A DNA stretch of 64,000 nucleotides from Oligoflexia bacterium (GTDB lineage Bacteria > Bdellovibrionota > Bacteriovoracia > Bacteriovoracales > Bacteriovoracaceae): NCBI GenBank assembly GCA_015231955.1, contig JADGAN010000001.1, positions 1 through 64,000 on the forward strand, read 5' to 3'. The notes under the pieces are model-generated. The model ran no database searches. It saw only the letters and a program-made list of their open reading frames with translations, and had not been told where the DNA came from. The position numbers and the translations under genes are program-made. The stretch's first letter is position 1. Every line of letters begins with the position of its first letter. Positions 1-64,000 of the stretch are shown piece after piece.

Positions 1-130
1 AATTTCGCTTTCGCGTTATTTCGTCGAATTTATCATTTATTGTCTTTTATTTGATTCGACGGGACCTTTCTTTTCTTTACACCCAACTTTGAATTGCTTC
101 TCTGTTGAGCATACTTTTTATCTTTATTTA

Positions 131-144
131 ATTGTAAAAGAACA
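131..144 (-). promoter_or_regulatory. boxA-like antitermination site after tRNA-Ala
   Basis: The minus strand reads TGTTCTTTTACAAT, close to the E. coli rRNA boxA core TGCTCTTTAACAA. BoxA recruits NusB/NusE to keep RNA polymerase antiterminated in rRNA operons, including the spacer before 23S. Its place just 3' of a tRNA-Ala, a common spacer tRNA, suggests the 23S rRNA lies past the left edge. The remaining bases at 1-130 contain no ORF. The only structure I see there is an inverted repeat CGTCGAAT/ATTCGACG (23-30 and 54-61), which might be a processing stem. Confidence 0.45.
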
Positions 145-173
145 TTAGCTTCTTAAGCTTAGCTCATAAGATC

Positions 174-249
<76 letters not shown>

Positions 250-297
250 AAGAGTTTTCCCAAGAGCCTTTCGCATGAAATATGCTTGAGTGGTGAG

Positions 298-326
298 AAT
301 CTATGATATCAATTTTTTATTGTCAA
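298..326 (-). promoter_or_regulatory. sigma-70 promoter of tRNA-Ala
   Basis: The minus strand shows TTGACA (321-326), a spacer of exactly 17 bases and TAGATT (298-303). This is a consensus -35 with a good -10. Transcription would start near 290 and reach the tRNA-Ala 5' end after about 40 bases. It lies after the stop codon of the upstream membrane-protein gene, so the tRNA is not simply read through from that gene. Confidence 0.8.
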
Positions 327-382
327 CATTGTTTTCAGAAAGATTTATTTTTTTTTTACTTTTCCAGAGACTCAATGTGGCA

Positions 383-1684
383 TTAAATTTTCTTCACCCA
401 CACAAAAACTCGAGACATTTGATCGGGTATAAGGGTTGAGCTACTCCTGGTAACATAGACAACCCCATAATTAGAATACCCACCCTCTTCAATAAAATCT
501 TTGGCCAAGTTTTGCTTGATTAACAAATTGTAATAAACACCACCAGAAGGACCAGTCAGCTCAAACTCTGCCTCATTATTCATCACATCCGCCCCATATT
601 TTTTAAGAAGATAACTCATTTCGCTTTTTATTTTTGCAGGGTCATCTGTTTTGATAATGATTCGATAGACACGTTTTTTTCCAAATGCCTCATCTCTATA
701 AACCCTTACTGGTAATTTTTGCTCTCCACTGGCCGCAGCCACTTGTCCAAAATCCTCTTGCATAGAGAATAAATCAGTCTCCGCTTCAAACCTCTCTTCA
801 TCAATGACAATGGAGGAGATTGACTTTCTCATACTCAACTCTTCAATTTCTTGGAATTTCCCCCTACTATTACCTTTATTTCCAGCGCTGCTCGTCTTAA
901 AAATAAGCGATTGATCCATCCATAAAAAATCGGGAATAAAAATACTAAATTTTTTTGACAAATAGTTATTGTACCAAAAATGTCCTAACTTTATTAACAA
1001 CAACATAGACACCGTAACCACTAGCAATACCAATAGTTCTTTTGTTAATCTAAAGAAGAATGTTGTATTAAATTTATTGCTAGCAGAAAAAAATCTTCTT
1101 CCTCCACGGTAACACCTACCTCCTTCAATCAACTCTATAGCGTCTTTCCAATCAAAGCACTTACTGATCTCTAGAGAATTGATAATATCCTCATTGCTGA
1201 TCCTAATTTTTTTATTAATCCTCAATTCTGACACAATCTTTAAAAAACTTATTTCTGGGGATTTAGAATTCAAAAAATCTAGATGAAATAAATTATTAAA
1301 ATAGTTCTCGTGTCCTAAAATATTTTCGCAAAAAAAGTTTCTTAAGATATGAGCAATTTCTGCAGTTCTTAATAAAAATATTTCCGATAACAACACAATA
1401 GAAAAATCGTTCGCTACAAACAAATACACAATATGCTTGTCTCTTAGCCAACAAAACCAAGAGCGCAATGGTCCTGGTTGCAAACCAGACAATACGACAC
1501 CATACAATTCTCGCAATTGAATACAAGACTCTATCCCAATAAACAATTTTTCCCAAAAGAAATCAAATGTTTCTCTTTTTGAGACGTCTGTAAGCGATGA
1601 ATCAGCATCTAGACCCAACCAGATTTTAAATTTTTCAAAATCCTCTCTCTCCACTGCTCTATTTTTTTCTCCCAAACTTTCCAT
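383..1684 (-). CDS. Single-pass membrane protein of unknown function
   Basis: I do not recognise this 433-residue protein. The N-terminal half (about 210 residues) is soluble and helical. One strong transmembrane helix follows (residues ~214-234), then a charged linker and a C-terminal domain of about 105 residues with alternating strands and helices. That architecture, cytoplasmic helical domain, one helix, extracytoplasmic domain, is like anti-sigma or signalling proteins. A segment near residues 108-117 (TAEIAHILRN) resembles the DNA-binding helix region of sigma-70 region 4, but this is weak. I start at the ATG three codons inside a longer TTG-initiated frame, because the TTG sits only three bases after the GGAG. 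It is divergent from the coiled-coil gene. Confidence 0.7.
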   Translation of the reverse strand: MESLGEKNRAVEREDFEKFKIWLGLDADSSLTDVSKRETFDFFWEKLFIGIESCIQLRELYGVVLSGLQPGPLRSWFCWLRDKHIVYLFVANDFSIVLLSEIFLLRTAEIAHILRNFFCENILGHENYFNNLFHLDFLNSKSPEISFLKIVSELRINKKIRISNEDIINSLEISKCFDWKDAIELIEGGRCYRGGRRFFSASNKFNTTFFFRLTKELLVLLVVTVSMLLLIKLGHFWYNNYLSKKFSIFIPDFLWMDQSLIFKTSSAGNKGNSRGKFQEIEELSMRKSISSIVIDEERFEAETDLFSMQEDFGQVAAASGEQKLPVRVYRDEAFGKKRVYRIIIKTDDPAKIKSEMSYLLKKYGADVMNNEAEFELTGPSGGVYYNLLIKQNLAKDFIEEGGYSNYGVVYVTRSSSTLIPDQMSRVFVWVKKI

Positions 1685-1887
1685 TGCTCGCAATTACTCC
1701 AAAGCGATATTAAATTTGTTTAGTATTATCAAGCACTACACCTAATTGCCCACTTGCATTGCAAAACACACCTTATATCATATTCATATATAATATACTC
1801 TACTAATAATATCTCTTTGTAACATGAACTGCACTATTAACTTTAAGGTATTCACTACAAAACCACTAATATAAATGGGGATTGTCT

Positions 1888-2313
1888 ATGGCTGAAATTT
1901 CATCAACAACAGCACAGTCGAGAAAAAACAACCATGAAATGCAAGTCAGACAACACTCAACAGAGATGAAATCAATGGAAACCGAACACCAAAATCGGTT
2001 TCGTCAAACTGTAAATAAAAACGAAGAACTTCTAAAAAGCACGCAAAAAAATTATGACGTCAAAGTCAGCATGCTAAAGGACGATTTCTCTCGAAAAGTC
2101 GAAGATCTGCAAAAAAAACAAGAAGAGCGATTGAAGTTAGAGCAGCTTAGACTCGACTCAGAAATTACTGACCTCCAACAGGCACACAATGAAAAGAAAA
2201 ATGAATTAAAAATCAATCATGATTCTGAAATCTCAAAAATGTTGGAATCACATAATGACACCATTCAAAATGCCAAGAGAAAGTTTCAAAGTGAATTCTC
2301 TAAATATAAATAA
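1888..2313 (+). CDS. Small coiled-coil protein of unknown function
   Basis: This 141-residue hydrophilic protein is almost entirely predicted coiled coil: long runs of E, K, Q and N with heptad-spaced L, M, F and V from about residue 20 to the end. It has no signal peptide or membrane helix. The ATG is preceded by GGGGA at a good distance, so I prefer it over a TTG two codons upstream. It lies 30 bases before a FliG-like gene on the same strand, and the two probably form an operon. In flagellar export the coiled-coil proteins FliH and FliJ are of similar nature, so a motor- or export-related partner role is conceivable, but no family signature is visible. Confidence 0.75.
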   Translation: MAEISSTTAQSRKNNHEMQVRQHSTEMKSMETEHQNRFRQTVNKNEELLKSTQKNYDVKVSMLKDDFSRKVEDLQKKQEERLKLEQLRLDSEITDLQQAHNEKKNELKINHDSEISKMLESHNDTIQNAKRKFQSEFSKYK

Positions 2314-2343
2314 TAATCCTACTTTCCAGGAGTTTGTATCCAA

Positions 2344-2796
2344 ATGAAAGCAGCCGATAACACTAATACAGCATCCATCACGACAACAGGTCATCTCAAC
2401 GGAAAAAAACAAGTAGTCGATCTCCTTCGAATACTGTCTCCAACAGAAAAAAAACGCATACTCAGAGGAATTAAACAAAAAAACCCTCAACTAGCGCAAG
2501 ATCTCATTAGTGAAGGAGTTGATATCGAGGTCATTTCAGAGTTATCACAGGAACAACTTTATCGCCTAATACATCATCTTTCCCCTGAAATTTTAGGATT
2601 AGCGCTAAAAACTGTTTCAAAAAAACTACAACAAAATATTTTGCGTCTATGCGAACGAAGTTATGCAGAAGTTGCATTTTCAATCATGACAAATGCTTAT
2701 GATCACGATGAAACGAAAATGCAGCAAGCTCAAGAAAAAGTGCTCGAAACAGCACTCGGACTCTTTGGCAACTCTTTTACTAAAATGCCACTTTAA
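2344..2796 (+). CDS. Stand-alone FliG-like (ARM middle/C-terminal) domain protein
   Basis: This 150-residue helical protein aligns by eye with the FliG middle-to-C-terminal region. 'LLRILSPTEKKRILRGIKQ' matches the 'ILNNMDRETEEKIL' helix. 'LIHHLSPEILGLALKTVSKK' matches the 'LREVDTKDLALALKGASEE' helix, and 'QNILRLCERSYAEV' matches 'EKIFSNMSKRAAE'. FliG is the rotor-switch protein, with N, M and C domains in about 330 residues. This one lacks the N domain that binds the MS ring and the far C-terminal helices. The torque helix, normally charged around 'GPVRLSDVE', is replaced by a different acidic sequence. It may be a rotor accessory, a FliG decoy or a non-flagellar ARM protein. It lies between a coiled-coil gene and leuS. 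Confidence 0.7.
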   Translation: MKAADNTNTASITTTGHLNGKKQVVDLLRILSPTEKKRILRGIKQKNPQLAQDLISEGVDIEVISELSQEQLYRLIHHLSPEILGLALKTVSKKLQQNILRLCERSYAEVAFSIMTNAYDHDETKMQQAQEKVLETALGLFGNSFTKMPL

Positions 2797-2880
2797 TCTT
2801 TTCATTTTGGCCAATGATAATGTATTAATCAAATTTATGTTACCCGTATCAAACATTATTAGGAAGTAAAGGATAAAAGC

Positions 2881-5376
2881 ATGTCTTACGATTTTAAACA
2901 TTCTGAGAAAAAATGGCAAAACAAGTGGGCAGAATCTCAATTATCTCATTTTGATGTCAATAAAGTAAACTCTTCAGAAGATAAATATTACATTTTAACT
3001 ATGTTCCCTTATCCTTCTGGAGATCAGTTACATATGGGTCACTGGTACCAATACGCTCCAGTGGACAGCTGGGCGCGATTCCAGCAAATGAAAGGAAAAA
3101 AAGTTTTTCAACCAATGGGTTTTGATGCCTTTGGCTTACCAGCCGAGAATTATGCTATAAAACAAGGTGGACACCCCGACACTTATACCGACCGTAATGT
3201 GACTAAAATGATTCAACAATACAAAGAAATGGGTGTTAGCTACGACTGGAATTTTCAAATTAACACCTCTAAGCCAGAATACTATAAATGGACTCAATGG
3301 CTCTTTTTACAACTCTATAAATCTGGTCTTGCATATCAGCGGCACGCTCCTGTCAATTGGTGTCCTCAATGTCAAACGGTTCTTGCTAATGAACAAGTGC
3401 ATGGAGGAGGCTGCGAGCGTTGTGATACAACGGTCATTCAGAAAGATTTAAAACAATGGTTTTTTTCTATCACCAAATATGCCGACAAGCTCCTCAGTAA
3501 TATCGATAGTCTTGATTGGCCTCACAAGACTAAAATGATGCAAAAAAATTGGATCGGCAAAAGTGAGGGCGCTAATATTGAATTTGCTATCGACGGACAG
3601 CAAGATAAAATCACCGTATTCACAACTAGGCCTGACACTATTTATGGTGTAACCTATGTAGTTTTTGCACCAGAACACCATCTCGTCCCCCAAATCACCA
3701 GACCAGAATACAAAGGAGCTGTTGAACAATATATTAAAAAAACATTAGAAATCACCGAGCTTGATCGCATCTCTGACCAAAAAGAAAAGAGTGGTGTTTT
3801 TACTGGATCATATGCCATTAATCCCATGACTAACGAAAAAATCCCAATATGGATTAGCGATTACGTCCTTTGTACTTATGGCACAGGGATTGTCATGGCC
3901 GTGCCCGCTCATGACCAACGCGATTACGAATTTGCAAAAAAATTTAATTTAAACATTAAGCACGTAATTCACCCACAAGAACAGCAACACGATTTTAATG
4001 ACTGTGCTTATACAGAAGCAGGTGTGGCAATTAACTCCGGCCCCTACAGTGGTATGAACTCCGAAGAGATGATAAAAAAACTTAGTGATGATCTTAAGGC
4101 TAAAGGCATTGGAGGCCCAACAGTCAATTTTCGCCTGCGTGATTGGCTGATTTCAAGGCAACGCTATTGGGGAACTCCGATCCCTATAATCTATTGTCCT
4201 AAATGCGGCACTGTGCCTATTCCAGAGAAAGATTTGCCTGTGAAACTTCCCTTTGATGTCGATTTTCGTCCTTCAGGAGAATCACCACTCAAACGATGCA
4301 ATGAATTCCTACACACCAAATGCCCAACTTGTGGAGCGGCGGCCAAGCGTGAAGTAGACACTATGGATACCTTTGTTTGCTCCTCTTGGTATTTTTTGCG
4401 TTTTCCAAATGCCAACAACTCCAGTGAAGCATTTAGCAGCAAGATCACTAATAAGATGCTCCCTGTAGACAAATACATTGGTGGGCCAGAGCATGCCTGC
4501 ATGCACCTCCTCTATGCCAGATTTATTAATATGGTATTAAAAGACCTCGGATATATCGATTTTGAGGAACCCTTTCCAAGTCTAGTTCACCAAGGTCTTG
4601 TACTTGGTAATGATGGACAAAAAATGTCCAAGTCCAAAGGTAATGCAGTTTCACCCGACACCTATGTTGACCAATATGGATCAGATACACTTCGCCTCTA
4701 CCTGATGTTTGGCTTTAACTATATTGACGGCGGCCCATGGGATGATGGAGGGGTTAAAGCAATCTGTCGTTTTGTTAATAAAACCGACAATTTTTTTGAA
4801 GAAAATACTGAGCTGCTCAAGCAAAAATTCGAAAGCTATTCTTATCTTCTGCCAGAGAACAGAAACAAGCTTGATTCCAAAGATAAAAGCCTCCTTTATG
4901 TCTTTAATAACTCTATCAAGAGGGCAGAGTTCGATACAGAACGTTTCCAATTTAATACTGCCATTGCTAGATACATGGAACTTGCTAACGAACTATCAAA
5001 CTACCTTGCTGCTCCACGATCTGAACATGCCAATGAGATCATCCATCACGTTCTAAGCAATTTCATAATTCTCCTGGCCCCCTTTGCTCCTCACTTTGCT
5101 GAAGAGTGGTGGGAAAAAATCGGAAATAATAAATCGGTTTTTACTCAAAGTTGGCCAAACTATAATGAGTCGCTGATGGTTTTGGACGAAATCTCTATGG
5201 CGGTCATGATTAACGGCAAACTCCGCGACCAAATCACCGTTGCTGCTGAGGCCGATGAAAACACCATTCTCTCCATTGCCAAAACCAATAAGAAAGTGGA
5301 ATCAGCGATCACCGGAAAAACTATCGTCAAGCACATCTTCGTTCCCAAAAAACTTATTAACCTCATCATCAAATAA
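2881..5376 (+). CDS. leuS: Leucyl-tRNA synthetase
   Basis: This cytoplasmic class Ia synthetase charges tRNA-Leu with leucine. The 831-residue length is typical of bacterial LeuRS (about 820-880). The HIGH motif appears as HMGH at residues 51-54 and KMSKS is intact at 581-585. Two zinc-knuckle pairs flank the CP1 insertion (CPQC at 161 and CERC at 178), with a second CPKC/CPTC set near 440-480. The CP1 editing domain carries the TTRPDTIYG threonine-rich motif near residue 247. The start has AGGAAG and AAGGA sequences upstream. It follows the FliG-like gene by 84 bases and is followed by tRNA-Pro on the same strand. Confidence 0.98.
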   Translation: MSYDFKHSEKKWQNKWAESQLSHFDVNKVNSSEDKYYILTMFPYPSGDQLHMGHWYQYAPVDSWARFQQMKGKKVFQPMGFDAFGLPAENYAIKQGGHPDTYTDRNVTKMIQQYKEMGVSYDWNFQINTSKPEYYKWTQWLFLQLYKSGLAYQRHAPVNWCPQCQTVLANEQVHGGGCERCDTTVIQKDLKQWFFSITKYADKLLSNIDSLDWPHKTKMMQKNWIGKSEGANIEFAIDGQQDKITVFTTRPDTIYGVTYVVFAPEHHLVPQITRPEYKGAVEQYIKKTLEITELDRISDQKEKSGVFTGSYAINPMTNEKIPIWISDYVLCTYGTGIVMAVPAHDQRDYEFAKKFNLNIKHVIHPQEQQHDFNDCAYTEAGVAINSGPYSGMNSEEMIKKLSDDLKAKGIGGPTVNFRLRDWLISRQRYWGTPIPIIYCPKCGTVPIPEKDLPVKLPFDVDFRPSGESPLKRCNEFLHTKCPTCGAAAKREVDTMDTFVCSSWYFLRFPNANNSSEAFSSKITNKMLPVDKYIGGPEHACMHLLYARFINMVLKDLGYIDFEEPFPSLVHQGLVLGNDGQKMSKSKGNAVSPDTYVDQYGSDTLRLYLMFGFNYIDGGPWDDGGVKAICRFVNKTDNFFEENTELLKQKFESYSYLLPENRNKLDSKDKSLLYVFNNSIKRAEFDTERFQFNTAIARYMELANELSNYLAAPRSEHANEIIHHVLSNFIILLAPFAPHFAEEWWEKIGNNKSVFTQSWPNYNESLMVLDEISMAVMINGKLRDQITVAAEADENTILSIAKTNKKVESAITGKTIVKHIFVPKKLINLIIK

Positions 5377-5431
5377 AGTTTCATCCCATTGAACTTTATT
5401 ATCATTGATGCTATAAAATAAGTAAAATGAT

Positions 5432-5510
5432 CGGGATGTAGCGCAGCCTGGTTGAGCGTGCTTCGTTCGGGACGAAGAGGTCGCTAGTTCAAATCTAGTC
5501 ATCCCGACCA
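5432..5510 (+). tRNA. tRNA-Pro (anticodon CGG)
   Basis: A complete cloverleaf is visible: acceptor CGGGATG/CATCCCG, anticodon stem CTTCG/CGAAG around the loop TTCGGGA (anticodon CGG), a T-loop with TTCAAAT, discriminator A and an encoded CCA. It lies 55 bases after leuS on the same strand and may be cotranscribed with it. The C-starting anticodon reads CCG only, so other proline tRNAs must exist elsewhere. Confidence 0.97.
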
Positions 5511-5591
5511 TTTACATATGCCCCTCTGTTACCATTGCTTTTCAATCGAAGTTACGCTTTGTTCGCACGACTTGTTCTATCCATACATTTC

Positions 5592-7211
5592 TTACTGCTC
5601 AAGTGGGATCATCTCTTGAATGAATTTTTTCTTGGCAAGACCGGTAGCGGTTTTTATGGAAGAGTAGGTGCGTTTGGAGGTGGTACTGTTATCAAGCTCG
5701 TATTCTTTGCTAACAATAATAAGTTTATCTGCGTAAGTCGCAATTTGAGGTAGGTGGGTAATTGCCAGGACTTGCGAGGATTTAGCCACATTGGCAAGAG
5801 CACTGCCTACGCTTAGAGCAGTAGTGCCGCCAACACCAGCATCGATTTCGTCAAAGAGGAAGATGGAGATAAGCTCTTTGCCGACCATCAGTTGCCTACA
5901 GGCAAGGAGGATACGCGAAAGTTCTCCGCCAGAAACGATATCGCGCAAAAGATGAAGCCCTTCGCCAGGATTGGTTTCTACCATGAATTTGAGAGAAGAG
6001 ATGCCATTATCAGAAAGATCTGTTTCTTGGAAAAATTGAAGGGAGATGGTGGCATCATTTAGTTTTAAATCACGAATGAGAGTGGTGAGTTTTTTTTCGA
6101 TTGTGATTGCAATCTGCAGGCGCTTAGAGTGCATTTGCTGCGCAAGATTGAAGCACTCATTTTTGCTGGCGAAGATCTCTTGGTTTTTAAGGTCAATACT
6201 GGAACGTAAATTTTGAAGACCGAGAAGCTCTTGCTCGAATTGCTGCTTTTGGTTTAAAATTGATTCTACCGATTGCCCATATTTGATTTTAAGTTTTTGA
6301 TATTGATCTAGGCGAGTGGATATCTCTTCTAATTCACTTTCATGTTGGTCTTCAGTTAGATTTTGTGAAAGAAGAAAAGAGATATCATTTAATTTGACTG
6401 ATGCCTCTTGAAGATATTGAAAGATGAACTCAAGGTTTTTTTCTCTCTGGAGAAGTTTGTTCATTTTGTTAATTTGCGGGAGAATTCCTCCATGATCAGA
6501 AAGATGGGCCAACAGTGTTTTAAAAAGTTCACGTTGGCCGCGGCCCTCCAGGATAACCTTTTTTCGTTCCTTAAGGGATTCTTCCTCTCCGATGATCGGA
6601 GAGGATTTAGAGATTTCATTTAATCGAAAGTTTAAGTAGTCAGCACGAGTAGTGCTCTCTTGTTCACGGGCAAGGAGCTGCTGAAGTTCTGTGGTGTTTT
6701 TTTTGAACTCAAAAAAATTTTTAGCATAATTTTGTTTGAGCAGGCCTAAACTTGGGTCAAAGAGATCAAGCATGTTGAGCTGGTAATCCATGTTTAAGAG
6801 TTTTTGATTTTCAAATTGCCCAACCCAATCGATAAATTTTTTAGAAAAATCTACAAAGAGACTTAAAGAGCATGGATTAAAGTTGAAATAGGATTTAGCG
6901 CTGCCTGATTTATAAATAATTCGCTTGAGAGAAAATTCATGTCCATCAAAAGGATGGCCTTTATCGGAAAAGAATTTTTTTACATGTTCGTCCTCACAGG
7001 TAAAGGTGGCCTCTAACATGGTAAAGTCGGAACTTTTGCGGATATAGCGTTTTTCGCATTTATGCCCTAATACTGTTAGCAGCGCTAGCAAAATGAGACT
7101 TTTTCCAGAGCCAGTTTCACCAATAATGGCGTTTAGGCCTTCGGAAAAATCAATCTCTTGTTGTTTAAAGGTAACCCAGTTTTGAAGTATTAATGATTTT
7201 AAGTAGAGCAT
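5592..7211 (-). CDS. recN: DNA repair ATPase RecN
   Basis: RecN is an SMC-like ATPase that acts early in recombinational repair of double-strand breaks. The protein has the split ABC ATPase: Walker A GETGSGKS at residues 31-38, then a long coiled-coil middle (about 165-370), then the ABC signature SGGELSR at 427-433, Walker B FLFDEIDAG at 451-459 and the switch histidine in THLPQ near 485. At 539 residues it is slightly shorter than the usual 550. It is followed on the same strand by no other gene before tRNA-Pro. nadK lies 37 bases upstream, a pairing (nadK-recN) common in many bacteria, so one transcript is likely. Confidence 0.97.
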   Translation of the reverse strand: MLYLKSLILQNWVTFKQQEIDFSEGLNAIIGETGSGKSLILLALLTVLGHKCEKRYIRKSSDFTMLEATFTCEDEHVKKFFSDKGHPFDGHEFSLKRIIYKSGSAKSYFNFNPCSLSLFVDFSKKFIDWVGQFENQKLLNMDYQLNMLDLFDPSLGLLKQNYAKNFFEFKKNTTELQQLLAREQESTTRADYLNFRLNEISKSSPIIGEEESLKERKKVILEGRGQRELFKTLLAHLSDHGGILPQINKMNKLLQREKNLEFIFQYLQEASVKLNDISFLLSQNLTEDQHESELEEISTRLDQYQKLKIKYGQSVESILNQKQQFEQELLGLQNLRSSIDLKNQEIFASKNECFNLAQQMHSKRLQIAITIEKKLTTLIRDLKLNDATISLQFFQETDLSDNGISSLKFMVETNPGEGLHLLRDIVSGGELSRILLACRQLMVGKELISIFLFDEIDAGVGGTTALSVGSALANVAKSSQVLAITHLPQIATYADKLIIVSKEYELDNSTTSKRTYSSIKTATGLAKKKFIQEMIPLEQ

Positions 7212-7248
7212 GACTTGAAACTAGCATTAGAGTAATGGCGATTCAACT

Positions 7249-8160
7249 CTAACGACCATGGAAAAATTTTTCTTTTAGCGTCGCATAATAAGTACGCCGA
7301 GGGTTTTTGATAAGATTGATGATTTTGTTTTTTTCTTTAGCAATGGAGATAATATCGAAATCTTCAATACTTACAGTGCTCTGTCCATCGAGAGTCAACA
7401 CCACCCCATCGGATTGGCCAAGAGGGCGCACCGAGAGCTTTTTGTGGTCAGAGATCACCAGGGGACGATGGGTAAGTTTATGGGGACATATGGGTGTAAG
7501 AATAATCGCCTTGACGCTTGGGTGCATAATGGGACCACCAGCAGCTAGCGAGTAAGCTGTAGAACCTAGAGGAGAGCTGATAATCAATCCATCGCCTATA
7601 ATGTTATAAATGTGCTCCCCGTCACTCTCTAGGGAGAGAGAGAGCATCTTGGAAACGTTATTTCTGGCAAAGACTGCATCATTTACAAAATACTCCAGGA
7701 ATTTGACTCGCTCATTGTTGACGATTTTTACTTTATAGAGGTTTGCACGAATGATTTCGTAATGACCTTCAAAGCACTCCTCCAGCTCATTAAAGAGTCC
7801 TTCCGTGGTAAATTCGGTGATGAAACCAAGGTGGCCTAAGTTGACTCCAAAGACGGGAGGAGAGTTGCGCTTGATATTTCTAGCAACACTAATGAGAGTT
7901 CCATCTCCTCCAAGCGAGATAATGAGATCAGATTTGATATACTTTTCGGATTCGGAAATAAAAGAGATGGAATCCGTATTACCATGGTAGTAGGACAAAA
8001 TTTTTTTTAGCCGTTCCTTCTCTTTGGCCAGAAACTGTATTGTCCGTTTTTTATCTTTAAGCCATGTGATAAGTTGAGGAAGGATGTTGTTGATATCGCC
8101 AAAATCTTTTGGTCTTAGGATGATAGTGACTCGCTTGTACTTCGTTTTTTTTTTTTTCAT
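7249..8160 (-). CDS. nadK: NAD kinase
   Basis: This enzyme phosphorylates NAD to NADP using ATP or polyphosphate. The GGDG signature lies at residues 84-87 with the catalytic aspartate, followed by NLGHLGF at 107-113. The conserved second block [20 protein letters not shown] marks the NAD-binding region. The 303-residue length is normal. The N terminus begins with a lysine run ([10 protein letters not shown]) encoded by a poly-A stretch. It lies between the unknown gene at 8173-8781 and recN, all on the minus strand with short gaps, suggesting it is carried at the end of the flagellar/glycosylation transcript. Confidence 0.96.
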
Positions 8161-8172
8161 GATTGATCCTCT

Positions 8173-8781
8173 TTAAAAGCGAATCTCCTTCAACTTTGGA
8201 ACCAAGTCAAGACGCCAGTTCTGTAAAATCTTATTTATTTCATACTCAAGAAGATCTGAGAGTAAAAGCAAGTCGTTATTTTTATAAGCCTCCAACAATG
8301 ATCTGAATGCCGCAAGCAATTCCGATTCAATTTTCTTGAATAGTATTTTCTTATCTTCGTCAATATTACTAAAGGTACACATTTTTTGAACCACACACAT
8401 GCTTTCAGTAAAAATATCAAAAAATTCTATGATTTCAAGAAAAGCGCTACGATCAAGAGTATGCTCTCCTGTGCGAATAGTTCCTGAAAAACCAATGATT
8501 TTTTCCTCTACAACCTGTAGGTGTATCTCACATGAAGATAAAATTCTATCCAGCAATACCTCTTTATTACCAACATCGAAATTTATCTTTTTAAAATTTA
8601 CAATTTTTTGATTGTAAAAATTTTCTCTATTGCCATCGCTACCATCGTCAACTTGAATCCCCAAGACCGTTTCATTAATCTTTAAAAAATTCCCCAAAAC
8701 ATACTGCAATAAATCTTGAACAGTTATCTCTTGGTCAAAAATTTTATTAATCACCACTGCATTGAGAGTTATTTGAGTCAA
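8173..8781 (-). CDS. Unknown protein at the end of the flagellar glycosylation block
   Basis: I do not recognise this 202-residue protein. It lacks a signal peptide and membrane helix. The N-terminal part looks mixed alpha/beta (MTQITLNAVVINKIF), and the last 70 residues are amphipathic helices ending near 'LQNWRLDLVPKLKEIRF'. I choose the TTG start at 8779-8781 because GGAGG lies five bases before it. A frame start four codons further upstream would place the initiation codon on top of that ribosome-binding site. It starts 18 bases after the GT9 gene stop, so it belongs to the same operon and may serve flagellin modification or export. Confidence 0.7.
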   Translation of the reverse strand: MTQITLNAVVINKIFDQEITVQDLLQYVLGNFLKINETVLGIQVDDGSDGNRENFYNQKIVNFKKINFDVGNKEVLLDRILSSCEIHLQVVEEKIIGFSGTIRTGEHTLDRSAFLEIIEFFDIFTESMCVVQKMCTFSNIDEDKKILFKKIESELLAAFRSLLEAYKNNDLLLLSDLLEYEINKILQNWRLDLVPKLKEIRF

Positions 8782-8798
8782 GACTCCCTCCAATATTA

Positions 8799-10547
8799 CT
8801 ACAATTCTGTTATGTGTGGACTCTTCCCTGAAATATTTATCTCTGAATCAAACACGTTTTGTTTGCTTCTATAATCTTCAATGGTTTTCAAAATAAACTC
8901 ATTTAAAATATTTAACGTGCAATTTGCTTCTTTGAAATTCAACAAAGAATTGCTTGCCAACTGAATCATATTTTTCCCAGGAAGGTTAGTCCTATTAACA
9001 TAGTAGTAGTCAACAATAGGAGATAGCAATGAAAATTTCTCTTTAAGCCCAAGCGACATACCATCGATTTCTGAAATTTTCCCTATATAGCTCTTAATTT
9101 TGTCCAACTGTGGCCGCTTATTGGAACACTCATCCAGCACAAATTGAGAGTATTGCTCTCCAAAAACATTGAGTTCAAAAATATATTTAATACCCTCTAA
9201 ATAATTTTGAATTTCTGTCGCCACCAACGATGATATTGGCGGAATAGAAAAATTGATCTCTTTATCCTCCAATACAAAACTCCAAATAATATGATAGTAT
9301 AATCGGAAGAGCATAGGGGCATCTGCATCAATGATATTAAGAGGATCTAAGAAAAGTTTATTATTTTTATCAAGACCAGATTTATATAAAATAATACTTG
9401 CAATATCCACACTGGCAGCTCGATCAAGAAAGCTATCAATAGCATTATATGTAACACACTTATCAATAATTCTTTCAAAAAAGCTAGAGACAAATGAGGC
9501 AACCAACCATGCTGAAATTGTTTTATGACAATACAGACCATTGCATAAGGTATCTGGATAGCAAGGATAGCATGCAACCTTTGGAGCAATAACAAAGTTT
9601 TCATTGCCATAGGGGGCAGTCTCGTGTGAGCGCACAGATCCGAGTGAAATAGTTACACAAGGAATATTTGCAATTGCTGCCAAATGACCACACATTGAAT
9701 CGTGTCCCATGAACATTGAAGAACAGCGCATGACTTCATACAATTGTTCTAATGAAGTTTGTCCTATTTTATTGGTTACTTTTCCAAAACAATTTTGAAT
9801 CAAATCATCTGAAAAAAGTTTCTCGCCTTCTATTGTATCCGATTTAGCACCAACTACGATAATCTCTATATTAGGTATATTACTGAGCAAATAGTTAATG
9901 ATATAGGCCCACTTCGATACTTCCCAGCGTTTTTTATCAATAGAGGCAAAGGGATGAACAACAACGCTTGTTGTGTTCTGACTGATCCGAAGGGGTTCGC
10001 TTGGCAAAATTGTCATGGTGACCTCCTGCCTAAGCTTGAGAGACTCTAAAACACTAATAAAAATATCTACTAAATTAAAAGGGTTCCAACACCCTCTCAT
10101 AACAACTGAATAAACATACTGACACCAGGGGTCACTGATGGATAAATTATCATCTTTATCCCTACTAAGCCCCAATTTCTGTGAAGCCTTAATGAGTGAA
10201 CACAAATAGGATGATGTTTTAGAAAAAGATAGATTTACACATTTATCAATTTCATATTGATTAATCGAGGAAATAAAATCACTTACATATTGCTTCAGCA
10301 AAGCTTTCTCTGATGTGCGATTAAGATTATTTTTAAAATCGAGATAAATAATATGCTTGCAATATTTTTTTAATAAGAATTCAAGAGGCCCTGCAAACTC
10401 CTTTCTTCCAATAAATAAAATACTCAAGGTTGTCGGCCCTTTAAAAAACAGTTGCAGCGCTCTGATCGTCTGTAGAACATCCCCTATCCTAGATATTTGC
10501 ACAATACAAAGATCTATTTTTTGGATTATTGAGGATTTTTCATTCAT
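8799..10547 (-). CDS. Glycosyltransferase family 9 (heptosyltransferase-like)
   Basis: This 582-residue protein has a GT-B fold of the heptosyltransferase family in its first ~360 residues. The N terminus has the ISRIGDVLQTIRAL nucleotide-sugar transferase motif, seen in GT9 as 'IGDVLLTTP'. The second domain opens with VVVHPFASIDKKRWE and contains HDSMCGHLAAIANIPCVTI, which keeps the canonical D-x3-GHLAA loop, so it looks catalytically competent. A helical extension of about 200 residues follows. Heptosyltransferases usually build LPS core, but relatives also add heptose to flagellins and autotransporters. Its place downstream of fliD, fliS and a Maf-type gene favours a role in filament glycosylation. 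Its ATG overlaps the stop of the 55-codon gene (ATGA). Confidence 0.88.
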   Translation of the reverse strand: MNEKSSIIQKIDLCIVQISRIGDVLQTIRALQLFFKGPTTLSILFIGRKEFAGPLEFLLKKYCKHIIYLDFKNNLNRTSEKALLKQYVSDFISSINQYEIDKCVNLSFSKTSSYLCSLIKASQKLGLSRDKDDNLSISDPWCQYVYSVVMRGCWNPFNLVDIFISVLESLKLRQEVTMTILPSEPLRISQNTTSVVVHPFASIDKKRWEVSKWAYIINYLLSNIPNIEIIVVGAKSDTIEGEKLFSDDLIQNCFGKVTNKIGQTSLEQLYEVMRCSSMFMGHDSMCGHLAAIANIPCVTISLGSVRSHETAPYGNENFVIAPKVACYPCYPDTLCNGLYCHKTISAWLVASFVSSFFERIIDKCVTYNAIDSFLDRAASVDIASIILYKSGLDKNNKLFLDPLNIIDADAPMLFRLYYHIIWSFVLEDKEINFSIPPISSLVATEIQNYLEGIKYIFELNVFGEQYSQFVLDECSNKRPQLDKIKSYIGKISEIDGMSLGLKEKFSLLSPIVDYYYVNRTNLPGKNMIQLASNSLLNFKEANCTLNILNEFILKTIEDYRSKQNVFDSEINISGKSPHITEL

Positions 10548-10711
10548 TTATTACCCTCGTTACTTTCCTCTTCTACCAAATTAAGAAGAAGCATTAATTC
10601 AAAATATTGATCCATCTCACCAGAAACAGTAGTGCGAGCATTATTTTTCTTATTTTTTTTTAGTTCCTTCAACTCAAAAAGAATTTCATCTATAAGCTTA
10701 TTCATGCTCAT
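10544..10711 (-). CDS. 55-residue protein between two GT9-like genes
   Basis: This short gene is well supported by position. Its ATG overlaps the TGA of the upstream 544-residue gene, and its own TGA overlaps the ATG of the GT9 gene, so translation is probably coupled through all three. The product begins MSMNKLIDEILFELKELKKN and is highly charged and helical, with a second helix around 'DQYFELMLLLNLVEEE'. It has no signal peptide, cysteine motif or known domain. It may be a small subunit or adaptor of the glycosyltransferases. I do not recognise a family. Confidence 0.65.
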   Translation of the reverse strand: MSMNKLIDEILFELKELKKNKKNNARTTVSGEMDQYFELMLLLNLVEEESNEGNK

Positions 10712-12342
10712 AAGGAAACCTCGTTTCTTTTTTTGTATTCAGAATAGGACAACTCGGTTAATGACGAAACTAGAATTTGCAATTTTTGTTTATACTCATG
10801 CAAAATCACATCAACACCCTTGATATTTTCACCTAAAGATCTATCGTTAGGAATAGATTCTAATTGCAATTTTAAGATGTGATGTAACGAGGATAAAAGT
10901 TTACTACTTTTGCCACCATCTAAAAGCATCTGCAAATTGCTTACAAACAAATTATTTTTGCCTTTACCTATATTACGTAAAGATTTGATTGTCTCGATCA
11001 ACAAATTTGCCAAATACATTAAAAGTTCTTTTTCACTATCTACCCAACTATGAATTTCTCTTTTGTCGAATTCCCTGGTAATATGCTCCATGATTGCATT
11101 ATTAGAAACACCATCAATAATCTTGATCAGAAAATAACGTGTGAACATTTTTGAAATTTCATTATGAATATTGATCTCTCCTGCAATTGGGCGATACCAG
11201 ATCCCTGTTGCATCCACCTCTGTCCTATAGACAGCAACATCAGCACTAACTTTAGTCTGTTCACTTAATTGGATTTCATGTGCGATATCATAAATTGCAA
11301 ATAAAACATCTTCCGCGACAACTACACCACTAGCTACAATATCTCCTGCACATTTTTCCACTATCGGAGCAATCATGATGCTACCACTATTAACACCACC
11401 ATTGTCATAGACGTTATTAGCATCATCACTGATCATTACTACAGGAACATTTAAAATATCTGCCATTTTCACGGCCAAGACATCGCCTGTTACTAAAATC
11501 TCCACATTGATCAATACTGAGGACACGTTCAATAGATTAGCGCATATAGTCAGCAGTGGGTAATTACATTGTTTATTCAAATAATTCACAAAATCTTTTT
11601 CATCATCACTACCACTTATTAACAAAATAGGATGAAATAGTTCATTGTTGATTAATTTCTTTAACAATTCACAAACACTTTTTTTAGAAAACACATCATT
11701 TTCTTCTGTGAATTTATTCAAATCCACAGCAACTAGTTTCGAGTTTCTTTTATCTCTTCTAATGCTTTGACGATAGGCTACTAGCTGCTCACAGGCATTT
11801 TTATTACTCTCTAAATCCAAGTTTATTTTAAGATCTTCGCCAACACAAAATTCCATGGCTGCAATTTTGTGTTGTAACTCTATTAAATTAAAGACAGAGG
11901 GAGCTATCTCTTCATCCTTTAATGTTGACAGCATACCCCATGAACAGGAATACGCAGGAATCATTGAGCTATTCAAGTAATAACTTCCTGCAATTTTTTT
12001 TGCATTAAGCGAAGAGGCAACTAATTGTCCGCAAATATCTTTATTAGCAACATAGACAAGATCCCATGCTATTTCTCTAACTTCTTTAATTACACCAAAC
12101 CAATAATTAACTGCAAATACATTGGATATACTTTGAACCCTGTGAATTTTAGAAATTCGCTTCCTGTCCACTTGAAATATTCTGTTCAATCCTTTAACTT
12201 TCTTTACAAGTGAAGCATGCTCCTTCAGTGTGAGCACACAAATATTAGCTTGTGGCAGCTTCCCCCTTGTTGAGCATACAAGATGAGTTATATCTAACAA
12301 ATCTTGAACTGTATTCATGCATACAAACAAAACATTTTCCAT
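10708..12342 (-). CDS. Divergent GT9-like glycosyltransferase-fold protein
   Basis: This 544-residue protein has the outline of a GT-B (GT9) enzyme. The first domain contains WDLVYVANKDICGQLVASS and a following AKKIAG segment as in heptosyltransferases. The second contains ILVTGDVLAVKMADILNVPVVMI, aligned with the GT9 'TGDTGpmHlAaalgvPvV' loop. The histidine and DTG residues of that loop are missing, so it may be catalytically weak or a non-catalytic partner of the intact GT9 gene next to it. About 170 helical residues follow, of similar extent to the extension on its neighbour. It is 18 bases downstream of the Maf-type gene. Assignment is by fold pattern only. Confidence 0.65.
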   Translation of the reverse strand: MENVLFVCMNTVQDLLDITHLVCSTRGKLPQANICVLTLKEHASLVKKVKGLNRIFQVDRKRISKIHRVQSISNVFAVNYWFGVIKEVREIAWDLVYVANKDICGQLVASSLNAKKIAGSYYLNSSMIPAYSCSWGMLSTLKDEEIAPSVFNLIELQHKIAAMEFCVGEDLKINLDLESNKNACEQLVAYRQSIRRDKRNSKLVAVDLNKFTEENDVFSKKSVCELLKKLINNELFHPILLISGSDDEKDFVNYLNKQCNYPLLTICANLLNVSSVLINVEILVTGDVLAVKMADILNVPVVMISDDANNVYDNGGVNSGSIMIAPIVEKCAGDIVASGVVVAEDVLFAIYDIAHEIQLSEQTKVSADVAVYRTEVDATGIWYRPIAGEINIHNEISKMFTRYFLIKIIDGVSNNAIMEHITREFDKREIHSWVDSEKELLMYLANLLIETIKSLRNIGKGKNNLFVSNLQMLLDGGKSSKLLSSLHHILKLQLESIPNDRSLGENIKGVDVILHEYKQKLQILVSSLTELSYSEYKKRNEVSL

Positions 12343-12360
12343 AATTTTGTTCCTTAACTC

Positions 12361-13029
12361 TCATGTTCTTCTTAAAAGATCGTATGCCTGTAACAAAAAA
12401 TCGTAATCTTTATTCAAAATCCTTGATCCAAGATCTTTTTTCAAACTATCAACGATATCTTCTAATGTCTGCTCCTGCTCGAATGCCGTCTCCAGATACT
12501 CTCTCAATTTCTCATCATCAATCAAAGAAATGAACTCACTGATTTTATCTGCTGTTTTATAATTCAAAACTTCTTTAAAATACCCTCTATATATTGAATA
12601 GGATGGTGGATGAATTATAATCTTAGGGCCACTTAATAAAAAGTTAACAAAAGATAAATTCCCAAAAAGCAATGAAGGATCTTGATTGAAATAAACTGTA
12701 AAATTACAATTTTTAATCGGGTTATAAATCTGACAATCTTCAATCATTCTTAGGTTTGGTTCAATTGCTACGATTTGATATTCATGCATCCCAATTTCCA
12801 CCCAATAACGAATGATTTCTTGAACATGGAAACCCATGCCTAGTCCTAAAATCAAAACCTTATTGCATTTACTCAAAACAGAATAATGCCTTTTAATTAA
12901 ATCACTCGCCTCTCTTTGAGGATCATACGTAGAGTGCAATGATATATTATTAATCACTGGAATTTTAAATCTATCATCTTTTGATTTTTTCAACTCATAA
13001 CTATTAATCGCAATAAAATCTCCCATCAT
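12361..13029 (-). CDS. Short Maf-type motility accessory protein (flagellin glycosylation)
   Basis: The sequence LHSTYDPQREASDLI followed by KVLILGLGMGFHVQEII and VAIEPNLRMIED matches the N-terminal and Rossmann region of Maf motility accessory factors. These transfer nonulosonic acids (pseudaminic or legionaminic acid) to flagellins. Full Maf proteins are usually about 600 residues with a DUF115/MptE-like core. This one has only 222 residues and ends in a helical segment, so it contains the N-terminal dinucleotide-like fold but not the DUF115 half. It may be a remnant, a regulatory subunit, or a small active member. GAGGAA lies right before two tandem ATG codons, and the second has the better spacing. 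It sits between the fliT-like gene and the GT9 genes. Confidence 0.7.
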   Translation of the reverse strand: MMGDFIAINSYELKKSKDDRFKIPVINNISLHSTYDPQREASDLIKRHYSVLSKCNKVLILGLGMGFHVQEIIRYWVEIGMHEYQIVAIEPNLRMIEDCQIYNPIKNCNFTVYFNQDPSLLFGNLSFVNFLLSGPKIIIHPPSYSIYRGYFKEVLNYKTADKISEFISLIDDEKLREYLETAFEQEQTLEDIVDSLKKDLGSRILNKDYDFLLQAYDLLRRT

Positions 13030-13134
13030 TTCCTCTACGATAAAAATAAAAACAACCTAATATTATTATTTAATTTCCTCATGAGTTATAATTTTTGTCA
13101 ATAAAACTAGGGTTTATTCATTGGCAAGAATGAA

Positions 13135-13443
13135 CTATTTTACATTAGTAATATATCCGCTAATTGTTTTCTGGTTCCGCTTGATGGTCATAAGATGGGA
13201 AAAAATTTCATTTTTAGATTTTTTGATTCTGTCAATTAATCCGTCATTAAGCGAGATGACATCTTGTAATTTATCTGACTGTTCTGTGTTTTTTTTGCTT
13301 TCATTCAAAATATTAATTAATCTTTGCCTATTATCAATTTCATTTAAAAGAGATTCCATTTCATCTTCTTGAAAATGTTTTTGAATTAACTGAGTACTTG
13401 AATATATTTTATCAATGATATTTCCTAAATTTCCACTTTTCAT
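13135..13443 (-). CDS. FliT-like flagellar export chaperone
   Basis: This 102-residue, all-helical, charged protein is encoded directly after fliS. Its pattern fits FliT: a helix with 'LLNEIDNRQRLINILNES', a short turn, a second helix 'DKLQDVISLNDGLIDRIKKSK' and a C-terminal helix rich in K and N ending in Y. FliT binds the filament cap FliD and, in enterobacteria, also restrains FlhDC. The order fliD-fliS-fliT is canonical and supports the call, since sequence identity in this family is low. No cysteine or membrane segment is present. The name is therefore an inference from length, helical pattern and neighbours. Confidence 0.65.
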   Translation of the reverse strand: MKSGNLGNIIDKIYSSTQLIQKHFQEDEMESLLNEIDNRQRLINILNESKKNTEQSDKLQDVISLNDGLIDRIKKSKNEIFSHLMTIKRNQKTISGYITNVK

Positions 13444-13463
13444 TAGACATCAGCGCCTTTGCT

Positions 13464-13838
13464 CTATTTCTTAAGCGATTTTATGGCCTGAGACCATGCC
13501 GAATAAAGTGTATTCATAATAGTCAAGCAATCTTCTAGCGACTCTTTTTGTACGTTAATATTGGCCTGTGTGCTGGCAAATATTAAATAGTCATACAATC
13601 GAGATAGCTCAGAGGCTATCTCTTTATTGACAGAAAAATCTAAACTATTGTTTAGTTCAATTACAATATCCTGAAATTTCCCTATATATTCACCTTTTTT
13701 TCCAATGTTTTTTTCTTCAATTGCTTTCATTGCAATCTTGCAATTTTTAATGGCCGCTTCATAGAGCATTAAAAGAATTTGCTCCTTGCTAGCAGTATTA
13801 ACTGATACTCGTTTATAAGTATTTACTCCACTCTCCAT
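13464..13838 (-). CDS. fliS: Flagellar secretion chaperone FliS
   Basis: FliS binds the C-terminal tail of flagellin in the cytosol, prevents premature polymerisation and delivers it to the export gate. The 124-residue length and pattern match the family: 'NTYKRVSVNTASKEQILLML' holds the conserved Y...V.TA...L..MLY start. 'RLYDYLIFASTQANI' is the conserved LYdY helix, and the protein ends with a W in the last helix (SAWSQAIKSL). The ATG is preceded by AGGTAGGATC. It lies 26 bases after fliD and 20 before the fliT-like gene. The flagellin gene itself is not in this window. Confidence 0.92.
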   Translation of the reverse strand: MESGVNTYKRVSVNTASKEQILLMLYEAAIKNCKIAMKAIEEKNIGKKGEYIGKFQDIVIELNNSLDFSVNKEIASELSRLYDYLIFASTQANINVQKESLEDCLTIMNTLYSAWSQAIKSLKK

Positions 13839-13864
13839 ATATTGATCCTACCTCCATCTAATAG

Positions 13865-15292
13865 TTATTGTGATTCTCCTAATTTAGGAACAACATCAGG
13901 GGCCCCTTGCATAGATGCAAGGCCTGCGCCCTGCGCTTTTAACCTAGAAATTGTCTCTTCTAATCTTGCAAATTTATCTTTAAGCATACTCTCTTTCTTA
14001 GAAATTATTCTTTCTCGATTCTCAATCTGCCGATCAATTTGATCCATGGTTGTACGAATACCTTGTTTCCTATTGGTTAAGATCCCCTCTGGCTTTTTCA
14101 CCACCATCGAAGTGAGGTTTTCAAGTTTATTGACAAAACCTGATTCCTTCCCATCAGTTTCTGAATTCCAAAAACCGACCAACATTTGAAATACTTGTTT
14201 GAAATCTTTTGATAGGAATGCTCCAAATTTTTTATCATCAAATGCCAATAGTCCATTTCTTTGAAAAGAAATTCCTAAATCACCGATTCTTCTACTTTCA
14301 AACCAAGATCCTCCTTCATCGTCTTCACCAACTACTGTTAAGGGTTCAAACATTAATGAGCGAATTCTTGATTCAACAGTTTGCAAAGTCACATCACCAC
14401 CAAGTGTTCTAGTAGTGTCAGATTTGGCATCAAGTTGATTTTGCGTATTAATAAATTGCAAAATTTTGTTAATTTTTTCCACCATGGCGGATACTTTACC
14501 AACAATTGCTTCTCGATCTTCGCTGATCTTGATGGAAAATTCATCACCAGGCCTTGCCTTCTTTAGATCAATGGTTAGACCTGAGATTAGATCACTTGTC
14601 GTATTATTAGGAACCTCTACTTGAAAGCCATCCAATTTCACTATGGCATCATGGGCCTCTCTCTCCTCATCGATCTCCAAGTCATCCTCTCCATCCACAA
14701 AATAAAAATAGGGAAAGTCTGCCACATAATCATCACCAGTTCTATTTAAGGCGATTAAAAGTCGCCAAGGATTCTCATCACCACTTCCATCATTAACCAC
14801 TGTGGCCCTCATTCCACAGAGTGGATCACGGTTAATCAACTTTGCTACCCCTCGAAGCGAAGCGTTGTCGGAATCAACATAGATATCTTTGGTTTCTCCA
14901 CTAGGAAGCGTATATTGAACATAACCAACTCCGACATAGCTCTCATCGGGATCCTCAAACCCTGTAGTCATAATTGACGATTTTTGCGCTAACTGATCAA
15001 TCTCGAAGCGATACTCCCCTGGCTCCGCAGTTTCAGGATCAATAGTAACGTCAACCAGATCTTTATCGTAGGTTGCTTTCAGCTCTCGCAGCGTTTTAGC
15101 AGAGCTATTTTTTCGTAAATCACCCAGTAAATCTTCAAAGAGCTTTATGAGTTCTGTAACAAGCTTTGACTTCTCTTCAAGCCTTGCTTTACGATCTTCC
15201 ATCTTAGTAATAGGGACTCTTTCAGCAACAAGAATCTGCTTTACAATGTCTTTTGGAAGTCCTGTATTAATTGATCCAAATGAAATCGCCAC
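13865..15292 (-). CDS. fliD: Flagellar filament cap protein FliD (hook-associated protein 2)
   Basis: FliD forms the pentameric or hexameric cap at the filament tip and guides flagellin polymerisation. The N-terminal ~100 residues contain the helical D0/D1 pattern (KQILVAERVPITKMEDRKA...) with the typical paired coiled coil. The C-terminal helices around 'IGDLGISFQRNGLLAFDDKKF' are the classic FliD C-terminal signature. The 475-residue length is normal. Translation starts at GTG with AGGA eight bases upstream. A possible promoter (TTGTGT, 16 bases, TATGCT) lies about 80 bases upstream on the same strand. A hairpin CCTCGC/GCGAGG (15311-15332) would lie in the 5' leader. It heads the leftward flagellar block. 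Confidence 0.93.
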   Translation of the reverse strand: MAISFGSINTGLPKDIVKQILVAERVPITKMEDRKARLEEKSKLVTELIKLFEDLLGDLRKNSSAKTLRELKATYDKDLVDVTIDPETAEPGEYRFEIDQLAQKSSIMTTGFEDPDESYVGVGYVQYTLPSGETKDIYVDSDNASLRGVAKLINRDPLCGMRATVVNDGSGDENPWRLLIALNRTGDDYVADFPYFYFVDGEDDLEIDEEREAHDAIVKLDGFQVEVPNNTTSDLISGLTIDLKKARPGDEFSIKISEDREAIVGKVSAMVEKINKILQFINTQNQLDAKSDTTRTLGGDVTLQTVESRIRSLMFEPLTVVGEDDEGGSWFESRRIGDLGISFQRNGLLAFDDKKFGAFLSKDFKQVFQMLVGFWNSETDGKESGFVNKLENLTSMVVKKPEGILTNRKQGIRTTMDQIDRQIENRERIISKKESMLKDKFARLEETISRLKAQGAGLASMQGAPDVVPKLGESQ

Positions 15293-15449
15293 AAATTACA
15301 TCCTGTAATCCCTCGCTCTTAAAATTGCGAGGATCGTGACATTTACACATCTACGTATGCTTTGTTCAGCATAACACATCCCGCTGGCTACACAATTGGG
15401 AATTATTTTGCTCTAGCTCTTACAATTAAACAAAAAAGAGGTAAAAAAT

Positions 15450-15480
15450 AAAAAAGGCCAGGTAGGAGCTGGCCTTTTTT
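15450..15480. terminator. Bidirectional intrinsic terminator between divergent genes
   Basis: A perfect 12-bp hairpin, AAAAAAGGCCAG and CTGGCCTTTTTT with a 7-base loop, has a T tract on either strand, so it could terminate transcripts from both sides. Both neighbours (fliD leftward, the membrane protein rightward) start away from it. It therefore does not lie at the end of either gene. The rest of 15293-15542 holds no ORF that I can support. Confidence 0.75.
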
Positions 15481-15542
15481 GATTCGAGGATTATACACTC
15501 TAGTCTACAATACTTAACGCATTTAATTTATCGGCCAATAAA

Positions 15543-17051
15543 ATGGAAACTTTAGCTAAAAATTCAAGTATCATCAAATTAAAATCAAAATTCTTTTTAT
15601 ATCGAGCATTTATATACGCTTCATTTCTTCTTGTGCCGACATGGCTTCCCAAACTTTTTCCACTCACCCCATTATTGCAAATCATCTTAATCCTCTTTTA
15701 CATTCTTTTTATTGCTTCTCAGTGGTTCTTACTTGGAAAAGAGATCGATCATCGATTCAAAATTTACTATAAAGTCAACTCCTCCATTGATCGCATTAGC
15801 TACCGCCTAGTTACCGGCAAAACTGCCATGCTTTTATATTTTGCGGTTCTAGAACTGCTCCCTAAAGATATTATCAAGCATTTTTACTGGGGAACTTGGG
15901 TTGTGCTCGGACTCTTCTACTCTTGGCCTACTAGAGGAAAAATCATTGAAGATACTATCTCCATGCAGCTCATCGAGTTTAAATTTCTAGATGCATTTGA
16001 AAAGACTGTCCTCGGAATCATTCTGCTTTTCTTTCTATTCTCCATCCCCAAATTCCCTATGATTGAAGATATAGAGGCCATCAAACTCTTTTTAGATCCT
16101 AGTGAAAAGATTCATCAAATCTACTGGAATTTTTTAAGTGTTAACTATTTCCCTTTTCAAAAATTACCTCAACTCTACAAGCTTTCTTGGTGCTTACATT
16201 TCTATTTTGTTGAACTAGGAAGTTTTTTGCTTATTTTCTATACTTTTCTAAGATTATTCATCTCAAGAAGAACGGCAATCCTCGGAGTATTTGCGCTAAT
16301 CTCCTCTTGGAGCTTTCCTAAAATATTAGGAATTCAAGTGGGATATCTACTCTCTTCCACCTTTTCTCTTCTCTGGATCTGGAGCACTCTTTGGTGCATC
16401 CATAGTTCAACCTACCGTTCAGGCCTCTTTATAGGAGTCACCACTCTTTGGGGAACAATTGTTAACCGCGATCTCTTCATCTTGGGCCTCATTCAACTAG
16501 CATTCATCTACATTTTTTCTCTTCGGGACAAAACGTTCTGGTTTAAACGTCAGATCTTTAAGTATGCTTCCTTTGGTTTGATTCCAGCTCTTATCATTTT
16601 TATTAGTAGTTTTGAATGGACCTATCATTTTACTCTTGGACGCTCTTTCTCTATACTTGAGGAGGCAGTAAAATATATTAACCAAAAGGCATTCTTCTCT
16701 CTTTCCATCATAGGTTTAGGCCTCCTTATCATCGCGATTGCTAAATCCCACATCCCCTTTACTAAACAATGGGGTGTAGAGATTGATCGCATGAAAAAAA
16801 GTATTGGAATGATCTTAATCCTATGTTTTTATCAACTCTGGACACAAACCGCACTCATGGAAACCTTTTCGCTTTTGTGGATTATCACCTTTTTATCTTT
16901 GCTTCCCTTGGAATGGCCCCTCATCCTCATTCGATCAAATCGCTCTCGCTATAACCTCGTGTACATGATCTACATTCTTATCTGTTTGCTAGATTCCCAC
17001 TTTGAAGGACGAGTTAAGATCTTTTTAGATATCATTACTCACAAAAACTAA
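15543..17051 (+). CDS. Polytopic inner-membrane protein of unknown function
   Basis: The 502-residue product has roughly 11-12 hydrophobic helices spread over its whole length, with short charged loops such as 'GKEIDHRFKIYYKVNSSIDR' and a longer soluble loop near residues 185-215. It has no ABC, MFS or permease signature I can recognise. The general look, many aromatic-rich helices with no long hydrophilic domain, is compatible with a GT-C type glycosyltransferase or a lipid/polymer flippase, but I see no catalytic motif. The codon use and base composition match the neighbours. It runs tail to tail with lon, with only six bases between the stops. Confidence 0.75.
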   Translation: METLAKNSSIIKLKSKFFLYRAFIYASFLLVPTWLPKLFPLTPLLQIILILFYILFIASQWFLLGKEIDHRFKIYYKVNSSIDRISYRLVTGKTAMLLYFAVLELLPKDIIKHFYWGTWVVLGLFYSWPTRGKIIEDTISMQLIEFKFLDAFEKTVLGIILLFFLFSIPKFPMIEDIEAIKLFLDPSEKIHQIYWNFLSVNYFPFQKLPQLYKLSWCLHFYFVELGSFLLIFYTFLRLFISRRTAILGVFALISSWSFPKILGIQVGYLLSSTFSLLWIWSTLWCIHSSTYRSGLFIGVTTLWGTIVNRDLFILGLIQLAFIYIFSLRDKTFWFKRQIFKYASFGLIPALIIFISSFEWTYHFTLGRSFSILEEAVKYINQKAFFSLSIIGLGLLIIAIAKSHIPFTKQWGVEIDRMKKSIGMILILCFYQLWTQTALMETFSLLWIITFLSLLPLEWPLILIRSNRSRYNLVYMIYILICLLDSHFEGRVKIFLDIITHKN

Positions 17052-17057
17052 GACTAG

Positions 17058-19769
17058 TTACGGCCCCTTTCCACCTTTACCCCTACTCCCTTTGGCCTGA
17101 ACAAATTTTCCATTTTTTCTTTCTAATGAAAAATCCAAAACCTCTCGAAAGTGGGTCACTGGTATAAAATTAAGCCCTTTACGATGACGTTCTGGAACCT
17201 CTTTAAGATCTTTCTTGTTTTGCTCTGGGAAAACCACATTAGAAATTCCCGCTCTTTTCGCGGCCAACACCTTTTCCTTTAACCCACCAATTGGTAAAAC
17301 CTTACCCGTAAGGCTTAGCTCTCCAGTCATGGCAATGCCACTCTTTACTCTTACATTATGCGAAAGACCATAGAGGGCCAACGCCATGGAGATACCTGCG
17401 CTTGGTCCATCTTTAGGTATTGCTCCTGCAGGCAAGTGTAGGTGTATTTCATGAGTGGAAAGAAAGTCTTTTGCAACGTCATCATCAGGACGATCCATTT
17501 TAACAGGAGTTGGAAGAACAACTTTTTCTTTATTTTTTTCATTCTCCACAACTTTCTTGCCTGTAGCTTGCTTTTCTCTAGCAACAACTAAGGGGAAGCT
17601 ATCCATCTCCTCTTGGAGCAATCTTTTGACATAGCTATAGGCAAGGTTGGCCGATTCACTCATGACCTCCCCAAGTTGCCCTGTAAGCTTAAACCCTTTG
17701 CCTTTAAGTGGAATACATTCAATCTTTAAAATATCTCCACCAAAGGGCGTCCATGCAAGTCCAATCACTACGCCTGGATCCAGCAGCGCCTCGGCCATCT
17801 CCAGATTAAACCGAGAAACCCCAAGAATTTGCTCAAGATCAGAGATCTTGGGTGCTATGTGCCCCTGCTTTTTTTGTACTTTTGAAAGTGCGACACTTCT
17901 ACAGATTCTAGCAATACATTGCTCCATAGAGCGCACACCGGGTTCTCTTGCATAGTCTGCAATAATCTTTTTAATGAGCGACACAGAAAAGGAGATATCT
18001 TTATTGTTAAGCCCATGCTTCTTTAACTGCTTAGGAATAATCCATCGCCGTGCCATGGGCACTTTCTCCTCGACAGTGTAGCCACTAAGCTCAATTACCT
18101 CCATTCTATCAAGAAGTGGTTCAGGAATTTCTGTAATATGATTGGCAGTGGCAATGAATAGAACCTTTGAGAGGTCAAACGACACGTCCAAATAGTTATC
18201 AATGAAACGCGAATTCTGCTCAGGATCGAGCACCTCTAAAAGCGCTGATGCTGGATCACCCTGAAACGATTGCCCCATCTTATCAATCTCATCCAACATG
18301 ATCACAGGATTGTTCACTTCCACACGCTTTAGCGCCTGGATCAGCTTTCCTGGCATCGCCCCTACATAAGTTCTCCTGTGCCCCTTAATTTCCGCCTCAT
18401 CCCTCATTCCACCAAGACTAAAGCGATAAAATTCTCGCCCTAAAGAGTGAGCGATACTCTTGCCAAGAGAAGTTTTCCCAACACCTGGAGGGCCAGCAAA
18501 ACAAAGAATCGTACCATCATATTGAGGGCGAAGCTTTCTCACGGCCAAAAACTCCAACACACGCTGCTTGGCCTTCTCTAGCCCATAGTGATCGCGATTT
18601 AAAATAGTTTCTGCATTATTAATGTCGACAGCATCATTAGTGCTTTTGTTCCATGGAAGTTGTGAAATCCATCCCACATAAGTTCGAATCACATTATACT
18701 CAGGACTGCTGTCATGAATGCTCTCAAGCTTATCAAGCTCCTCAAAAACAATTTTCTTGATCTCATTAGGAGGATCTGCCTTCTCAATGGCCTCGCGAAG
18801 CTTCTTGATATCTTTACTCTTTTCGTCCTCCTCCATTCCCAACTCTTGTCGAATAACTTTGAGCTGCTCTCTTAAAAAATACTCCTTCTGGTATTTATTA
18901 ACTTTATCATTGACCTCATCTGCAATCTTCTTTTGAATGTCTGCAACATCTTTTTCTCGCTTCAAATAAACCAGTAGTTTTGCAAACCTCTTCTTAACAA
19001 CTACTGTTTCCAGAAAATCTTGTGCCTCCGGAACATCTAACGATAGAGCAAACGCCACTAAATCCGCTAAGGCCCCTGGCGAGGGAGAGTTGAGCATAGC
19101 AAGCTTCATCTCCTCATTAAAGTAAGGGTTAAGCTCGCTCAATTTTTTTACCTGATTAATCACCGACCTTGTATACGCATCAAGCTCTGAATCTGCTTCT
19201 AACTCATCCTCATACACCAGCGGCACGGCCATGATATAAGACGAGTGATCGACCGATTTTTCAATCCGATAGCGACGTAAACCATGCACTAATAAATTAA
19301 CAGAGCCATCCGGAAGTCTCAATTTCTTGACAACTTTACAAATAACTCCTACTTGATAGATGTCATTATTGCTGTTGGTGTTATTACCTTTGCTCTCTGT
19401 TCCATTTGTATTCGTTTTTACATTTACGTGTGTATTCTTATTTCCATCATCATCTCTATCATCGTACTCATCCCTATCCTCACTGCTTACACCATCCTCT
19501 TGCGAATAAAAAAGTGTCTTTCGCGAATAAGGACCTTTTTTTCTTCCTCTCACTTTCATCAAGTTAAGGCCAACATGATTATTCTTTGAGATACACTGCT
19601 CTAGCTCCGAAACAAATTTATCCTCTGTAAGCACAATAGGAGCAATCATGCCTGGAAAAATAGGACTGCTCATAATCGGGATGACTGCAATTGACTTTAG
19701 TGTCTCGCTTATTCCGCCTGTATCTGCTCCAACTTGAATTTCTATTTCGCTCTCAAGACTATTTGGCAC
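17058..19769 (-). CDS. lon: ATP-dependent protease Lon
   Basis: Lon is a cytosolic AAA+ serine protease that degrades damaged and regulatory proteins. Domains in order are an N-terminal LON domain, AAA+ with Walker A GPPGVGKT near residue 425 and Walker B DEIDKMG, and a protease domain with the catalytic serine in PKDGPSAGI (near 790) and lysine in GGLKEKV (near 833). The N domain carries an unusual Asp/Asn/Thr-rich insertion of about 48 residues, and a second K/E-rich insertion precedes the protease domain. I start at GTG 19769. It lies one base after the previous stop and has AAGGGAG seven bases upstream. The alternative ATG at 19805 overlaps that gene by 35 bases and lacks a ribosome-binding site. 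Confidence 0.97.
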   Translation of the reverse strand: MPNSLESEIEIQVGADTGGISETLKSIAVIPIMSSPIFPGMIAPIVLTEDKFVSELEQCISKNNHVGLNLMKVRGRKKGPYSRKTLFYSQEDGVSSEDRDEYDDRDDDGNKNTHVNVKTNTNGTESKGNNTNSNNDIYQVGVICKVVKKLRLPDGSVNLLVHGLRRYRIEKSVDHSSYIMAVPLVYEDELEADSELDAYTRSVINQVKKLSELNPYFNEEMKLAMLNSPSPGALADLVAFALSLDVPEAQDFLETVVVKKRFAKLLVYLKREKDVADIQKKIADEVNDKVNKYQKEYFLREQLKVIRQELGMEEDEKSKDIKKLREAIEKADPPNEIKKIVFEELDKLESIHDSSPEYNVIRTYVGWISQLPWNKSTNDAVDINNAETILNRDHYGLEKAKQRVLEFLAVRKLRPQYDGTILCFAGPPGVGKTSLGKSIAHSLGREFYRFSLGGMRDEAEIKGHRRTYVGAMPGKLIQALKRVEVNNPVIMLDEIDKMGQSFQGDPASALLEVLDPEQNSRFIDNYLDVSFDLSKVLFIATANHITEIPEPLLDRMEVIELSGYTVEEKVPMARRWIIPKQLKKHGLNNKDISFSVSLIKKIIADYAREPGVRSMEQCIARICRSVALSKVQKKQGHIAPKISDLEQILGVSRFNLEMAEALLDPGVVIGLAWTPFGGDILKIECIPLKGKGFKLTGQLGEVMSESANLAYSYVKRLLQEEMDSFPLVVAREKQATGKKVVENEKNKEKVVLPTPVKMDRPDDDVAKDFLSTHEIHLHLPAGAIPKDGPSAGISMALALYGLSHNVRVKSGIAMTGELSLTGKVLPIGGLKEKVLAAKRAGISNVVFPEQNKKDLKEVPERHRKGLNFIPVTHFREVLDFSLERKNGKFVQAKGSRGKGGKGP

Positions 19770-19770
19770 G

Positions 19771-20286
19771 CTAACGCTCCCTTGTAGTAGAACCTTCCTT
19801 TGCATCGACTACGAGTCGTACTGGATTGGTTAAATAAAACACTTCAAAGCTTAAATTCCTATCCAATTCTAACTCAATAGACAAATGATCTTTTCCAATT
19901 GGGTACACTTTCATACTCTTTACGAATCTACTTTTTCCCAGTGATGCCATATTCGTACTAGCTTCAACATTAAAAATATCGATATGAATTCTCCGTTCAT
20001 CACCGGCCACAAACCCATATACGCTAGGAATAGACTTAACTCCTGTAATGTCAAGGACTATGCGCTCTTGTTTGCTCCCCTCCGTATAGAACTGTCGCAT
20101 TGGGCCCAATACTCCTTGATCCTCTTCCCCCTTGAAGGTGTCATTTTTAAAGAAAATAAATCTCTCGCTAAAAACACCTCGCTTTACTGGCGACACCTTC
20201 ACAATCTTCTCTTGCCATAAATCTTGTGCTAAAGCAGCTAACGGGAAAAATAGCGTCAATGTAAGGATAGTTAACGCGCATTTCAT
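19771..20286 (-). CDS. Exported AMIN-like domain protein
   Basis: The first 20 residues form a signal peptide ending in LAALA before QDLWQ. The mature ~150 residues are predicted beta, with two AMIN-like signatures: 'QERIVLDITGVKSI' and the terminal 'NPVRLVVDAKEG'. AMIN domains bind peptidoglycan or sit in secretins and amidases and act in the periplasm. No catalytic domain is attached, so this is a stand-alone wall-binding or scaffold protein. Its stop is one base from the preferred lon start and the matrixin gene lies 68 bases upstream, so the three may be cotranscribed. That would couple an exported protein with a cytosolic protease, which may simply reflect genome compaction. Confidence 0.75.
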   Translation of the reverse strand: MKCALTILTLTLFFPLAALAQDLWQEKIVKVSPVKRGVFSERFIFFKNDTFKGEEDQGVLGPMRQFYTEGSKQERIVLDITGVKSIPSVYGFVAGDERRIHIDIFNVEASTNMASLGKSRFVKSMKVYPIGKDHLSIELELDRNLSFEVFYLTNPVRLVVDAKEGSTTRER

Positions 20287-20354
20287 AGGTATGACCTCTT
20301 GCTATCTTGGGTTGAACTCTACGCTTGTTTTCAGCTCCATTATCTCTCTGATTG

Positions 20355-22325
20355 CTATCTAATCCAAGGAGTTTGATTTTTCTCTGCGGCCCTTTTGCTG
20401 AGTAAAAATGTCATGTTCTTTACAGGTCGTAGATACGAGAGCAGATAATAGACAAAAAGAGTAAGCAAAAATGCTAGAGCAGCTACACCGATAGTGGTGA
20501 ATGCACGTCCCCCTCCGTTACCACTACCTCCTCCTGGTGGCCCAAATACAATACTTCCACACCCGGCAATTCCAACAATGCTACTATCTCTTTTACTATA
20601 GCGAATGTTCGATGAAGTGCCGGCAGGAGCACTCTTTTTTTGCGAGCTTATTCCAATCACTGGATAGGTTTTAGAGGCATCGGCACAGTAGTGATTGTCA
20701 TCATAACGTTTATGATCTTTTCTTCCTATAATGGTGTAGCTGCCATCTTTATTCTTTTTACTGACGTTGACTAAAAATAGGTAGAATGAAAGCAAGTCCA
20801 TCATCATGGCATAAGAGGGAAAAATTTTAGTTAATGTCTGCAGTTCACTTGCACTTCCAGAGAGTAAAAAGCCAGGGGATGATTTAGGAGTCACACTCAC
20901 TTCAAAAATATTTTCCTCCGCAAGTGCAGAGAGAGGAACTCTTGCCAGCACATCGAGCAAATAGTTTCCATCGTTATCTTTTTCCATCTCCCCAGTTGCA
21001 TTTGGAAAAATCCCTATACTCTGCTCATTTCTTATAACCTGAATCACACCTCTGAAAGGGGAATAGAGGTCTTGTGAGATCATCTTTAGTTCTAAGTAAA
21101 GCTCGTCTTGTGCGCTCCGCATGGAAGATACATTGTAACTTCTTAAATCGATCGTGTATTTATCGGCCACTTCATCACGAATCTCCAGCGTTGAAAAGGA
21201 ACCAATAATTGCATTTCCCCATCCGGATGAATTTTCATTTAAGGGAACGGTATAGGTCGTGCTCGATTGAAAAGTGGAGTAGTCTTTGCTCCCAAGATAA
21301 CTTTGCGATAAATCCATTTGACATTTTATACTGATAAGCCCTACATCTACTACTTTTTCCGAATCACTTAAATAAATTCCTTGAGGCATTCCCATCGCAT
21401 CTGCCGAACATTTCGTAAAAAATGATCCCCTGTAGTCCCCATTCAAGCAAAAATTTTTACTCCCGCTCAAATAAAAATCGGGAAGAGAGGCCCTAATAAA
21501 AGGAGGTGCAACGTAAATGTAATAGGTATCGTCTAACGGAAGACCAGAAACCTCAAAACGTCCATCTTCATTAGTCAGTAGTGAAAATAAAACTTTTCCA
21601 CTTTTTTCTGATATCAAGTAAACTTGTGAAGCAAAAATCGCAATTAAATCTTTACTGCCAATGACTTTCCCACGAATCACTCCAGTATTTGATCCACTGG
21701 ATTTGGATTTAATCGCATTCATCCCCCAATAATCGTCTAGGGACAGTGATGATTGCCCTCGAAAAGTTGCATAAAGCATAGAAGAGTCCCTAAACTGACT
21801 ATGCCCTAGTCCCCAAAGGTGTCCCATTTCATGGGTTATCACATCTCCTAGGTAGGGGCGCCCGCTGGACTCACTTTCCGAAGGAGTAAGCACAAAGGAT
21901 ATGGAGTCGTTTAACAAAATATCCCCTTCCACCAATTTCCCTGTGATCTCATCATAAACGAGAGAAGTGGTTCCTAGAATGCCTTGAGAAAAGAGCGCTG
22001 CCCCTGCAAAATAAATTTCATTTCTAAGATTACTACCGCTGCCACTGTAACTGCTACTGTCAGTAATCAAACTAATTTTAAGTGACGAATTGGTATTCCA
22101 TTCATCAGCAGCGGCCTTGATGATTTCAAAGACCTGTTCTTTATTTAAATTTTGTGTATTGGCCGGTAAGACATGGAGTTCGATCACGCTTTGATCCCAA
22201 GATAGGTCAACTCCACTTGCCGCTCCTTTCGATCTAACATACCCCAAGGAGTCGTTCATCATCAAACCTTGCATAAAAAGAAAAATCAGTGAAAAAATAA
22301 ATCTCACCTTAATTATCACCACCAT
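20355..22325 (-). CDS. Membrane-anchored matrixin-family zinc metalloprotease
   Basis: The zinc-binding motif HEMGHLWGLGHSQF (HExxHxxGxxH) followed by the met-turn-like SSMLYA marks a metzincin of the matrixin (M10) type. Upstream, 'VIELHVLPANTQNLNKEQVF' and 'AADEWNTNSSLKIS' match the matrixin strand and helix. Residues ~215-285 resemble a carboxypeptidase-regulatory-like beta domain (GVIRGKV...NEDGRFEVSGLP). Beta-rich modules follow. The C terminus has a Gly-rich linker, one transmembrane helix and basic residues, like a sorted or membrane-retained exoenzyme. A signal peptide with a hydrophobic core begins the 656-residue protein. It follows its exported partner gene by 6 bases, so the two form one transcription unit. 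Confidence 0.87.
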   Translation of the reverse strand: MVVIIKVRFIFSLIFLFMQGLMMNDSLGYVRSKGAASGVDLSWDQSVIELHVLPANTQNLNKEQVFEIIKAAADEWNTNSSLKISLITDSSSYSGSGSNLRNEIYFAGAALFSQGILGTTSLVYDEITGKLVEGDILLNDSISFVLTPSESESSGRPYLGDVITHEMGHLWGLGHSQFRDSSMLYATFRGQSSLSLDDYWGMNAIKSKSSGSNTGVIRGKVIGSKDLIAIFASQVYLISEKSGKVLFSLLTNEDGRFEVSGLPLDDTYYIYVAPPFIRASLPDFYLSGSKNFCLNGDYRGSFFTKCSADAMGMPQGIYLSDSEKVVDVGLISIKCQMDLSQSYLGSKDYSTFQSSTTYTVPLNENSSGWGNAIIGSFSTLEIRDEVADKYTIDLRSYNVSSMRSAQDELYLELKMISQDLYSPFRGVIQVIRNEQSIGIFPNATGEMEKDNDGNYLLDVLARVPLSALAEENIFEVSVTPKSSPGFLLSGSASELQTLTKIFPSYAMMMDLLSFYLFLVNVSKKNKDGSYTIIGRKDHKRYDDNHYCADASKTYPVIGISSQKKSAPAGTSSNIRYSKRDSSIVGIAGCGSIVFGPPGGGSGNGGGRAFTTIGVAALAFLLTLFVYYLLSYLRPVKNMTFLLSKRAAEKNQTPWIR

Positions 22326-22331
22326 TGTCTT

Positions 22332-23120
22332 CTACTCATCTCCCTTGCCTCTACCGGACGTCATCATATAAACCATCACGGCCACAATCATTAGCAAAAT
22401 GATCGGTACAATGTCTGTAAGATCGACCCTCTCCTCTCGATCGTTAAGAGGGGTATTCGGATCAGCGCTAACAGAAGGAATGGAGGCAATCTCCCGTTCT
22501 GGTTTTGTAGATGACTCCATAGTATTGGAAACATCACCATCATCTGTCTCCGACATCTTTGCAATGTATTTAAATTGTTTCCCAAACCTACGTTCGACCA
22601 TTTTTTCAAAATCATTAAATGTAACTCTTCCCACTCCTTCCAGGTTGGGAAAAACTGATGAGATAATTGTCCTACTACCATCAATAACTTCCACGCTATA
22701 TTTTCCCTGGGAAAGTCCCTTAATCCAAGGCCCATCACTCTCTACTGCAAGAACCAATATTACCTCTTCTGCATCCAAAAATGTTGGAGTTCCGACAACC
22801 TCATGATAAACACCATGGCGCTCTCCTCCTGGCATTAACACTTTAAAAGGTCTTGCCGCAAAATAATTTTCATCCTCTTTACGACCTCCCCCATGGCCTT
22901 TCAGTTCTAAGTATATCTCTGTGACGACCTCTGAATCTCGAACAATTCGGTAACTTTTTCCAATATACTTTCCGAAGACAACTGCATCTGCTTGAGAAAG
23001 CTGATGCTCCATGGATAAAGGCCGATACGAGGCCGCACTAAGCGGAGAGGGAATCATAACGATTATAGTTATTGCAAGAATAAGGAGTGAGATAAAAGTG
23101 TAGTTTGTAATTTTTATCAT
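22332..23120 (-). CDS. Exported protein with C-terminal anchor, partner of the matrixin
   Basis: This 262-residue protein has a signal peptide (ending PLSAAS), then a beta-rich domain with 'LSQADAVVFGKYIGKSY', an internal 'FKVLMPGGERHGVYHEVVGTPTF' and 'EEVILVLAVES'. That pattern (aDaVvvG... pGG... vGxPxf) is seen in secreted proteins of unknown role in delta-type bacteria. A disordered Ser/Pro/Asp stretch leads to a C-terminal transmembrane helix. It immediately precedes the matrixin gene and could be an inhibitor, a chaperone or a cofactor of it. Upstream lies an inverted repeat GTATCAA/TTGATAC. The function is not known to me. Confidence 0.75.
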   Translation of the reverse strand: MIKITNYTFISLLILAITIIVMIPSPLSAASYRPLSMEHQLSQADAVVFGKYIGKSYRIVRDSEVVTEIYLELKGHGGGRKEDENYFAARPFKVLMPGGERHGVYHEVVGTPTFLDAEEVILVLAVESDGPWIKGLSQGKYSVEVIDGSRTIISSVFPNLEGVGRVTFNDFEKMVERRFGKQFKYIAKMSETDDGDVSNTMESSTKPEREIASIPSVSADPNTPLNDREERVDLTDIVPIILLMIVAVMVYMMTSGRGKGDE

Positions 23121-23126
23121 CAGAGT

Positions 23127-23158
23127 GTATCAACTCGCTTAATGCATTGGTTTGATAC
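23127..23158. promoter_or_regulatory. Inverted repeat upstream of the matrixin operon
   Basis: GTATCAA (23127-23133) and TTGATAC (23152-23158) form 7-bp arms with an 18-base centre, starting seven bases before the first ATG of the two-gene exported-protease unit. It could be an operator or an RNA stem near the ribosome-binding site. There is no T tract, so it is not an intrinsic terminator for rpsI. Confidence 0.3.
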
Positions 23159-23223
23159 TTCTCTTCTCGATCAATTGAAACAAAACTAAAGGAAAAAAGA
23201 GGGGAAATAGAAAGGGAGGAAAA

Positions 23224-23625
23224 TTAACGTTTAGAGAATTGGAAGGATCTTCGTGCTCCACGCACACCATATTTCTTTCTCTCAACAATTCTGGCATCTC
23301 TAGTAAGAAAGCCTGCTTTCTTTAACTCACCTCTTGCAGCAGGATCAAGTTGAGTGATGGCCCTGCTAATTCCTAGGCGAATTGCTCCAGCTTGTCCGGT
23401 TGGACCGCCGCCAGCAACATTGATCACTACATCGTATTTATCTCTCACATTTAAAAGATTTAGAGGTTGGGTAACCATATATTTAATTGAATCGCGATTG
23501 AAATAGTTTTGAAAATCACGACCATTTACCAGAATTTTTCCCTCGCCTACTGCCAAATAAACTCTAGCGACAGAGGTCTTTCTTTTTCCAACAGCATGGG
23601 TATCATACATTTTTGCTTTGGCCAT
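23224..23625 (-). CDS. rpsI: 30S ribosomal protein S9
   Basis: This is a small-subunit protein whose extended C-terminal tail reaches the P site. The sequence '[26 protein letters not shown]', the [18 protein letters not shown] block and the terminal [11 protein letters not shown] match bacterial S9 over its full 133 residues. The lysine-arginine end that contacts tRNA is intact. It lies 26 bases after rplM, the canonical rplM-rpsI operon. Confidence 0.98.
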
Positions 23626-23651
23626 CTTAATATCTTCCTTCTTAAGTTATG

Positions 23652-24092
23652 TTACTTTAAAACAATTGTTTCTGGCTTTTGGGCATCATTTTCATGGCTT
23701 GCCCCTTTGTAGACACGCAACTTTTTTAGTTGTTTTCTACCTAAAGTATTCTTGGGCAGCATCCCCTTTACCGCTTCCATAATAATAAGCTCTGGGTGTT
23801 TTTCAAGCTGAACTCTAGCACTTCTACTCTTGATTCCACCGATGTGATTGGTGTGCCAAAAATAGGATTTATCTTCCCACTTATTACCTGTAAGCTTTAT
23901 TTTTTCACAATTGGTAATCACAACATAATCCCCAGAATCGACATTGGGAGTATAGGCTGGACTATTCTTACCTCTTAAAATTCTTGCCACTTCTGTTGCC
24001 AATCGACCAAGTACCATATCTTGAGCATCGATGTGGTACCATTTTTTAGTGTCGTTATCTGGCTTTAAAATAAAACTTCTTTGAATTAACAT
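23652..24092 (-). CDS. rplM: 50S ribosomal protein L13
   Basis: L13 is an early-assembly large-subunit protein. The 146-residue protein contains the family blocks WYHIDAQDMVLGRLATEVA, 'GDYVVITNCEKIKLTG' and 'GMLPKNTLGRKQLKKLRVYKG'. It is the first gene of the rplM-rpsI operon and has a good sigma-70 promoter about 90 bases upstream. A 'GAGGAAGTTAT' ribosome-binding region precedes the ATG. Confidence 0.98.
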   Translation of the reverse strand: MLIQRSFILKPDNDTKKWYHIDAQDMVLGRLATEVARILRGKNSPAYTPNVDSGDYVVITNCEKIKLTGNKWEDKSYFWHTNHIGGIKSRSARVQLEKHPELIIMEAVKGMLPKNTLGRKQLKKLRVYKGASHENDAQKPETIVLK

Positions 24093-24185
24093 ATAACTTC
24101 CTCAACCTACCATAGATGTTATTGTGCTATAACGCGATTATCTATATATAAACGGGGCACAGAAATTCATCCGATTAATAACCAG

Positions 24186-24215
24186 CTTATACATAAGAAG
24201 AGTAATTGTAGTCAA
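24186..24215 (-). promoter_or_regulatory. sigma-70 promoter of rplM-rpsI
   Basis: The minus strand shows TTGACT (24210-24215), an 18-base spacer and TATAAG (24186-24191), preceded by TG-like bases. The leader to the rplM ATG would be about 85-90 bases. It sits just beyond the stop codon of the TamA-type gene, consistent with an independent ribosomal-protein transcript. Confidence 0.6.
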
Positions 24216-24242
24216 GAAAAGAATTCACAAAGCTCGAAGCTT

Positions 24243-27116
24243 TTAAAAAAATCCTATGGAAATATGAAATTCCCCTGGTCGCTCTAATGTTCCATTAGGC
24301 AATTGCCGACGCCATAGCTTGATTCCATAGTCCAAATCGAGCGAACCAACGGGGGTCAAGTATTTTATTCCGAGCCCCACCGAATTTCTTAGTCGCGTCA
24401 AATCCATACTCGTCACAAAAACTCTCCCAGCATCATAGAAGACTCCAAGCATCAGATTTTCACTTATTAAAATGCGAGGCTCGATCTTGACATTTACAAA
24501 GTAAGCAGTGTTATAAACGTCAACTTCGTAAATATCTTCACCAGAAGATAAACGATTAATCTCGTAATCGCGAAACCCTCTTACAGTATCAATCCCATTC
24601 AAGCGAAAGACCTTATCCCGAGGAATTCCCACCTTCCTCTTGCTATACTGTTCAACCAAATCTTTCTCGACGCCCCCTGATACAGAGACTGCCAAAATTA
24701 ACTCCTGTTTCTTAATCGGAAAATAGAAGCGGTTGCGAGAAGTCAGCTTATAGTAGTTAATCTCATAATTCTCTTTCTTTTGCGAGTAGAATGCCGGTTT
24801 TGCCAGCTCATAAGAAAGGAGCAAGAATGCTCCCTTTGATGGCGTTATATTGCTATCACGCAAATCCAAGGACACCGATGGAATCACCGCTCCAATTCTA
24901 AAATGGCCATTGTCATCTAAGTCAGTAGCATCTACTCTTTTAATGGATTCCAATTGATAGGCCGTTGAGAGTGTCACCCTTTGGAAAAATAGCTTTGAAA
25001 GAGAAATGTTGGCCTTGAGTACATTGACATCAAAGGAGTAGTAGCGCCTTTGAGAATTGGAAAGCTGTGATTGCATTGTTAGTGGCCAGGACAAAAAGTA
25101 AGGCCATGTATGGCCTAAACGAGTAGAATACTCTACCTTCTTCTTTTTTGCTTGTCTTCTACGAGGGTCAAAGGAGTTAAAATCGGTTCGCTGATTCACT
25201 TGGCCTTTAAAGGAGAGGGATTTATTAAGCCCATCAATATTATTCCTCGACCACTCTAGAGAGAGTTTCATGCCTAAATCTGTCCTGTATCCTGGAGCTA
25301 CTTCCACAACCCCAAAATCTTTTTCCCTTACAGAGATTAAAATACTTGCTTTATTCTTCTCAAATTCACTAGGGATTACCTGAACTTTAGATTGCGAAAA
25401 GATACCAAGCCCTCTCAGATTGTTTTGAATCTTATCAATCTCCTCTGGAGTAATTAAATCCCCTTCTTTAATATCAATATCCCGATGGATCACTTCTCCC
25501 TTGGTTTTTTGCAATCCTGTAATAACTAACCCAGAAAGATAAATTTTTTCACCTGCGTCCACATCAATAAAAAGCGTTGCTTCTCGGTAATCAGAGCGAT
25601 AGGTAACGACATCCCCTTGGTCAAAATTTTTCCCTTTAGCATAGAAATATCCATGGCCCTTTAAAATCTCCTCCGCCTTTCTCAAATCATCCTCAAGCGC
25701 GATCGTATTTAATGGGCGTCCTTCTTGATTGGCCATCTCTTTAGAGATTTCGTCCTGTAGATCAGAAGTAATTCCCGATATAGTAATCTTATTGATAATG
25801 ACCTGGACATCCTCACGTACTTTATAAGAGACGCTAATAGTACGTAAATTTTCTGAAAACGAAAGCATGGGTCCAAAAACTTTAGCAAATACCATTCCAT
25901 TTTCAACATATCTCTGTGTTAGCAAATTGGAAAAGCGTTGTAGATAATTCTTGTCATAGTAATTCCCTTTTGCAACAGGAGTCCCCCTGCTGTAATAGAA
26001 CTCAGTTATCTCTTCTGTAGAAAATTTGCTATTCTCAAAAAACTGTAAGTCCTTTATTTTAATTTTATGACCTTCTTTGATCTTTACAATATGGAAAAGC
26101 CAAAGACCTTCTCCGGGAATTTTCCTACGTTCAACTGCAATCTCTATTTTTGTGTTATAAAGGCCCTTTTCCTCATAAGCTAAATTTACGGCATCTGTTA
26201 TGGTTCCAAAATTTAAGTTATTCAGGTCTTTTTTTGCCACATCCCGAACAATCTGCTGCAGCTCTTGATTACTAAACACTTTGTTGCCTGAAAAAGTGTA
26301 GACATATCTTTCGCCAATATCCACTTTGACCTTGGCCACCACTCCTTTTGCAGCATCATAGTTTTTTTGAATGTGCAAAATTTCTATATTGGAAAAATAA
26401 TTTCCCCGTTCTTGAAAAGATCGATTAATATCATCTAACTTGTTTTTGAGATTACTATAGTCAAAAGGTCTGTTCCTGAAATTTCGAATCTGATCCCAAA
26501 TAATCCTTCGAATTCTATCCTCTTTTACATCTACATCGATCTGATTAAGAATAGTGGGTGTTGTGTCACTCATATTAAAGACAAGAGAAACATTATCACC
26601 ATCAAAATTTTTTTTAAACTCCACCGCTGCATCCCAAAAACCTCGTTCCTTTAAATAGGAAACAATCACCTGCTCACAACGAGCAATCCGGCCTTCATAA
26701 AAAAAATCCCCCTCTTTTAAAGGCAACAAATTTTTTAATTGGGCGATATCTATTTCTGAGTATTTACTATTGATCTTGATCTCATTAATAAAAGGGTGAA
26801 CATAAAAATTGAGGTATAAAATATTTTGCCCCATTTCAATGTTTTTATTCAGCGAATAGTGGAAACGTGTAATCCTCGACTCAAACAATATAAAACGTAC
26901 CCGTTCTCGTAAATGATCCAGCGAAGGATAAATTCCCTTAAGATCACCAATCTTTTCAATTTGCACTTCACAATTTTTAATTCCGGAACAAGAAATCACC
27001 ACATGATCAACATTTATTTTCGCAGCACTCTCCGTGACTTCAGCACGAAGCCTCTCTTGTAAAAACGTAAACGCAAATATTAAAATTAATATAAAAAAGT
27101 AGCAAATATTTTTCAT
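24243..27116 (-). CDS. TamA/BamA-type outer-membrane assembly protein
   Basis: This Omp85-superfamily barrel acts in outer-membrane protein insertion. The 957-residue protein has a signal peptide, several POTRA-like repeats across residues ~30-600 (for example SGNKVFSNQELQQIV and VITGLQKTKGEV), and a C-terminal 16-strand barrel. The VRGF lid-lock motif appears as DTVRGFRDYE, and the protein ends in phenylalanine (ISIGFF), the usual barrel terminus. It is longer than E. coli TamA (three POTRA, 577 residues) and BamA (five POTRA, about 800). The gene follows a TamB homologue by 12 bases, which favours a TamA role, but BamA cannot be excluded if no other copy exists. Confidence 0.88.
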   Translation of the reverse strand: MKNICYFFILILIFAFTFLQERLRAEVTESAAKINVDHVVISCSGIKNCEVQIEKIGDLKGIYPSLDHLRERVRFILFESRITRFHYSLNKNIEMGQNILYLNFYVHPFINEIKINSKYSEIDIAQLKNLLPLKEGDFFYEGRIARCEQVIVSYLKERGFWDAAVEFKKNFDGDNVSLVFNMSDTTPTILNQIDVDVKEDRIRRIIWDQIRNFRNRPFDYSNLKNKLDDINRSFQERGNYFSNIEILHIQKNYDAAKGVVAKVKVDIGERYVYTFSGNKVFSNQELQQIVRDVAKKDLNNLNFGTITDAVNLAYEEKGLYNTKIEIAVERRKIPGEGLWLFHIVKIKEGHKIKIKDLQFFENSKFSTEEITEFYYSRGTPVAKGNYYDKNYLQRFSNLLTQRYVENGMVFAKVFGPMLSFSENLRTISVSYKVREDVQVIINKITISGITSDLQDEISKEMANQEGRPLNTIALEDDLRKAEEILKGHGYFYAKGKNFDQGDVVTYRSDYREATLFIDVDAGEKIYLSGLVITGLQKTKGEVIHRDIDIKEGDLITPEEIDKIQNNLRGLGIFSQSKVQVIPSEFEKNKASILISVREKDFGVVEVAPGYRTDLGMKLSLEWSRNNIDGLNKSLSFKGQVNQRTDFNSFDPRRRQAKKKKVEYSTRLGHTWPYFLSWPLTMQSQLSNSQRRYYSFDVNVLKANISLSKLFFQRVTLSTAYQLESIKRVDATDLDDNGHFRIGAVIPSVSLDLRDSNITPSKGAFLLLSYELAKPAFYSQKKENYEINYYKLTSRNRFYFPIKKQELILAVSVSGGVEKDLVEQYSKRKVGIPRDKVFRLNGIDTVRGFRDYEINRLSSGEDIYEVDVYNTAYFVNVKIEPRILISENLMLGVFYDAGRVFVTSMDLTRLRNSVGLGIKYLTPVGSLDLDYGIKLWRRQLPNGTLERPGEFHISIGFF

Positions 27117-27128
27117 GCCATTACTACG

Positions 27129-30100
27129 CTATTTATAAGTCCACCGTAATTTCAGATCCACACCTCCTGAGCTATCATTTTCACCCTCCTCTTCACTACC
27201 AGTTTTTACCTCGTACACACCCTCAACCGAAATTTTTTTACTGATATCGTAACTCAAGTTCATCTCTTGTTTTTGCTCACCGGTCCCTCCCACTGTACTC
27301 GCAACAGAAAGATTTATCCTGTTTGTCATTCTTTTTTGTGCCTTTACTTTAGTGGCCGTTTTATACTTATACCCATAAGAAGAGCTACTCGAGGTCGCAG
27401 GTGATGCCCCTTTTTTAAGTCCCGCACTTCCATCTTCCTCTGAATATTCAGAGCTTAAGCTCAGCCTTACACCTAAAAGAGAATCTAAATTCTCATTTAA
27501 GTGAAATCTCTCAAATAAAATTCCTCCAATTCCAATAGAAGTAAGCGATTGTTTCTCCTCTTCTGAAAGGCCCTGTGAGATATCTCCAGGAAATCCTAGT
27601 GCCAAAAGTGATAAAATATCTGGCTTAGATAATGGCGGGCTAGAGGACAGATCGACATTGAGATTCTTGGTTTTTCCAGCTATGCTTAGCATAACATTAT
27701 AATCTGAAATATGTGCTATAGCTTCAAAATTTAATTCAGGATTCATTCGAATATCATCTTCAGAAAAATTAACAACACCTTTGGTTACAGTAAAATCGTT
27801 GCTCTTAAAGAAAAATTTTCCACTGCCAGGAACCATTTGAAAATTTCCAACGAGCTTGGGTTCCTCTAAAAAACCCTTCACCTGGCCACGGCCTACAAAA
27901 CTTATCTCTGTCATGCTGTTTCTTACTTTCAAGATATCTTGAACGGTTGCATTTAAATTAAGCATGATCTTTCGAGATGAGGAACTAACCTCAGATTGGG
28001 GTATAAATCTATTTTTAATAAAATCATTATTATTCTTTTTTGCAAAATTACTAAATTCATCACTTATCTTACCTTTTCTAATTGCTAGGTCTCCATTTAA
28101 AACGTATGGAGGAGCATTTCCCATCAAGGCCCCGCTGCCAGAAACAAGGAAACTGCTCTTTTCTGCTAATGGCCACTCCACATCATTGATAGTATAATTT
28201 AAATCCATTGCAGGAATACCCTCTTTTTTTAAGATCTTTCCGGAAATATTAAAATCGCCTCCAGCAAATTTCCCTTTTAGCAATTCCACAATCAAATTAT
28301 CATGATCAGTAAAGAGTTTATATTTTATTCCTGATAGAGAAGATTGCAATCCTTCATACTTAAAACCAACATCGTTCGCTTGCGAAAGCAAATCAATTGT
28401 GGAATTGCCTCCTTTACCTGATAAAACAATCTTATTCTCTAAATTTCCAATTCCCGAAGAGATCTTGCTAAAAAAAACCTCCAAGAGTGACATCTCAGTA
28501 TTTATAAAATTTTTTATTTTATAGTTTGTCAATAGATCTCCTTCTCCCTCACTGCGAATGAAAGCACCTTCGCCATCAACAATTAAATCCCATTTTTTGA
28601 TCTTGCTGTCCTTAATTAGGATATGCTTATGCTCTTTCTGAATACTAGTCTTTATAGCGCCTCTCAGAAAATAAAATTCATCCACCTTCATCTCTAAATC
28701 AAGATTTCTAATATTCTGGGCATTAAATCTAGAGGATAGATCTACTATTAATCCTCCTTTGATCAGCTTACTTTCAATATTGTGAGAAAAAAACATTGCT
28801 ATTAATTGCGCAATATTCTCTGAATAGACCTTTATATTTGCTTCTACATTTTTCACGAACCTATACTCTTCTTTGCTGTTCCACTTAAAGTCAGCATTAA
28901 CCACTCCCCCCATGAGATCAACAACAGCATCATACTGCTTATCGTTCCTTGATAAATAAAAACTACTCTCTTTTACTTTGTTCCCAAGAATACTGCTTCC
29001 TGTGAGCTTTAAATTAATCTCAGATTTATCTTTGAAATTATTGACATTGCCTTTCCAATTACCATTGATCTGGCCATTAAGCGAAAGACCCAAGCGCTTG
29101 TAGTGCTCAATGGATGCTATTTCTAGATTGTTAATGTCAAAATTATACTTCCCTATTCCCAGCTTGATATTTCGCTGAAAAAAACCTTTCAGCACAGCAG
29201 AATTTTTTTCAACCATAATTCTATCTAAAACGGCCGTCATATCCTTAAAATAAAAATTGGCCTTGATTTCATCAATCTTTTCGTCATCAACAACCAGTTC
29301 TTTGGCAATAAAGTCCCCTGCAACATCTAATCCTTGTAACGAGATGCTGCCTCCAATAGTTAAACGAGAACGGTAAAAACCTAGTATTTTTTTTGGGAGA
29401 AATGTTAGCACCTGAGTGATTGGCCTTAATAAATGCAGCGTCCCAGCGTAATCTCCTTGGGAAATTCCCCCCTTCAAATCAATTTTGGATTTTTTAAAAT
29501 CCAAAATCCCTGCAATAGAAAACAGAGTCTCTCCTTGTTTTCCTTGTCCATCTTTTATTGTTAATACCCCTTGCTCTAGATTGTATGCCACTTTCGTTTT
29601 TATCTTGCCTAAGTTAAATCCTAAAACTTTTCCTTTCTCAAAATCAATATCAAAATCAAAGATCACTTCTTTAAAAGGGCCGTGAACATGCAAGCCTGCT
29701 TTACCTACTCCCTCCATCTCTTGCCCAACGATAGGGCCAACCTCCTGCAAATCAACGATCGATTGATCATCAATATCAATCTGAATGCCTTTGCTATCAA
29801 CATATCCTCGTGCCACAATATTGGATTTTTTCATTCCTAATGATAGTTGTAATTCCAACAAAAACTTATCAATATAAATTTCGATCCAACCTTTAGATAA
29901 TATAAATCCATTATTGATCAAAACTGGGCGATCATTTTTTCCTAGCAATGAAAATTTTTCTATCTTTAATTCCGATAAAGGACGTACGCTGATCACAGTT
30001 CTTGCTTGTTTAAATTCTGGATCGTCTTTTTTATATTTGGAGTAAAATTTAGGAAGAACAGTTTTTACCTGTAGTTCTATCTCCCCACTAATTTCTCCCT

Positions 30101-31451
30101 TTAAAGCACCCAAAACATCATTAATGAAATAAAAAAGGTTATTAGTATGCATACGGTCTAATGAGATTTTCAGTACATTTTCAGTTAATTTTTTATTTTT
30201 TATATCATAGATATTAGCAGGATTTATAAGCTTGATATGGCCGTTATTCTTTTTTGCTTCTAGTGCAACCAAAGTTATTGCACCCTCATTTTTTTTGACC
30301 TTAAAAGTAATCTCATCTCCCTGGAAAAATTTGCAGTCTACGTTGTCAATTTTTCCTTTCACAATTATCGACGGATCAAAAATTGATCCTTTGATATCCC
30401 CAGAGATATCAATGGCCCCCGATTTAACTTTTAACATATCTCTGATTGTAGGCCACGATGCCAAATAACCCAATTGTCCTTTGAGTGTCCATACCGCCCT
30501 AGTTCCACCTCCAGACTCAATATTTCCTTTGGCCCAATTTGAAACACCAATAAGAGCAAACTCAAGCTCACTATGGTTGATTTTAAACGATGTAACCTCG
30601 ATTTTATCTTCTGCAATTTTTGCTCTTATTTCGGCACTATTGATGGCCATATAATCATCATTTCGAAACCAGGTTAAACTTCCATGCTTTATTTTAGAGT
30701 ATCCTAAAATCAACTCTGTATTTACATGGCCATTTTTAAAATCCACATGGAATTCATTGATGTTAATCTCATTATCCACTAGAAAATTTTCAAAATGGTG
30801 CAAACTAATACTTTCAACAGAAATCTTCCATTTGTTTTTTCCTCCAAAATCAATCTCTGTAGTAAGATTTTTTTTCAATATTGAGATTGCAGAAAGTATT
30901 TCAAGTATAATCTTCTTCTCATCAATTTTTTCTCTTTTCTCTTCAGTGGCCTCCTCTTCACTCTTTTTGCCCTTAGAAAAAACCTCACTTGCTAAATCAG
31001 GAAAGTTCGCGCGAATAATGCCATTTTTAAATTCCAAATCTTTTATTGTGATTTTTTTTAATAACATATCTAAAGGACGAACCCGAATAAGCAATCGCTC
31101 TACATCCGCTCGAATCCATAACGTTTTATTGTGAATCCCTCTTGTCGTTTCTTGCAAAGAGCCACGAAAATCATTACTTTCAACATGAATATCCTTTAAA
31201 AGAATGCCAAAGGGGAAAAGTGATAGTTCTACTTTTTTAAACGAAATTCTTGTCGCAATCTTTTTATTAATCTCTTCTGATATTTTTTCTGCCAGCAAGC
31301 TACTGGCAACTCGACTTTTTAATAAATGCCAGCCGACAACTCCCAAAGTGAGGCAGCCTAATAGAAAAAACAAGACAATAAAGTTAATCTTTATTGCAAG
31401 CAAGATTTCTATCTTTCGTTTTAGCTCAAGCTTCATATTGCGTATTTGCAT
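27129..31451 (-). CDS. TamB-family translocation and assembly module protein
   Basis: TamB is an inner-membrane-anchored, periplasm-spanning AsmA-like protein that works with TamA and also moves phospholipids to the outer membrane. The 1440-residue protein has an N-terminal signal-anchor helix (residues ~22-45), then about 1200 residues of repetitive beta strands (AsmA/VPS13-type bridge pattern). The C-terminal DUF490 region contains 'GKTKNLNVDLSSSPPLSKPDILSLLA'-type sequence, the conserved hydrophobic LSxPxLSxxdilsLL motif. Two low-complexity tracts, E/K-rich near 165-180 and Ser-rich near 1365, are present. It lies between a TPR gene and the TamA-type gene with gaps of about 12 bases, so the three are one operon. 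Confidence 0.88.
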   Translation of the reverse strand: MQIRNMKLELKRKIEILLAIKINFIVLFFLLGCLTLGVVGWHLLKSRVASSLLAEKISEEINKKIATRISFKKVELSLFPFGILLKDIHVESNDFRGSLQETTRGIHNKTLWIRADVERLLIRVRPLDMLLKKITIKDLEFKNGIIRANFPDLASEVFSKGKKSEEEATEEKREKIDEKKIILEILSAISILKKNLTTEIDFGGKNKWKISVESISLHHFENFLVDNEININEFHVDFKNGHVNTELILGYSKIKHGSLTWFRNDDYMAINSAEIRAKIAEDKIEVTSFKINHSELEFALIGVSNWAKGNIESGGGTRAVWTLKGQLGYLASWPTIRDMLKVKSGAIDISGDIKGSIFDPSIIVKGKIDNVDCKFFQGDEITFKVKKNEGAITLVALEAKKNNGHIKLINPANIYDIKNKKLTENVLKISLDRMHTNNLFYFINDVLGALKGEISGEIELQVKTVLPKFYSKYKKDDPEFKQARTVISVRPLSELKIEKFSLLGKNDRPVLINNGFILSKGWIEIYIDKFLLELQLSLGMKKSNIVARGYVDSKGIQIDIDDQSIVDLQEVGPIVGQEMEGVGKAGLHVHGPFKEVIFDFDIDFEKGKVLGFNLGKIKTKVAYNLEQGVLTIKDGQGKQGETLFSIAGILDFKKSKIDLKGGISQGDYAGTLHLLRPITQVLTFLPKKILGFYRSRLTIGGSISLQGLDVAGDFIAKELVVDDEKIDEIKANFYFKDMTAVLDRIMVEKNSAVLKGFFQRNIKLGIGKYNFDINNLEIASIEHYKRLGLSLNGQINGNWKGNVNNFKDKSEINLKLTGSSILGNKVKESSFYLSRNDKQYDAVVDLMGGVVNADFKWNSKEEYRFVKNVEANIKVYSENIAQLIAMFFSHNIESKLIKGGLIVDLSSRFNAQNIRNLDLEMKVDEFYFLRGAIKTSIQKEHKHILIKDSKIKKWDLIVDGEGAFIRSEGEGDLLTNYKIKNFINTEMSLLEVFFSKISSGIGNLENKIVLSGKGGNSTIDLLSQANDVGFKYEGLQSSLSGIKYKLFTDHDNLIVELLKGKFAGGDFNISGKILKKEGIPAMDLNYTINDVEWPLAEKSSFLVSGSGALMGNAPPYVLNGDLAIRKGKISDEFSNFAKKNNNDFIKNRFIPQSEVSSSSRKIMLNLNATVQDILKVRNSMTEISFVGRGQVKGFLEEPKLVGNFQMVPGSGKFFFKSNDFTVTKGVVNFSEDDIRMNPELNFEAIAHISDYNVMLSIAGKTKNLNVDLSSSPPLSKPDILSLLALGFPGDISQGLSEEEKQSLTSIGIGGILFERFHLNENLDSLLGVRLSLSSEYSEEDGSAGLKKGASPATSSSSSYGYKYKTATKVKAQKRMTNRINLSVASTVGGTGEQKQEMNLSYDISKKISVEGVYEVKTGSEEEGENDSSGGVDLKLRWTYK

Positions 31452-31462
31452 ACCCTATTTGA

Positions 31463-33172
31463 TCATACCTCTTGCTTCGTGTCCCTTTTATTATCCTTTA
31501 AAGACTTCACCCTCAAATCAACCATCCTATATTTAGGATTTATTTTCAGCACCATCTCATATGCCACAAGTGCTTGTGAATTCTTTTTCAATTCTTTTAA
31601 AATTTCACCTTTTAAATAAGCAAAACAAACAAACTCATCCTCTGTTAATGGATTGCGGTTAATCAAAACATCCAAAACTCCTACTGCCTCATAAAGTCTC
31701 TTCTCCTTTTGTAAAACAAGCGCTCTTATATATAAAGCACTAATCCTCTGCCGGATATCCTTTTCATCATCTTTGCAGCTTGCTTCTATCTTATCAAGAA
31801 TAGCGTGCGCGGTGCCATACATCTCCATCATCGAAAAAATCACAATCAAATCAGGATACAAACTCCTATGGCGTAAGTTAGTGTCACTGTGAAAGTATCG
31901 TTGGAAACTTTTTTCAAAGAATTTTGCATCTTTCAGGTATGCTTGTTCTGAATAACTTCCAATTCGGTTTTCAATTTGAGTTATCTTGTCTATTAACAAG
32001 AAGGGATCATCATTTTTATTACTTTTTTGCTCTTCCAAGGGCATTATTGATACTGTATCCAAAACACTAACCTCGCTAGCAGTAACACTCTCTATCTCTA
32101 TTTGCAAAGTAGCATTTGGAATATTCTCCTGTAATAACGGCATAATATTAAACCCATGATCTTTATTTTCTAGCTGCCTACTAATAAGCTTATTTTCCAA
32201 ATCAAATCTTCTATATTTCCCTTCTTGCAACTTTCCTTCTACTGCATATGTTTTTTCAATATACTCAAATATCTCGCTGCCCCTCTCATAATCTCCTATG
32301 GTGCTATAATAGTCTGCTAATTGCAAATACACAGGAGTGTAATTAAAATCCAAAAGCAACACTTCCAATGAAAAATCGATTACTTTACGACAATATTCCT
32401 TTATCTCTCTTGCAACCTCTCCACTTAGAGTCACTCCACCTTTTACTCCTTGCAGTATTTGTTTGAGTTTTATCACAAAGTAACGAATGCAGAACTCCCG
32501 AATGACTAACGAATTTTCAAAATCGATGTAATCTCTTTGTAATGCCAAGATAATATCTTCGTACACTTGCACAACGCTTTTCTTTATTTCAAAGTTCGCT
32601 AAAGATTTTTCTAAACGACTACTAGGAATCATCAAGAGTGTGATTTTATCTTCAATTTTCTTGGTCTCATTTTTCAAGATCAATAATTTGATCTCATTTA
32701 TACATAAATATAAATCATCTTTTTCAGCGACAGATCGTAGCGCCTCAATAAAATCTAATGCTCTTTTTATGCACTTTTTTTTAGTAAGAAACTCAATATG
32801 CTTAAGAAAAATCCCTCTGGCTTTCTTGATTTCTCCATTTTCTACCAACAAGGATATCAATGTTTTTACCACCAACTCTCTTTGTGGCCATATTTTTACG
32901 CCAATGATGTGCTCATATAAAAATACAAAATAGCGAATTAACTCCTTAGTGTCTTTACAGAGCGTTCGAAAGTGTAAGAGTTGTTCTTGAAATTTGTTAT
33001 ATGCCTGTTCTTGCATATAAATAGTCAATATATGGTGATAGATCTCTTTTTGATCCTCAAAAGAAACCTCCTCAGCTTTCAAGAGCACCTTAAAATGTCC
33101 CAGGGCCTGCTGATGCTGGTTCTTTTGGAACAAAAGAATCGCCAATGCTAATTCATCTTTTATTTTTGCCAC
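31463..33172 (-). CDS. TPR-repeat protein upstream of TamB
   Basis: The 569-residue protein is almost all helix pairs of TPR type. 'ALAILLFQKNQHQQALGHFKVLL' at the N terminus and 'YLKGEILKELKKNSQALVAYEMVLKINPKYR' at the C terminus are the clearest repeats, with degenerate repeats between. It has no signal peptide or transmembrane helix, so it is cytoplasmic. Translation starts at GTG, with GAGG six bases upstream. A 15-bp tandem duplication containing this ribosome-binding region lies just before the start. It heads the operon with TamB and the TamA-type gene. I cannot assign a specific function. Confidence 0.8.
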   Translation of the reverse strand: MAKIKDELALAILLFQKNQHQQALGHFKVLLKAEEVSFEDQKEIYHHILTIYMQEQAYNKFQEQLLHFRTLCKDTKELIRYFVFLYEHIIGVKIWPQRELVVKTLISLLVENGEIKKARGIFLKHIEFLTKKKCIKRALDFIEALRSVAEKDDLYLCINEIKLLILKNETKKIEDKITLLMIPSSRLEKSLANFEIKKSVVQVYEDIILALQRDYIDFENSLVIREFCIRYFVIKLKQILQGVKGGVTLSGEVAREIKEYCRKVIDFSLEVLLLDFNYTPVYLQLADYYSTIGDYERGSEIFEYIEKTYAVEGKLQEGKYRRFDLENKLISRQLENKDHGFNIMPLLQENIPNATLQIEIESVTASEVSVLDTVSIMPLEEQKSNKNDDPFLLIDKITQIENRIGSYSEQAYLKDAKFFEKSFQRYFHSDTNLRHRSLYPDLIVIFSMMEMYGTAHAILDKIEASCKDDEKDIRQRISALYIRALVLQKEKRLYEAVGVLDVLINRNPLTEDEFVCFAYLKGEILKELKKNSQALVAYEMVLKINPKYRMVDLRVKSLKDNKRDTKQEV

Positions 33173-33334
33173 AAAATGCCTCTATACAAAATACCTCTAT
33201 CATGAGCAACAAAATGCTTTTATTAATTAGTATTTTATAGGAATTTTGAAAGGAAAAAATCTAAGCAAGTTAGTGCACTCTACTTAAAGACTAAATAAGA
33301 AATATTGAGAAGGACGGAAGGAGTAATTGCTCTG

Positions 33335-33901
33335 TTACTCTTTTACCCTTTCAACATATTCACTACTGCGAGTATCTATTTTAATCAAATCCCCCTCTTT
33401 AACAAACAGGGGAACATTCACCTGCAGCCCTGTTTCCATAACGGCCTTTTTTGTACCACCAGTTGCGGTATCACCTTTAAGGCCAGGATCCGTCTCAGTT
33501 ACCCTTAATGTCACAAAATTGGGTAGTTCTAAGGAAATTGGTCTAGAATTGAAATATAAGATAAAGATTTTCATCCCCTCTTTAAGGAAAAGGGCCGCAT
33601 CTCCTGTTTGCTCTTTATTAAGGTGAACCGATTCATAACTTTGCTGGTCTAAGAAATTGAAGCCATCCACATCTGAATACATAAACTCCATTTCTCGCTC
33701 TTCCATGTCAGGTCTTTTGACGGTATCAACTCCCGCCTTAAATGTTCTTTCCAAAACTTGCCCAGTCTCTAAGTTCCTAAGCTTTGTGCGCACAAAGGCC
33801 GACCCTTTTCCTGGATTTACATGTTGATAATCAACAATAATATAAGGTTTTCCTTCAATCTCAATCTTAAGCCCTTTGCGAAAATCAGTTGTTTGATACA
33901 T
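33335..33901 (-). CDS. efp: Elongation factor P
   Basis: EF-P binds the ribosomal E site and helps form peptide bonds at polyproline stretches. The 188-residue protein has the three-domain EF-P pattern. The modification loop NPGKGSA presents lysine at residue 32, the EpmA-type lysine, not the arginine of rhamnosylated EF-P. The C-terminal signature 'GLQVNVPLFVKEGDLIKIDTRSSEYVER' is intact. It lies at the 3' end of the pilus locus, 92 bases after a TPR gene. Confidence 0.97.
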   Translation of the reverse strand: MYQTTDFRKGLKIEIEGKPYIIVDYQHVNPGKGSAFVRTKLRNLETGQVLERTFKAGVDTVKRPDMEEREMEFMYSDVDGFNFLDQQSYESVHLNKEQTGDAALFLKEGMKIFILYFNSRPISLELPNFVTLRVTETDPGLKGDTATGGTKKAVMETGLQVNVPLFVKEGDLIKIDTRSSEYVERVKE

Positions 33902-33993
33902 GTCGATGTTCCTTTTCCTTCGTCATTTGAGTTCATGACAAAAATATTTAACCATTTTGTGCTAATTATCGATACATTTGCATCAAGAATTAC

Positions 33994-35148
33994 TCAAAGA
34001 GACAACTCTTTGCACTCTTGCCCACGAACACGTCCTCGGATTTTTTCCAAAAATTTTGAGTACTTTTTTCTCAATAGTTCAATTTTGGCCGCATCCTGTT
34101 TACTGCGCTCAGACCCGACATCATATTTTATCTCGGGGCAATTGGCAATATCATCTACGGCATGATCTCTGCTCGGTTGAAAGCTGGGAGGAGAATCTTT
34201 TATTTTATTAAAGATAGTGGCCTTAAGTTCTTGAATTTTATTTTTGATCCGCTCACTCTGTGGATTTAAAATATAGAGCTTATCTAATACCTCTGCTGCT
34301 TTGTCATAATGCCCTTGTGAACAATATAAATCGGCCAAAGTAAAGGTCAGTAAATCATTTTTCTTTTGCCCTCCTCCCTCTCTAGACTCGGCCTCTTGCA
34401 AAATTCCAAAGGAGTCTCCTGGAGGAGGTTCAGAAGAAAGTTCTGATGGGGAAGGAGGAAAAGGGGATGCTGAAGCAGGGGCCGAATTTTCAAATGTAGC
34501 AAGCTTATTCCAAGCACTCATTTCTGTACTCGCGCCCATGCCTACGCTGCTTAAAGTATCTTCCTTAATCCCTGCTGGGGCCAGTACAACACTTCCTAGT
34601 TGAGCATAGCTCCAGCCCGAATTGTCCCATTGTTTTATTTGTTCGGCCACTCTTACGGATAAGGGTAGAGGTGCTACGGACGGAATGGGATTGATCTCAT
34701 CGGTATTGTCATCGCTCCCTTGTTCATCTAAAATTTCAGTTAACTCTTCCACAGCATTGATAGATGTTTGATCTCGCGAATTAATAAACAACACATTTTG
34801 ATAAGCTTGTAATGCTTCTTGATTATGGCCTAACTTTCTACAAACCTCTGCAAACAACTTCTGTAGCATTTGATTCTCAATATTTTTTTTTACAAATGGT
34901 TTTAAAACTTCGTATGCTGATTCGAATTTCTGTAAATCGAAGTAACAAAATGCTAAAGAGAGATGTCCCGTAAGATAGCTTGGATGGAATTTGATTCCTT
35001 TTTTCAAAATTTTCAGTGCTTCATTCACCAATCCTAATTTTCTATAATTTTCTGCAAGTGGTGCAAATACAATAGAGTGTGGATTTTTCTGATACTCATT
35101 TAAATATTTTATAAGCAATGGCGATGACTTCTGTTTTGCACCTATCAT
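33994..35148 (-). CDS. Cytoplasmic TPR protein next to pilQ
   Basis: The first 130 residues hold three to four clear TPRs ('FAPLAENYRKLGLVNEALKILKKGIKFHP', then 'AFCYFDLQKFESAYEVLK', then 'FAEVCRKLGHNQEALQAYQNVL'). A Pro/Ser/Glu-rich linker follows (about residues 215-255). A further TPR-like pair precedes the C terminus ('LADLYCSQGHYDKAAEVLDKLY'). Its position after pilQ recalls Tgl, the TPR lipoprotein that helps PilQ secretin assemble in Myxococcus, but this protein has no signal peptide or lipobox cysteine. It is more likely a cytoplasmic adaptor, and its link to pilus biogenesis is only by context. Confidence 0.75.
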   Translation of the reverse strand: MIGAKQKSSPLLIKYLNEYQKNPHSIVFAPLAENYRKLGLVNEALKILKKGIKFHPSYLTGHLSLAFCYFDLQKFESAYEVLKPFVKKNIENQMLQKLFAEVCRKLGHNQEALQAYQNVLFINSRDQTSINAVEELTEILDEQGSDDNTDEINPIPSVAPLPLSVRVAEQIKQWDNSGWSYAQLGSVVLAPAGIKEDTLSSVGMGASTEMSAWNKLATFENSAPASASPFPPSPSELSSEPPPGDSFGILQEAESREGGGQKKNDLLTFTLADLYCSQGHYDKAAEVLDKLYILNPQSERIKNKIQELKATIFNKIKDSPPSFQPSRDHAVDDIANCPEIKYDVGSERSKQDAAKIELLRKKYSKFLEKIRGRVRGQECKELSL

Positions 35149-35187
35149 AATCTTGTCACCTCAAATTCAAGAAAAACATGAGTGTTA

Positions 35188-37038
35188 TTAACTTACTCCA
35201 TCATCACTCTCAATCAACCCTGCTTCTTCTTGATTAATCACTCTAGGAGTTAGGAATATAATTAATTCATTCTTGCTCTTGGTTGGATTATATGCTGTCC
35301 TAAATAACCACCCGACTAAAGGTAAATCTTTTAAAAAGGGCAATCCCGATAATTTTTCATTTTTTTCAAAAGAGTATATGCCCCCAATAACCACAGTAGA
35401 ACCATTATCTACAAGGATATTAGTTTTAACAAATCTTGAAGTTTTCGTAGGCGGCACTCCTGCAATCTCTTGTGTTCCAAATCCTGCTTTATTCAACTCT
35501 ACATCCATTGCAATTGAGCCTTCATTAGTCACATGCGGAGTAACTTTCAACCCCATTGAGGCCTGAACCTCTGTAAAGCTCTCTGTAGTACCTGTAGTTG
35601 TGGTAGTAGTCGTTTTAAAATAACGAGAATCGTTGGTAGAAATCTCTGCCGCCTTCTTATTTTGAGTAATCACTTTTGGGCTAGAGATAACCTTTCCTTT
35701 TGATTCGCTCTCCATCAATTGTAACTGCATATCCAAATCAAATAGTCGATGAAATCTCGCAACTCTTAAAAGCATTAGCGTAGAGTCTGGTGAGGGGGCC
35801 GTGCTAAAAGAAAAACCAGGGCCATTATCAGGATTAGTTGTTCCATTAATCTTTGTAATCGGATCGTATCCAAACTTAATTCCATTACGAAGTCCAATTT
35901 CACTAGAGAAAGATTCATTGGCCTCTACAACTTTCGCCTCGATTAATATTTGCGGTGTTTGTGTATCTAAAACTTCAATAATTTTTTTCATCCTCTCTAT
36001 TGTGTCCACAGTGTCTTTTACAATAATTGAATTAGTTCTTGTATCTCGCGAGATTGCTCCCCGATCTTTGGTTAAGTACTTTGTTAATAAATCTGAAAGT
36101 TCTGCTATTTCAGCAAAACTTATTGGAAATATTTTTGTAACCAATGGTTCCTGTGTGGCCAACAGTGCTTTCGCATCAGCTTTTTTTTGCTCCTCAAGAG
36201 CGGCCTTTTCTGCAGTAGTGATCGTTAGAATATTTCCTGTTTTTTTTGCGACTAACCTCCCTAACTGCATAATGGTATCCAACGCCTGATCCCAAGGTAT
36301 ATTGGTTAACACCAAAGACAGATCTGGAATTTTATTAACATCATCATCCATTATGATATTAAACCCGGAAGAATCTGCAATCATCCGCAATAATCCGGCA
36401 ACAGGCATTTTTTTCACATTGATAGAGATTTTTTTTCCAACATATTTTTTTTGTCCTGATAATGTTAGATTCTCTAAAATGTCGTCGAGAGAGTCACTTT
36501 TAGGAACATTAATCTTTTCTGTTTGAATTCCCTGTGCTACCTCACTCGCCTTAGTTGCAGATTCTGCCACTTTTTGTTGAGAAAAAACTCCAAATCTATT
36601 TTCAACCATGACAATCAATTTATTTTCTTGTTTTTCTACCATAGAACGCACATTGTCTCTTAATTGAATAGCAACACGAATGTCGTTTATGCTCTCCGGT
36701 TTGACATAGGGGGAAACCATTACCACACTTCCAGAAAATTCCGAAGTATCAAATGCTCTCATCACCCGCTTTTTGGCCGTCACATTTTGCAAATCAAGAA
36801 TAATCTGCTTGTCATCGGGGATATGAAATTTTTTTCCTTTCACTGTTTTATCATCAAAAGTAAACTCAATTTTAGAAATTTCTCCTTCTTGAAAAAAATC
36901 AATCGAGAGCAACTCTAATGCATTACAATTATCTACTAGAGGAATAAATTTGCAGCAAACAAGAAAAAAGCATGTGCTGATAAAATAAACTGATGATAAC
37001 GGAAGGGCATTCCTTTGCAGAAAGAATCTTAATACCAT
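35188..37038 (-). CDS. pilQ: Type IV pilus secretin PilQ
   Basis: PilQ forms the outer-membrane channel through which pili pass. The 616-residue protein has a signal peptide (to about residue 40), one AMIN domain (about 41-145), an STN/N0 domain (ISINVKKMPVAGLL, about 203-260), an N1 domain (about 300-365) and the secretin core. That core includes 'VISSPKVITQNKKAAEISTN' and the C-terminal VVIGGIYS and 'GLPFLKDLPLVGWLF' motif. Only one AMIN domain is present, whereas several relatives have two or three. It lies 99 bases after pilP, a gap containing a CATACAA/TTGTATG palindrome. It is the last recognisable pil gene before the TPR gene and efp. Confidence 0.95.
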   Translation of the reverse strand: MVLRFFLQRNALPLSSVYFISTCFFLVCCKFIPLVDNCNALELLSIDFFQEGEISKIEFTFDDKTVKGKKFHIPDDKQIILDLQNVTAKKRVMRAFDTSEFSGSVVMVSPYVKPESINDIRVAIQLRDNVRSMVEKQENKLIVMVENRFGVFSQQKVAESATKASEVAQGIQTEKINVPKSDSLDDILENLTLSGQKKYVGKKISINVKKMPVAGLLRMIADSSGFNIIMDDDVNKIPDLSLVLTNIPWDQALDTIMQLGRLVAKKTGNILTITTAEKAALEEQKKADAKALLATQEPLVTKIFPISFAEIAELSDLLTKYLTKDRGAISRDTRTNSIIVKDTVDTIERMKKIIEVLDTQTPQILIEAKVVEANESFSSEIGLRNGIKFGYDPITKINGTTNPDNGPGFSFSTAPSPDSTLMLLRVARFHRLFDLDMQLQLMESESKGKVISSPKVITQNKKAAEISTNDSRYFKTTTTTTTGTTESFTEVQASMGLKVTPHVTNEGSIAMDVELNKAGFGTQEIAGVPPTKTSRFVKTNILVDNGSTVVIGGIYSFEKNEKLSGLPFLKDLPLVGWLFRTAYNPTKSKNELIIFLTPRVINQEEAGLIESDDGVS

Positions 37039-37137
37039 TTTTCATCATCCATGATAAAGGTTTAACATACAATCCTTGTATGCTACTTAATATTCTATCA
37101 CAGTTGTTACTGCTTTAAATAAAATGTTAAAAAAATT

Positions 37138-37782
37138 TTATTTGGCCGGAGGTAAAGAGGTCTTACTAGACGAACTATAGTCCATAGGCATGTCACTTCC
37201 TGACTCTACTGCCACAGAAGCAGGAATAAAAGATTTTCCTCCTACATTGCCAACATCATTCACAACATTTACGCTGGTATTACCATCAACTATTGGCAAT
37301 ACCGTTTCTAAGTATTCTTCCTGCCCATAAACATTAATAATTTTTTCAACAACAACAACTCCCCCAGGCATGATCGCTTTGATCTCAAATTTATCATTTC
37401 CCTGCCCGAGAATCATTCCCTCTCTAACAATCTTTATTTGATCAGAGCCAGGTGTCTTAACCATTGCTCGCCTATCTTTTCCGATCAGCACTCCAACCAC
37501 ATTAATATCTTCTGGTGATGCCGCTTCAACTCCAGGAAGATTGGTATAAACTCCATCTCGGTAAGAACCGTATTTTTCATCAACTTCAAGTTTTTTATCA
37601 CTCTTTGTAATTTTTGGCCGTTTAAAGGGATCACGAATTTCAGAAATTTTTTTTATTTTTGACGTAGAAAAAAACTCTAACTCTTTTGGTGCAAAAATAT
37701 CCTCTGCAAACAAGGGTGTAGCTAATGCAAAAAGGTACACTTCCATTAAAAACAATATCTGCCCCTCTCTACTTATCTTCAT
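37138..37782 (-). CDS. pilP: Type IV pilus assembly protein PilP
   Basis: PilP is a periplasmic protein linking the PilMNO inner-membrane platform to PilQ. The 214-residue product has a signal peptide, a disordered stretch and the beta-rich PilP core (NVVGVLIGKDRRAMVKTPGS..., 'GMILGQGNDKFEIKAI'), which is the homology region that binds PilQ. In this protein I see no cysteine at the end of the signal peptide, so unlike enterobacterial or pseudomonad PilP it may not be a lipoprotein. Its start overlaps the pilO stop (ATGA). Confidence 0.9.
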   Translation of the reverse strand: MKISREGQILFLMEVYLFALATPLFAEDIFAPKELEFFSTSKIKKISEIRDPFKRPKITKSDKKLEVDEKYGSYRDGVYTNLPGVEAASPEDINVVGVLIGKDRRAMVKTPGSDQIKIVREGMILGQGNDKFEIKAIMPGGVVVVEKIINVYGQEEYLETVLPIVDGNTSVNVVNDVGNVGGKSFIPASVAVESGSDMPMDYSSSSKTSLPPAK

Positions 37783-38483
37783 TCTATCTCTTTCTCCTTT
37801 TTTACAGAGGCCCCTTCAGTAACTTCCTGGGCAATCTTATCAAGTAACCCTTTCCTAGAGGCACTTTCAGTAGCAGAGGCAGGATCACTGGACGCAGGGG
37901 CCTCTTTCTGAGAAGCTGCGTTATATCGAAATGCTTCGACACTCGCTTTTAATCCTAAAATTTTAAACCGCCCTTTATTTTTTTGCTCACTATTAGTTAC
38001 CTGGATCGATCGCGTATTTAATAAGCGCTCTTGGCTCCCCATTCTTTCAAAAAAAACCAAAATTTGATGAAAAGTTCCCTCTCCTTCAAGGGAATACTGT
38101 TTAGCAAAATAAAAATCACGTGCTTCTTCTGCAAGCGGTGTTATATTCATTTTTTTCACAGAAAGAGATTCTGTGACTTTTAAAAAATATCCAACTATCT
38201 CAGAATCTATAATTGTATTGGGAAGTTGTTTCTGCACATTCTCAATCTGATCGGTGACTTCTTTTACTCTAATTTTTGACATTTCTAAATTTTTCTCAAA
38301 CTCCATGGCCTTTTTATTTTTTGTTTTTATTGAATGTAAATTATCTTCAAGTCCTGTAATTTCTTGACTCAACTGATTTGTTTCTGCATCAACCTTATTC
38401 ACTGATTCATATGCATTGTTCAAAAAAAATGCTGCCATTAAAAAAGGGATTAGCTTAATCAAGGCATTGATCAGTTTTTTCAT
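37779..38483 (-). CDS. pilO: Type IV pilus assembly protein PilO
   Basis: PilO pairs with PilN through ferredoxin-like periplasmic domains to form the alignment complex between the motor and the secretin. The product begins with a short cytoplasmic tail, one transmembrane helix (about residues 11-25), a long coiled coil (about 30-90), then the globular domain and an Ala/Ser/Glu-rich tail. The length of 234 is slightly above the usual 200. The gene overlaps pilN by one base and pilP by four bases. Confidence 0.9.
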   Translation of the reverse strand: MKKLINALIKLIPFLMAAFFLNNAYESVNKVDAETNQLSQEITGLEDNLHSIKTKNKKAMEFEKNLEMSKIRVKEVTDQIENVQKQLPNTIIDSEIVGYFLKVTESLSVKKMNITPLAEEARDFYFAKQYSLEGEGTFHQILVFFERMGSQERLLNTRSIQVTNSEQKNKGRFKILGLKASVEAFRYNAASQKEAPASSDPASATESASRKGLLDKIAQEVTEGASVKKEKEIE

Positions 38484-39076
38484 TATTCGTATCTCACAAT
38501 TTTAGCACTAATCTTAAACGACTCTACTCTCCTGCTAGATAATTCATCAACTTTTGTATTAGACTCATCTAGCTTTACTACGCCATTTTCAAAAAAGATG
38601 GAATTTTTTAAGTCATTAATAAAATCACCAACACTTTTATACGAAAGAGATTCTCCTGAAATACTAAGGATGTCATTCTCGATAGCAAAGGAAGTGATCC
38701 ATAAATCCTCGTTCACTTTTCTAGCAATAAACAACATAATATTTAATGGATTTTTTTTGATTTTTAAAATTTTCTTTACAACATTCAATTTTTCATTTAA
38801 CCGCTGCTCTTGTGTTTCAATTTTTTCAACTTCTTCCTTTAAAAAATCAAGCTTTTTTCCTTCTTCATTGGCCTTTGCAATCTCTTCATTTAAAGCCATC
38901 ACATTATTTCTTAAAATTTTATTTTTATTAGCATAATAATCGACCAATACTGGTAACAAGAAAGAAAAACCATATACAATCAATATGCCTTTAATGGGCA
39001 ACAAACTTAGATCAATCCCTAACAAGGTTGGTAGCTTATAGCTTTTTTTATCTCCAAGCAGGTTGACTTCAATCAT
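38483..39076 (-). CDS. pilN: Type IV pilus assembly protein PilN
   Basis: PilN has a short N-terminal cytoplasmic segment containing the PilM-binding motif, seen here as MIEVNLLGDKKS (family INLLP). It then has a transmembrane helix near residues 28-48, a coiled coil and a ferredoxin-like periplasmic domain, in 197 residues. It overlaps the start of pilO by one base and the end of pilM by four bases, so PilM, N and O are made together. Confidence 0.92.
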   Translation of the reverse strand: MIEVNLLGDKKSYKLPTLLGIDLSLLPIKGILIVYGFSFLLPVLVDYYANKNKILRNNVMALNEEIAKANEEGKKLDFLKEEVEKIETQEQRLNEKLNVVKKILKIKKNPLNIMLFIARKVNEDLWITSFAIENDILSISGESLSYKSVGDFINDLKNSIFFENGVVKLDESNTKVDELSSRRVESFKISAKIVRYE

Positions 39077-40182
39077 CTTTTAATTTTCCTTAGCGCTAAT
39101 CCTAGGGCAACACAGCCACAAGAAGCGATATAATTGATATCATCATCTGAAAAATTTTTCTCATTATATCTTATCTTTTCAAAAGGATTCAAATAAGCTA
39201 CGTCCACATGAATCGCCTTGGCCAATCCTTCTGCTAACCCTGGGATTAGTGATGTCCCTCCAGTAATATAACAGCTTCCAAGTGTGATATCAGTTGACGC
39301 TGTCATAAAAAAGGTTAACGTTTTTCTAATCTCATTGAAAAAATTATCTAAATTGATTCTAATGATTTCGACAATCTCCTCTGGAATATTGCCATTTTCA
39401 TCTCCATGGATTTTCAAGTCCTCTGCCTCTGTATAGCTAAGCCCTAACTGCCTCTGGATCTCTTCAGTGATTACCGTCCCCCCTAAATTTATCTCTCGAG
39501 TGAAAACAACCATGCCTTTTAGATATATGATCATATTCGTTTTACGAGCACCAAAATCTATTAACAAAATCCCTGCCTCATCTGTCCTATGTTTTTCTGC
39601 TAATACAATTTCAAAAACATTTGAAACCGCGAATAAATCCAAATCTACAATTTTTAATTTAAGCCCTGATTTACTCACAAGAACTTTATACGACTCTACC
39701 AAATCTTTTTTTGCCGCAGCGACCATCACATCCACACCGCCACCTTGATTTTTCCCCATGATTGAATAAGAAACGATGGCCTCCTCTGTACCAAACGGAA
39801 TGTATTGTTCCGATTCCCAATTCACTTGATCGGTGATCTCTTGATCAGTTCCATCTGCAATTTGCATTTTTTTAGACATTGTATTGGTACCAGAAAGACC
39901 AATACACACCTCCTTCTTCCGAAAGGAAGACTCTGATACACAACTTTGAATGGCTTCCAAAACTTGATCTGCTTGTACTAATTCATCTTCTATTAAGGCA
40001 CCTTCTGGAAGAAATTTACATCCAAACTTGACCAAATGGCACTCACCACTTTTAGTTCGTACAACTTCTGCAATTCGAACAGCGCTTTGACCTATATCAA
40101 CGCCCAAAACATCCACCGGCCCCCATTTTAGAACACTATAAAGGAACTCAGTTGCCTCTTCAATATATGAGCGTATGTCCAC
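39073..40182 (-). CDS. pilM: Type IV pilus assembly ATPase-like protein PilM
   Basis: PilM is an actin-like cytoplasmic protein that binds the PilN N terminus and couples the motor ATPases to the envelope complex. The nucleotide fold begins with VLGVDIGQSAVRIAEV at residues 25-40 and continues with 'ILLIDFGARKTNMII' and 'CYITGGTSLIPGLAEGL', the phosphate-binding loops of the family. Translation starts at GTG. The 369-residue length is typical. It heads the pilMNOP group, 62 bases after pilD. Confidence 0.95.
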   Translation of the reverse strand: MDIRSYIEEATEFLYSVLKWGPVDVLGVDIGQSAVRIAEVVRTKSGECHLVKFGCKFLPEGALIEDELVQADQVLEAIQSCVSESSFRKKEVCIGLSGTNTMSKKMQIADGTDQEITDQVNWESEQYIPFGTEEAIVSYSIMGKNQGGGVDVMVAAAKKDLVESYKVLVSKSGLKLKIVDLDLFAVSNVFEIVLAEKHRTDEAGILLIDFGARKTNMIIYLKGMVVFTREINLGGTVITEEIQRQLGLSYTEAEDLKIHGDENGNIPEEIVEIIRINLDNFFNEIRKTLTFFMTASTDITLGSCYITGGTSLIPGLAEGLAKAIHVDVAYLNPFEKIRYNEKNFSDDDINYIASCGCVALGLALRKIKR

Positions 40183-40243
40183 ACAATTTCCTTATGCCAA
40201 TATAAAGCACACTACTACTATTTTATTATAGCTAAGTGAGATT

Positions 40244-41038
40244 CTACATATCCAGAATATTCCACAAAAAATTCATGAGCTTTGCATGAGTTTCCGGGAA
40301 AAATATTTGCATGCTTGCAACTACAATAATGAAAGGCCCAAAAGGAATAGGAGTCTCTCGTCGTATCCTCCCTATGGACAGGAAGGCCACTCCTAAAATT
40401 GAACCAAGCAGGCAACTCAGGAATATATTTTGGATTATCATGATTGGCCCTAGATAAAGCCCTAAAATCCCGAACAGTTTTATGTCTCCACCACCTAGTC
40501 CATCTTGTCCCTTAATGACATAAAATAAATAGGTGATGAGCGAGGGAAAAGCAAATCCTATGGCCCCACCTAAACCCCAAAATGCAAACGAATGGTGGAC
40601 AAGAGCAAAAATTAAAAAAAGCACACCAAGAGATATATTAATTTCATCAGGTAAGATATAGTGCCTAATGTCGATAACAAATAATGCGATAAAGGCAGTG
40701 GCCACCAAAATATTGAACAAAAACATAAACAAGGCATAGATCGTAAGCAGTTTAGGGGCAAAAAAAATTGCCGCCATCCCGACCAGTAATTCAACCAATA
40801 TGTACTGATAAGAGATCTTTACGCCACACCCCCTACACTTGCCTCTTAAAAAGAGATAACTAACGATTGGGATATTTTCATAAAAAGGAATTTTTCTTCC
40901 ACATGATCGACACATCGATCGTGGTACCGCAACGCTTTTATTTTCTGGCAGACGATAAATTAAGACATTGGCAAAACTACCAAGGCAAGCACCTAATGCA
41001 AAACAATAACTAGCGATAATAAATTTAACAACATCCAC
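40244..41038 (-). CDS. pilD: Prepilin peptidase and N-methyltransferase PilD
   Basis: This aspartyl membrane protease cleaves prepilin leaders after glycine and methylates the new N-terminal phenylalanine. The 264-residue protein has about eight helices. An N-terminal zinc pair (CRSC at 43-46, CRGC at 68-71) marks the methylase half. The peptidase carries the catalytic aspartates in FVIDIRHYI (D123) and GLGGGDIKLFG (D185). Its substrates in this window are the two adjacent pilins, both with a G/FSLVE cleavage site. The start codon is GTG. Confidence 0.95.
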   Translation of the reverse strand: MDVVKFIIASYCFALGACLGSFANVLIYRLPENKSVAVPRSMCRSCGRKIPFYENIPIVSYLFLRGKCRGCGVKISYQYILVELLVGMAAIFFAPKLLTIYALFMFLFNILVATAFIALFVIDIRHYILPDEINISLGVLFLIFALVHHSFAFWGLGGAIGFAFPSLITYLFYVIKGQDGLGGGDIKLFGILGLYLGPIMIIQNIFLSCLLGSILGVAFLSIGRIRRETPIPFGPFIIVVASMQIFFPETHAKLMNFLWNILDM

Positions 41039-41094
41039 AAAGACACCTTTTTTGTTCCTAAGTTTTCACCATAGTTATTTTCATTTTACAACAC

Positions 41095-41895
41095 CTAATC
41101 TAAGTTTTTATTTTCAAAAATAAATAAAGAAGCTACAATCACCAATAACATATAAAAAAAAGCATATGCTGTTCCCATCATTAAGGTCTCCATTGGAATT
41201 GTTTTCTGATAAAGGATATAATCTTTTAAATTCAATCGATTAAAATTGGGAAATATGTAATAACAAGCATTGATCACTGTCGCTAAAAAATTATTTTTTT
41301 CCACATACTGCAAAACAAGAGTAGAACTAATCACATACCCTAAAATATAGATGACTATTCCATAGATAATCGTCAATGTAGCGTTAGTTATAAGAGAAAA
41401 GAAAACTACGATCAACAAAACAATTGTTGCTTCAAAAAAAGAGAAAAGGACAGAAAAGAGCATCAAAGGAGAGTAATGCCCTCCTAACAAAAAATATAAG
41501 ATAAATGACATTGACATTAAAATAATTACATTAATCGATAAAACAGCAATCACCCCAAGTAACTTTCCTAAAAAAAACGCTTTCCTCCCTAGTGATCGTG
41601 TGACAATCATATGGATAGTTCTATTTTCAATCTCTTTTGAAATCAATGCATGTCCTAAGAGTATTGCCATAAATACTGTTGAGAGCGAAGTAAGACCTAG
41701 ACCAACATCTAAAGCTATCCTTTCTGCTACACCATAAGCAAAAGAATAAGAGATATAACTAAGTAATAACAATATTGATCCAAGTAAAAAAACTCCTACC
41801 CAAATTTTACTCTTCATAAATTCCATGAATGAGTATTTACAAATCAAGACCATTTTACTGAATTCATCAACAAGCTCAATCCAACTAAATACCAT
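41095..41895 (-). CDS. ABC-2 type transporter permease (PilI position)
   Basis: Six hydrophobic helices in 266 residues, with 'GHALISKEIENRTIHMIVTRSLGRKAFFLGKL' between the second and third, fit an ABC-2/CcmB-like permease. The RTIH and GR motif is typical. It follows the ATPase gene by two bases. In Myxococcus the pilGHI genes encode an ABC transporter needed for pilus assembly and lie between pilA and pilD. The same arrangement here makes this the likely PilI counterpart, although sequence identity cannot be judged by eye. The substrate is unknown. Confidence 0.8.
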   Translation of the reverse strand: MVFSWIELVDEFSKMVLICKYSFMEFMKSKIWVGVFLLGSILLLLSYISYSFAYGVAERIALDVGLGLTSLSTVFMAILLGHALISKEIENRTIHMIVTRSLGRKAFFLGKLLGVIAVLSINVIILMSMSFILYFLLGGHYSPLMLFSVLFSFFEATIVLLIVVFFSLITNATLTIIYGIVIYILGYVISSTLVLQYVEKNNFLATVINACYYIFPNFNRLNLKDYILYQKTIPMETLMMGTAYAFFYMLLVIVASLFIFENKNLD

Positions 41896-41897
41896 AG

Positions 41898-42836
41898 CTA
41901 TCTATCTCCATTGACATTATAAAGAATCTCTTCAAGTTTTATGCTCTTTTGGGAAAAAGAGACAATTTTAGCGCCTTTATCCATGATAAAACTCAAAAAC
42001 TGCTCTTTCTCTTCTTTAGCTATTTCAAAACACAATACCTTTTCTAACTCATTTTCATAGAGTAAAAAACTATTGGGATAATTACAAATAATCGCTTTAT
42101 CTTCCCAGCATCCACGCCATTCCAAAATCACCCTATATTTCGAGGAAGAGTGTTTTGAAACCAATTCACTTACACTCCCACTATATAACATTTTACCTTT
42201 CTCTAAAAAAATAACCTTTTGGCACAATTCCTCCACATCAGGCACAATGTGACTACTAAAAAAGATGGTAGTTCCATACTGCTTCCGAACATCTGCGACA
42301 ATATCTTTAATCTCCTTTCTGCCAATAGGATCAAGGCCAGACAATGGTTCATCCAAAATGATCAACTTTGGCCGATGCAAAAGTGTCGAAATAATACCAA
42401 CTCTTTGTAGCATCCCCTTTGAATAATTTTTCATCTGTCGATCTAAAGCAAAATCGATACCTAACCTTTGTGCCCATTTTTGTCCTTGTTGGTTAATTTC
42501 AAGACTAGAAAGGTTATTTAACTTACCTAGATAGGCAATAAAATCTCTACCCGTAAGATTGGGATAAAAGTAGGGTCTTTCTGGTAAAAATCCAAGATTG
42601 GAAAAAATACTTTTCTTACTTACACCCATAATTTTTGAAAAATAAATTTTTCCGTGAGTTGCCTTAATTAGACCCATGATAATTTTTATCAGAGTGGTTT
42701 TTCCGGCACCATTGGCACCTAAAAAGCCCACCACATCCCCAGCAGCTATCTCAAAGCTTACTCCTCTTAACGCCCAAAAACTTCTGCTCCAAAAATCAGT
42801 TTTGAACTTTTTTGATACACTATCTATTTTCAGCAT
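41898..42836 (-). CDS. ABC transporter ATP-binding protein (PilH position)
   Basis: The ABC ATPase has Walker A GANGAGKT, signature 'YSKGMLQRVGI' and Walker B 'LIILDEPLSGLD' followed by SSHIVPDVEEL. A C-terminal domain of about 80 residues follows. I start at the ATG encoding MLKIDSVSKKF, where homology to ABC ATPases begins, giving 312 residues. A longer frame would begin 41 codons earlier, upstream of the promoter and inside the divergent gene. A consensus-like promoter lies 37 bases upstream of this ATG. With the permease gene two bases downstream, it forms a transporter in the pilGHI position of the pilus locus. Confidence 0.88.
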   Translation of the reverse strand: MLKIDSVSKKFKTDFWSRSFWALRGVSFEIAAGDVVGFLGANGAGKTTLIKIIMGLIKATHGKIYFSKIMGVSKKSIFSNLGFLPERPYFYPNLTGRDFIAYLGKLNNLSSLEINQQGQKWAQRLGIDFALDRQMKNYSKGMLQRVGIISTLLHRPKLIILDEPLSGLDPIGRKEIKDIVADVRKQYGTTIFFSSHIVPDVEELCQKVIFLEKGKMLYSGSVSELVSKHSSSKYRVILEWRGCWEDKAIICNYPNSFLLYENELEKVLCFEIAKEEKEQFLSFIMDKGAKIVSFSQKSIKLEEILYNVNGDR

Positions 42837-42872
42837 ATTCCATATCCATTGGTGTAACTTTTTGTTATTTTT

Positions 42873-42902
42873 ATTATATATGTGTTGATAATCGGTTGTT
42901 AA
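42873..42902 (-). promoter_or_regulatory. sigma-70 promoter of the pilus ABC transporter
   Basis: The minus strand has TTAACA (42897-42902), an 18-base spacer and a perfect TATAAT (42873-42878). Transcription would start near 42866, about 30 bases before the ATPase ATG. This strongly supports the shorter ATPase start. The promoter sits in the gap between two divergent genes. Confidence 0.65.
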
Positions 42903-42920
42903 GTTTTCTGGAATAAAAAA

Positions 42921-43775
42921 ATGGATCAACAGACACACTACAATCATTTTGAATTGCATCCCTCATCTACAATTAAATATTTATTTCCTATTGGGATTAT
43001 TGTCTTTCTGCTCTTTTGGACTAATTATTTCAACAGCAGATCGATACTACCGACTCTTAATATCAGCATGCAAGAGAGTGCCGTAAATATCGATAAGCAA
43101 ATTTTAAAACACCTCCACTTTGGGCAAAAGCGCTTAATTACCTCTTTCTTGTGGATTAAAACGTTGATTGAATCGGATTTGGAGCATTATACCAATAACG
43201 ATTTAAACTCCTGGCTTTATTTGCGTTTCGACACCATAACTGACCTTGATCCTCTTTTTCTAGTTGCTTACCAATTTGGAGGAATCTACCTCTCCATTGT
43301 CAAAGACGACAACATGGGAGCAAAATTTTTTTTTGAAAAGGGATTGTCCTATTACCCGGAAGACTTTAAATTGCTATTCTATTCTGGCACCCACTACGCC
43401 TTTGAATTAGACGATCTCGATCGTGCTATAAAAAACTTAGAAAAAATTCAATACCATCCCATGGCCCCCGCTGTTTTGCCATCTCTTGTTGCACGCTTCA
43501 AGGCCAAACAAGGAGATTTAATGGGCTCCTTTGAACTGCTAAAAATTGCCTATTACAACCAAAAAGAGGACTCACCCATTAAAGAGCGCTATCGTGACTC
43601 ACTTTATGCCATAAAAGCAGAAATCGACCTCTCTTGCCTAAATACTCACACCCTAGCAAGAAACTGTGAGGCCAATGATTTTGAAGGAAATCCTTACATT
43701 AAGAACAAGAACGGAACATACACGGCCATAAAAAAATGGAACTATTTTCGCCCACACCGACGAGATACCCCTTAA
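42921..43775 (+). CDS. Membrane-anchored TPR-like protein in the pilus locus (PilG position)
   Basis: The 284-residue protein has an N-terminal transmembrane helix (about residues 19-37), then helical repeats of TPR type. The blocks 'LYLRFDTITDLDPLFLVAYQFGG' and 'FFFEKGLSYYPEDFKLLFYSG' are the best preserved, with 'DLDRAIKNLEKI' after them. The family motif with LDP and YxFGG occurs in delta-type bacteria near pilus and ABC genes. It lies between pilA and the ABC ATPase, the position of pilG in Myxococcus, but is on the opposite strand to the rest of the locus. Its stop is only three bases from the second pilin stop. The role as an accessory of the ABC transporter is an inference from synteny. 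Confidence 0.75.
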   Translation: MDQQTHYNHFELHPSSTIKYLFPIGIIVFLLFWTNYFNSRSILPTLNISMQESAVNIDKQILKHLHFGQKRLITSFLWIKTLIESDLEHYTNNDLNSWLYLRFDTITDLDPLFLVAYQFGGIYLSIVKDDNMGAKFFFEKGLSYYPEDFKLLFYSGTHYAFELDDLDRAIKNLEKIQYHPMAPAVLPSLVARFKAKQGDLMGSFELLKIAYYNQKEDSPIKERYRDSLYAIKAEIDLSCLNTHTLARNCEANDFEGNPYIKNKNGTYTAIKKWNYFRPHRRDTP

Positions 43776-43778
43776 CAT

Positions 43779-44312
43779 TCAATACCCTTGCTGGGTTTGC
43801 CTAATCTGTTTTTTCTCATTGATAATCCACTGATCAGCAACACCAGCACCATGTCCCTCATCAATAATAAAGCCACTTGCCCCTGCCGTAAAACTAGATG
43901 CTGCATCGACAACTGCACTACTTATACCTAAAACACTGTTAGGTAAAATTGCCCCTACCCCTCTTCCTGCGGGAAATTCACGGATGGCCAGAGAATTACA
44001 CGCAACTCCACCATTGGCCGATGCCACTGCATTTTGCAGGCTATCTTCCGCAAAGCCAACGGCATAAAATCGGTTGGGATACTCCTCCCTAGGATCATAA
44101 CCCATCGTTGTTAAACAAGAGGCATAGGTTAAATATTCCGCATTATACGATTGCTCTGCTGTAAAAATGGCCCCTAATTGTATCTTGGCTTCACTAGTCT
44201 TGGATTTTACCTGATACCTTCGATATTGAGGAACGGCCACCGCACTCAAGATTCCAATCACACCGACAACCACCATGAGTTCAACAAGACTAAAACCAGA
44301 TAATCGCTTCAC
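43779..44312 (-). CDS. Type IVa pilin (second copy)
   Basis: The prepilin leader is MKRLSG, cleaved before FSLVELMVVVGVIGIL. Glu5 of the mature protein is present, and the following hydrophobic helix ends near 'VPQYRRYQVKSKTSEAK'. The C-terminal part has two cysteines (YASCL and GVACN), likely the D-region disulfide. The 177-residue length and the 'YASCLTTMGYDP' block match its neighbour. It follows the first pilin by 13 bases, so both are probably on one transcript. It ends against the opposite-strand PilG-position gene. Confidence 0.92.
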   Translation of the reverse strand: MKRLSGFSLVELMVVVGVIGILSAVAVPQYRRYQVKSKTSEAKIQLGAIFTAEQSYNAEYLTYASCLTTMGYDPREEYPNRFYAVGFAEDSLQNAVASANGGVACNSLAIREFPAGRGVGAILPNSVLGISSAVVDAASSFTAGASGFIIDEGHGAGVADQWIINEKKQIRQTQQGY

Positions 44313-44325
44313 TTAAGCGCGCTCG

Positions 44326-44859
44326 CTAATATCCTTGTGCGATTTGATTGATCTTTTTTGTCTCATCAATAGTCCACTGATCCATAGTGGCAAATCCTTC
44401 CAATATTACGCCAACGGCCATGGCCTTGAATGTAGTCGCGGCACTAACAGCTGCAACACTAGTCACATTGCTAACAGAAGCAATCGCAGATGAATTGCCC
44501 ACTTTTTTTCCAGCAGCGAAGGCCCTTGTTGCGGTCACTGAGCAAGTTGCAGCACCGGCCGTTATTGCGACATTGTTTTGATTTGAATCGACGCCAAATC
44601 CAGTAGCATAGTATCTCTGAAGTGCTTCAGAGCTTGGGTCATAGCCCATCGTTTGGAGGCAAGAGGCAAATGTGTCATAGTCGGATTTAAAGGATTGCTC
44701 TGCTGTATAGATTGCAGATAGTTGAAGCTTTGCTTCACTAGTTTTTGCTCGTGCTTGATATTTCTTAAAATTAGGAACTGCAATAGCACTTAATATTCCA
44801 ATAATACCTACAACAACCATTAACTCCACTAAGCTAAAACCACTGAAATTTCTCTTCAT
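44326..44859 (-). CDS. pilA: Type IVa major pilin PilA (first copy)
   Basis: The leader MKRNFSG is cut before FSLVELMVVVGIIGIL by PilD. The mature ~170 residues have Glu5, an N-terminal helix and a D-region with two cysteines (FASCL and AATCS). I start at the ATG encoding MKRNFSG. A longer frame begins at TTG, six codons earlier, in a run of G. It has an extended -10 promoter about 100 bases upstream, and a T9G7 homopolymer tract ends nine bases before its ATG. Being promoter-proximal, it is probably the more abundant of the two pilins. Confidence 0.93.
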   Translation of the reverse strand: MKRNFSGFSLVELMVVVGIIGILSAIAVPNFKKYQARAKTSEAKLQLSAIYTAEQSFKSDYDTFASCLQTMGYDPSSEALQRYYATGFGVDSNQNNVAITAGAATCSVTATRAFAAGKKVGNSSAIASVSNVTSVAAVSAATTFKAMAVGVILEGFATMDQWTIDETKKINQIAQGY

Positions 44860-44967
44860 AGACTCATTCCCCCCCAAAAAAAAATTAAAGATTCTCGGTC
44901 ACAAATTTGAATTTTATTTTTTATTTAGTAACAGAGACCCTATTAATAAATTTAACGCTATTCCTCT

Positions 44968-44976
44968 ATTATAACA
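44968..44976 (-). promoter_or_regulatory. Extended -10 promoter of the pilin genes
   Basis: TGT followed by TATAAT (TGnTATAAT) is a perfect extended -10 element on the minus strand. No good -35 is visible. Transcription would start near 44961, giving an untranslated leader of about 100 bases. It lies in the gap after pilC, so the pilins have their own promoter in addition to read-through from pilB-pilT-pilC. Confidence 0.6.
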
Positions 44977-45008
44977 AGTTTTATCCTTTTGCTTGCGATG
45001 GTAAAATA

Positions 45009-46229
45009 TTACCCTTGCCCTCCTGCACTTAAGAAAATTGGCAAATATAGCGCAACTAAGATGCCTCCAATAACACCACCAAGAAGGAGTAAAATGATTG
45101 GCTCCAACATTTTAGTCATAATACCAATGGCATCGTCAGTTTCTCGATCAAAAATATCAGAAATTCGTTCAAACATATTGTCAAGATTTCCAGTTTGCTC
45201 GCCCACTTTAATTAACTGAAGAACAATATCTGGTATATAACGAATTTTCACCATGGAATCCACCAAAGTTTTTCCTTCTTCAACACTCTTTTTTATACCT
45301 TTTATATCTTTTGCAATTACTTTATTATCAACAACATTGCTGCAAATTTCTAAAGAGTCGATTAATGAAACGCCTGATGAAAGCATCGTCGATAAAGTTC
45401 TTGTCAAAGAACTCAAATCACTTTTAATCACTAGATTACCAAAAAGCGGAGTTCCCATAATAAAAGCATCCCATATGGTTTTTCCAATATCGGTTTTTTT
45501 CCATTTTAAAAAAATCATTAACCATGCCACGACAACAGCAATAATAACCAGCCACCAGGTGCCTAAAAAGGCAGAAATATCAATCAAAAGTTGAGTAATG
45601 AAGGGGGTTTCTTGCCCTGAACTATGTAGCATTTCTACAAATTTAGGAACAACAAAGACTAATAAAAGCGCAACGACCAAAATACCCACAACAATCAAAA
45701 TAATAGGGTAAGTAAGTGCTGATTTTACCTGCGATAAAGTTTTCTCTTGTTTATCAAGATAAATGGCCAATTTTTCTAAAATAGTATCTAGCACCCCTCC
45801 GGTCTCCCCGGCCTTTACTAAATTGCAATAGAGGTTGTCAAAACCAACCTCTAGTTTCATAGAGTCTGACAAACTTTTTCCTGCACTCACATTCATCGCA
45901 ATTTTTTTGATTGAAACTTTCATCGAAGGATTTTTTTCTTGTTTATAAATCACCTCCAATGCATGCAAAATAGGCACACCTGAGTTAATCATGACTGATA
46001 ATTGTTTTGTGAAATTGATCAACTCTTTTCTACTAAATGGCGATGCCAGGCCTTTTTCTACTAGCCATATGCCAAAATCCATTTCAAAAATGGTAGGGTA
46101 GCGAATTTTTAATGGACGAATATTCCTACCCTTAAGCTTCCTTCTTAAATCTCTATCGTTATTGGCATCATCTTCACCAGCAATCCTTTTCCCTTTTTTG
46201 TCAATCCCTTCCCATTTAAATAACGGCAT
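45009..46229 (-). CDS. pilC: Type IV pilus inner-membrane platform protein PilC
   Basis: PilC is the polytopic platform that PilB and PilT act upon. The 406-residue protein has two repeated GspF-like domains ('FTKQLSVMINSGVPILHALEVI' and 'LTRTLSTMLSSGVSLIDSLEIC'). Three transmembrane helices sit after the first domain, after the second, and at the C terminus. The phrase GETGGVLDTILEKLA and its second copy GEQTGNLDNMFERIS are the family signatures. It follows pilT by 23 bases. Confidence 0.96.
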   Translation of the reverse strand: MPLFKWEGIDKKGKRIAGEDDANNDRDLRRKLKGRNIRPLKIRYPTIFEMDFGIWLVEKGLASPFSRKELINFTKQLSVMINSGVPILHALEVIYKQEKNPSMKVSIKKIAMNVSAGKSLSDSMKLEVGFDNLYCNLVKAGETGGVLDTILEKLAIYLDKQEKTLSQVKSALTYPIILIVVGILVVALLLVFVVPKFVEMLHSSGQETPFITQLLIDISAFLGTWWLVIIAVVVAWLMIFLKWKKTDIGKTIWDAFIMGTPLFGNLVIKSDLSSLTRTLSTMLSSGVSLIDSLEICSNVVDNKVIAKDIKGIKKSVEEGKTLVDSMVKIRYIPDIVLQLIKVGEQTGNLDNMFERISDIFDRETDDAIGIMTKMLEPIILLLLGGVIGGILVALYLPIFLSAGGQG

Positions 46230-46252
46230 GCCTCCCCCTACACAAAACTATA

Positions 46253-47410
46253 TCACATATTCGTGGTTGGCTTTCTCTCTTTACTTTTTACACTTAAGCC
46301 TAGCATTTGCCCTAGCTCCTCGGGGGCGGTAGTGTATGACATTGCAGTGTCAGCATCAATTTGACCAGTTTGCACTAATTTTTGCAGTGACTGATTCATC
46401 GTGAACATCGCCGATACATCTTGTCCAATCTGCATTTGAGAATAGACTTGGTGTAACTTATCTTCGCGAATAAGATTCCTAATCGCGGGAGTAGGAACCA
46501 AAACTTCCATGGCCAAGCATCGCCCAGGTTTATAGGTCCGAGGGATTAATTGCTGTGCGACTACCCCTTGTAACACGAAAGAGAGTAGGACTCTAATTTG
46601 CCCTTGCTGATCAGAAGGAAAAACGTTGATAATTCTATTCATCGTTTGCACGCAAGAGTTTGTATGAAGGGTTCCAAATACCAAATGCCCCGTTTCCGCA
46701 ATCGTCAATGCCGCCTCAATTGTCTCCACATCACGAAGTTCTCCGATAAGAACAATATCTGGATCTTGGCGAAGCATACTTTTTAGTCCGCGATGAAAAC
46801 TTACCGTATCACTGCCAACCTCACGTTGATTAACAATACACCCTTTGTGCCCATGAACAAATTCCACTGGATCCTCTAGCGTAATAATATGCCCTGCCTC
46901 TTTCTCATTTAGTCTATCCACAAGCGAAGCCAGTGTTGTGGACTTGCCAGATCCAGTAGGACCAGTAACTAAAATTAGCCCATTACTAATATCGGTCATT
47001 GTCAATAAAACATTGGGTAACCCGAGACTTTTGAAGTCCGGAATAAGTGAGGGGATTAATCGAAAGCTAGCGGAGATTGTCCCCTTGGCATAAAAAACAT
47101 TTGCTCTAAAGCGTGCAAGCCCTTTGACTCCAAAAGAAAAATCCATCTCTAAATTTTTTTCAAAATCTGCTTTTTGATCTTCGGTTAAAATTTGGTACAC
47201 CATTCGCTTGCAATCTTCTGGCGTGAGTGGCCCAACTTTCACTCTTACAATAGTTCCATTCACTCTCATCGCAGGTGCACTTCCCACAACTAAATGCAAA
47301 TCAGAAGCATTGTTCTCTACCATAACTTTAAAAAGTTGCTGGATTTTCACCCCTTCTTTAATCATGGTTTTAGAGAGGTTTTCCGTGTTTTTAGTATTTT
47401 TTGTTTCCAT
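46253..47410 (-). CDS. pilT: Type IV pilus retraction ATPase PilT
   Basis: PilT is a hexameric cytoplasmic ATPase that powers pilus retraction and twitching. Walker A is GPTGSGKS at 150-157. The Asp box lies in LEDPVEF, followed by INVNQREVG-like sequence, and the AIRNLIREDKLHQVYS motif of PilT is present near the C terminus, distinguishing it from PilB. The 385-residue length is about 35 above the common 345-350 because of N- and C-terminal extensions. The N terminus is Thr/Asn/Lys-rich (METKNTKNTENLSK). It lies 65 bases after pilB. Confidence 0.96.
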   Translation of the reverse strand: METKNTKNTENLSKTMIKEGVKIQQLFKVMVENNASDLHLVVGSAPAMRVNGTIVRVKVGPLTPEDCKRMVYQILTEDQKADFEKNLEMDFSFGVKGLARFRANVFYAKGTISASFRLIPSLIPDFKSLGLPNVLLTMTDISNGLILVTGPTGSGKSTTLASLVDRLNEKEAGHIITLEDPVEFVHGHKGCIVNQREVGSDTVSFHRGLKSMLRQDPDIVLIGELRDVETIEAALTIAETGHLVFGTLHTNSCVQTMNRIINVFPSDQQGQIRVLLSFVLQGVVAQQLIPRTYKPGRCLAMEVLVPTPAIRNLIREDKLHQVYSQMQIGQDVSAMFTMNQSLQKLVQTGQIDADTAMSYTTAPEELGQMLGLSVKSKERKPTTNM

Positions 47411-47475
47411 AATTACTATTCACATTCTTGTTGTTTTTCACATTCCATTATTATTATCATTATTAAGTGCCGTAT

Positions 47476-49158
47476 TTAATCGGTGTCTGAAGCAGAGTTT
47501 GCAATTACCTCTTCTAATGATGTAAGTCCCATTGCCATTTTGGTTAACCCAGACATCCGCAAAGTTTTCATCCCATCTGCAATTGCTTTTTGCTTAATTT
47601 CCACTGCTGTGGCATTGGACAAAATTAACTCTCTGATGGCCATAGTTATTGGCAATACCTCATAAATAGCAACCCTTCCCTTGTACCCAGTTCCGCTGCA
47701 GGCATTACATCCTCTTCCTTTATACGCTTGAATTTTCTCCGCTGACTCTGGAGTTAGTCCATAAGATACAAGTAACTCTTTTTTTATATTGTCCTTGTCT
47801 TTGCAGCTCAAACAAATTTTCCGACAAAGTCTTTGTGCTACCACTACATTCAGGGCGGCCGAAATCAAAAACGGCTCGATCTCCATGTTTAATAATCGTG
47901 CAATAGCTGAAGGAGCGTCATTGGTATGAAGAGTTGATAGTACCAAATGGCCAGTGAGTGAAGCTTCTACTGCAATTTCTCCGGTCTCTCGATCACGGAT
48001 TTCTCCAACCATGATAATATCAGGATCTTGGCGTAAAAATGATTTCAATGCCGAGGCAAAAGTATATCCAATATCTTTACGAACGTTCACTTGGTTAATA
48101 CCTTCGATATTAAATTCCACAGGGTCTTCTGCCGTAGAGATATTACTATCAATGGTATTTAATTCGGCCAAGGCCGAGTAGAGCGTTGTGGTTTTTCCTG
48201 AGCCTGTAGGACCAGTTACCAAACACATGCCATAGGGATGATGAATAGCATCTTTTAGTATCTTGAGTTGCACCGGTTCTAGCCCTAATAGAGTCATGTC
48301 CAGCTTTATGGCCGATTTATCTAATATTCTCAGGACTATCTTTTCACCGAAAAGTGTTGGCAGCGAAGAAACACGGTAGTCGACAGTAACATCACCTATT
48401 TTGATTTTAATCCGCCCATCTTGAGGCTTCCTTTTCTCTGCAATATCCATTTGCGCCATAATCTTCACCCTCGATATTATGGCCAACATCAGCCCCTTCG
48501 GTGGTTCTGAGTGCAAGAATAGATTTCCATCAATCCTAAAGCGAACCCTGAAATTTTTTTCAAAAGGCTCCATGTGAATATCGCTGGCCTTTTTAATATA
48601 GGCCTCAACCACGATCTTGTTGACCATGACAACGATCTCTTCACCAATATCCTCTTCTCGAATAGTCTGTTCTTTGTTTGCCTTGTCTGATTGCGCACTA
48701 ATTAATTCCACATATTCGAGCAGATCATCGACTGAAGTACTTATCTCTGTGTAGAGCTTGCTCCAGGCCATAAGGCCAGTCAGCAAAAAATCTACTTTAC
48801 TCCTTAAGATCATCTTTAAATCATTAGCACAAGCAGTAATTGTTGGATCATAGATCGCTAATAAAATAGAACCTGTCGTTTTTTGAATAGGAATGGCCCT
48901 ATATTTAATCACGTTTTGTTTCTTTAGCAAGGCCAATGTCTCTTTGGGGACTCTGGCATTAGAAAGATCCATATAGCGAAGTGAAAATTTTGTGGCAATT
49001 TCTTGTGCAACTTTAACACTGTCAAACCCAGGTACTTCCAATAGATCGATCTCATTGACCACATCCACCTTAGTACTTTTTACAGCTATCTTTTTTAACT
49101 CCTCAGCAGGCAGTATCCCAGATTTTAAAAGTAAATTGTAAAATTCTTGTCTAAACAT
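47476..49158 (-). CDS. pilB: Type IV pilus extension ATPase PilB
   Basis: PilB drives pilus polymerisation. The N1 domain (about 1-145) is followed by N2 and then the ATPase core with Walker A GPTGSGKT at 316-323, STAEDPVEF, and 'FLRQDPDIIMVGEIRDRETGE'. The tetracysteine zinc motif is present (CLSC and CNAC), diagnostic for PilB and not PilT. The 560-residue length is normal. It opens the minus-strand series pilB-pilT-pilC-pilA. Confidence 0.96.
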   Translation of the reverse strand: MFRQEFYNLLLKSGILPAEELKKIAVKSTKVDVVNEIDLLEVPGFDSVKVAQEIATKFSLRYMDLSNARVPKETLALLKKQNVIKYRAIPIQKTTGSILLAIYDPTITACANDLKMILRSKVDFLLTGLMAWSKLYTEISTSVDDLLEYVELISAQSDKANKEQTIREEDIGEEIVVMVNKIVVEAYIKKASDIHMEPFEKNFRVRFRIDGNLFLHSEPPKGLMLAIISRVKIMAQMDIAEKRKPQDGRIKIKIGDVTVDYRVSSLPTLFGEKIVLRILDKSAIKLDMTLLGLEPVQLKILKDAIHHPYGMCLVTGPTGSGKTTTLYSALAELNTIDSNISTAEDPVEFNIEGINQVNVRKDIGYTFASALKSFLRQDPDIIMVGEIRDRETGEIAVEASLTGHLVLSTLHTNDAPSAIARLLNMEIEPFLISAALNVVVAQRLCRKICLSCKDKDNIKKELLVSYGLTPESAEKIQAYKGRGCNACSGTGYKGRVAIYEVLPITMAIRELILSNATAVEIKQKAIADGMKTLRMSGLTKMAMGLTSLEEVIANSASDTD

Positions 49159-49239
49159 CTTTAAGCATCTTTAAACATCAATGTAAAAATTAAACTATCA
49201 CTAAATCCACTAGATGCTTAATCGACAAATTTTAATTTT

Positions 49240-50229
49240 TTATGAGTTAATTATTGGTGATTGATTAAGAAAATATTTCTTTGCGATCGCTATATCTGAT
49301 GAAATTATTTTTATCAACTCATCAATGCTAGTAAACTTTTTCTCTTCTCTAATCCAATCAATAAAATGAACAGAAACATTTTTGTCATAGATATCTTGAT
49401 GAAAATCAAAAATATGTGTCTCAATTTTGATATCGAGTGTAGATTCCACTGTAGGATTTGTTCCGACACTCGTAACTGATGGGTATTTTTTTCCGGCGTA
49501 TTCAAATAAAGTAACGTAGACACCCGATTTTGGAATGGCCCTTACTTCATCAATGGCAACATTTGCCGTAGGAATTCCAATCTTTCCTCCAAGTTGTTTT
49601 TTCTTAACAACAACCCCACTTAAATAAAATTCTCTTCCAAGGATTTTGTTAGCAGCGGCAAGATCCCCCTTGTTGATATATTCTCGCACTTTTGATGAAG
49701 AGTAGATGGTGGTACCTCTGGAAAACAGCGTTATTTCTTCGTATAATATTTTTTTTTGTTGCAAATGTTTTTTTAGTGAATCTAAACTCCCATTCCTGTT
49801 CACCCCTATTGCAAAATCGTACCCAAAAAACATTTTTTTTATATTAATTCTGGATAGCAAGACTTTTGTAACAAATTCTTCATAACGAAAACAACGAACA
49901 TCTTTGTCGAATGCAATTTCCAAAAGGCAGTCGATTTTAATAATACCTTTATCTGTAAGCTCTTGCATTTGCAAAATTTTCTCTTCGTAGCTGTTCAGTA
50001 AAAAATTATGAATAGGGCCTTTAATGGCAAGATAAGTGTGTGGCCTAAAAGTGAGTAGTAAAATACCAATGCCCAAAGCTTCACACCCTCTTTGTACATG
50101 CTGCAGATAATGCTGATGCCCCAGATGAACTCCATCGAAGTTGCCTATAACTAAACCCCACTGCTGCGATTGCAAGCTTGAATCGATATTCTGGTGTAAA
50201 AGGATATTATGTTCTTGAATTACTCTCAT
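49240..50229 (-). CDS. ribF: Bifunctional riboflavin kinase/FMN adenylyltransferase
   Basis: This enzyme makes FMN from riboflavin and then FAD. The N-terminal nucleotidyltransferase begins with GNFDGVHLGHQHYL near residue 29, the GxFDGxHxGH motif. The flavokinase domain has 'GIPTANVAIDEV' (the PTAN motif) and 'ETHIFDFHQDIYDKNVSVHFIDWIREEKKF' (ETHI...F). The 329-residue length is slightly above the usual 310. The start lies inside the end of the upstream gene (a 23-base overlap), so it is cotranscribed with the Bat-type cluster. I see no FMN riboswitch upstream, and the position inside an operon leaves no room for one. Confidence 0.95.
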   Translation of the reverse strand: MRVIQEHNILLHQNIDSSLQSQQWGLVIGNFDGVHLGHQHYLQHVQRGCEALGIGILLLTFRPHTYLAIKGPIHNFLLNSYEEKILQMQELTDKGIIKIDCLLEIAFDKDVRCFRYEEFVTKVLLSRINIKKMFFGYDFAIGVNRNGSLDSLKKHLQQKKILYEEITLFSRGTTIYSSSKVREYINKGDLAAANKILGREFYLSGVVVKKKQLGGKIGIPTANVAIDEVRAIPKSGVYVTLFEYAGKKYPSVTSVGTNPTVESTLDIKIETHIFDFHQDIYDKNVSVHFIDWIREEKKFTSIDELIKIISSDIAIAKKYFLNQSPIINS

Positions 50230-50671
50230 AGGCCAAAAAATTTTCTACTTCCTGAAAAGCAGCTTTATGATCACCTCTTCTCATTAATTTTTTTATCTCT
50301 AAAATAACCAGCTCTGTACCAGTGGAAGAGTTAGGTTGTCCGAAGTTTTGAAGCATACAGCAATTATAGAGATCTTGAAAGAATTTTTTTGATTTGGGAG
50401 TTATTTCTATTATAGGATCAAAGACTATCTCTTTGCTAACGCTCGTCCGACAACTAAACATCCTAAATAACTCATCCATTTCGCAAAAAGCTATTCGCCC
50501 TTTCCTCATTTCATGCATTATTCTTTTTGATAATTTCTTATACCGCTTGATCCGCCAATAGACTAACTCTCCTGCATAAAAATATCTATATTCAGAAAAT
50601 AGATACCAACTCATGACAATCGAGGACAATGATAATGCGGTTGTCACTAATATCCAAAAATCAATACCCAT
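50207..50671 (-). CDS. Small membrane-anchored protein of the Bat cluster
   Basis: The 154-residue protein has one N-terminal transmembrane helix (about residues 4-22), then a charged helical domain with 'YWRIKRYKKLSKRIMHEMRKGR' and a C-terminal helical hairpin. I do not recognise a family. I start at the ATG eight codons inside a longer frame because CAGGA lies seven bases upstream of it, giving an 11-base overlap with the upstream VWA gene. In gene order it stands where small BatC/BatE-like proteins occur in other Bat loci, but nothing in the sequence proves that. Confidence 0.65.
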   Translation of the reverse strand: MGIDFWILVTTALSLSSIVMSWYLFSEYRYFYAGELVYWRIKRYKKLSKRIMHEMRKGRIAFCEMDELFRMFSCRTSVSKEIVFDPIIEITPKSKKFFQDLYNCCMLQNFGQPNSSTGTELVILEIKKLMRRGDHKAAFQEVENFLAYESNSRT

Positions 50672-52280
50672 AATAATCCTGCCTCGCTCCCCCATTTTTT
50701 TTATAACGTCTTATATTTTCATAAAAATTATTACGCTTGATCTGAGAATAGTCTATCCGATCTCCGATCTGACTAGTAGCATTTTTCTGTTGATGATTTT
50801 TTAAATAAAAAACCACATTATCTCTGCTATTTCTTAAATATTCCCGATAAATGTCTGCATATTTTTGATCCACTTCAATCACTTCTAATAAATTTTTGTA
50901 CAGCTTCACTCCTATATTAAAATCACCTACGATCAAGGCCTCTGTGGCCATATTAAACACATGCAGATACTCATTGTCTTTTGCTGAAGACAAGTCTAGG
51001 GTTTCACGATACAGTTTATACGACTCATTGTATCTTCCTTCGGCCATCAAACAGTAGGCCAAAGTTAAACGCTCATCTCTCACCAGTAAATCATTTCGTT
51101 TTAATTGTTCTATTTTTTTTAACCAATCACTATTGCATCTACACTGCTTACTCTTTAAATCCCCAACTCCACATTTAACCAGAATATAAGCTTGCGCTTC
51201 TTTACTATAACTATCTACTCCAGTAAACGATAATAATAACAACAGCGATACCCCTAAAAAAGTGGCCATACTGCGACTTTTTTTTATAAACACTCCTGTA
51301 GCTAATAAAAAGTAACGTACTATAAAGAAAAAAATCCCTATGATAAAATAGTATTTATAATCGCCATCCTTTGCTTGAGCGTTGCTAATATCACTCATCG
51401 CGCCAGTCGTCGATGCAGCGATTTTTCTGCTTAGAACTTTCAGATCATTTTCGTTATTTAAATTAAAAAAAGAAAAATTAGAAATTTTTCTGCTAACTTC
51501 TAAAATGTTTTTCAAATCCAATCTACTTTCAAGATAATTTCCATTGGCATCTCGAAGAAAAGCAACTTGATTTCCACTTGAGTCCATAACAGGTATTTTT
51601 TGTTCATAAATATTCCCTACTGCAATCATGGTTATGTTCAGGTCAAGTATCTGACTAAATTTTGAAACATCTTTCATAGGGGATTTAAATGTATCTTCCC
51701 CATCTGTAATCACAACCACTTTCAAACCGTCATTCTTCTTTATCCGCAGAGAACTCCACTCTTTAATCTCATGGAATACCCCCAAGATATTAGTATTCGC
51801 ATAATTGACCGTTGCCATAGCTTTAACAAGATCGAGCCGCCGCAAAAGATACTCTTTATCCGTTGTGAATGGCGTATGCGGAACTATTCTCTCATCAAAC
51901 AAGATAAAGGCCACTTGCTGCTTGCTCTCGAGCTCTCCTAAGAAATTCTCAAGGAGTAATAGCCCATGCTCTATTCTTGAAAATCCATCAATACCATCTT
52001 TAACCAACATACTTCTGCTGATATCCAAAGCAATAATAATATAATTTTGCTTTTCTTCGTAATCTATCATTCTTGTTTTATCTTCAATATCAAAGAACAT
52101 TCCATAGATCGAATATAAAATAACTCCTATACCTAAAAAATAAAAAATTACGCCCGCAAAATATGATCTCTTCATTTTTATTGGCCAATACTTTTCGATC
52201 CATTTTTTTGACCAAAATATCAAACTCCACTGTAGTGCTATTAACACAATAAATAGAGTTATCACTATCTTGAATATCAT
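50661..52280 (-). CDS. VWA-TPR membrane protein (BatB/BatC-like)
   Basis: The protein has two N-terminal transmembrane helices, a von Willebrand A domain with a MIDAS motif (DISRS at 86-90, and an ITDGEDT loop), a further helix pair near residues 310-350, and a C-terminal ~190 residues of TPR-like helices (LAYCLMAEGRYNESYKLYRE). This combines BatB (VWA) and BatC (TPR) features in one 539-residue chain. Bat proteins work with MoxR ATPases in envelope stress and metal-linked protein maturation. It overlaps the upstream VWA gene by four bases (ATGA). Confidence 0.85.
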   Translation of the reverse strand: MIFKIVITLFIVLIALQWSLIFWSKKWIEKYWPIKMKRSYFAGVIFYFLGIGVILYSIYGMFFDIEDKTRMIDYEEKQNYIIIALDISRSMLVKDGIDGFSRIEHGLLLLENFLGELESKQQVAFILFDERIVPHTPFTTDKEYLLRRLDLVKAMATVNYANTNILGVFHEIKEWSSLRIKKNDGLKVVVITDGEDTFKSPMKDVSKFSQILDLNITMIAVGNIYEQKIPVMDSSGNQVAFLRDANGNYLESRLDLKNILEVSRKISNFSFFNLNNENDLKVLSRKIAASTTGAMSDISNAQAKDGDYKYYFIIGIFFFIVRYFLLATGVFIKKSRSMATFLGVSLLLLLSFTGVDSYSKEAQAYILVKCGVGDLKSKQCRCNSDWLKKIEQLKRNDLLVRDERLTLAYCLMAEGRYNESYKLYRETLDLSSAKDNEYLHVFNMATEALIVGDFNIGVKLYKNLLEVIEVDQKYADIYREYLRNSRDNVVFYLKNHQQKNATSQIGDRIDYSQIKRNNFYENIRRYKKNGGARQDYYGY

Positions 52281-53350
52281 ATAATCTCTCTGAAAAAGAG
52301 CACTCTAATAATCAATAGTCCCATAAGAATCAGCAATGTCTTTATCGCTATATTACCCATATCATTACTTTTTTTACAAAAATTTTCCTTGGATATCGCA
52401 ATAGCTTTTGCATCTTTTTTCACTTCTTTAAAATCGGATGATATCTTTTCAATCACACTCTTCAATAGAATATTTTCCATTGCTATCAGTGATCCTTTAT
52501 ACCTCGTTACTAAACTTTCGAGTTTTCCAACAGATTTACTGAAATTCATTGCAATAAACGTTAATTTTTCATCCTCCATACGCATATTTTCCATAGGCGG
52601 CAGTTCATCTTCAAAAATACCATCACTAATCAAAAGGATCACCTGATGCCTCTCTTTTTCTGCTGAAGTTACCACGTTATGGAACTCTTTGATCACAGGC
52701 ATGATCTTAGTTCCATCACCCAAGACTCCCACCGAAATCTCCCTGACCTTTTCCATCAAAAAAGCAACATCTCTTGTTCTCGGGACCAAGGTATGCAGCT
52801 CCTCTGCAAACAACAATATCTTGACAGACACACTGTCTTTATCCATTTGCTCTAAAAATTTAGATAAAAATTCTTTAGTTTGCTCTAGATTCACTCTATC
52901 TTTATTTCTATCCAACATTGATAATGAGGTATCAATGAAAATAGTTACATCGACTTTGGACTTTTCCATGGCAAAGGGTACATGCTCCAAAGGGCCACTA
53001 ATTCTGTTTTTATTATCAACTAGAACAGCTCCAACTAGTAGCACATACATAAAAATTACCGTTATAGAAAGCAATCCTCGACATAATACAAGAATCCATC
53101 CATTCCAACCTGATTGCTCCTTGGATAACGGCCAATAAATCCCGGTTTTTGATTTAGGTTTTTTTGCTCCAGAGATTGCTCCAAAGATCTGGAATAATTC
53201 CAGAACTATCCATACACTGCTCACCACTAGCAAAACATAGCTATAAATATTTAGGAACAATCCACCTTTTGCACACGTAAAAAGTTCCTGCAAATTTTCT
53301 AAGTACGTTAATATAAATTCATAAACCATTCCCGAACCATCATCCTTCAT
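52277..53350 (-). CDS. VWA-domain membrane protein (BatA-like)
   Basis: The 357-residue protein has two or three helices before residue 112, then a VWA domain with DTSLS at 140-144 and a SDGIFEDE loop. A C-terminal transmembrane helix (NIAIKTLLILMGLLIIRVLF) follows a charged segment. It begins at ATG overlapping the DUF58 gene stop and ends overlapping the next VWA gene by four bases, so these are translationally coupled. The arrangement moxR-DUF58-VWA-VWA is the classic Bat-type order. Biological substrates are not known. Confidence 0.85.
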   Translation of the reverse strand: MKDDGSGMVYEFILTYLENLQELFTCAKGGLFLNIYSYVLLVVSSVWIVLELFQIFGAISGAKKPKSKTGIYWPLSKEQSGWNGWILVLCRGLLSITVIFMYVLLVGAVLVDNKNRISGPLEHVPFAMEKSKVDVTIFIDTSLSMLDRNKDRVNLEQTKEFLSKFLEQMDKDSVSVKILLFAEELHTLVPRTRDVAFLMEKVREISVGVLGDGTKIMPVIKEFHNVVTSAEKERHQVILLISDGIFEDELPPMENMRMEDEKLTFIAMNFSKSVGKLESLVTRYKGSLIAMENILLKSVIEKISSDFKEVKKDAKAIAISKENFCKKSNDMGNIAIKTLLILMGLLIIRVLFFREII

Positions 53351-54843
53351 GTAACAGCAATTTTTTTTCGAAAGTAACTTCTATAAAGACCACTTAAAAT
53401 CAAGATCATACAGAAGGAACTTGCGACTACTACAGCAATGATGCGAGTATAATCTTGCCGATTTGCTGCAAGATCTATTTTAAAAAAAGAAGGATTCATT
53501 TCCGCTGTATCTACTTCTGAGTCAGATTGCAAAAAACCTATTTTCTCATCAACAATAAAAATCACCTTCTCGCCTAAAATATAAAAATTTTTACTTTCCT
53601 CCTTACTGATCCCCCCATAAGCAAGTAAAGCATTGCCCACAATAAAATCCACATTGTTTTTTGAGTACGCAAAATCTCCCACATCTGCTACATACAAATT
53701 TTCCCCTATAAATTTTCCTATTAGATTTTGCGCTAAATACCTTAAATCATTTCCTGATATGGGGCCCGTAGTATTACTCACGTCTATTTCTATTTTTGCA
53801 CGTAAAATGTCGCCTTCTCCTAAAATGCACTTTCCGGCCCTCTCTTCTCCACAAATAATTCTCGTATTGACCTCTGCAAAGCAGCTGCTTTGAATAATTT
53901 GCAGCAGGCATAACAGTAACAACAAAGTAATGGCATTGCGTAATCCGAACAGCCATTTCATAATTGTATCCACATAACATTCCCCAACCTCAACGTTAAC
54001 TATCCGCTCATTCCCCCGATCTAAAGTGAATTTCCCCCGAGAACAATTTAAAAGTGTCCCGATGGTTTGCTCTTTCCGATGAGGGTCGGCCGAACTATGT
54101 GCTCGCAGTGTAAATGGCAAGAATTTCATTTTATCAATTTTTGAAACTATTTTCACAAAATGAATTGCTGAAAGCTTTTGTAATCTTAAAAGATCTCCTT
54201 CTTCCAGCAAATTATAGAAATCGGATAGAATAATTATAGACTTTTTGTTGGTGAATTTTTTTAAAATCAATTCCGCATTAGCACGTTTCTCTTCTTTTCC
54301 AAAAATAATTTCTGATTCAAAATAACTTTTACTCCAATCAGCATCTTTTTTCCTACTTATTTCATAATGCAAAAGTCCCATTTTTTTTAACTCATGCAGT
54401 AATTTACATATACCTCCTCTTCCGGAAGAGCATCCCAAGTCTACTACTTTATCGCTAAGTAACACAGGACGAATCCAATCATGAGATTGTTCCGATAAAA
54501 TCAGAAGCAGAGAGCAAATTTCAATGGCAATTTTAAGTTTGCTCTGATTGAAATCTCCTGTGCACATATTCTCACTGCAATCTATCGCAATTACGATTTC
54601 TAAATTACGCTCTTCCGTATAGCATTTAACATGAGGAGTCCCAGTTCTCGCGCTAACATTCCAATCGATGTGCCTAATATCATCACTTTCCGTGTATTTT
54701 CTGACATCCGAAAAGAGCATCCCTTGCCCTTTAAAATAACTTTGATAAACTCCCAAGTCCTTAGTCCATTGCATCTTGGAAAAGAAAACTTCCAACATGG
54801 TTGCCAAAGTGGATATGTCTATCGCTTTTTTTTCAAAGTACAT
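53347..54843 (-). CDS. DUF58 protein fused to a signal-peptide-like segment and a membrane domain (BatD-like)
   Basis: The first ~290 residues are a DUF58 domain: 'DVRKYTESDDIRHIDWNVSARTGTPHVKCYTEE' is its signature, followed by a VWA-like fold (VIAIDCSEN) without full MIDAS. At about residue 295 the sequence MKWLFGLRNAITLLLLLC begins, which reads exactly like a Sec signal peptide ending CFAEV. A beta-rich domain and a C-terminal helix follow, like BatD. The whole frame is open, so it may be a genuine fusion. Internal translation from that Met (53961) could alternatively give a separate BatD-like protein. I start at ATG 54843, not the TTG two codons upstream. It overlaps moxR by 11 bases. Confidence 0.83.
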   Translation of the reverse strand: MYFEKKAIDISTLATMLEVFFSKMQWTKDLGVYQSYFKGQGMLFSDVRKYTESDDIRHIDWNVSARTGTPHVKCYTEERNLEIVIAIDCSENMCTGDFNQSKLKIAIEICSLLLILSEQSHDWIRPVLLSDKVVDLGCSSGRGGICKLLHELKKMGLLHYEISRKKDADWSKSYFESEIIFGKEEKRANAELILKKFTNKKSIIILSDFYNLLEEGDLLRLQKLSAIHFVKIVSKIDKMKFLPFTLRAHSSADPHRKEQTIGTLLNCSRGKFTLDRGNERIVNVEVGECYVDTIMKWLFGLRNAITLLLLLCLLQIIQSSCFAEVNTRIICGEERAGKCILGEGDILRAKIEIDVSNTTGPISGNDLRYLAQNLIGKFIGENLYVADVGDFAYSKNNVDFIVGNALLAYGGISKEESKNFYILGEKVIFIVDEKIGFLQSDSEVDTAEMNPSFFKIDLAANRQDYTRIIAVVVASSFCMILILSGLYRSYFRKKIAVT

Positions 54844-55774
54844 ATTCAAAGATCTTGCTAATGATATCTCTTCCTTTTATTCCATTCATACGTGCTTCAT
54901 ACGAAAGGAGAATTCGATGCCCTAAAACTTCTGGTAAAATTTTTCGAATATGATCAGGATGAACAAAATCCTTCCCTTCATAGTAGGCCATAAATCTTGC
55001 CACTCTTTGTAGCCAGACCCCTGCTCGGGGTGATGCCCCATAACGAATGTATCCTTGATAATCCATAAGAAAATTGTCACTATCAGGCCTAGTTGCTTGA
55101 ATAATTTTGATAATTAAATCCTTAATCTTCTCATCAACATAAACGGTTTCAATCTCTTTGCTGATTGTTTCAATCTCTTGAGCTTTTAAAACGGCGGCGA
55201 CTTCCTCGAACTTACGCCCTTTTAAATCCAATATTTTTCTCTCTTCTGCAAAATTAGGATATCTCATCTCTACTTTTACTTGAAAACGATCAACCTGTGC
55301 TTCCGGCAATGGGTAGGTTCCTTCATGCTCAATTGGATTTTGAGTCGCTAACACAACAAAAGGAAAGCTTAATTGATGTGATTGTTCCCCAATAGTAACT
55401 TGCTTCTCTTCCATGGCCTCTAGGAGTGCAGACTGTACCTTAGGTGGTGTTCTATTGATCTCATCAGCAAGTAGAATCTGTGTAAAAATCGGCCCTTTTT
55501 TGATTTTAAAACTACTCTCCCCTGGAACAAAAATTTGTGTGCCAAGAACATCACTTGGCAACAAATCAGGCGTAAATTGAATCCTTCGAAATTCTAAATC
55601 ACAAAGCTTGCTGACAACTGCAACACTTAATGTTTTCCCCGTTCCAGGAGGCCCCTCAATAAGCAAATGACCGCCACAACAAATCGATCCTAAGATATGC
55701 AACAACAGCTCATCTTGGCCGTGAACATATTTTTTTGCAGTATCCATCACTTGCTTAATTTTAGAATTACTCAT
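54833..55774 (-). CDS. MoxR-family AAA+ ATPase
   Basis: MoxR ATPases act as chaperones with VWA proteins. The 313-residue protein has Walker A GPPGTGKT at 41-48, Walker B LLADEINRTPPK and Sensor 1 'ATQNPIEHEGTYPLPEAQVDRF', the family hallmark. I start at ATG 55774, with GGTGAG seven bases upstream. A GTG five codons earlier is also possible. It heads the MoxR-DUF58-VWA-VWA operon and is preceded by an RlmI-type methyltransferase gene on the same strand. Confidence 0.93.
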   Translation of the reverse strand: MSNSKIKQVMDTAKKYVHGQDELLLHILGSICCGGHLLIEGPPGTGKTLSVAVVSKLCDLEFRRIQFTPDLLPSDVLGTQIFVPGESSFKIKKGPIFTQILLADEINRTPPKVQSALLEAMEEKQVTIGEQSHQLSFPFVVLATQNPIEHEGTYPLPEAQVDRFQVKVEMRYPNFAEERKILDLKGRKFEEVAAVLKAQEIETISKEIETVYVDEKIKDLIIKIIQATRPDSDNFLMDYQGYIRYGASPRAGVWLQRVARFMAYYEGKDFVHPDHIRKILPEVLGHRILLSYEARMNGIKGRDIISKIFEYVL

Positions 55775-55806
55775 AACTAAACTCACCAAACTCCATTAGA
55801 TTTTTA

Positions 55807-57111
55807 TTATTCACTAAGTATATAAAGTAAATATTTCAAGTAGTGGGTTTTATCACCAAGCGAAGCGATAGGATGATCAGGGCCCTCCATTCCAATATCT
55901 ACAAGCTGGATACTATTTGCTCCCGTAGATGACACCATGTCCCTTGCCTTCAACCTCCTAAAGGCCTCATTAACCGCGAAATCCAAATCCTCAAGCGAGA
56001 CATAGTTAGTGCAAGAACAGACCGCTAAAACAGCATTGGACTCTAAAATTTGAAAAATCTTTTCATAGAGTTTTAAATATCCATTGATCGCTTTTTCTTT
56101 ATTTCTTACAGTTTTAGCAAATGCTGGTGGATCAGAAGTAATCACATCATACTTTAATTTTTCTTCTATTCGCCGATCTAAAAAATCATACACGTCAGTT
56201 CTATAAAAAATTCCTTTTCCTTCATAACGATTAAGCATAAGGTTTTGCTCTACAACCGCAGAAAACTTTCCTTGATCAACAAAATCCACATGACTAACAC
56301 CTGCACGCAACTGATGCATCCCCCAAGAACCCGCATAGGTAAAAAGATCCAATCCCTTGGCACACTTGATTTTTTTTCGAGAAATTTTTTTCACCATGTT
56401 TTCAAATTTATGACGATTATAACGATGGTCGTAGTAGTAGCCAACTTTCTGAATCACTGCTTCGTCAATGATAATTTTAAATCCATTCTCCTTTAACATA
56501 ATATGCTGTTTGGAAACTCTGTTTTGCCAAGAATATTCATCATTCCAAATCGGCAGACCATTTTTAACCCGTTCTTCGGCATTATCCAAAAAATAGACTG
56601 CGTTCTCTGGATAGAGTAATGCCATTGTTTTTTGAATAATATTTCGATGCCGGTCAATGCCTTCAGTATTGATTTGAACCAAAATGATATTGCAATACTT
56701 ATCAATGACCAGCCCAGGAAGCTTATCTGCATCTCCATAGACAAGTCGCATGCAATCATCCTCAAACTCTCCAAAAAAATTCCTCCGCTTAATTGCTGCA
56801 TTAATAGCAAATTTTAAATAATTTTCTCCGATTTCATTTTCTTTCAAACTGCCTAGATCACTCCCCTGTAAATGCATCTTTTCCCTGATGTATCCATCAA
56901 TTTTTGATAACACACGAATCATTGATTGCTCATTATCGGCATTTAAGTTGATATAGGCCAAATAAGCTGCTTTTTCTTTTTGATCGCTTAGTACAATCCA
57001 CTCACCAGGAATAAACGATTTGGGCAATAATTCACAATCCGCTTCGAGCAAATTCTTCACATCCCTTCTAACTTTCACGGCCCCATTTCTGGAGAGATTT
57101 ACCACTTTCAC
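55807..57111 (-). CDS. Class I SAM-dependent rRNA methyltransferase (RlmI-like)
   Basis: The 434-residue protein begins with a PUA-type region and contains 'RLVYGDADKLPGLVIDKY', the conserved joining block of RlmI. The Rossmann domain has 'GLDLFTYAGSWGMHQLRAG', motif IV DPPAFAK and the cysteine motif VCSCTNY of m5C enzymes. RlmI in E. coli methylates C1962 of 23S rRNA. Relatives in the same COG act on other sites, so I do not give the symbol. Translation starts at GTG with GGAG five bases upstream. A MITE lies in the 5' gap, 77 bases upstream of its start. Confidence 0.9.
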   Translation of the reverse strand: MKVVNLSRNGAVKVRRDVKNLLEADCELLPKSFIPGEWIVLSDQKEKAAYLAYINLNADNEQSMIRVLSKIDGYIREKMHLQGSDLGSLKENEIGENYLKFAINAAIKRRNFFGEFEDDCMRLVYGDADKLPGLVIDKYCNIILVQINTEGIDRHRNIIQKTMALLYPENAVYFLDNAEERVKNGLPIWNDEYSWQNRVSKQHIMLKENGFKIIIDEAVIQKVGYYYDHRYNRHKFENMVKKISRKKIKCAKGLDLFTYAGSWGMHQLRAGVSHVDFVDQGKFSAVVEQNLMLNRYEGKGIFYRTDVYDFLDRRIEEKLKYDVITSDPPAFAKTVRNKEKAINGYLKLYEKIFQILESNAVLAVCSCTNYVSLEDLDFAVNEAFRRLKARDMVSSTGANSIQLVDIGMEGPDHPIASLGDKTHYLKYLLYILSE

Positions 57112-57180
57112 TCTAACTCCCTCTACTGTTCTATTGTCATATTTTTCTATGAAAATCTACACAAGCAATTGGATATAATA

Positions 57181-57302
57181 CTACAATCGTAACTGCTCAC
57201 ACCCCTCAACCTTCACCTCTCAACCAAATGCTGTTAGCTAAGCAACTTTCAGCATCCGGTAGAGGGTAGATGGCTGAAGGGTGTGAGCAGTTACCTACAA
57301 TC
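57181..57302. mobile_element. 106-bp IS66-like MITE with 8-bp target duplication
   Basis: A non-coding palindrome of 106 bp (57189-57294) begins GTAACTGCTCACACCC and ends with its exact reverse complement GGGTGTGAGCAGTTAC. A further 29 bp on each arm are about two-thirds complementary, leaving a 16-base centre. The same 8-bp direct repeat CTACAATC sits immediately outside on both sides (57181-57188 and 57295-57302). The terminal GTAA and 8-bp duplications are features of the IS66 family, as I recall them. The right copy of the duplication contains the stop codon of the exported-protein gene, so insertion fell just after it and did not break it. Confidence 0.85.
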
Positions 57303-58245
57303 TATTGGACTTTTTCTGAAAATATTTTTGTGCTTTTCCACTATTGATTTGATAATTGTCAAAAATAATTTTCTCTTCATTAGCATTTCCTTCAGCAATT
57401 TCAATTTTTCTAGTTGCACCATCTTTATCTTTTTTCAATTCCACTTTGAGCATCTCTGTTTTGGTAAAGACCGCTGTTGGCAACATAAATCCTGCAAATT
57501 TATCGTGCTTTAAAGAAGTTTCTGATTTTCTAATACTATTTCCATAGTCCATTGAGATATCAAGCGAAGAGAGCAGCCACTTGTTTTGGGCCTCATTACT
57601 CTTGACCCATTCAAATTTAGAAATTTCCAATCCTGTTGGCAACTGTGCTACTAGCTCTTTTAATCCTCCATCGTTATCCATCGTTAATTTAACAGTGGAT
57701 ACAGGGCCCATCATATTTTTATCTTTTCCATTAATAATGGTCTCTTGATTCTCTTTGAACAATTTTTCTACTTTAAAATCAAAACTTTTCAGTTTATCTC
57801 CAAACGAAGAGGAAATCACATACCCAAAGCGCATCAATGCAATCTTGATCAGGTGTTCTTTTAAATTACTAAACCCCCGAGGAAGTCCAATAACCTCTGC
57901 ATCGATTTTTCCTCCTTGAAGCCAGTACACTCGAATGATCATTTTTTCAATCGGCATATCTCCAAGCAATGCACCGATATCCTCTACGGCCTCTTTAAAC
58001 TTAAGATCCACGACTAAATCTTTAAGCCCAAACATCTCTGCATGATAAACTCCTGTATCCAGCCTTTTTATGATATCCCCTGCGGACTTGGCATCAGCGG
58101 CCGTAACAGCAGCAAACGAGTTGCTGTCAGCAATCGAATTATTAGCAACAACATTGCTAATAACAAAACAAACTACAAAATTTACGACCATCACACTAAG
58201 TGAATAAAAAACACGCATACTTCTTACCTTGTTATTGCTTCCCAT
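57295..58245 (-). CDS. Exported protein of unknown function
   Basis: This 316-residue protein has an N-terminal signal peptide (SLSVMVVNFVVCFVISNVVA), then a periplasmic beta-rich domain with repeated 'DVKLKF'-like strands such as 'LKDLVVDLKFKEAVED' and 'MDYGNSIRKSETSLKHDKFAGFMLPTAVF'. The curved beta pattern is faintly reminiscent of LolA/outer-membrane lipoprotein-sorting folds, without a motif I trust. I start at ATG 58245 with GGAG nine bases upstream. A TTG further upstream would overlap that site. A MITE follows directly after the stop codon. The methyltransferase gene downstream on the same strand is separated by it. Confidence 0.75.
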   Translation of the reverse strand: MGSNNKVRSMRVFYSLSVMVVNFVVCFVISNVVANNSIADSNSFAAVTAADAKSAGDIIKRLDTGVYHAEMFGLKDLVVDLKFKEAVEDIGALLGDMPIEKMIIRVYWLQGGKIDAEVIGLPRGFSNLKEHLIKIALMRFGYVISSSFGDKLKSFDFKVEKLFKENQETIINGKDKNMMGPVSTVKLTMDNDGGLKELVAQLPTGLEISKFEWVKSNEAQNKWLLSSLDISMDYGNSIRKSETSLKHDKFAGFMLPTAVFTKTEMLKVELKKDKDGATRKIEIAEGNANEEKIIFDNYQINSGKAQKYFQKKSNRL

Positions 58246-58302
58246 TTTTATATTCTCCAAAATTTGCTCTTGTTTTAATTTTACTTCTATTTTTGTCTAT
58301 AG

Positions 58303-59808
58303 TTAATTTGATTTTTTCTTTTCCACTGAAAAACGATGAACAATACCTTTCCAATTTTGTTCAAAATCTACTTGAATATGTTTTTGTTTAGAGATAATGA
58401 CCTTCCCACTCTCTTGCTTGACTCCCTTGATATTTTTTACCTGAGTGTAGACCAATGGTATAGAGATGAGTTGAATTTTTGAAAACTCTGCAAGGGAAGA
58501 GCCTACAAGCGAGAGATCTTTCTCTGGTATCTCTGCGATCGATTTTGCCTTCACCACTGCATGTGCTCCTTTATACCCATCAATATGAAACCACAAATCC
58601 TCTTTACCGGCCCAAGAGTTTCGAATCTGATCATTCCCCTGTGCACTTTTTCCAACGGCCACGACCATCCCATTCGAGAGCTCAAAGATCTCCATTTCCT
58701 TATTCTGATCCCGATCTATGCTCCCTTTATCTTTATCTTTTGCAGACCAGGTCCTCTCTCCGTCTTTCCATAGCGGTGACACTATATATTTTCGATCAAT
58801 GATTGCATCTCCTTCTATGCCATCAGCTTCCCGCTCGCGCCCTCGTTCTCGATCCTTCTGCTTTTTTTCCATAATGTCCATTTCAGCAGTAACATCCTGC
58901 AACCGCTGCTCTAAAATATCATTCCCTTTTCGCAACTTTTTGATTTTCTTGTAGACCAAATCTCGCTTCTTATATGGGCTTAACTCTTTGGCAAATTTGA
59001 ACTTAATCCCAAGGAGTGTGCAGGTGCCTTGCAGCTGTTCTAACTCTATAAGAAAACTCTCAGGATTAACCATCTCCACAAGCTTCTTCCATTGCTCACT
59101 CTCCGCTAAATCTTTTAAAATTTTATCCCGCTTTCGCTCAAGGAATTTGCTTTTTTTCTTGTCTTCCTTAATGATAACCTTACTGGATTCATCGCTCATG
59201 ATTTTTTCAATAATCTTAATGTCCTTCTCTAAATCAAAACTCTCCCCTACAGGCAAAAACGCTGAAGGGATAAGTTCTAGCTTCTTCACACCGGCCTGTT
59301 CCAATAACGTTTTTTTGATCTCCTCTAGGGAAAGCAATTGCGAATACTCCAGATGCTTTCCTAATGCCGAATAAAAGACCTTCCATTTCCCACCCTCTCC
59401 AATAATGGAGTTGGCAAATAGCAATTCTCGCTTATGCCAGAAGAGCACTAGCTGCTGTCCCTTTTCTCGTCCCTTTGCATCTACTCCTGCTCCTGCTGGG
59501 TGATATTTCACACTCAATATTCGATCTTTTTCATCAAGCGAGACCATCTCTATTCGTGCTGACATCAGATATTTTCTTAGATACTCCAAGAAGCGGTCGC
59601 GAATTCGCAGCATCGTTGGAGGAATGGCCTTCCCCATCCAAACACCCTCAACCCCCTTACCTCTCCCTATGTACACATATTTTGTTGCATTAAAAAATCT
59701 AATTGTGATACAAACTGTCCTAGTGGTGCTAAATATCTTCTGAATTTGCCCTAAATAGGGGCCATTCTTTTCGATAGAACTCCCGAGATATTTTACCGAT
59801 TCGTTCAT
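58303..59808 (-). CDS. NFACT-family protein (RqcH/FbpA-like)
   Basis: NFACT proteins bind ribosomal subunits with stalled peptidyl-tRNA and, as RqcH, add alanine tails. The N-terminal NFACT-N region spans about 1-180, then helix-hairpin and coiled-coil parts. The C-terminal NFACT-R (RNA-binding) domain begins at 'FELSNGMVVAVGKSAQGNDQIRN', keeping the ND-x-IR core, and continues with LWFHIDGYKGAHAVVK. An Arg/Glu/Asp-rich insertion (DRERGREREADGIEGD) lies between coiled coil and NFACT-R. The 501-residue length is 60-70 below RqcH. I start at the ATG for MNESVKYL. A longer frame overlaps mutS2. It is divergent from mutS2. Confidence 0.83.
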   Translation of the reverse strand: MNESVKYLGSSIEKNGPYLGQIQKIFSTTRTVCITIRFFNATKYVYIGRGKGVEGVWMGKAIPPTMLRIRDRFLEYLRKYLMSARIEMVSLDEKDRILSVKYHPAGAGVDAKGREKGQQLVLFWHKRELLFANSIIGEGGKWKVFYSALGKHLEYSQLLSLEEIKKTLLEQAGVKKLELIPSAFLPVGESFDLEKDIKIIEKIMSDESSKVIIKEDKKKSKFLERKRDKILKDLAESEQWKKLVEMVNPESFLIELEQLQGTCTLLGIKFKFAKELSPYKKRDLVYKKIKKLRKGNDILEQRLQDVTAEMDIMEKKQKDRERGREREADGIEGDAIIDRKYIVSPLWKDGERTWSAKDKDKGSIDRDQNKEMEIFELSNGMVVAVGKSAQGNDQIRNSWAGKEDLWFHIDGYKGAHAVVKAKSIAEIPEKDLSLVGSSLAEFSKIQLISIPLVYTQVKNIKGVKQESGKVIISKQKHIQVDFEQNWKGIVHRFSVEKKKSN

Positions 59809-59844
59809 TTGATGATGTTTTTGAATCATATAAATTTAATACCT

Positions 59845-62334
59845 ATGGAAAAAAAATTAAACTCGCTTTCTCTCTTAAATAATAGTGATCAGCTCGCCCT
59901 AATGCAACTTGATTGGGGCGCGATCATTGATCAAATCTCTAAGCACATCTACTTTTATCGAGCTCAACTCGAACTACGGAAAGCAGTTGTCCCCAAGGAT
60001 CGAGAGACGATTGAGCAAACTTACACGATTCTCGAACGCTTAAGCACTCTTCTTCGTGAAGCTAAAACTGATTCCCTTTATAGTTTATTTTCTTCGCTTG
60101 ATCGAGAAGAAAGCTTCCACAACTCCCTGTCGTTTCTCTCGAAAGGTGCCACCCTAGAGCTTTATGACCTTCATAAAATTGCCAAACTCATTGAGTGTTA
60201 CCAGTCCGTCAACAATGAGATTGGCGATATTCTTAAAAATATCTGCATCTACTTAAAGCAAGAACTCGACCACAAAAATATTTTACACCTTTTCAGCAAA
60301 TTTATTTCAGAGTTTCGCAAGCTACTTTCACGTGATGGTGAGATTCAATACGAACACCATCCCGAGTTACGTGGCCCCTATATTGAACTAAAACGCACCG
60401 AAGAAGATATTCGCTATGCCCTCAAAGAAATCCTCCGTTCTAGTACCTTTGAAAAAATTTTACAGATCGACGAATACGACATCATCAATGATCACTACGT
60501 TATTGCTATCCGCTCTGACTCCTATAAATCGATCTATGGACAAATTATTGCTCACTCCGATAGCGGTCTTACTCTCTATATTGAACCTTTTTCCATTCGC
60601 AATAAATGCAATAAACGCATTGCCCTTCTCGCCAAGATCGACGAGATCATCTTTACCATTTGTCATAAACACTCCGAGGCACTCAGACCTCATGCCGCGC
60701 TACTGGAAAGCATTCAGTCTGTTTTTGAAATGCTCGATCTCTTTTTGGCCAAAGCAAAATTTTGCCACGATAAAAATTTATCTCGCCCGACTATTGCTAG
60801 CACTCCTTCACTTTTGCTCCAAGGCCTCTTTCATCCTCTGCTGGCCAATCCTGTAACCAATGATATTACACTCTCTACCATCGAGCATGGCCTGATTATC
60901 TCTGGGCCAAACACCGGAGGAAAGAGCGTAGCGCTAAAAGCGATTGCTATTGCTCACCTCTTCTTACACTTTGGTCTCTTTATTCCTGCAACTCATGCCT
61001 GCATCTATCCCTTTGATCACCTCTATTTCTTTGGAAATGACCAACAAGATCTCTCTCAAGGGCTAAGTTCTTTCTCTGCTGAGGTAAAAAATTATCTCCA
61101 TCTTTTAAGTGAGCTGACTCTCCTCCCTTCTGTTGCTGCTGGCAACTCCCTAATCATCATCGATGAAATTTTCAGCTCCACTTCCTCTGAAGAAGCCTCT
61201 GCATTAGCGATCTCCCTCTTTAGCGAACTAAAAAAACTTGGTTCCTCTCATAAAGTACTCGCCTCCACTCATCATCAATTTCTCAAGACCTATATGCACA
61301 ACCAGGAGCATTACATCTCCTGTCATGTGGGTTTCGATTTTAAAATTGAGGCCCCTACTTATAAAATTATTCACGGAACACCTGGCAGTTCTCTTGCTTT
61401 GACTATCTTTAAAAATTGGCTAAAAAAACTCTCGCTCCCCTTGGCCATTGTAGAAAATGCACAGTCGGTACTTGATGAGAAATCGTTCCTCTATGAAACG
61501 CTATTGAATAAACTCTCAAAAAAAGAGTGTGAGCTCTCGGACAAAATTTCTCACTATAATAAGCTCAAAAGGGATCTCGATAGGGAGATGGCATCCCTTG
61601 AGGGTGTGTACAAACTAAAGCTCCAGCACGTCGTAGAGATCCATGAGAAGAAATTAGCAACACTCCTCGGATCCGCCCAAAACTTACTGGCCCAAATAAA
61701 AAAAGAGGGGAATTCTGAAAATCGCCGAAGATATATTCGTACGGTTGACGACCTCAAAGCAGATGCCTATAAAGCAACTCGCTCAGAATCACCAACAATA
61801 ATAGCAGCAACGGCAACAGCGGCAGTAGCTCCTCCGATTACGACGGCGATCTCCACATCTGGATTGCCGACGACTGGCCCATCCGAACTGGTCTTAGGTG
61901 AGAAATACTACTCACAAAGCTTGAAATCACAGGTGATCTTATCGAAAATCAATCTTCGAAAAAATTCGGTGCAAGTACAGCGAGGAAAATTAACGGTCAA
62001 CCTCTCGAAAAATGACCTTCGTCCTCTTAGTAAAGGAGAGAAGCACAACCACAAACAAAAGGAGTTTCAATACCACATCTCCACCTCTTTTGAAGAAGGA
62101 GATCAAACCTATCTTGATTGTCGGGGAATGCGCCTAGACGATTTTCAAAGTTTAATCGATCGTTCTCTCGATAAACTTCGCCTTGGAGAAGTTCCTTACC
62201 TTATCGTAGTGCATGGCCATGGAGATGGTATTTTAAAAAAATGGTTACGCGATCAACTACAACGAGATGGTGAATTTAAGTGGGAAACTCCAGAGCAATT
62301 TCGTGATGGGGCCACGCGAATCTACCTCGCATAA
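59845..62334 (+). CDS. mutS2: Endonuclease MutS2
   Basis: MutS2 is a MutS-type ATPase with a nuclease Smr domain, linked to recombination suppression and rescue of stalled ribosomes. It has the ATPase with Walker A GPNTGGKS at about 354-361 and Walker B IIIDEIFSSTS, a long coiled coil, then the Smr domain from about residue 755 with LDCRGMRLDD and VVHGHGDGILKKWL. Between the coiled coil and Smr lies a Thr/Ala/Pro-rich linker. I prefer the ATG for MEKKLNSLS because it lies clear of the divergent NFACT gene. Starts 12 codons upstream are possible. It ends 13 bases inside the convergent nth gene. Confidence 0.95.
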   Translation: MEKKLNSLSLLNNSDQLALMQLDWGAIIDQISKHIYFYRAQLELRKAVVPKDRETIEQTYTILERLSTLLREAKTDSLYSLFSSLDREESFHNSLSFLSKGATLELYDLHKIAKLIECYQSVNNEIGDILKNICIYLKQELDHKNILHLFSKFISEFRKLLSRDGEIQYEHHPELRGPYIELKRTEEDIRYALKEILRSSTFEKILQIDEYDIINDHYVIAIRSDSYKSIYGQIIAHSDSGLTLYIEPFSIRNKCNKRIALLAKIDEIIFTICHKHSEALRPHAALLESIQSVFEMLDLFLAKAKFCHDKNLSRPTIASTPSLLLQGLFHPLLANPVTNDITLSTIEHGLIISGPNTGGKSVALKAIAIAHLFLHFGLFIPATHACIYPFDHLYFFGNDQQDLSQGLSSFSAEVKNYLHLLSELTLLPSVAAGNSLIIIDEIFSSTSSEEASALAISLFSELKKLGSSHKVLASTHHQFLKTYMHNQEHYISCHVGFDFKIEAPTYKIIHGTPGSSLALTIFKNWLKKLSLPLAIVENAQSVLDEKSFLYETLLNKLSKKECELSDKISHYNKLKRDLDREMASLEGVYKLKLQHVVEIHEKKLATLLGSAQNLLAQIKKEGNSENRRRYIRTVDDLKADAYKATRSESPTIIAATATAAVAPPITTAISTSGLPTTGPSELVLGEKYYSQSLKSQVILSKINLRKNSVQVQRGKLTVNLSKNDLRPLSKGEKHNHKQKEFQYHISTSFEEGDQTYLDCRGMRLDDFQSLIDRSLDKLRLGEVPYLIVVHGHGDGILKKWLRDQLQRDGEFKWETPEQFRDGATRIYLA

Positions 62335-62948
62335 AAGTGGCATCGTAGTTTTAACCCACACTCTTCACACTTAGGTGATCTGCTATGGCATAATTTTCTA
62401 CCATGAAAAATCATCAAATGGCTTAACTCTCCCCATACCTTCTGTGGAAATTTCTCCATCAAATCCTCTTCAATCTTCTCTACATTTTCTTGATGTTTTG
62501 TCAGTCCTAAACGGTAACTAATCCTCTTTACATGAGTATCGACTACAATACCACTATTGATGCCAAATCCATTGCTAAGAACTACATTAGCAGTTTTTCT
62601 TCCTACTCCTGGCAAACGCAGCAATTCTTCCATCGCACTTGGTACCTTTCCCGCAAACACACTCACAATCATACGTGCGCTGGCCTGGATATTTTTGGCC
62701 TTATTATGAAAAAATCCCGTAGCTCGCACCAGATCTTCAATTTCAAAAAGCTCTGCTTTGGCCATATTATCAACTTCTGGAAAGCGTTCAAATAAAGCAG
62801 GTGTTATCTTATTAACCTGCACATCTGTACATTGTGCAGATAAAATTGTAGCAACTAACAGTTGCCAGATCGAAGAGTGCAACAGCTCACACTTAGCATC
62901 GGGATACTGCTCCCTCAAAAATTCAAGAATAATCGTTTCTATCTCCAT
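62322..62948 (-). CDS. nth: Endonuclease III
   Basis: This DNA glycosylase/AP lyase removes oxidised pyrimidines. The 208-residue protein aligns with E. coli Nth (211 residues). The helix-hairpin-helix has 'LPGVGRKTANVVLS' with the catalytic lysine and the VDTHVKR loop with the catalytic aspartate. The [4Fe-4S] cluster has four cysteines, CHSRSPKCEECGLKLRC. I start at the ATG encoding MEIETII, which matches the family start. A frame 41 codons longer adds a lysine-rich leader that Nth proteins do not have. It overlaps the mutS2 3' end tail to tail by 13 bases. Confidence 0.94.
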   Translation of the reverse strand: MEIETIILEFLREQYPDAKCELLHSSIWQLLVATILSAQCTDVQVNKITPALFERFPEVDNMAKAELFEIEDLVRATGFFHNKAKNIQASARMIVSVFAGKVPSAMEELLRLPGVGRKTANVVLSNGFGINSGIVVDTHVKRISYRLGLTKHQENVEKIEEDLMEKFPQKVWGELSHLMIFHGRKLCHSRSPKCEECGLKLRCHFYAR

Positions 62949-63095
62949 TTTTATTTTTACCTTTTTCACGTTTTTTGCTTTTTTTACTTTTCTCATTTTT
63001 TTCATTTTTGAAACAAGTGAAAAAACACTTTGCGCTTGCTCAATTTTTTTGTAAACAACCTTTTTTAGCACAACTTAAACTGCTTGTGAGGAATT

Positions 63096-64000
63096 ATGTC
63101 TTTAAATTTTACCGATCTTTTCAAAATCAGTGGTACCATTTTACTTCTTGGAGAGACCGGGGTCGGAAAGAGTTATCTTGCAAAAACTATCCATCAAAAC
63201 TCATGTTATCGCGGACACAATTTTGTTGTAAGTAACCTTGCAACCACCAAAGAAGATTTACTAGAGAGTGAACTTTTTGGTCATATTCGTGGCTCCTTTA
63301 CTGGGGCCATCCGTAACCGCAAAGGAGCAGCGGAAACAACGGGCAAAGGCACTCTCTTTCTTGATGAAATTGGAGAGCTCTCGCTGTCAGCACAAAAAAA
63401 ACTGCTGATGCTCCTAGATGAACAGATCTTCTTTGCTGTAGGGGATGAACACCCTAAAAAATTCTCCGGGCGAGTGATCGCTGCTACCAATAAAAATCTC
63501 CCTCAGATGGTACAAGAGGGAAGCTTTCGCCAAGACCTCTTCTATCGCCTCAATGTCTTCACCTATACGATTCCTCCTCTACGTTCTAGTCCAGAGGAGC
63601 TCTGTCGCTTGGTTCACCACTTTTTCTCTGCTTTCAAGCAAAAACAGGGCCGCCACAAATTGCACTTAGATGAAAACAGCAAGCAGATGCTACAAAACCA
63701 CTCCTGGCCAGGAAATATTCGCGAACTCAAAAACTGCATGGAGTACCTAGTCTCGATAACTCCCCCTGAAGCGACACTCACCTCTCCCTCAGACCTACCG
63801 GAATGGTGCTTTAACTCAAGACCCACGTTGGGCCTAGAACTCCTTAAGCACGACAGCAGCACGCCTTCACTGCAAGACGATTACCCTTCTGCTTTGGCAG
63901 AGTTTGAAAAGGTCTACTTCACCCATGTTCTCCATAAATTCTCCGGCCGGATTAATCTTACGGCCAATAAAATAAATATTAGTAAGGCAACTTTAATTTC
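63096..64000 (+). CDS. Sigma-54-dependent transcription activator, lacking a receiver domain (partial)
   Basis: The gene is cut by the right edge. The first 301 codons hold an AAA+ sigma-54 interaction domain from the start: Walker A GETGVGKS at 19-26, the GAFTGA loop as GSFTGA at 66-71, Walker B GTLFLDEIGE near 86-95 and WPGNIRELKN near 208. A Fis-type helix-turn-helix begins at the edge (GRINLTANKINISKATL). There is no receiver, GAF or PAS domain before the AAA+ part, as in PspF-like activators. A good GAGG ribosome-binding site lies four bases before ATG. It faces away from nth. The regulated genes cannot be told. Confidence 0.92.
   Translation, partial: MSLNFTDLFKISGTILLLGETGVGKSYLAKTIHQNSCYRGHNFVVSNLATTKEDLLESELFGHIRGSFTGAIRNRKGAAETTGKGTLFLDEIGELSLSAQKKLLMLLDEQIFFAVGDEHPKKFSGRVIAATNKNLPQMVQEGSFRQDLFYRLNVFTYTIPPLRSSPEELCRLVHHFFSAFKQKQGRHKLHLDENSKQMLQNHSWPGNIRELKNCMEYLVSITPPEATLTSPSDLPEWCFNSRPTLGLELLKHDSSTPSLQDDYPSALAEFEKVYFTHVLHKFSGRINLTANKINISKATLI

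What the first reader, a model, noticed from the sequence alone, without database searches (positions are those of the whole stretch)
57181..57302. A fresh-looking MITE with an exact 8-bp target duplication right after a stop codon
Terminal repeats GTAACTGCTCACACCC and GGGTGTGAGCAGTTAC are perfect over 16 bp. The arms extend as an imperfect 45-bp stem, and CTACAATC flanks both ends exactly. Undecayed ends and duplication suggest recent movement. The duplication restores the TAG stop of the exported-protein gene, so the neighbour kept its reading frame. As transcribed, the element makes a long RNA stem between that gene and the methyltransferase gene, which may change mRNA processing or termination. 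No transposase is present here, so mobilisation in trans by an IS66-type element is inferred from the GTAA ends and 8-bp duplication.
Basis: partly seen in the sequence, partly recalled or inferred. Interest (0 to 1): 0.75.

Follow-up and report, generated by a model that had tools for sequence, protein, structure and literature searches.

The report
Recent IS66-type MITE, targeted by IS1111
This is one of about 65 nearly identical miniature jumping elements in a bacterium related to the Oligoflexia; they are most likely moved by an IS66-type transposase, often land exactly on a gene's stop codon without harm, and about a quarter of them have been invaded at one fixed base by a second insertion sequence of a kind known to be guided by RNA.

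Summary
Window 57189-57294 is a 106-bp MITE with perfect 16-bp ends and an exact 8-bp duplication (CTACAATC). The genome holds at least 65 copies; 33 of 45 uninterrupted copies are letter-for-letter identical to this one, and 33 of 45 have perfect 8-bp duplications, nearly all different. IS66 transposase genes lie in elements of the same genome with the same 12-bp tips, ~80% similar 52-bp ends and 8-bp duplications. Two relatives keep the same gene order with a short MITE-free spacer. So it is a non-autonomous IS66-family element that spread recently.

Two things go beyond the finding. (1) 9 of 33 insertions sit on a stop codon: the duplication carries the stop (as here) or the element's G-TAA tip replaces it (3% expected, p=6e-7). 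(2) All 18 left ends found of an IS1111-type insertion sequence sit at one point of the MITE's terminal repeat, GGGTGTGAGC^AGTTAC; 17 of 65 MITEs are hit. Its presumed guide RNA could not be matched to the target above chance.

Close precedents exist (Coxiella QMITE2/IS1111; IS4321/IS5075 in Tn21 ends). Verdict: new member of a known kind.

The parts
57181..57188 (.). left copy of 8-bp target duplication CTACAATC
57189..57294 (+). 106-bp MITE; identical to 33 of 45 uninterrupted copies in the genome (count includes this one)
57189..57204 (+). left 16-bp terminal inverted repeat (perfect); homologous to IS66 ends over ~52 bp
57279..57294 (-). right 16-bp terminal inverted repeat; in other copies the IS1111-type element inserts at GGGTGTGAGC^AGTTAC, which here is 57288^57289 (and symmetrically 57194^57195 in the left repeat)
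   Evidence: not occupied in this copy
57295..57302 (.). right copy of CTACAATC; its first three bases (57295-57297) are the TAG stop of the neighbouring minus-strand gene
57295..58260 (-). 321-aa gene (signal-like N-terminus, no Pfam hit) whose stop codon lies in the duplication
55807..57111 (-). RlmI-like class I SAM RNA methyltransferase, next gene downstream; gene order conserved without the MITE in two relatives

Best explanation
The stretch is a miniature inverted-repeat element: the two ends of an IS66-family insertion sequence with no gene between them. It is moved in trans by an IS66 transposase of the same cell that recognises the GTAACTGCTCAC ends and makes 8-bp staggered cuts at A/T-rich sites. 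It spread very recently in this genome. Insertions survive mostly outside genes or exactly at gene ends: when the target overlaps the last codons, either the duplication carries the stop, or the GTAA tip supplies TAA in the right frame. The identical, repeated TIR in turn serves as the fixed landing site of an IS1111-type element, presumably guided by its own RNA. Shown: copies, ends, duplications, IS66 genes with the same ends, stop-codon placement, IS1111 junctions. Inferred: mobilisation in trans, recency as present activity, RNA guidance, and any effect of the hairpin on the transcript.
For: 65 copies by core, 60 exact; 45 uninterrupted, 33 with exact and varied 8-bp duplications, 82% A/T; 33/45 identical over 106 bp, mean divergence 0.85%. 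IS66 transposase (PF03050; NF033517) next to ends with the same tip: C36 end 67 bp past the tnp stop, C72 element with duplication TATTTTTG, C21/C40 N-terminal side. MITE arms match IS66 ends at 38-43 of 52 positions, alignment scores 24-34 against shuffle maxima of 10-13. Relative G060 has a 100-bp cousin with duplication GTAATTTT and an IS66 gene with a matching end. Same gene order without a MITE in G059 and G060. Stop-codon placement 9/33 vs 3.2%. IS1111-type junctions.
Against: No intact IS66 copy could be read through: contigs break inside it, and the C72 copy is broken, so a working transposase is not proven. The MITE is only ~80% like the IS66 ends present here, so its direct parent may be another, unassembled or lost IS66. 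12 of 45 uninterrupted copies lack an exact duplication (one of them differs by a single base).
Confidence: 0.92

Rival explanations
1. It is a fixed structured RNA or transcription terminator kept by selection between the two genes.
For: Very stable hairpin on both strands; lies just after a stop codon in an intergenic space.
Against: 65 near-identical copies beside unrelated genes with duplicated targets; no intrinsic terminator; Rfam hits only far below cut-off, mostly to miRNA-type generic hairpins; absent between the same genes in relatives.
Confidence: 0.02
2. Non-autonomous element moved by another transposase family that also makes 8-bp duplications, the IS66 likeness of the tips being coincidental.
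For: An 8-bp duplication alone is not unique to IS66 (established knowledge).
Against: 52-bp end similarity to elements carrying IS66 transposase in two genera; the IS66-bearing elements show 8-bp duplications too.
Confidence: 0.03
3. The clustering of IS1111-type copies in MITEs reflects the two having spread together as one composite unit rather than repeated targeting.
For: Both are multi-copy and nested.
Against: The IS sits in either MITE arm (8 right, 9 left) and in variant MITEs (C27, C7, C66, C73), while most MITEs have no IS; the insertion point is always the same base.
Confidence: 0.06
4. The stop-codon excess is due to target preference of the IS66 transposase rather than to survival of harmless insertions.
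For: Stops are A/T-rich and the duplications are 82% A/T; the excess is large.
Against: All 6 in-gene insertions that lose the native stop lie in the one frame where the tip reads xxG-TAA, which selection explains and target preference does not obviously explain.
Confidence: 0.3

Closest known systems
QMITE2 and IS1111 of Coxiella burnetii (PMC5896051)
   Same: MITE with 7-11 nt duplications, mainly at 3' ends of genes and between genes; 20 of 21 IS1111 copies lie inside QMITE2.
   Different: There the target is a GTAG REP-like palindrome, mostly in diverged copies, and most MITE insertions predate strain divergence; here the target is the MITE's perfect TIR, both arms are hit, most copies are identical and duplications are intact. 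Sequence relation was not tested.
IS4321/IS5075 in terminal repeats of Tn21-family transposons (Partridge & Hall 2003, cited in PMC11187229; described in PMC8269217)
   Same: IS1111-family element whose fixed target is the terminal inverted repeat of another mobile element.
   Different: Target there is the terminal repeat of Tn3-family transposons; here a 16-bp repeat of an IS66-type MITE.
IS66 family, single-gene (ISBst12-like) arrangement (family knowledge, from memory)
   Same: GTAA tips, 8-bp duplication, DDE_Tnp_IS66 transposase.
   Different: The focal element has no gene; partner copies here carry tnpC only, some with an added four-helix-bundle gene.
ERIC and Correia elements (PMC10969869)
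   Same: Short palindromic elements in transcripts, some processed by RNase E or III.
   Different: Processing not tested here; different ends and duplications.

Membership tests
MITE | short, no coding capacity, terminal inverted repeats | tested here: met
   106 bp, 16-bp perfect TIR; too short for, and without, an ORF of its own of 60 aa
MITE | multiple copies with target duplications | tested here: met
   65 copies, 33 with exact 8-bp duplications
MITE | autonomous relative with the same ends | tested here: met
   IS66-bearing elements with same 12-bp tip and similar 52-bp ends
MITE | mobilised in trans | not testable with these tools
   needs an experiment
IS66 family (partner element) | DDE_Tnp_IS66 transposase | tested here: met
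   PF03050 and NF033517 hits on fragments
IS66 family (partner element) | 8-bp target duplication and GTAA tips | tested here: met
   C72 TATTTTTG; C59 AATAAAAG
IS66 family (partner element) | intact transposase gene | tested here: inconclusive
   contigs end inside the gene; C72 copy is broken
IS1111 group (element inside MITEs) | subterminal inverted repeats of 11-13 bp with 7-bp left and 3-bp right extensions (PMC11187229) | tested here: met
   TAATGGA + ATGGACTCGCC at left; GGCGAGTCCAT + ATA at right
IS1111 group (element inside MITEs) | IS110-type transposase | tested here: met
   N- and C-terminal fragments hit NF033542 at 9e-5 and 4e-10, at the matching ends of the model; full gene not assembled
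IS1111 group (element inside MITEs) | long noncoding region downstream of tnp | tested here: met
   396 nt in the C37 copy
IS1111 group (element inside MITEs) | one fixed target | tested here: met
   18 of 18 left junctions and all right junctions read
IS1111 group (element inside MITEs) | guide RNA segments matching both target strands | tested here: inconclusive
   best matches 8 nt and 7 nt with one mismatch each, jointly reached by 30% of shuffles

The most novel reading that the evidence does not exclude
A two-tier mobile system: an IS66-type MITE whose GTAA tip makes it dock harmlessly on stop codons, and an IS1111 element whose guide RNA is tuned to the MITE's terminal repeat, so that each burst of the MITE makes new safe landing sites for the IS. 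The pairing seems to reach beyond the genus: related IS copies in G059 also abut the AGTTAC tip.
Probability: 0.35. Interest if true: 0.6.

Novelty: new member of a known kind. Interest (0 to 1): 0.42.

Why it matters
It documents a very young IS66-type MITE burst in a poorly studied group (Oligoflexia relatives), shows by numbers how a mobile element's tip can make insertion at stop codons harmless, and adds a case of an IS1111 element locked to another element's terminal repeat, with about 18 junctions and diverged relatives with other targets (G040, G069), useful for working out how such guide RNAs choose targets.

Tried and rejected
No second genome of the genus is held, so no base-exact empty site. 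Complementarity of the IS1111 noncoding region to its target was not above chance (30% of shuffles), and comparison with relatives did not settle which loops read the target. Terminator and Rfam readings rejected. Copies without duplication were compared for swapped partners by eye; no exact swap seen, some look like deletions next to an IS66 end (C72, C92). A possible discrimination between MITE ends (ACACCC) and IS66 ends (ACTCCC) by the IS1111 was considered, but the number of unoccupied IS66 ends is too small to test. PF02371 found only one diverged copy, probably because the main IS1111 copies are collapsed at contig ends.

Full report
Observation. The sequence is as described: a 106-bp element at 57189-57294 with perfect 16-bp inverted ends, flanked by CTACAATC on both sides. 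It folds into one hairpin over its whole length on either strand. It lies between a 321-aa gene (57295-58260, minus) and an RlmI-like methyltransferase gene (55807-57111, minus). The TAG stop of the first gene is part of the right duplication.

Copies. A whole-genome search of the window's own assembly (5.6 Mb, 114 contigs) found 82 matches, counting both strands of the palindrome, and 146 occurrences of the 12-base tip against none for the reversed control. A core search gave 65 MITE copies, 60 with an exact 39-base core. Reading all of them: 45 are uninterrupted and 106 bp long, 33 of these with an exact 8-bp duplication, nearly all different, 82% A/T; 17 are interrupted by another element; the other three are short or altered variants. 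33 of the 45 are identical in all 106 bases, the focal copy among them, and mean pairwise divergence is 0.85%. This is a recent burst.

The IS66 link. IS66 transposase genes (PF03050) occur in the genome. Several sit in elements with the tip GTAACTGCTCAC: at C36 the transposase ends 67 bp before such an end; C72 holds an element with duplication TATTTTTG and a broken transposase; contigs C17, C19, C21 and C40 end inside the other side of such elements, C21 and C40 with the start of the transposase, as expected for several near-identical copies in a short-read assembly. No tnpA or tnpB fits between the end and tnpC, so it resembles the single-gene IS66 type. The MITE arms match the IS66 ends at 38-43 of 52 positions, far above shuffles. 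In the same family but another genus, G060 has a 100-bp cousin with duplication GTAATTTT and an IS66 gene joined to a similar end, and G059, whose locus reads the same as the Oligoflexia MAG record JADGAM010000046.1, has a related MITE. Only 3 of 129 genomes of the order, this one included, have a match.

Site without the element. In G059 and G060 the order MoxR-ATPase, methyltransferase, exported protein, NFACT-like gene is the same, with a short spacer and no MITE. This is an empty gene pair, not a base-exact empty site.

Stop codons. For the 33 copies with duplications the empty site was rebuilt in a script. 22 lie outside ORFs of 100 aa or more, against 83% of random window positions being inside. 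Of the 11 that touch an ORF, five carry the stop inside the duplication (including the focal copy), four lie so that xxG-TAA, made with the element's tip, falls exactly where the stop was, and two shorten the ORF with the same G-TAA stop. Nine of 33 at the stop compares with 3.2% of permissible background positions (p = 6e-7). ORFs here are mechanical calls, so the background is approximate. I read this mainly as survival of harmless insertions.

The second element. Contig ends revealed that many MITEs are interrupted after GGGTGTGAGC. All 17 left ends of this element found by search sit at that base in a MITE, and an 18th was found in C82. Its right ends all continue with AGTTAC, the last six bases of the MITE. 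Eleven left and right contig ends pair by identical MITE duplications, and C82 pairs with C83 in the same way, which shows the element was put into already inserted MITEs. Both arms are hit (8 and 9). The element has an 11-bp subterminal repeat with 7-bp left and 3-bp right extensions, a noncoding region of 396 nt downstream of the transposase, and transposase fragments that match the IS110 family model at its two ends; these are the features that define the IS1111 family (PMC11187229). Members of that family are guided by a seekRNA; here the matches between the noncoding region and the target are no better than in shuffled sequence, so guidance is inferred from the family. Related copies in G059 also abut the MITE tip, while relatives in G040 and G069 have other flanks.

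Comparison. The nearest case is Coxiella QMITE2, a MITE with 7-11 nt duplications found at 3' ends of genes, in which 20 of 21 IS1111 copies lie (PMC5896051). IS4321/IS5075 target the terminal repeats of Tn21-type transposons (PMC8269217; PMC11187229). The present system is a new member of this kind, clearer than most because the copies are so young.

Limits. The assembly is fragmented, neither autonomous element can be read whole, and nothing here tests activity or an effect of the hairpin on the transcript.

Noticed in passing
L105-L121, L126-L140, L210 (G000 contig ends): An IS1111-type element occupies the same base in the terminal repeat of about 18 MITE copies; many contig breaks of this assembly are caused by it.
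   Followed up: yes
L088 436-804; L148 1241-1660; L051; L074: IS66-type elements with the same ends carry a 23S-rRNA-intervening-sequence / four-helix-bundle gene (PF05635, E 3e-37; TIGR02436) between the transposase end and the terminal repeat, a possible route by which such genes travel.
   Followed up: partly
33 MITE sites (L157-L220): MITE insertions cluster on stop codons; the GTAA tip supplies a replacement stop in the correct frame in all six cases where the native stop is lost.
   Followed up: yes
L083 2458-4719 (G000:C46): A second, different IS66-type set: tnpA- and tnpB-like ORFs with an IS66 transposase ORF on the opposite strand at a contig end; its ends were not determined.
   Followed up: no
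L229 (G040), L228 (G069): Relatives of the IS1111-type element with different flanking targets, possible natural retargeting.
   Followed up: partly
L194 and L166 (G000:C51:23825, C25:5280): A 92-bp deletion form of the MITE, in C25 with an exact 8-bp duplication (CAAAATTA), suggesting the shorter form can also move.
   Followed up: no
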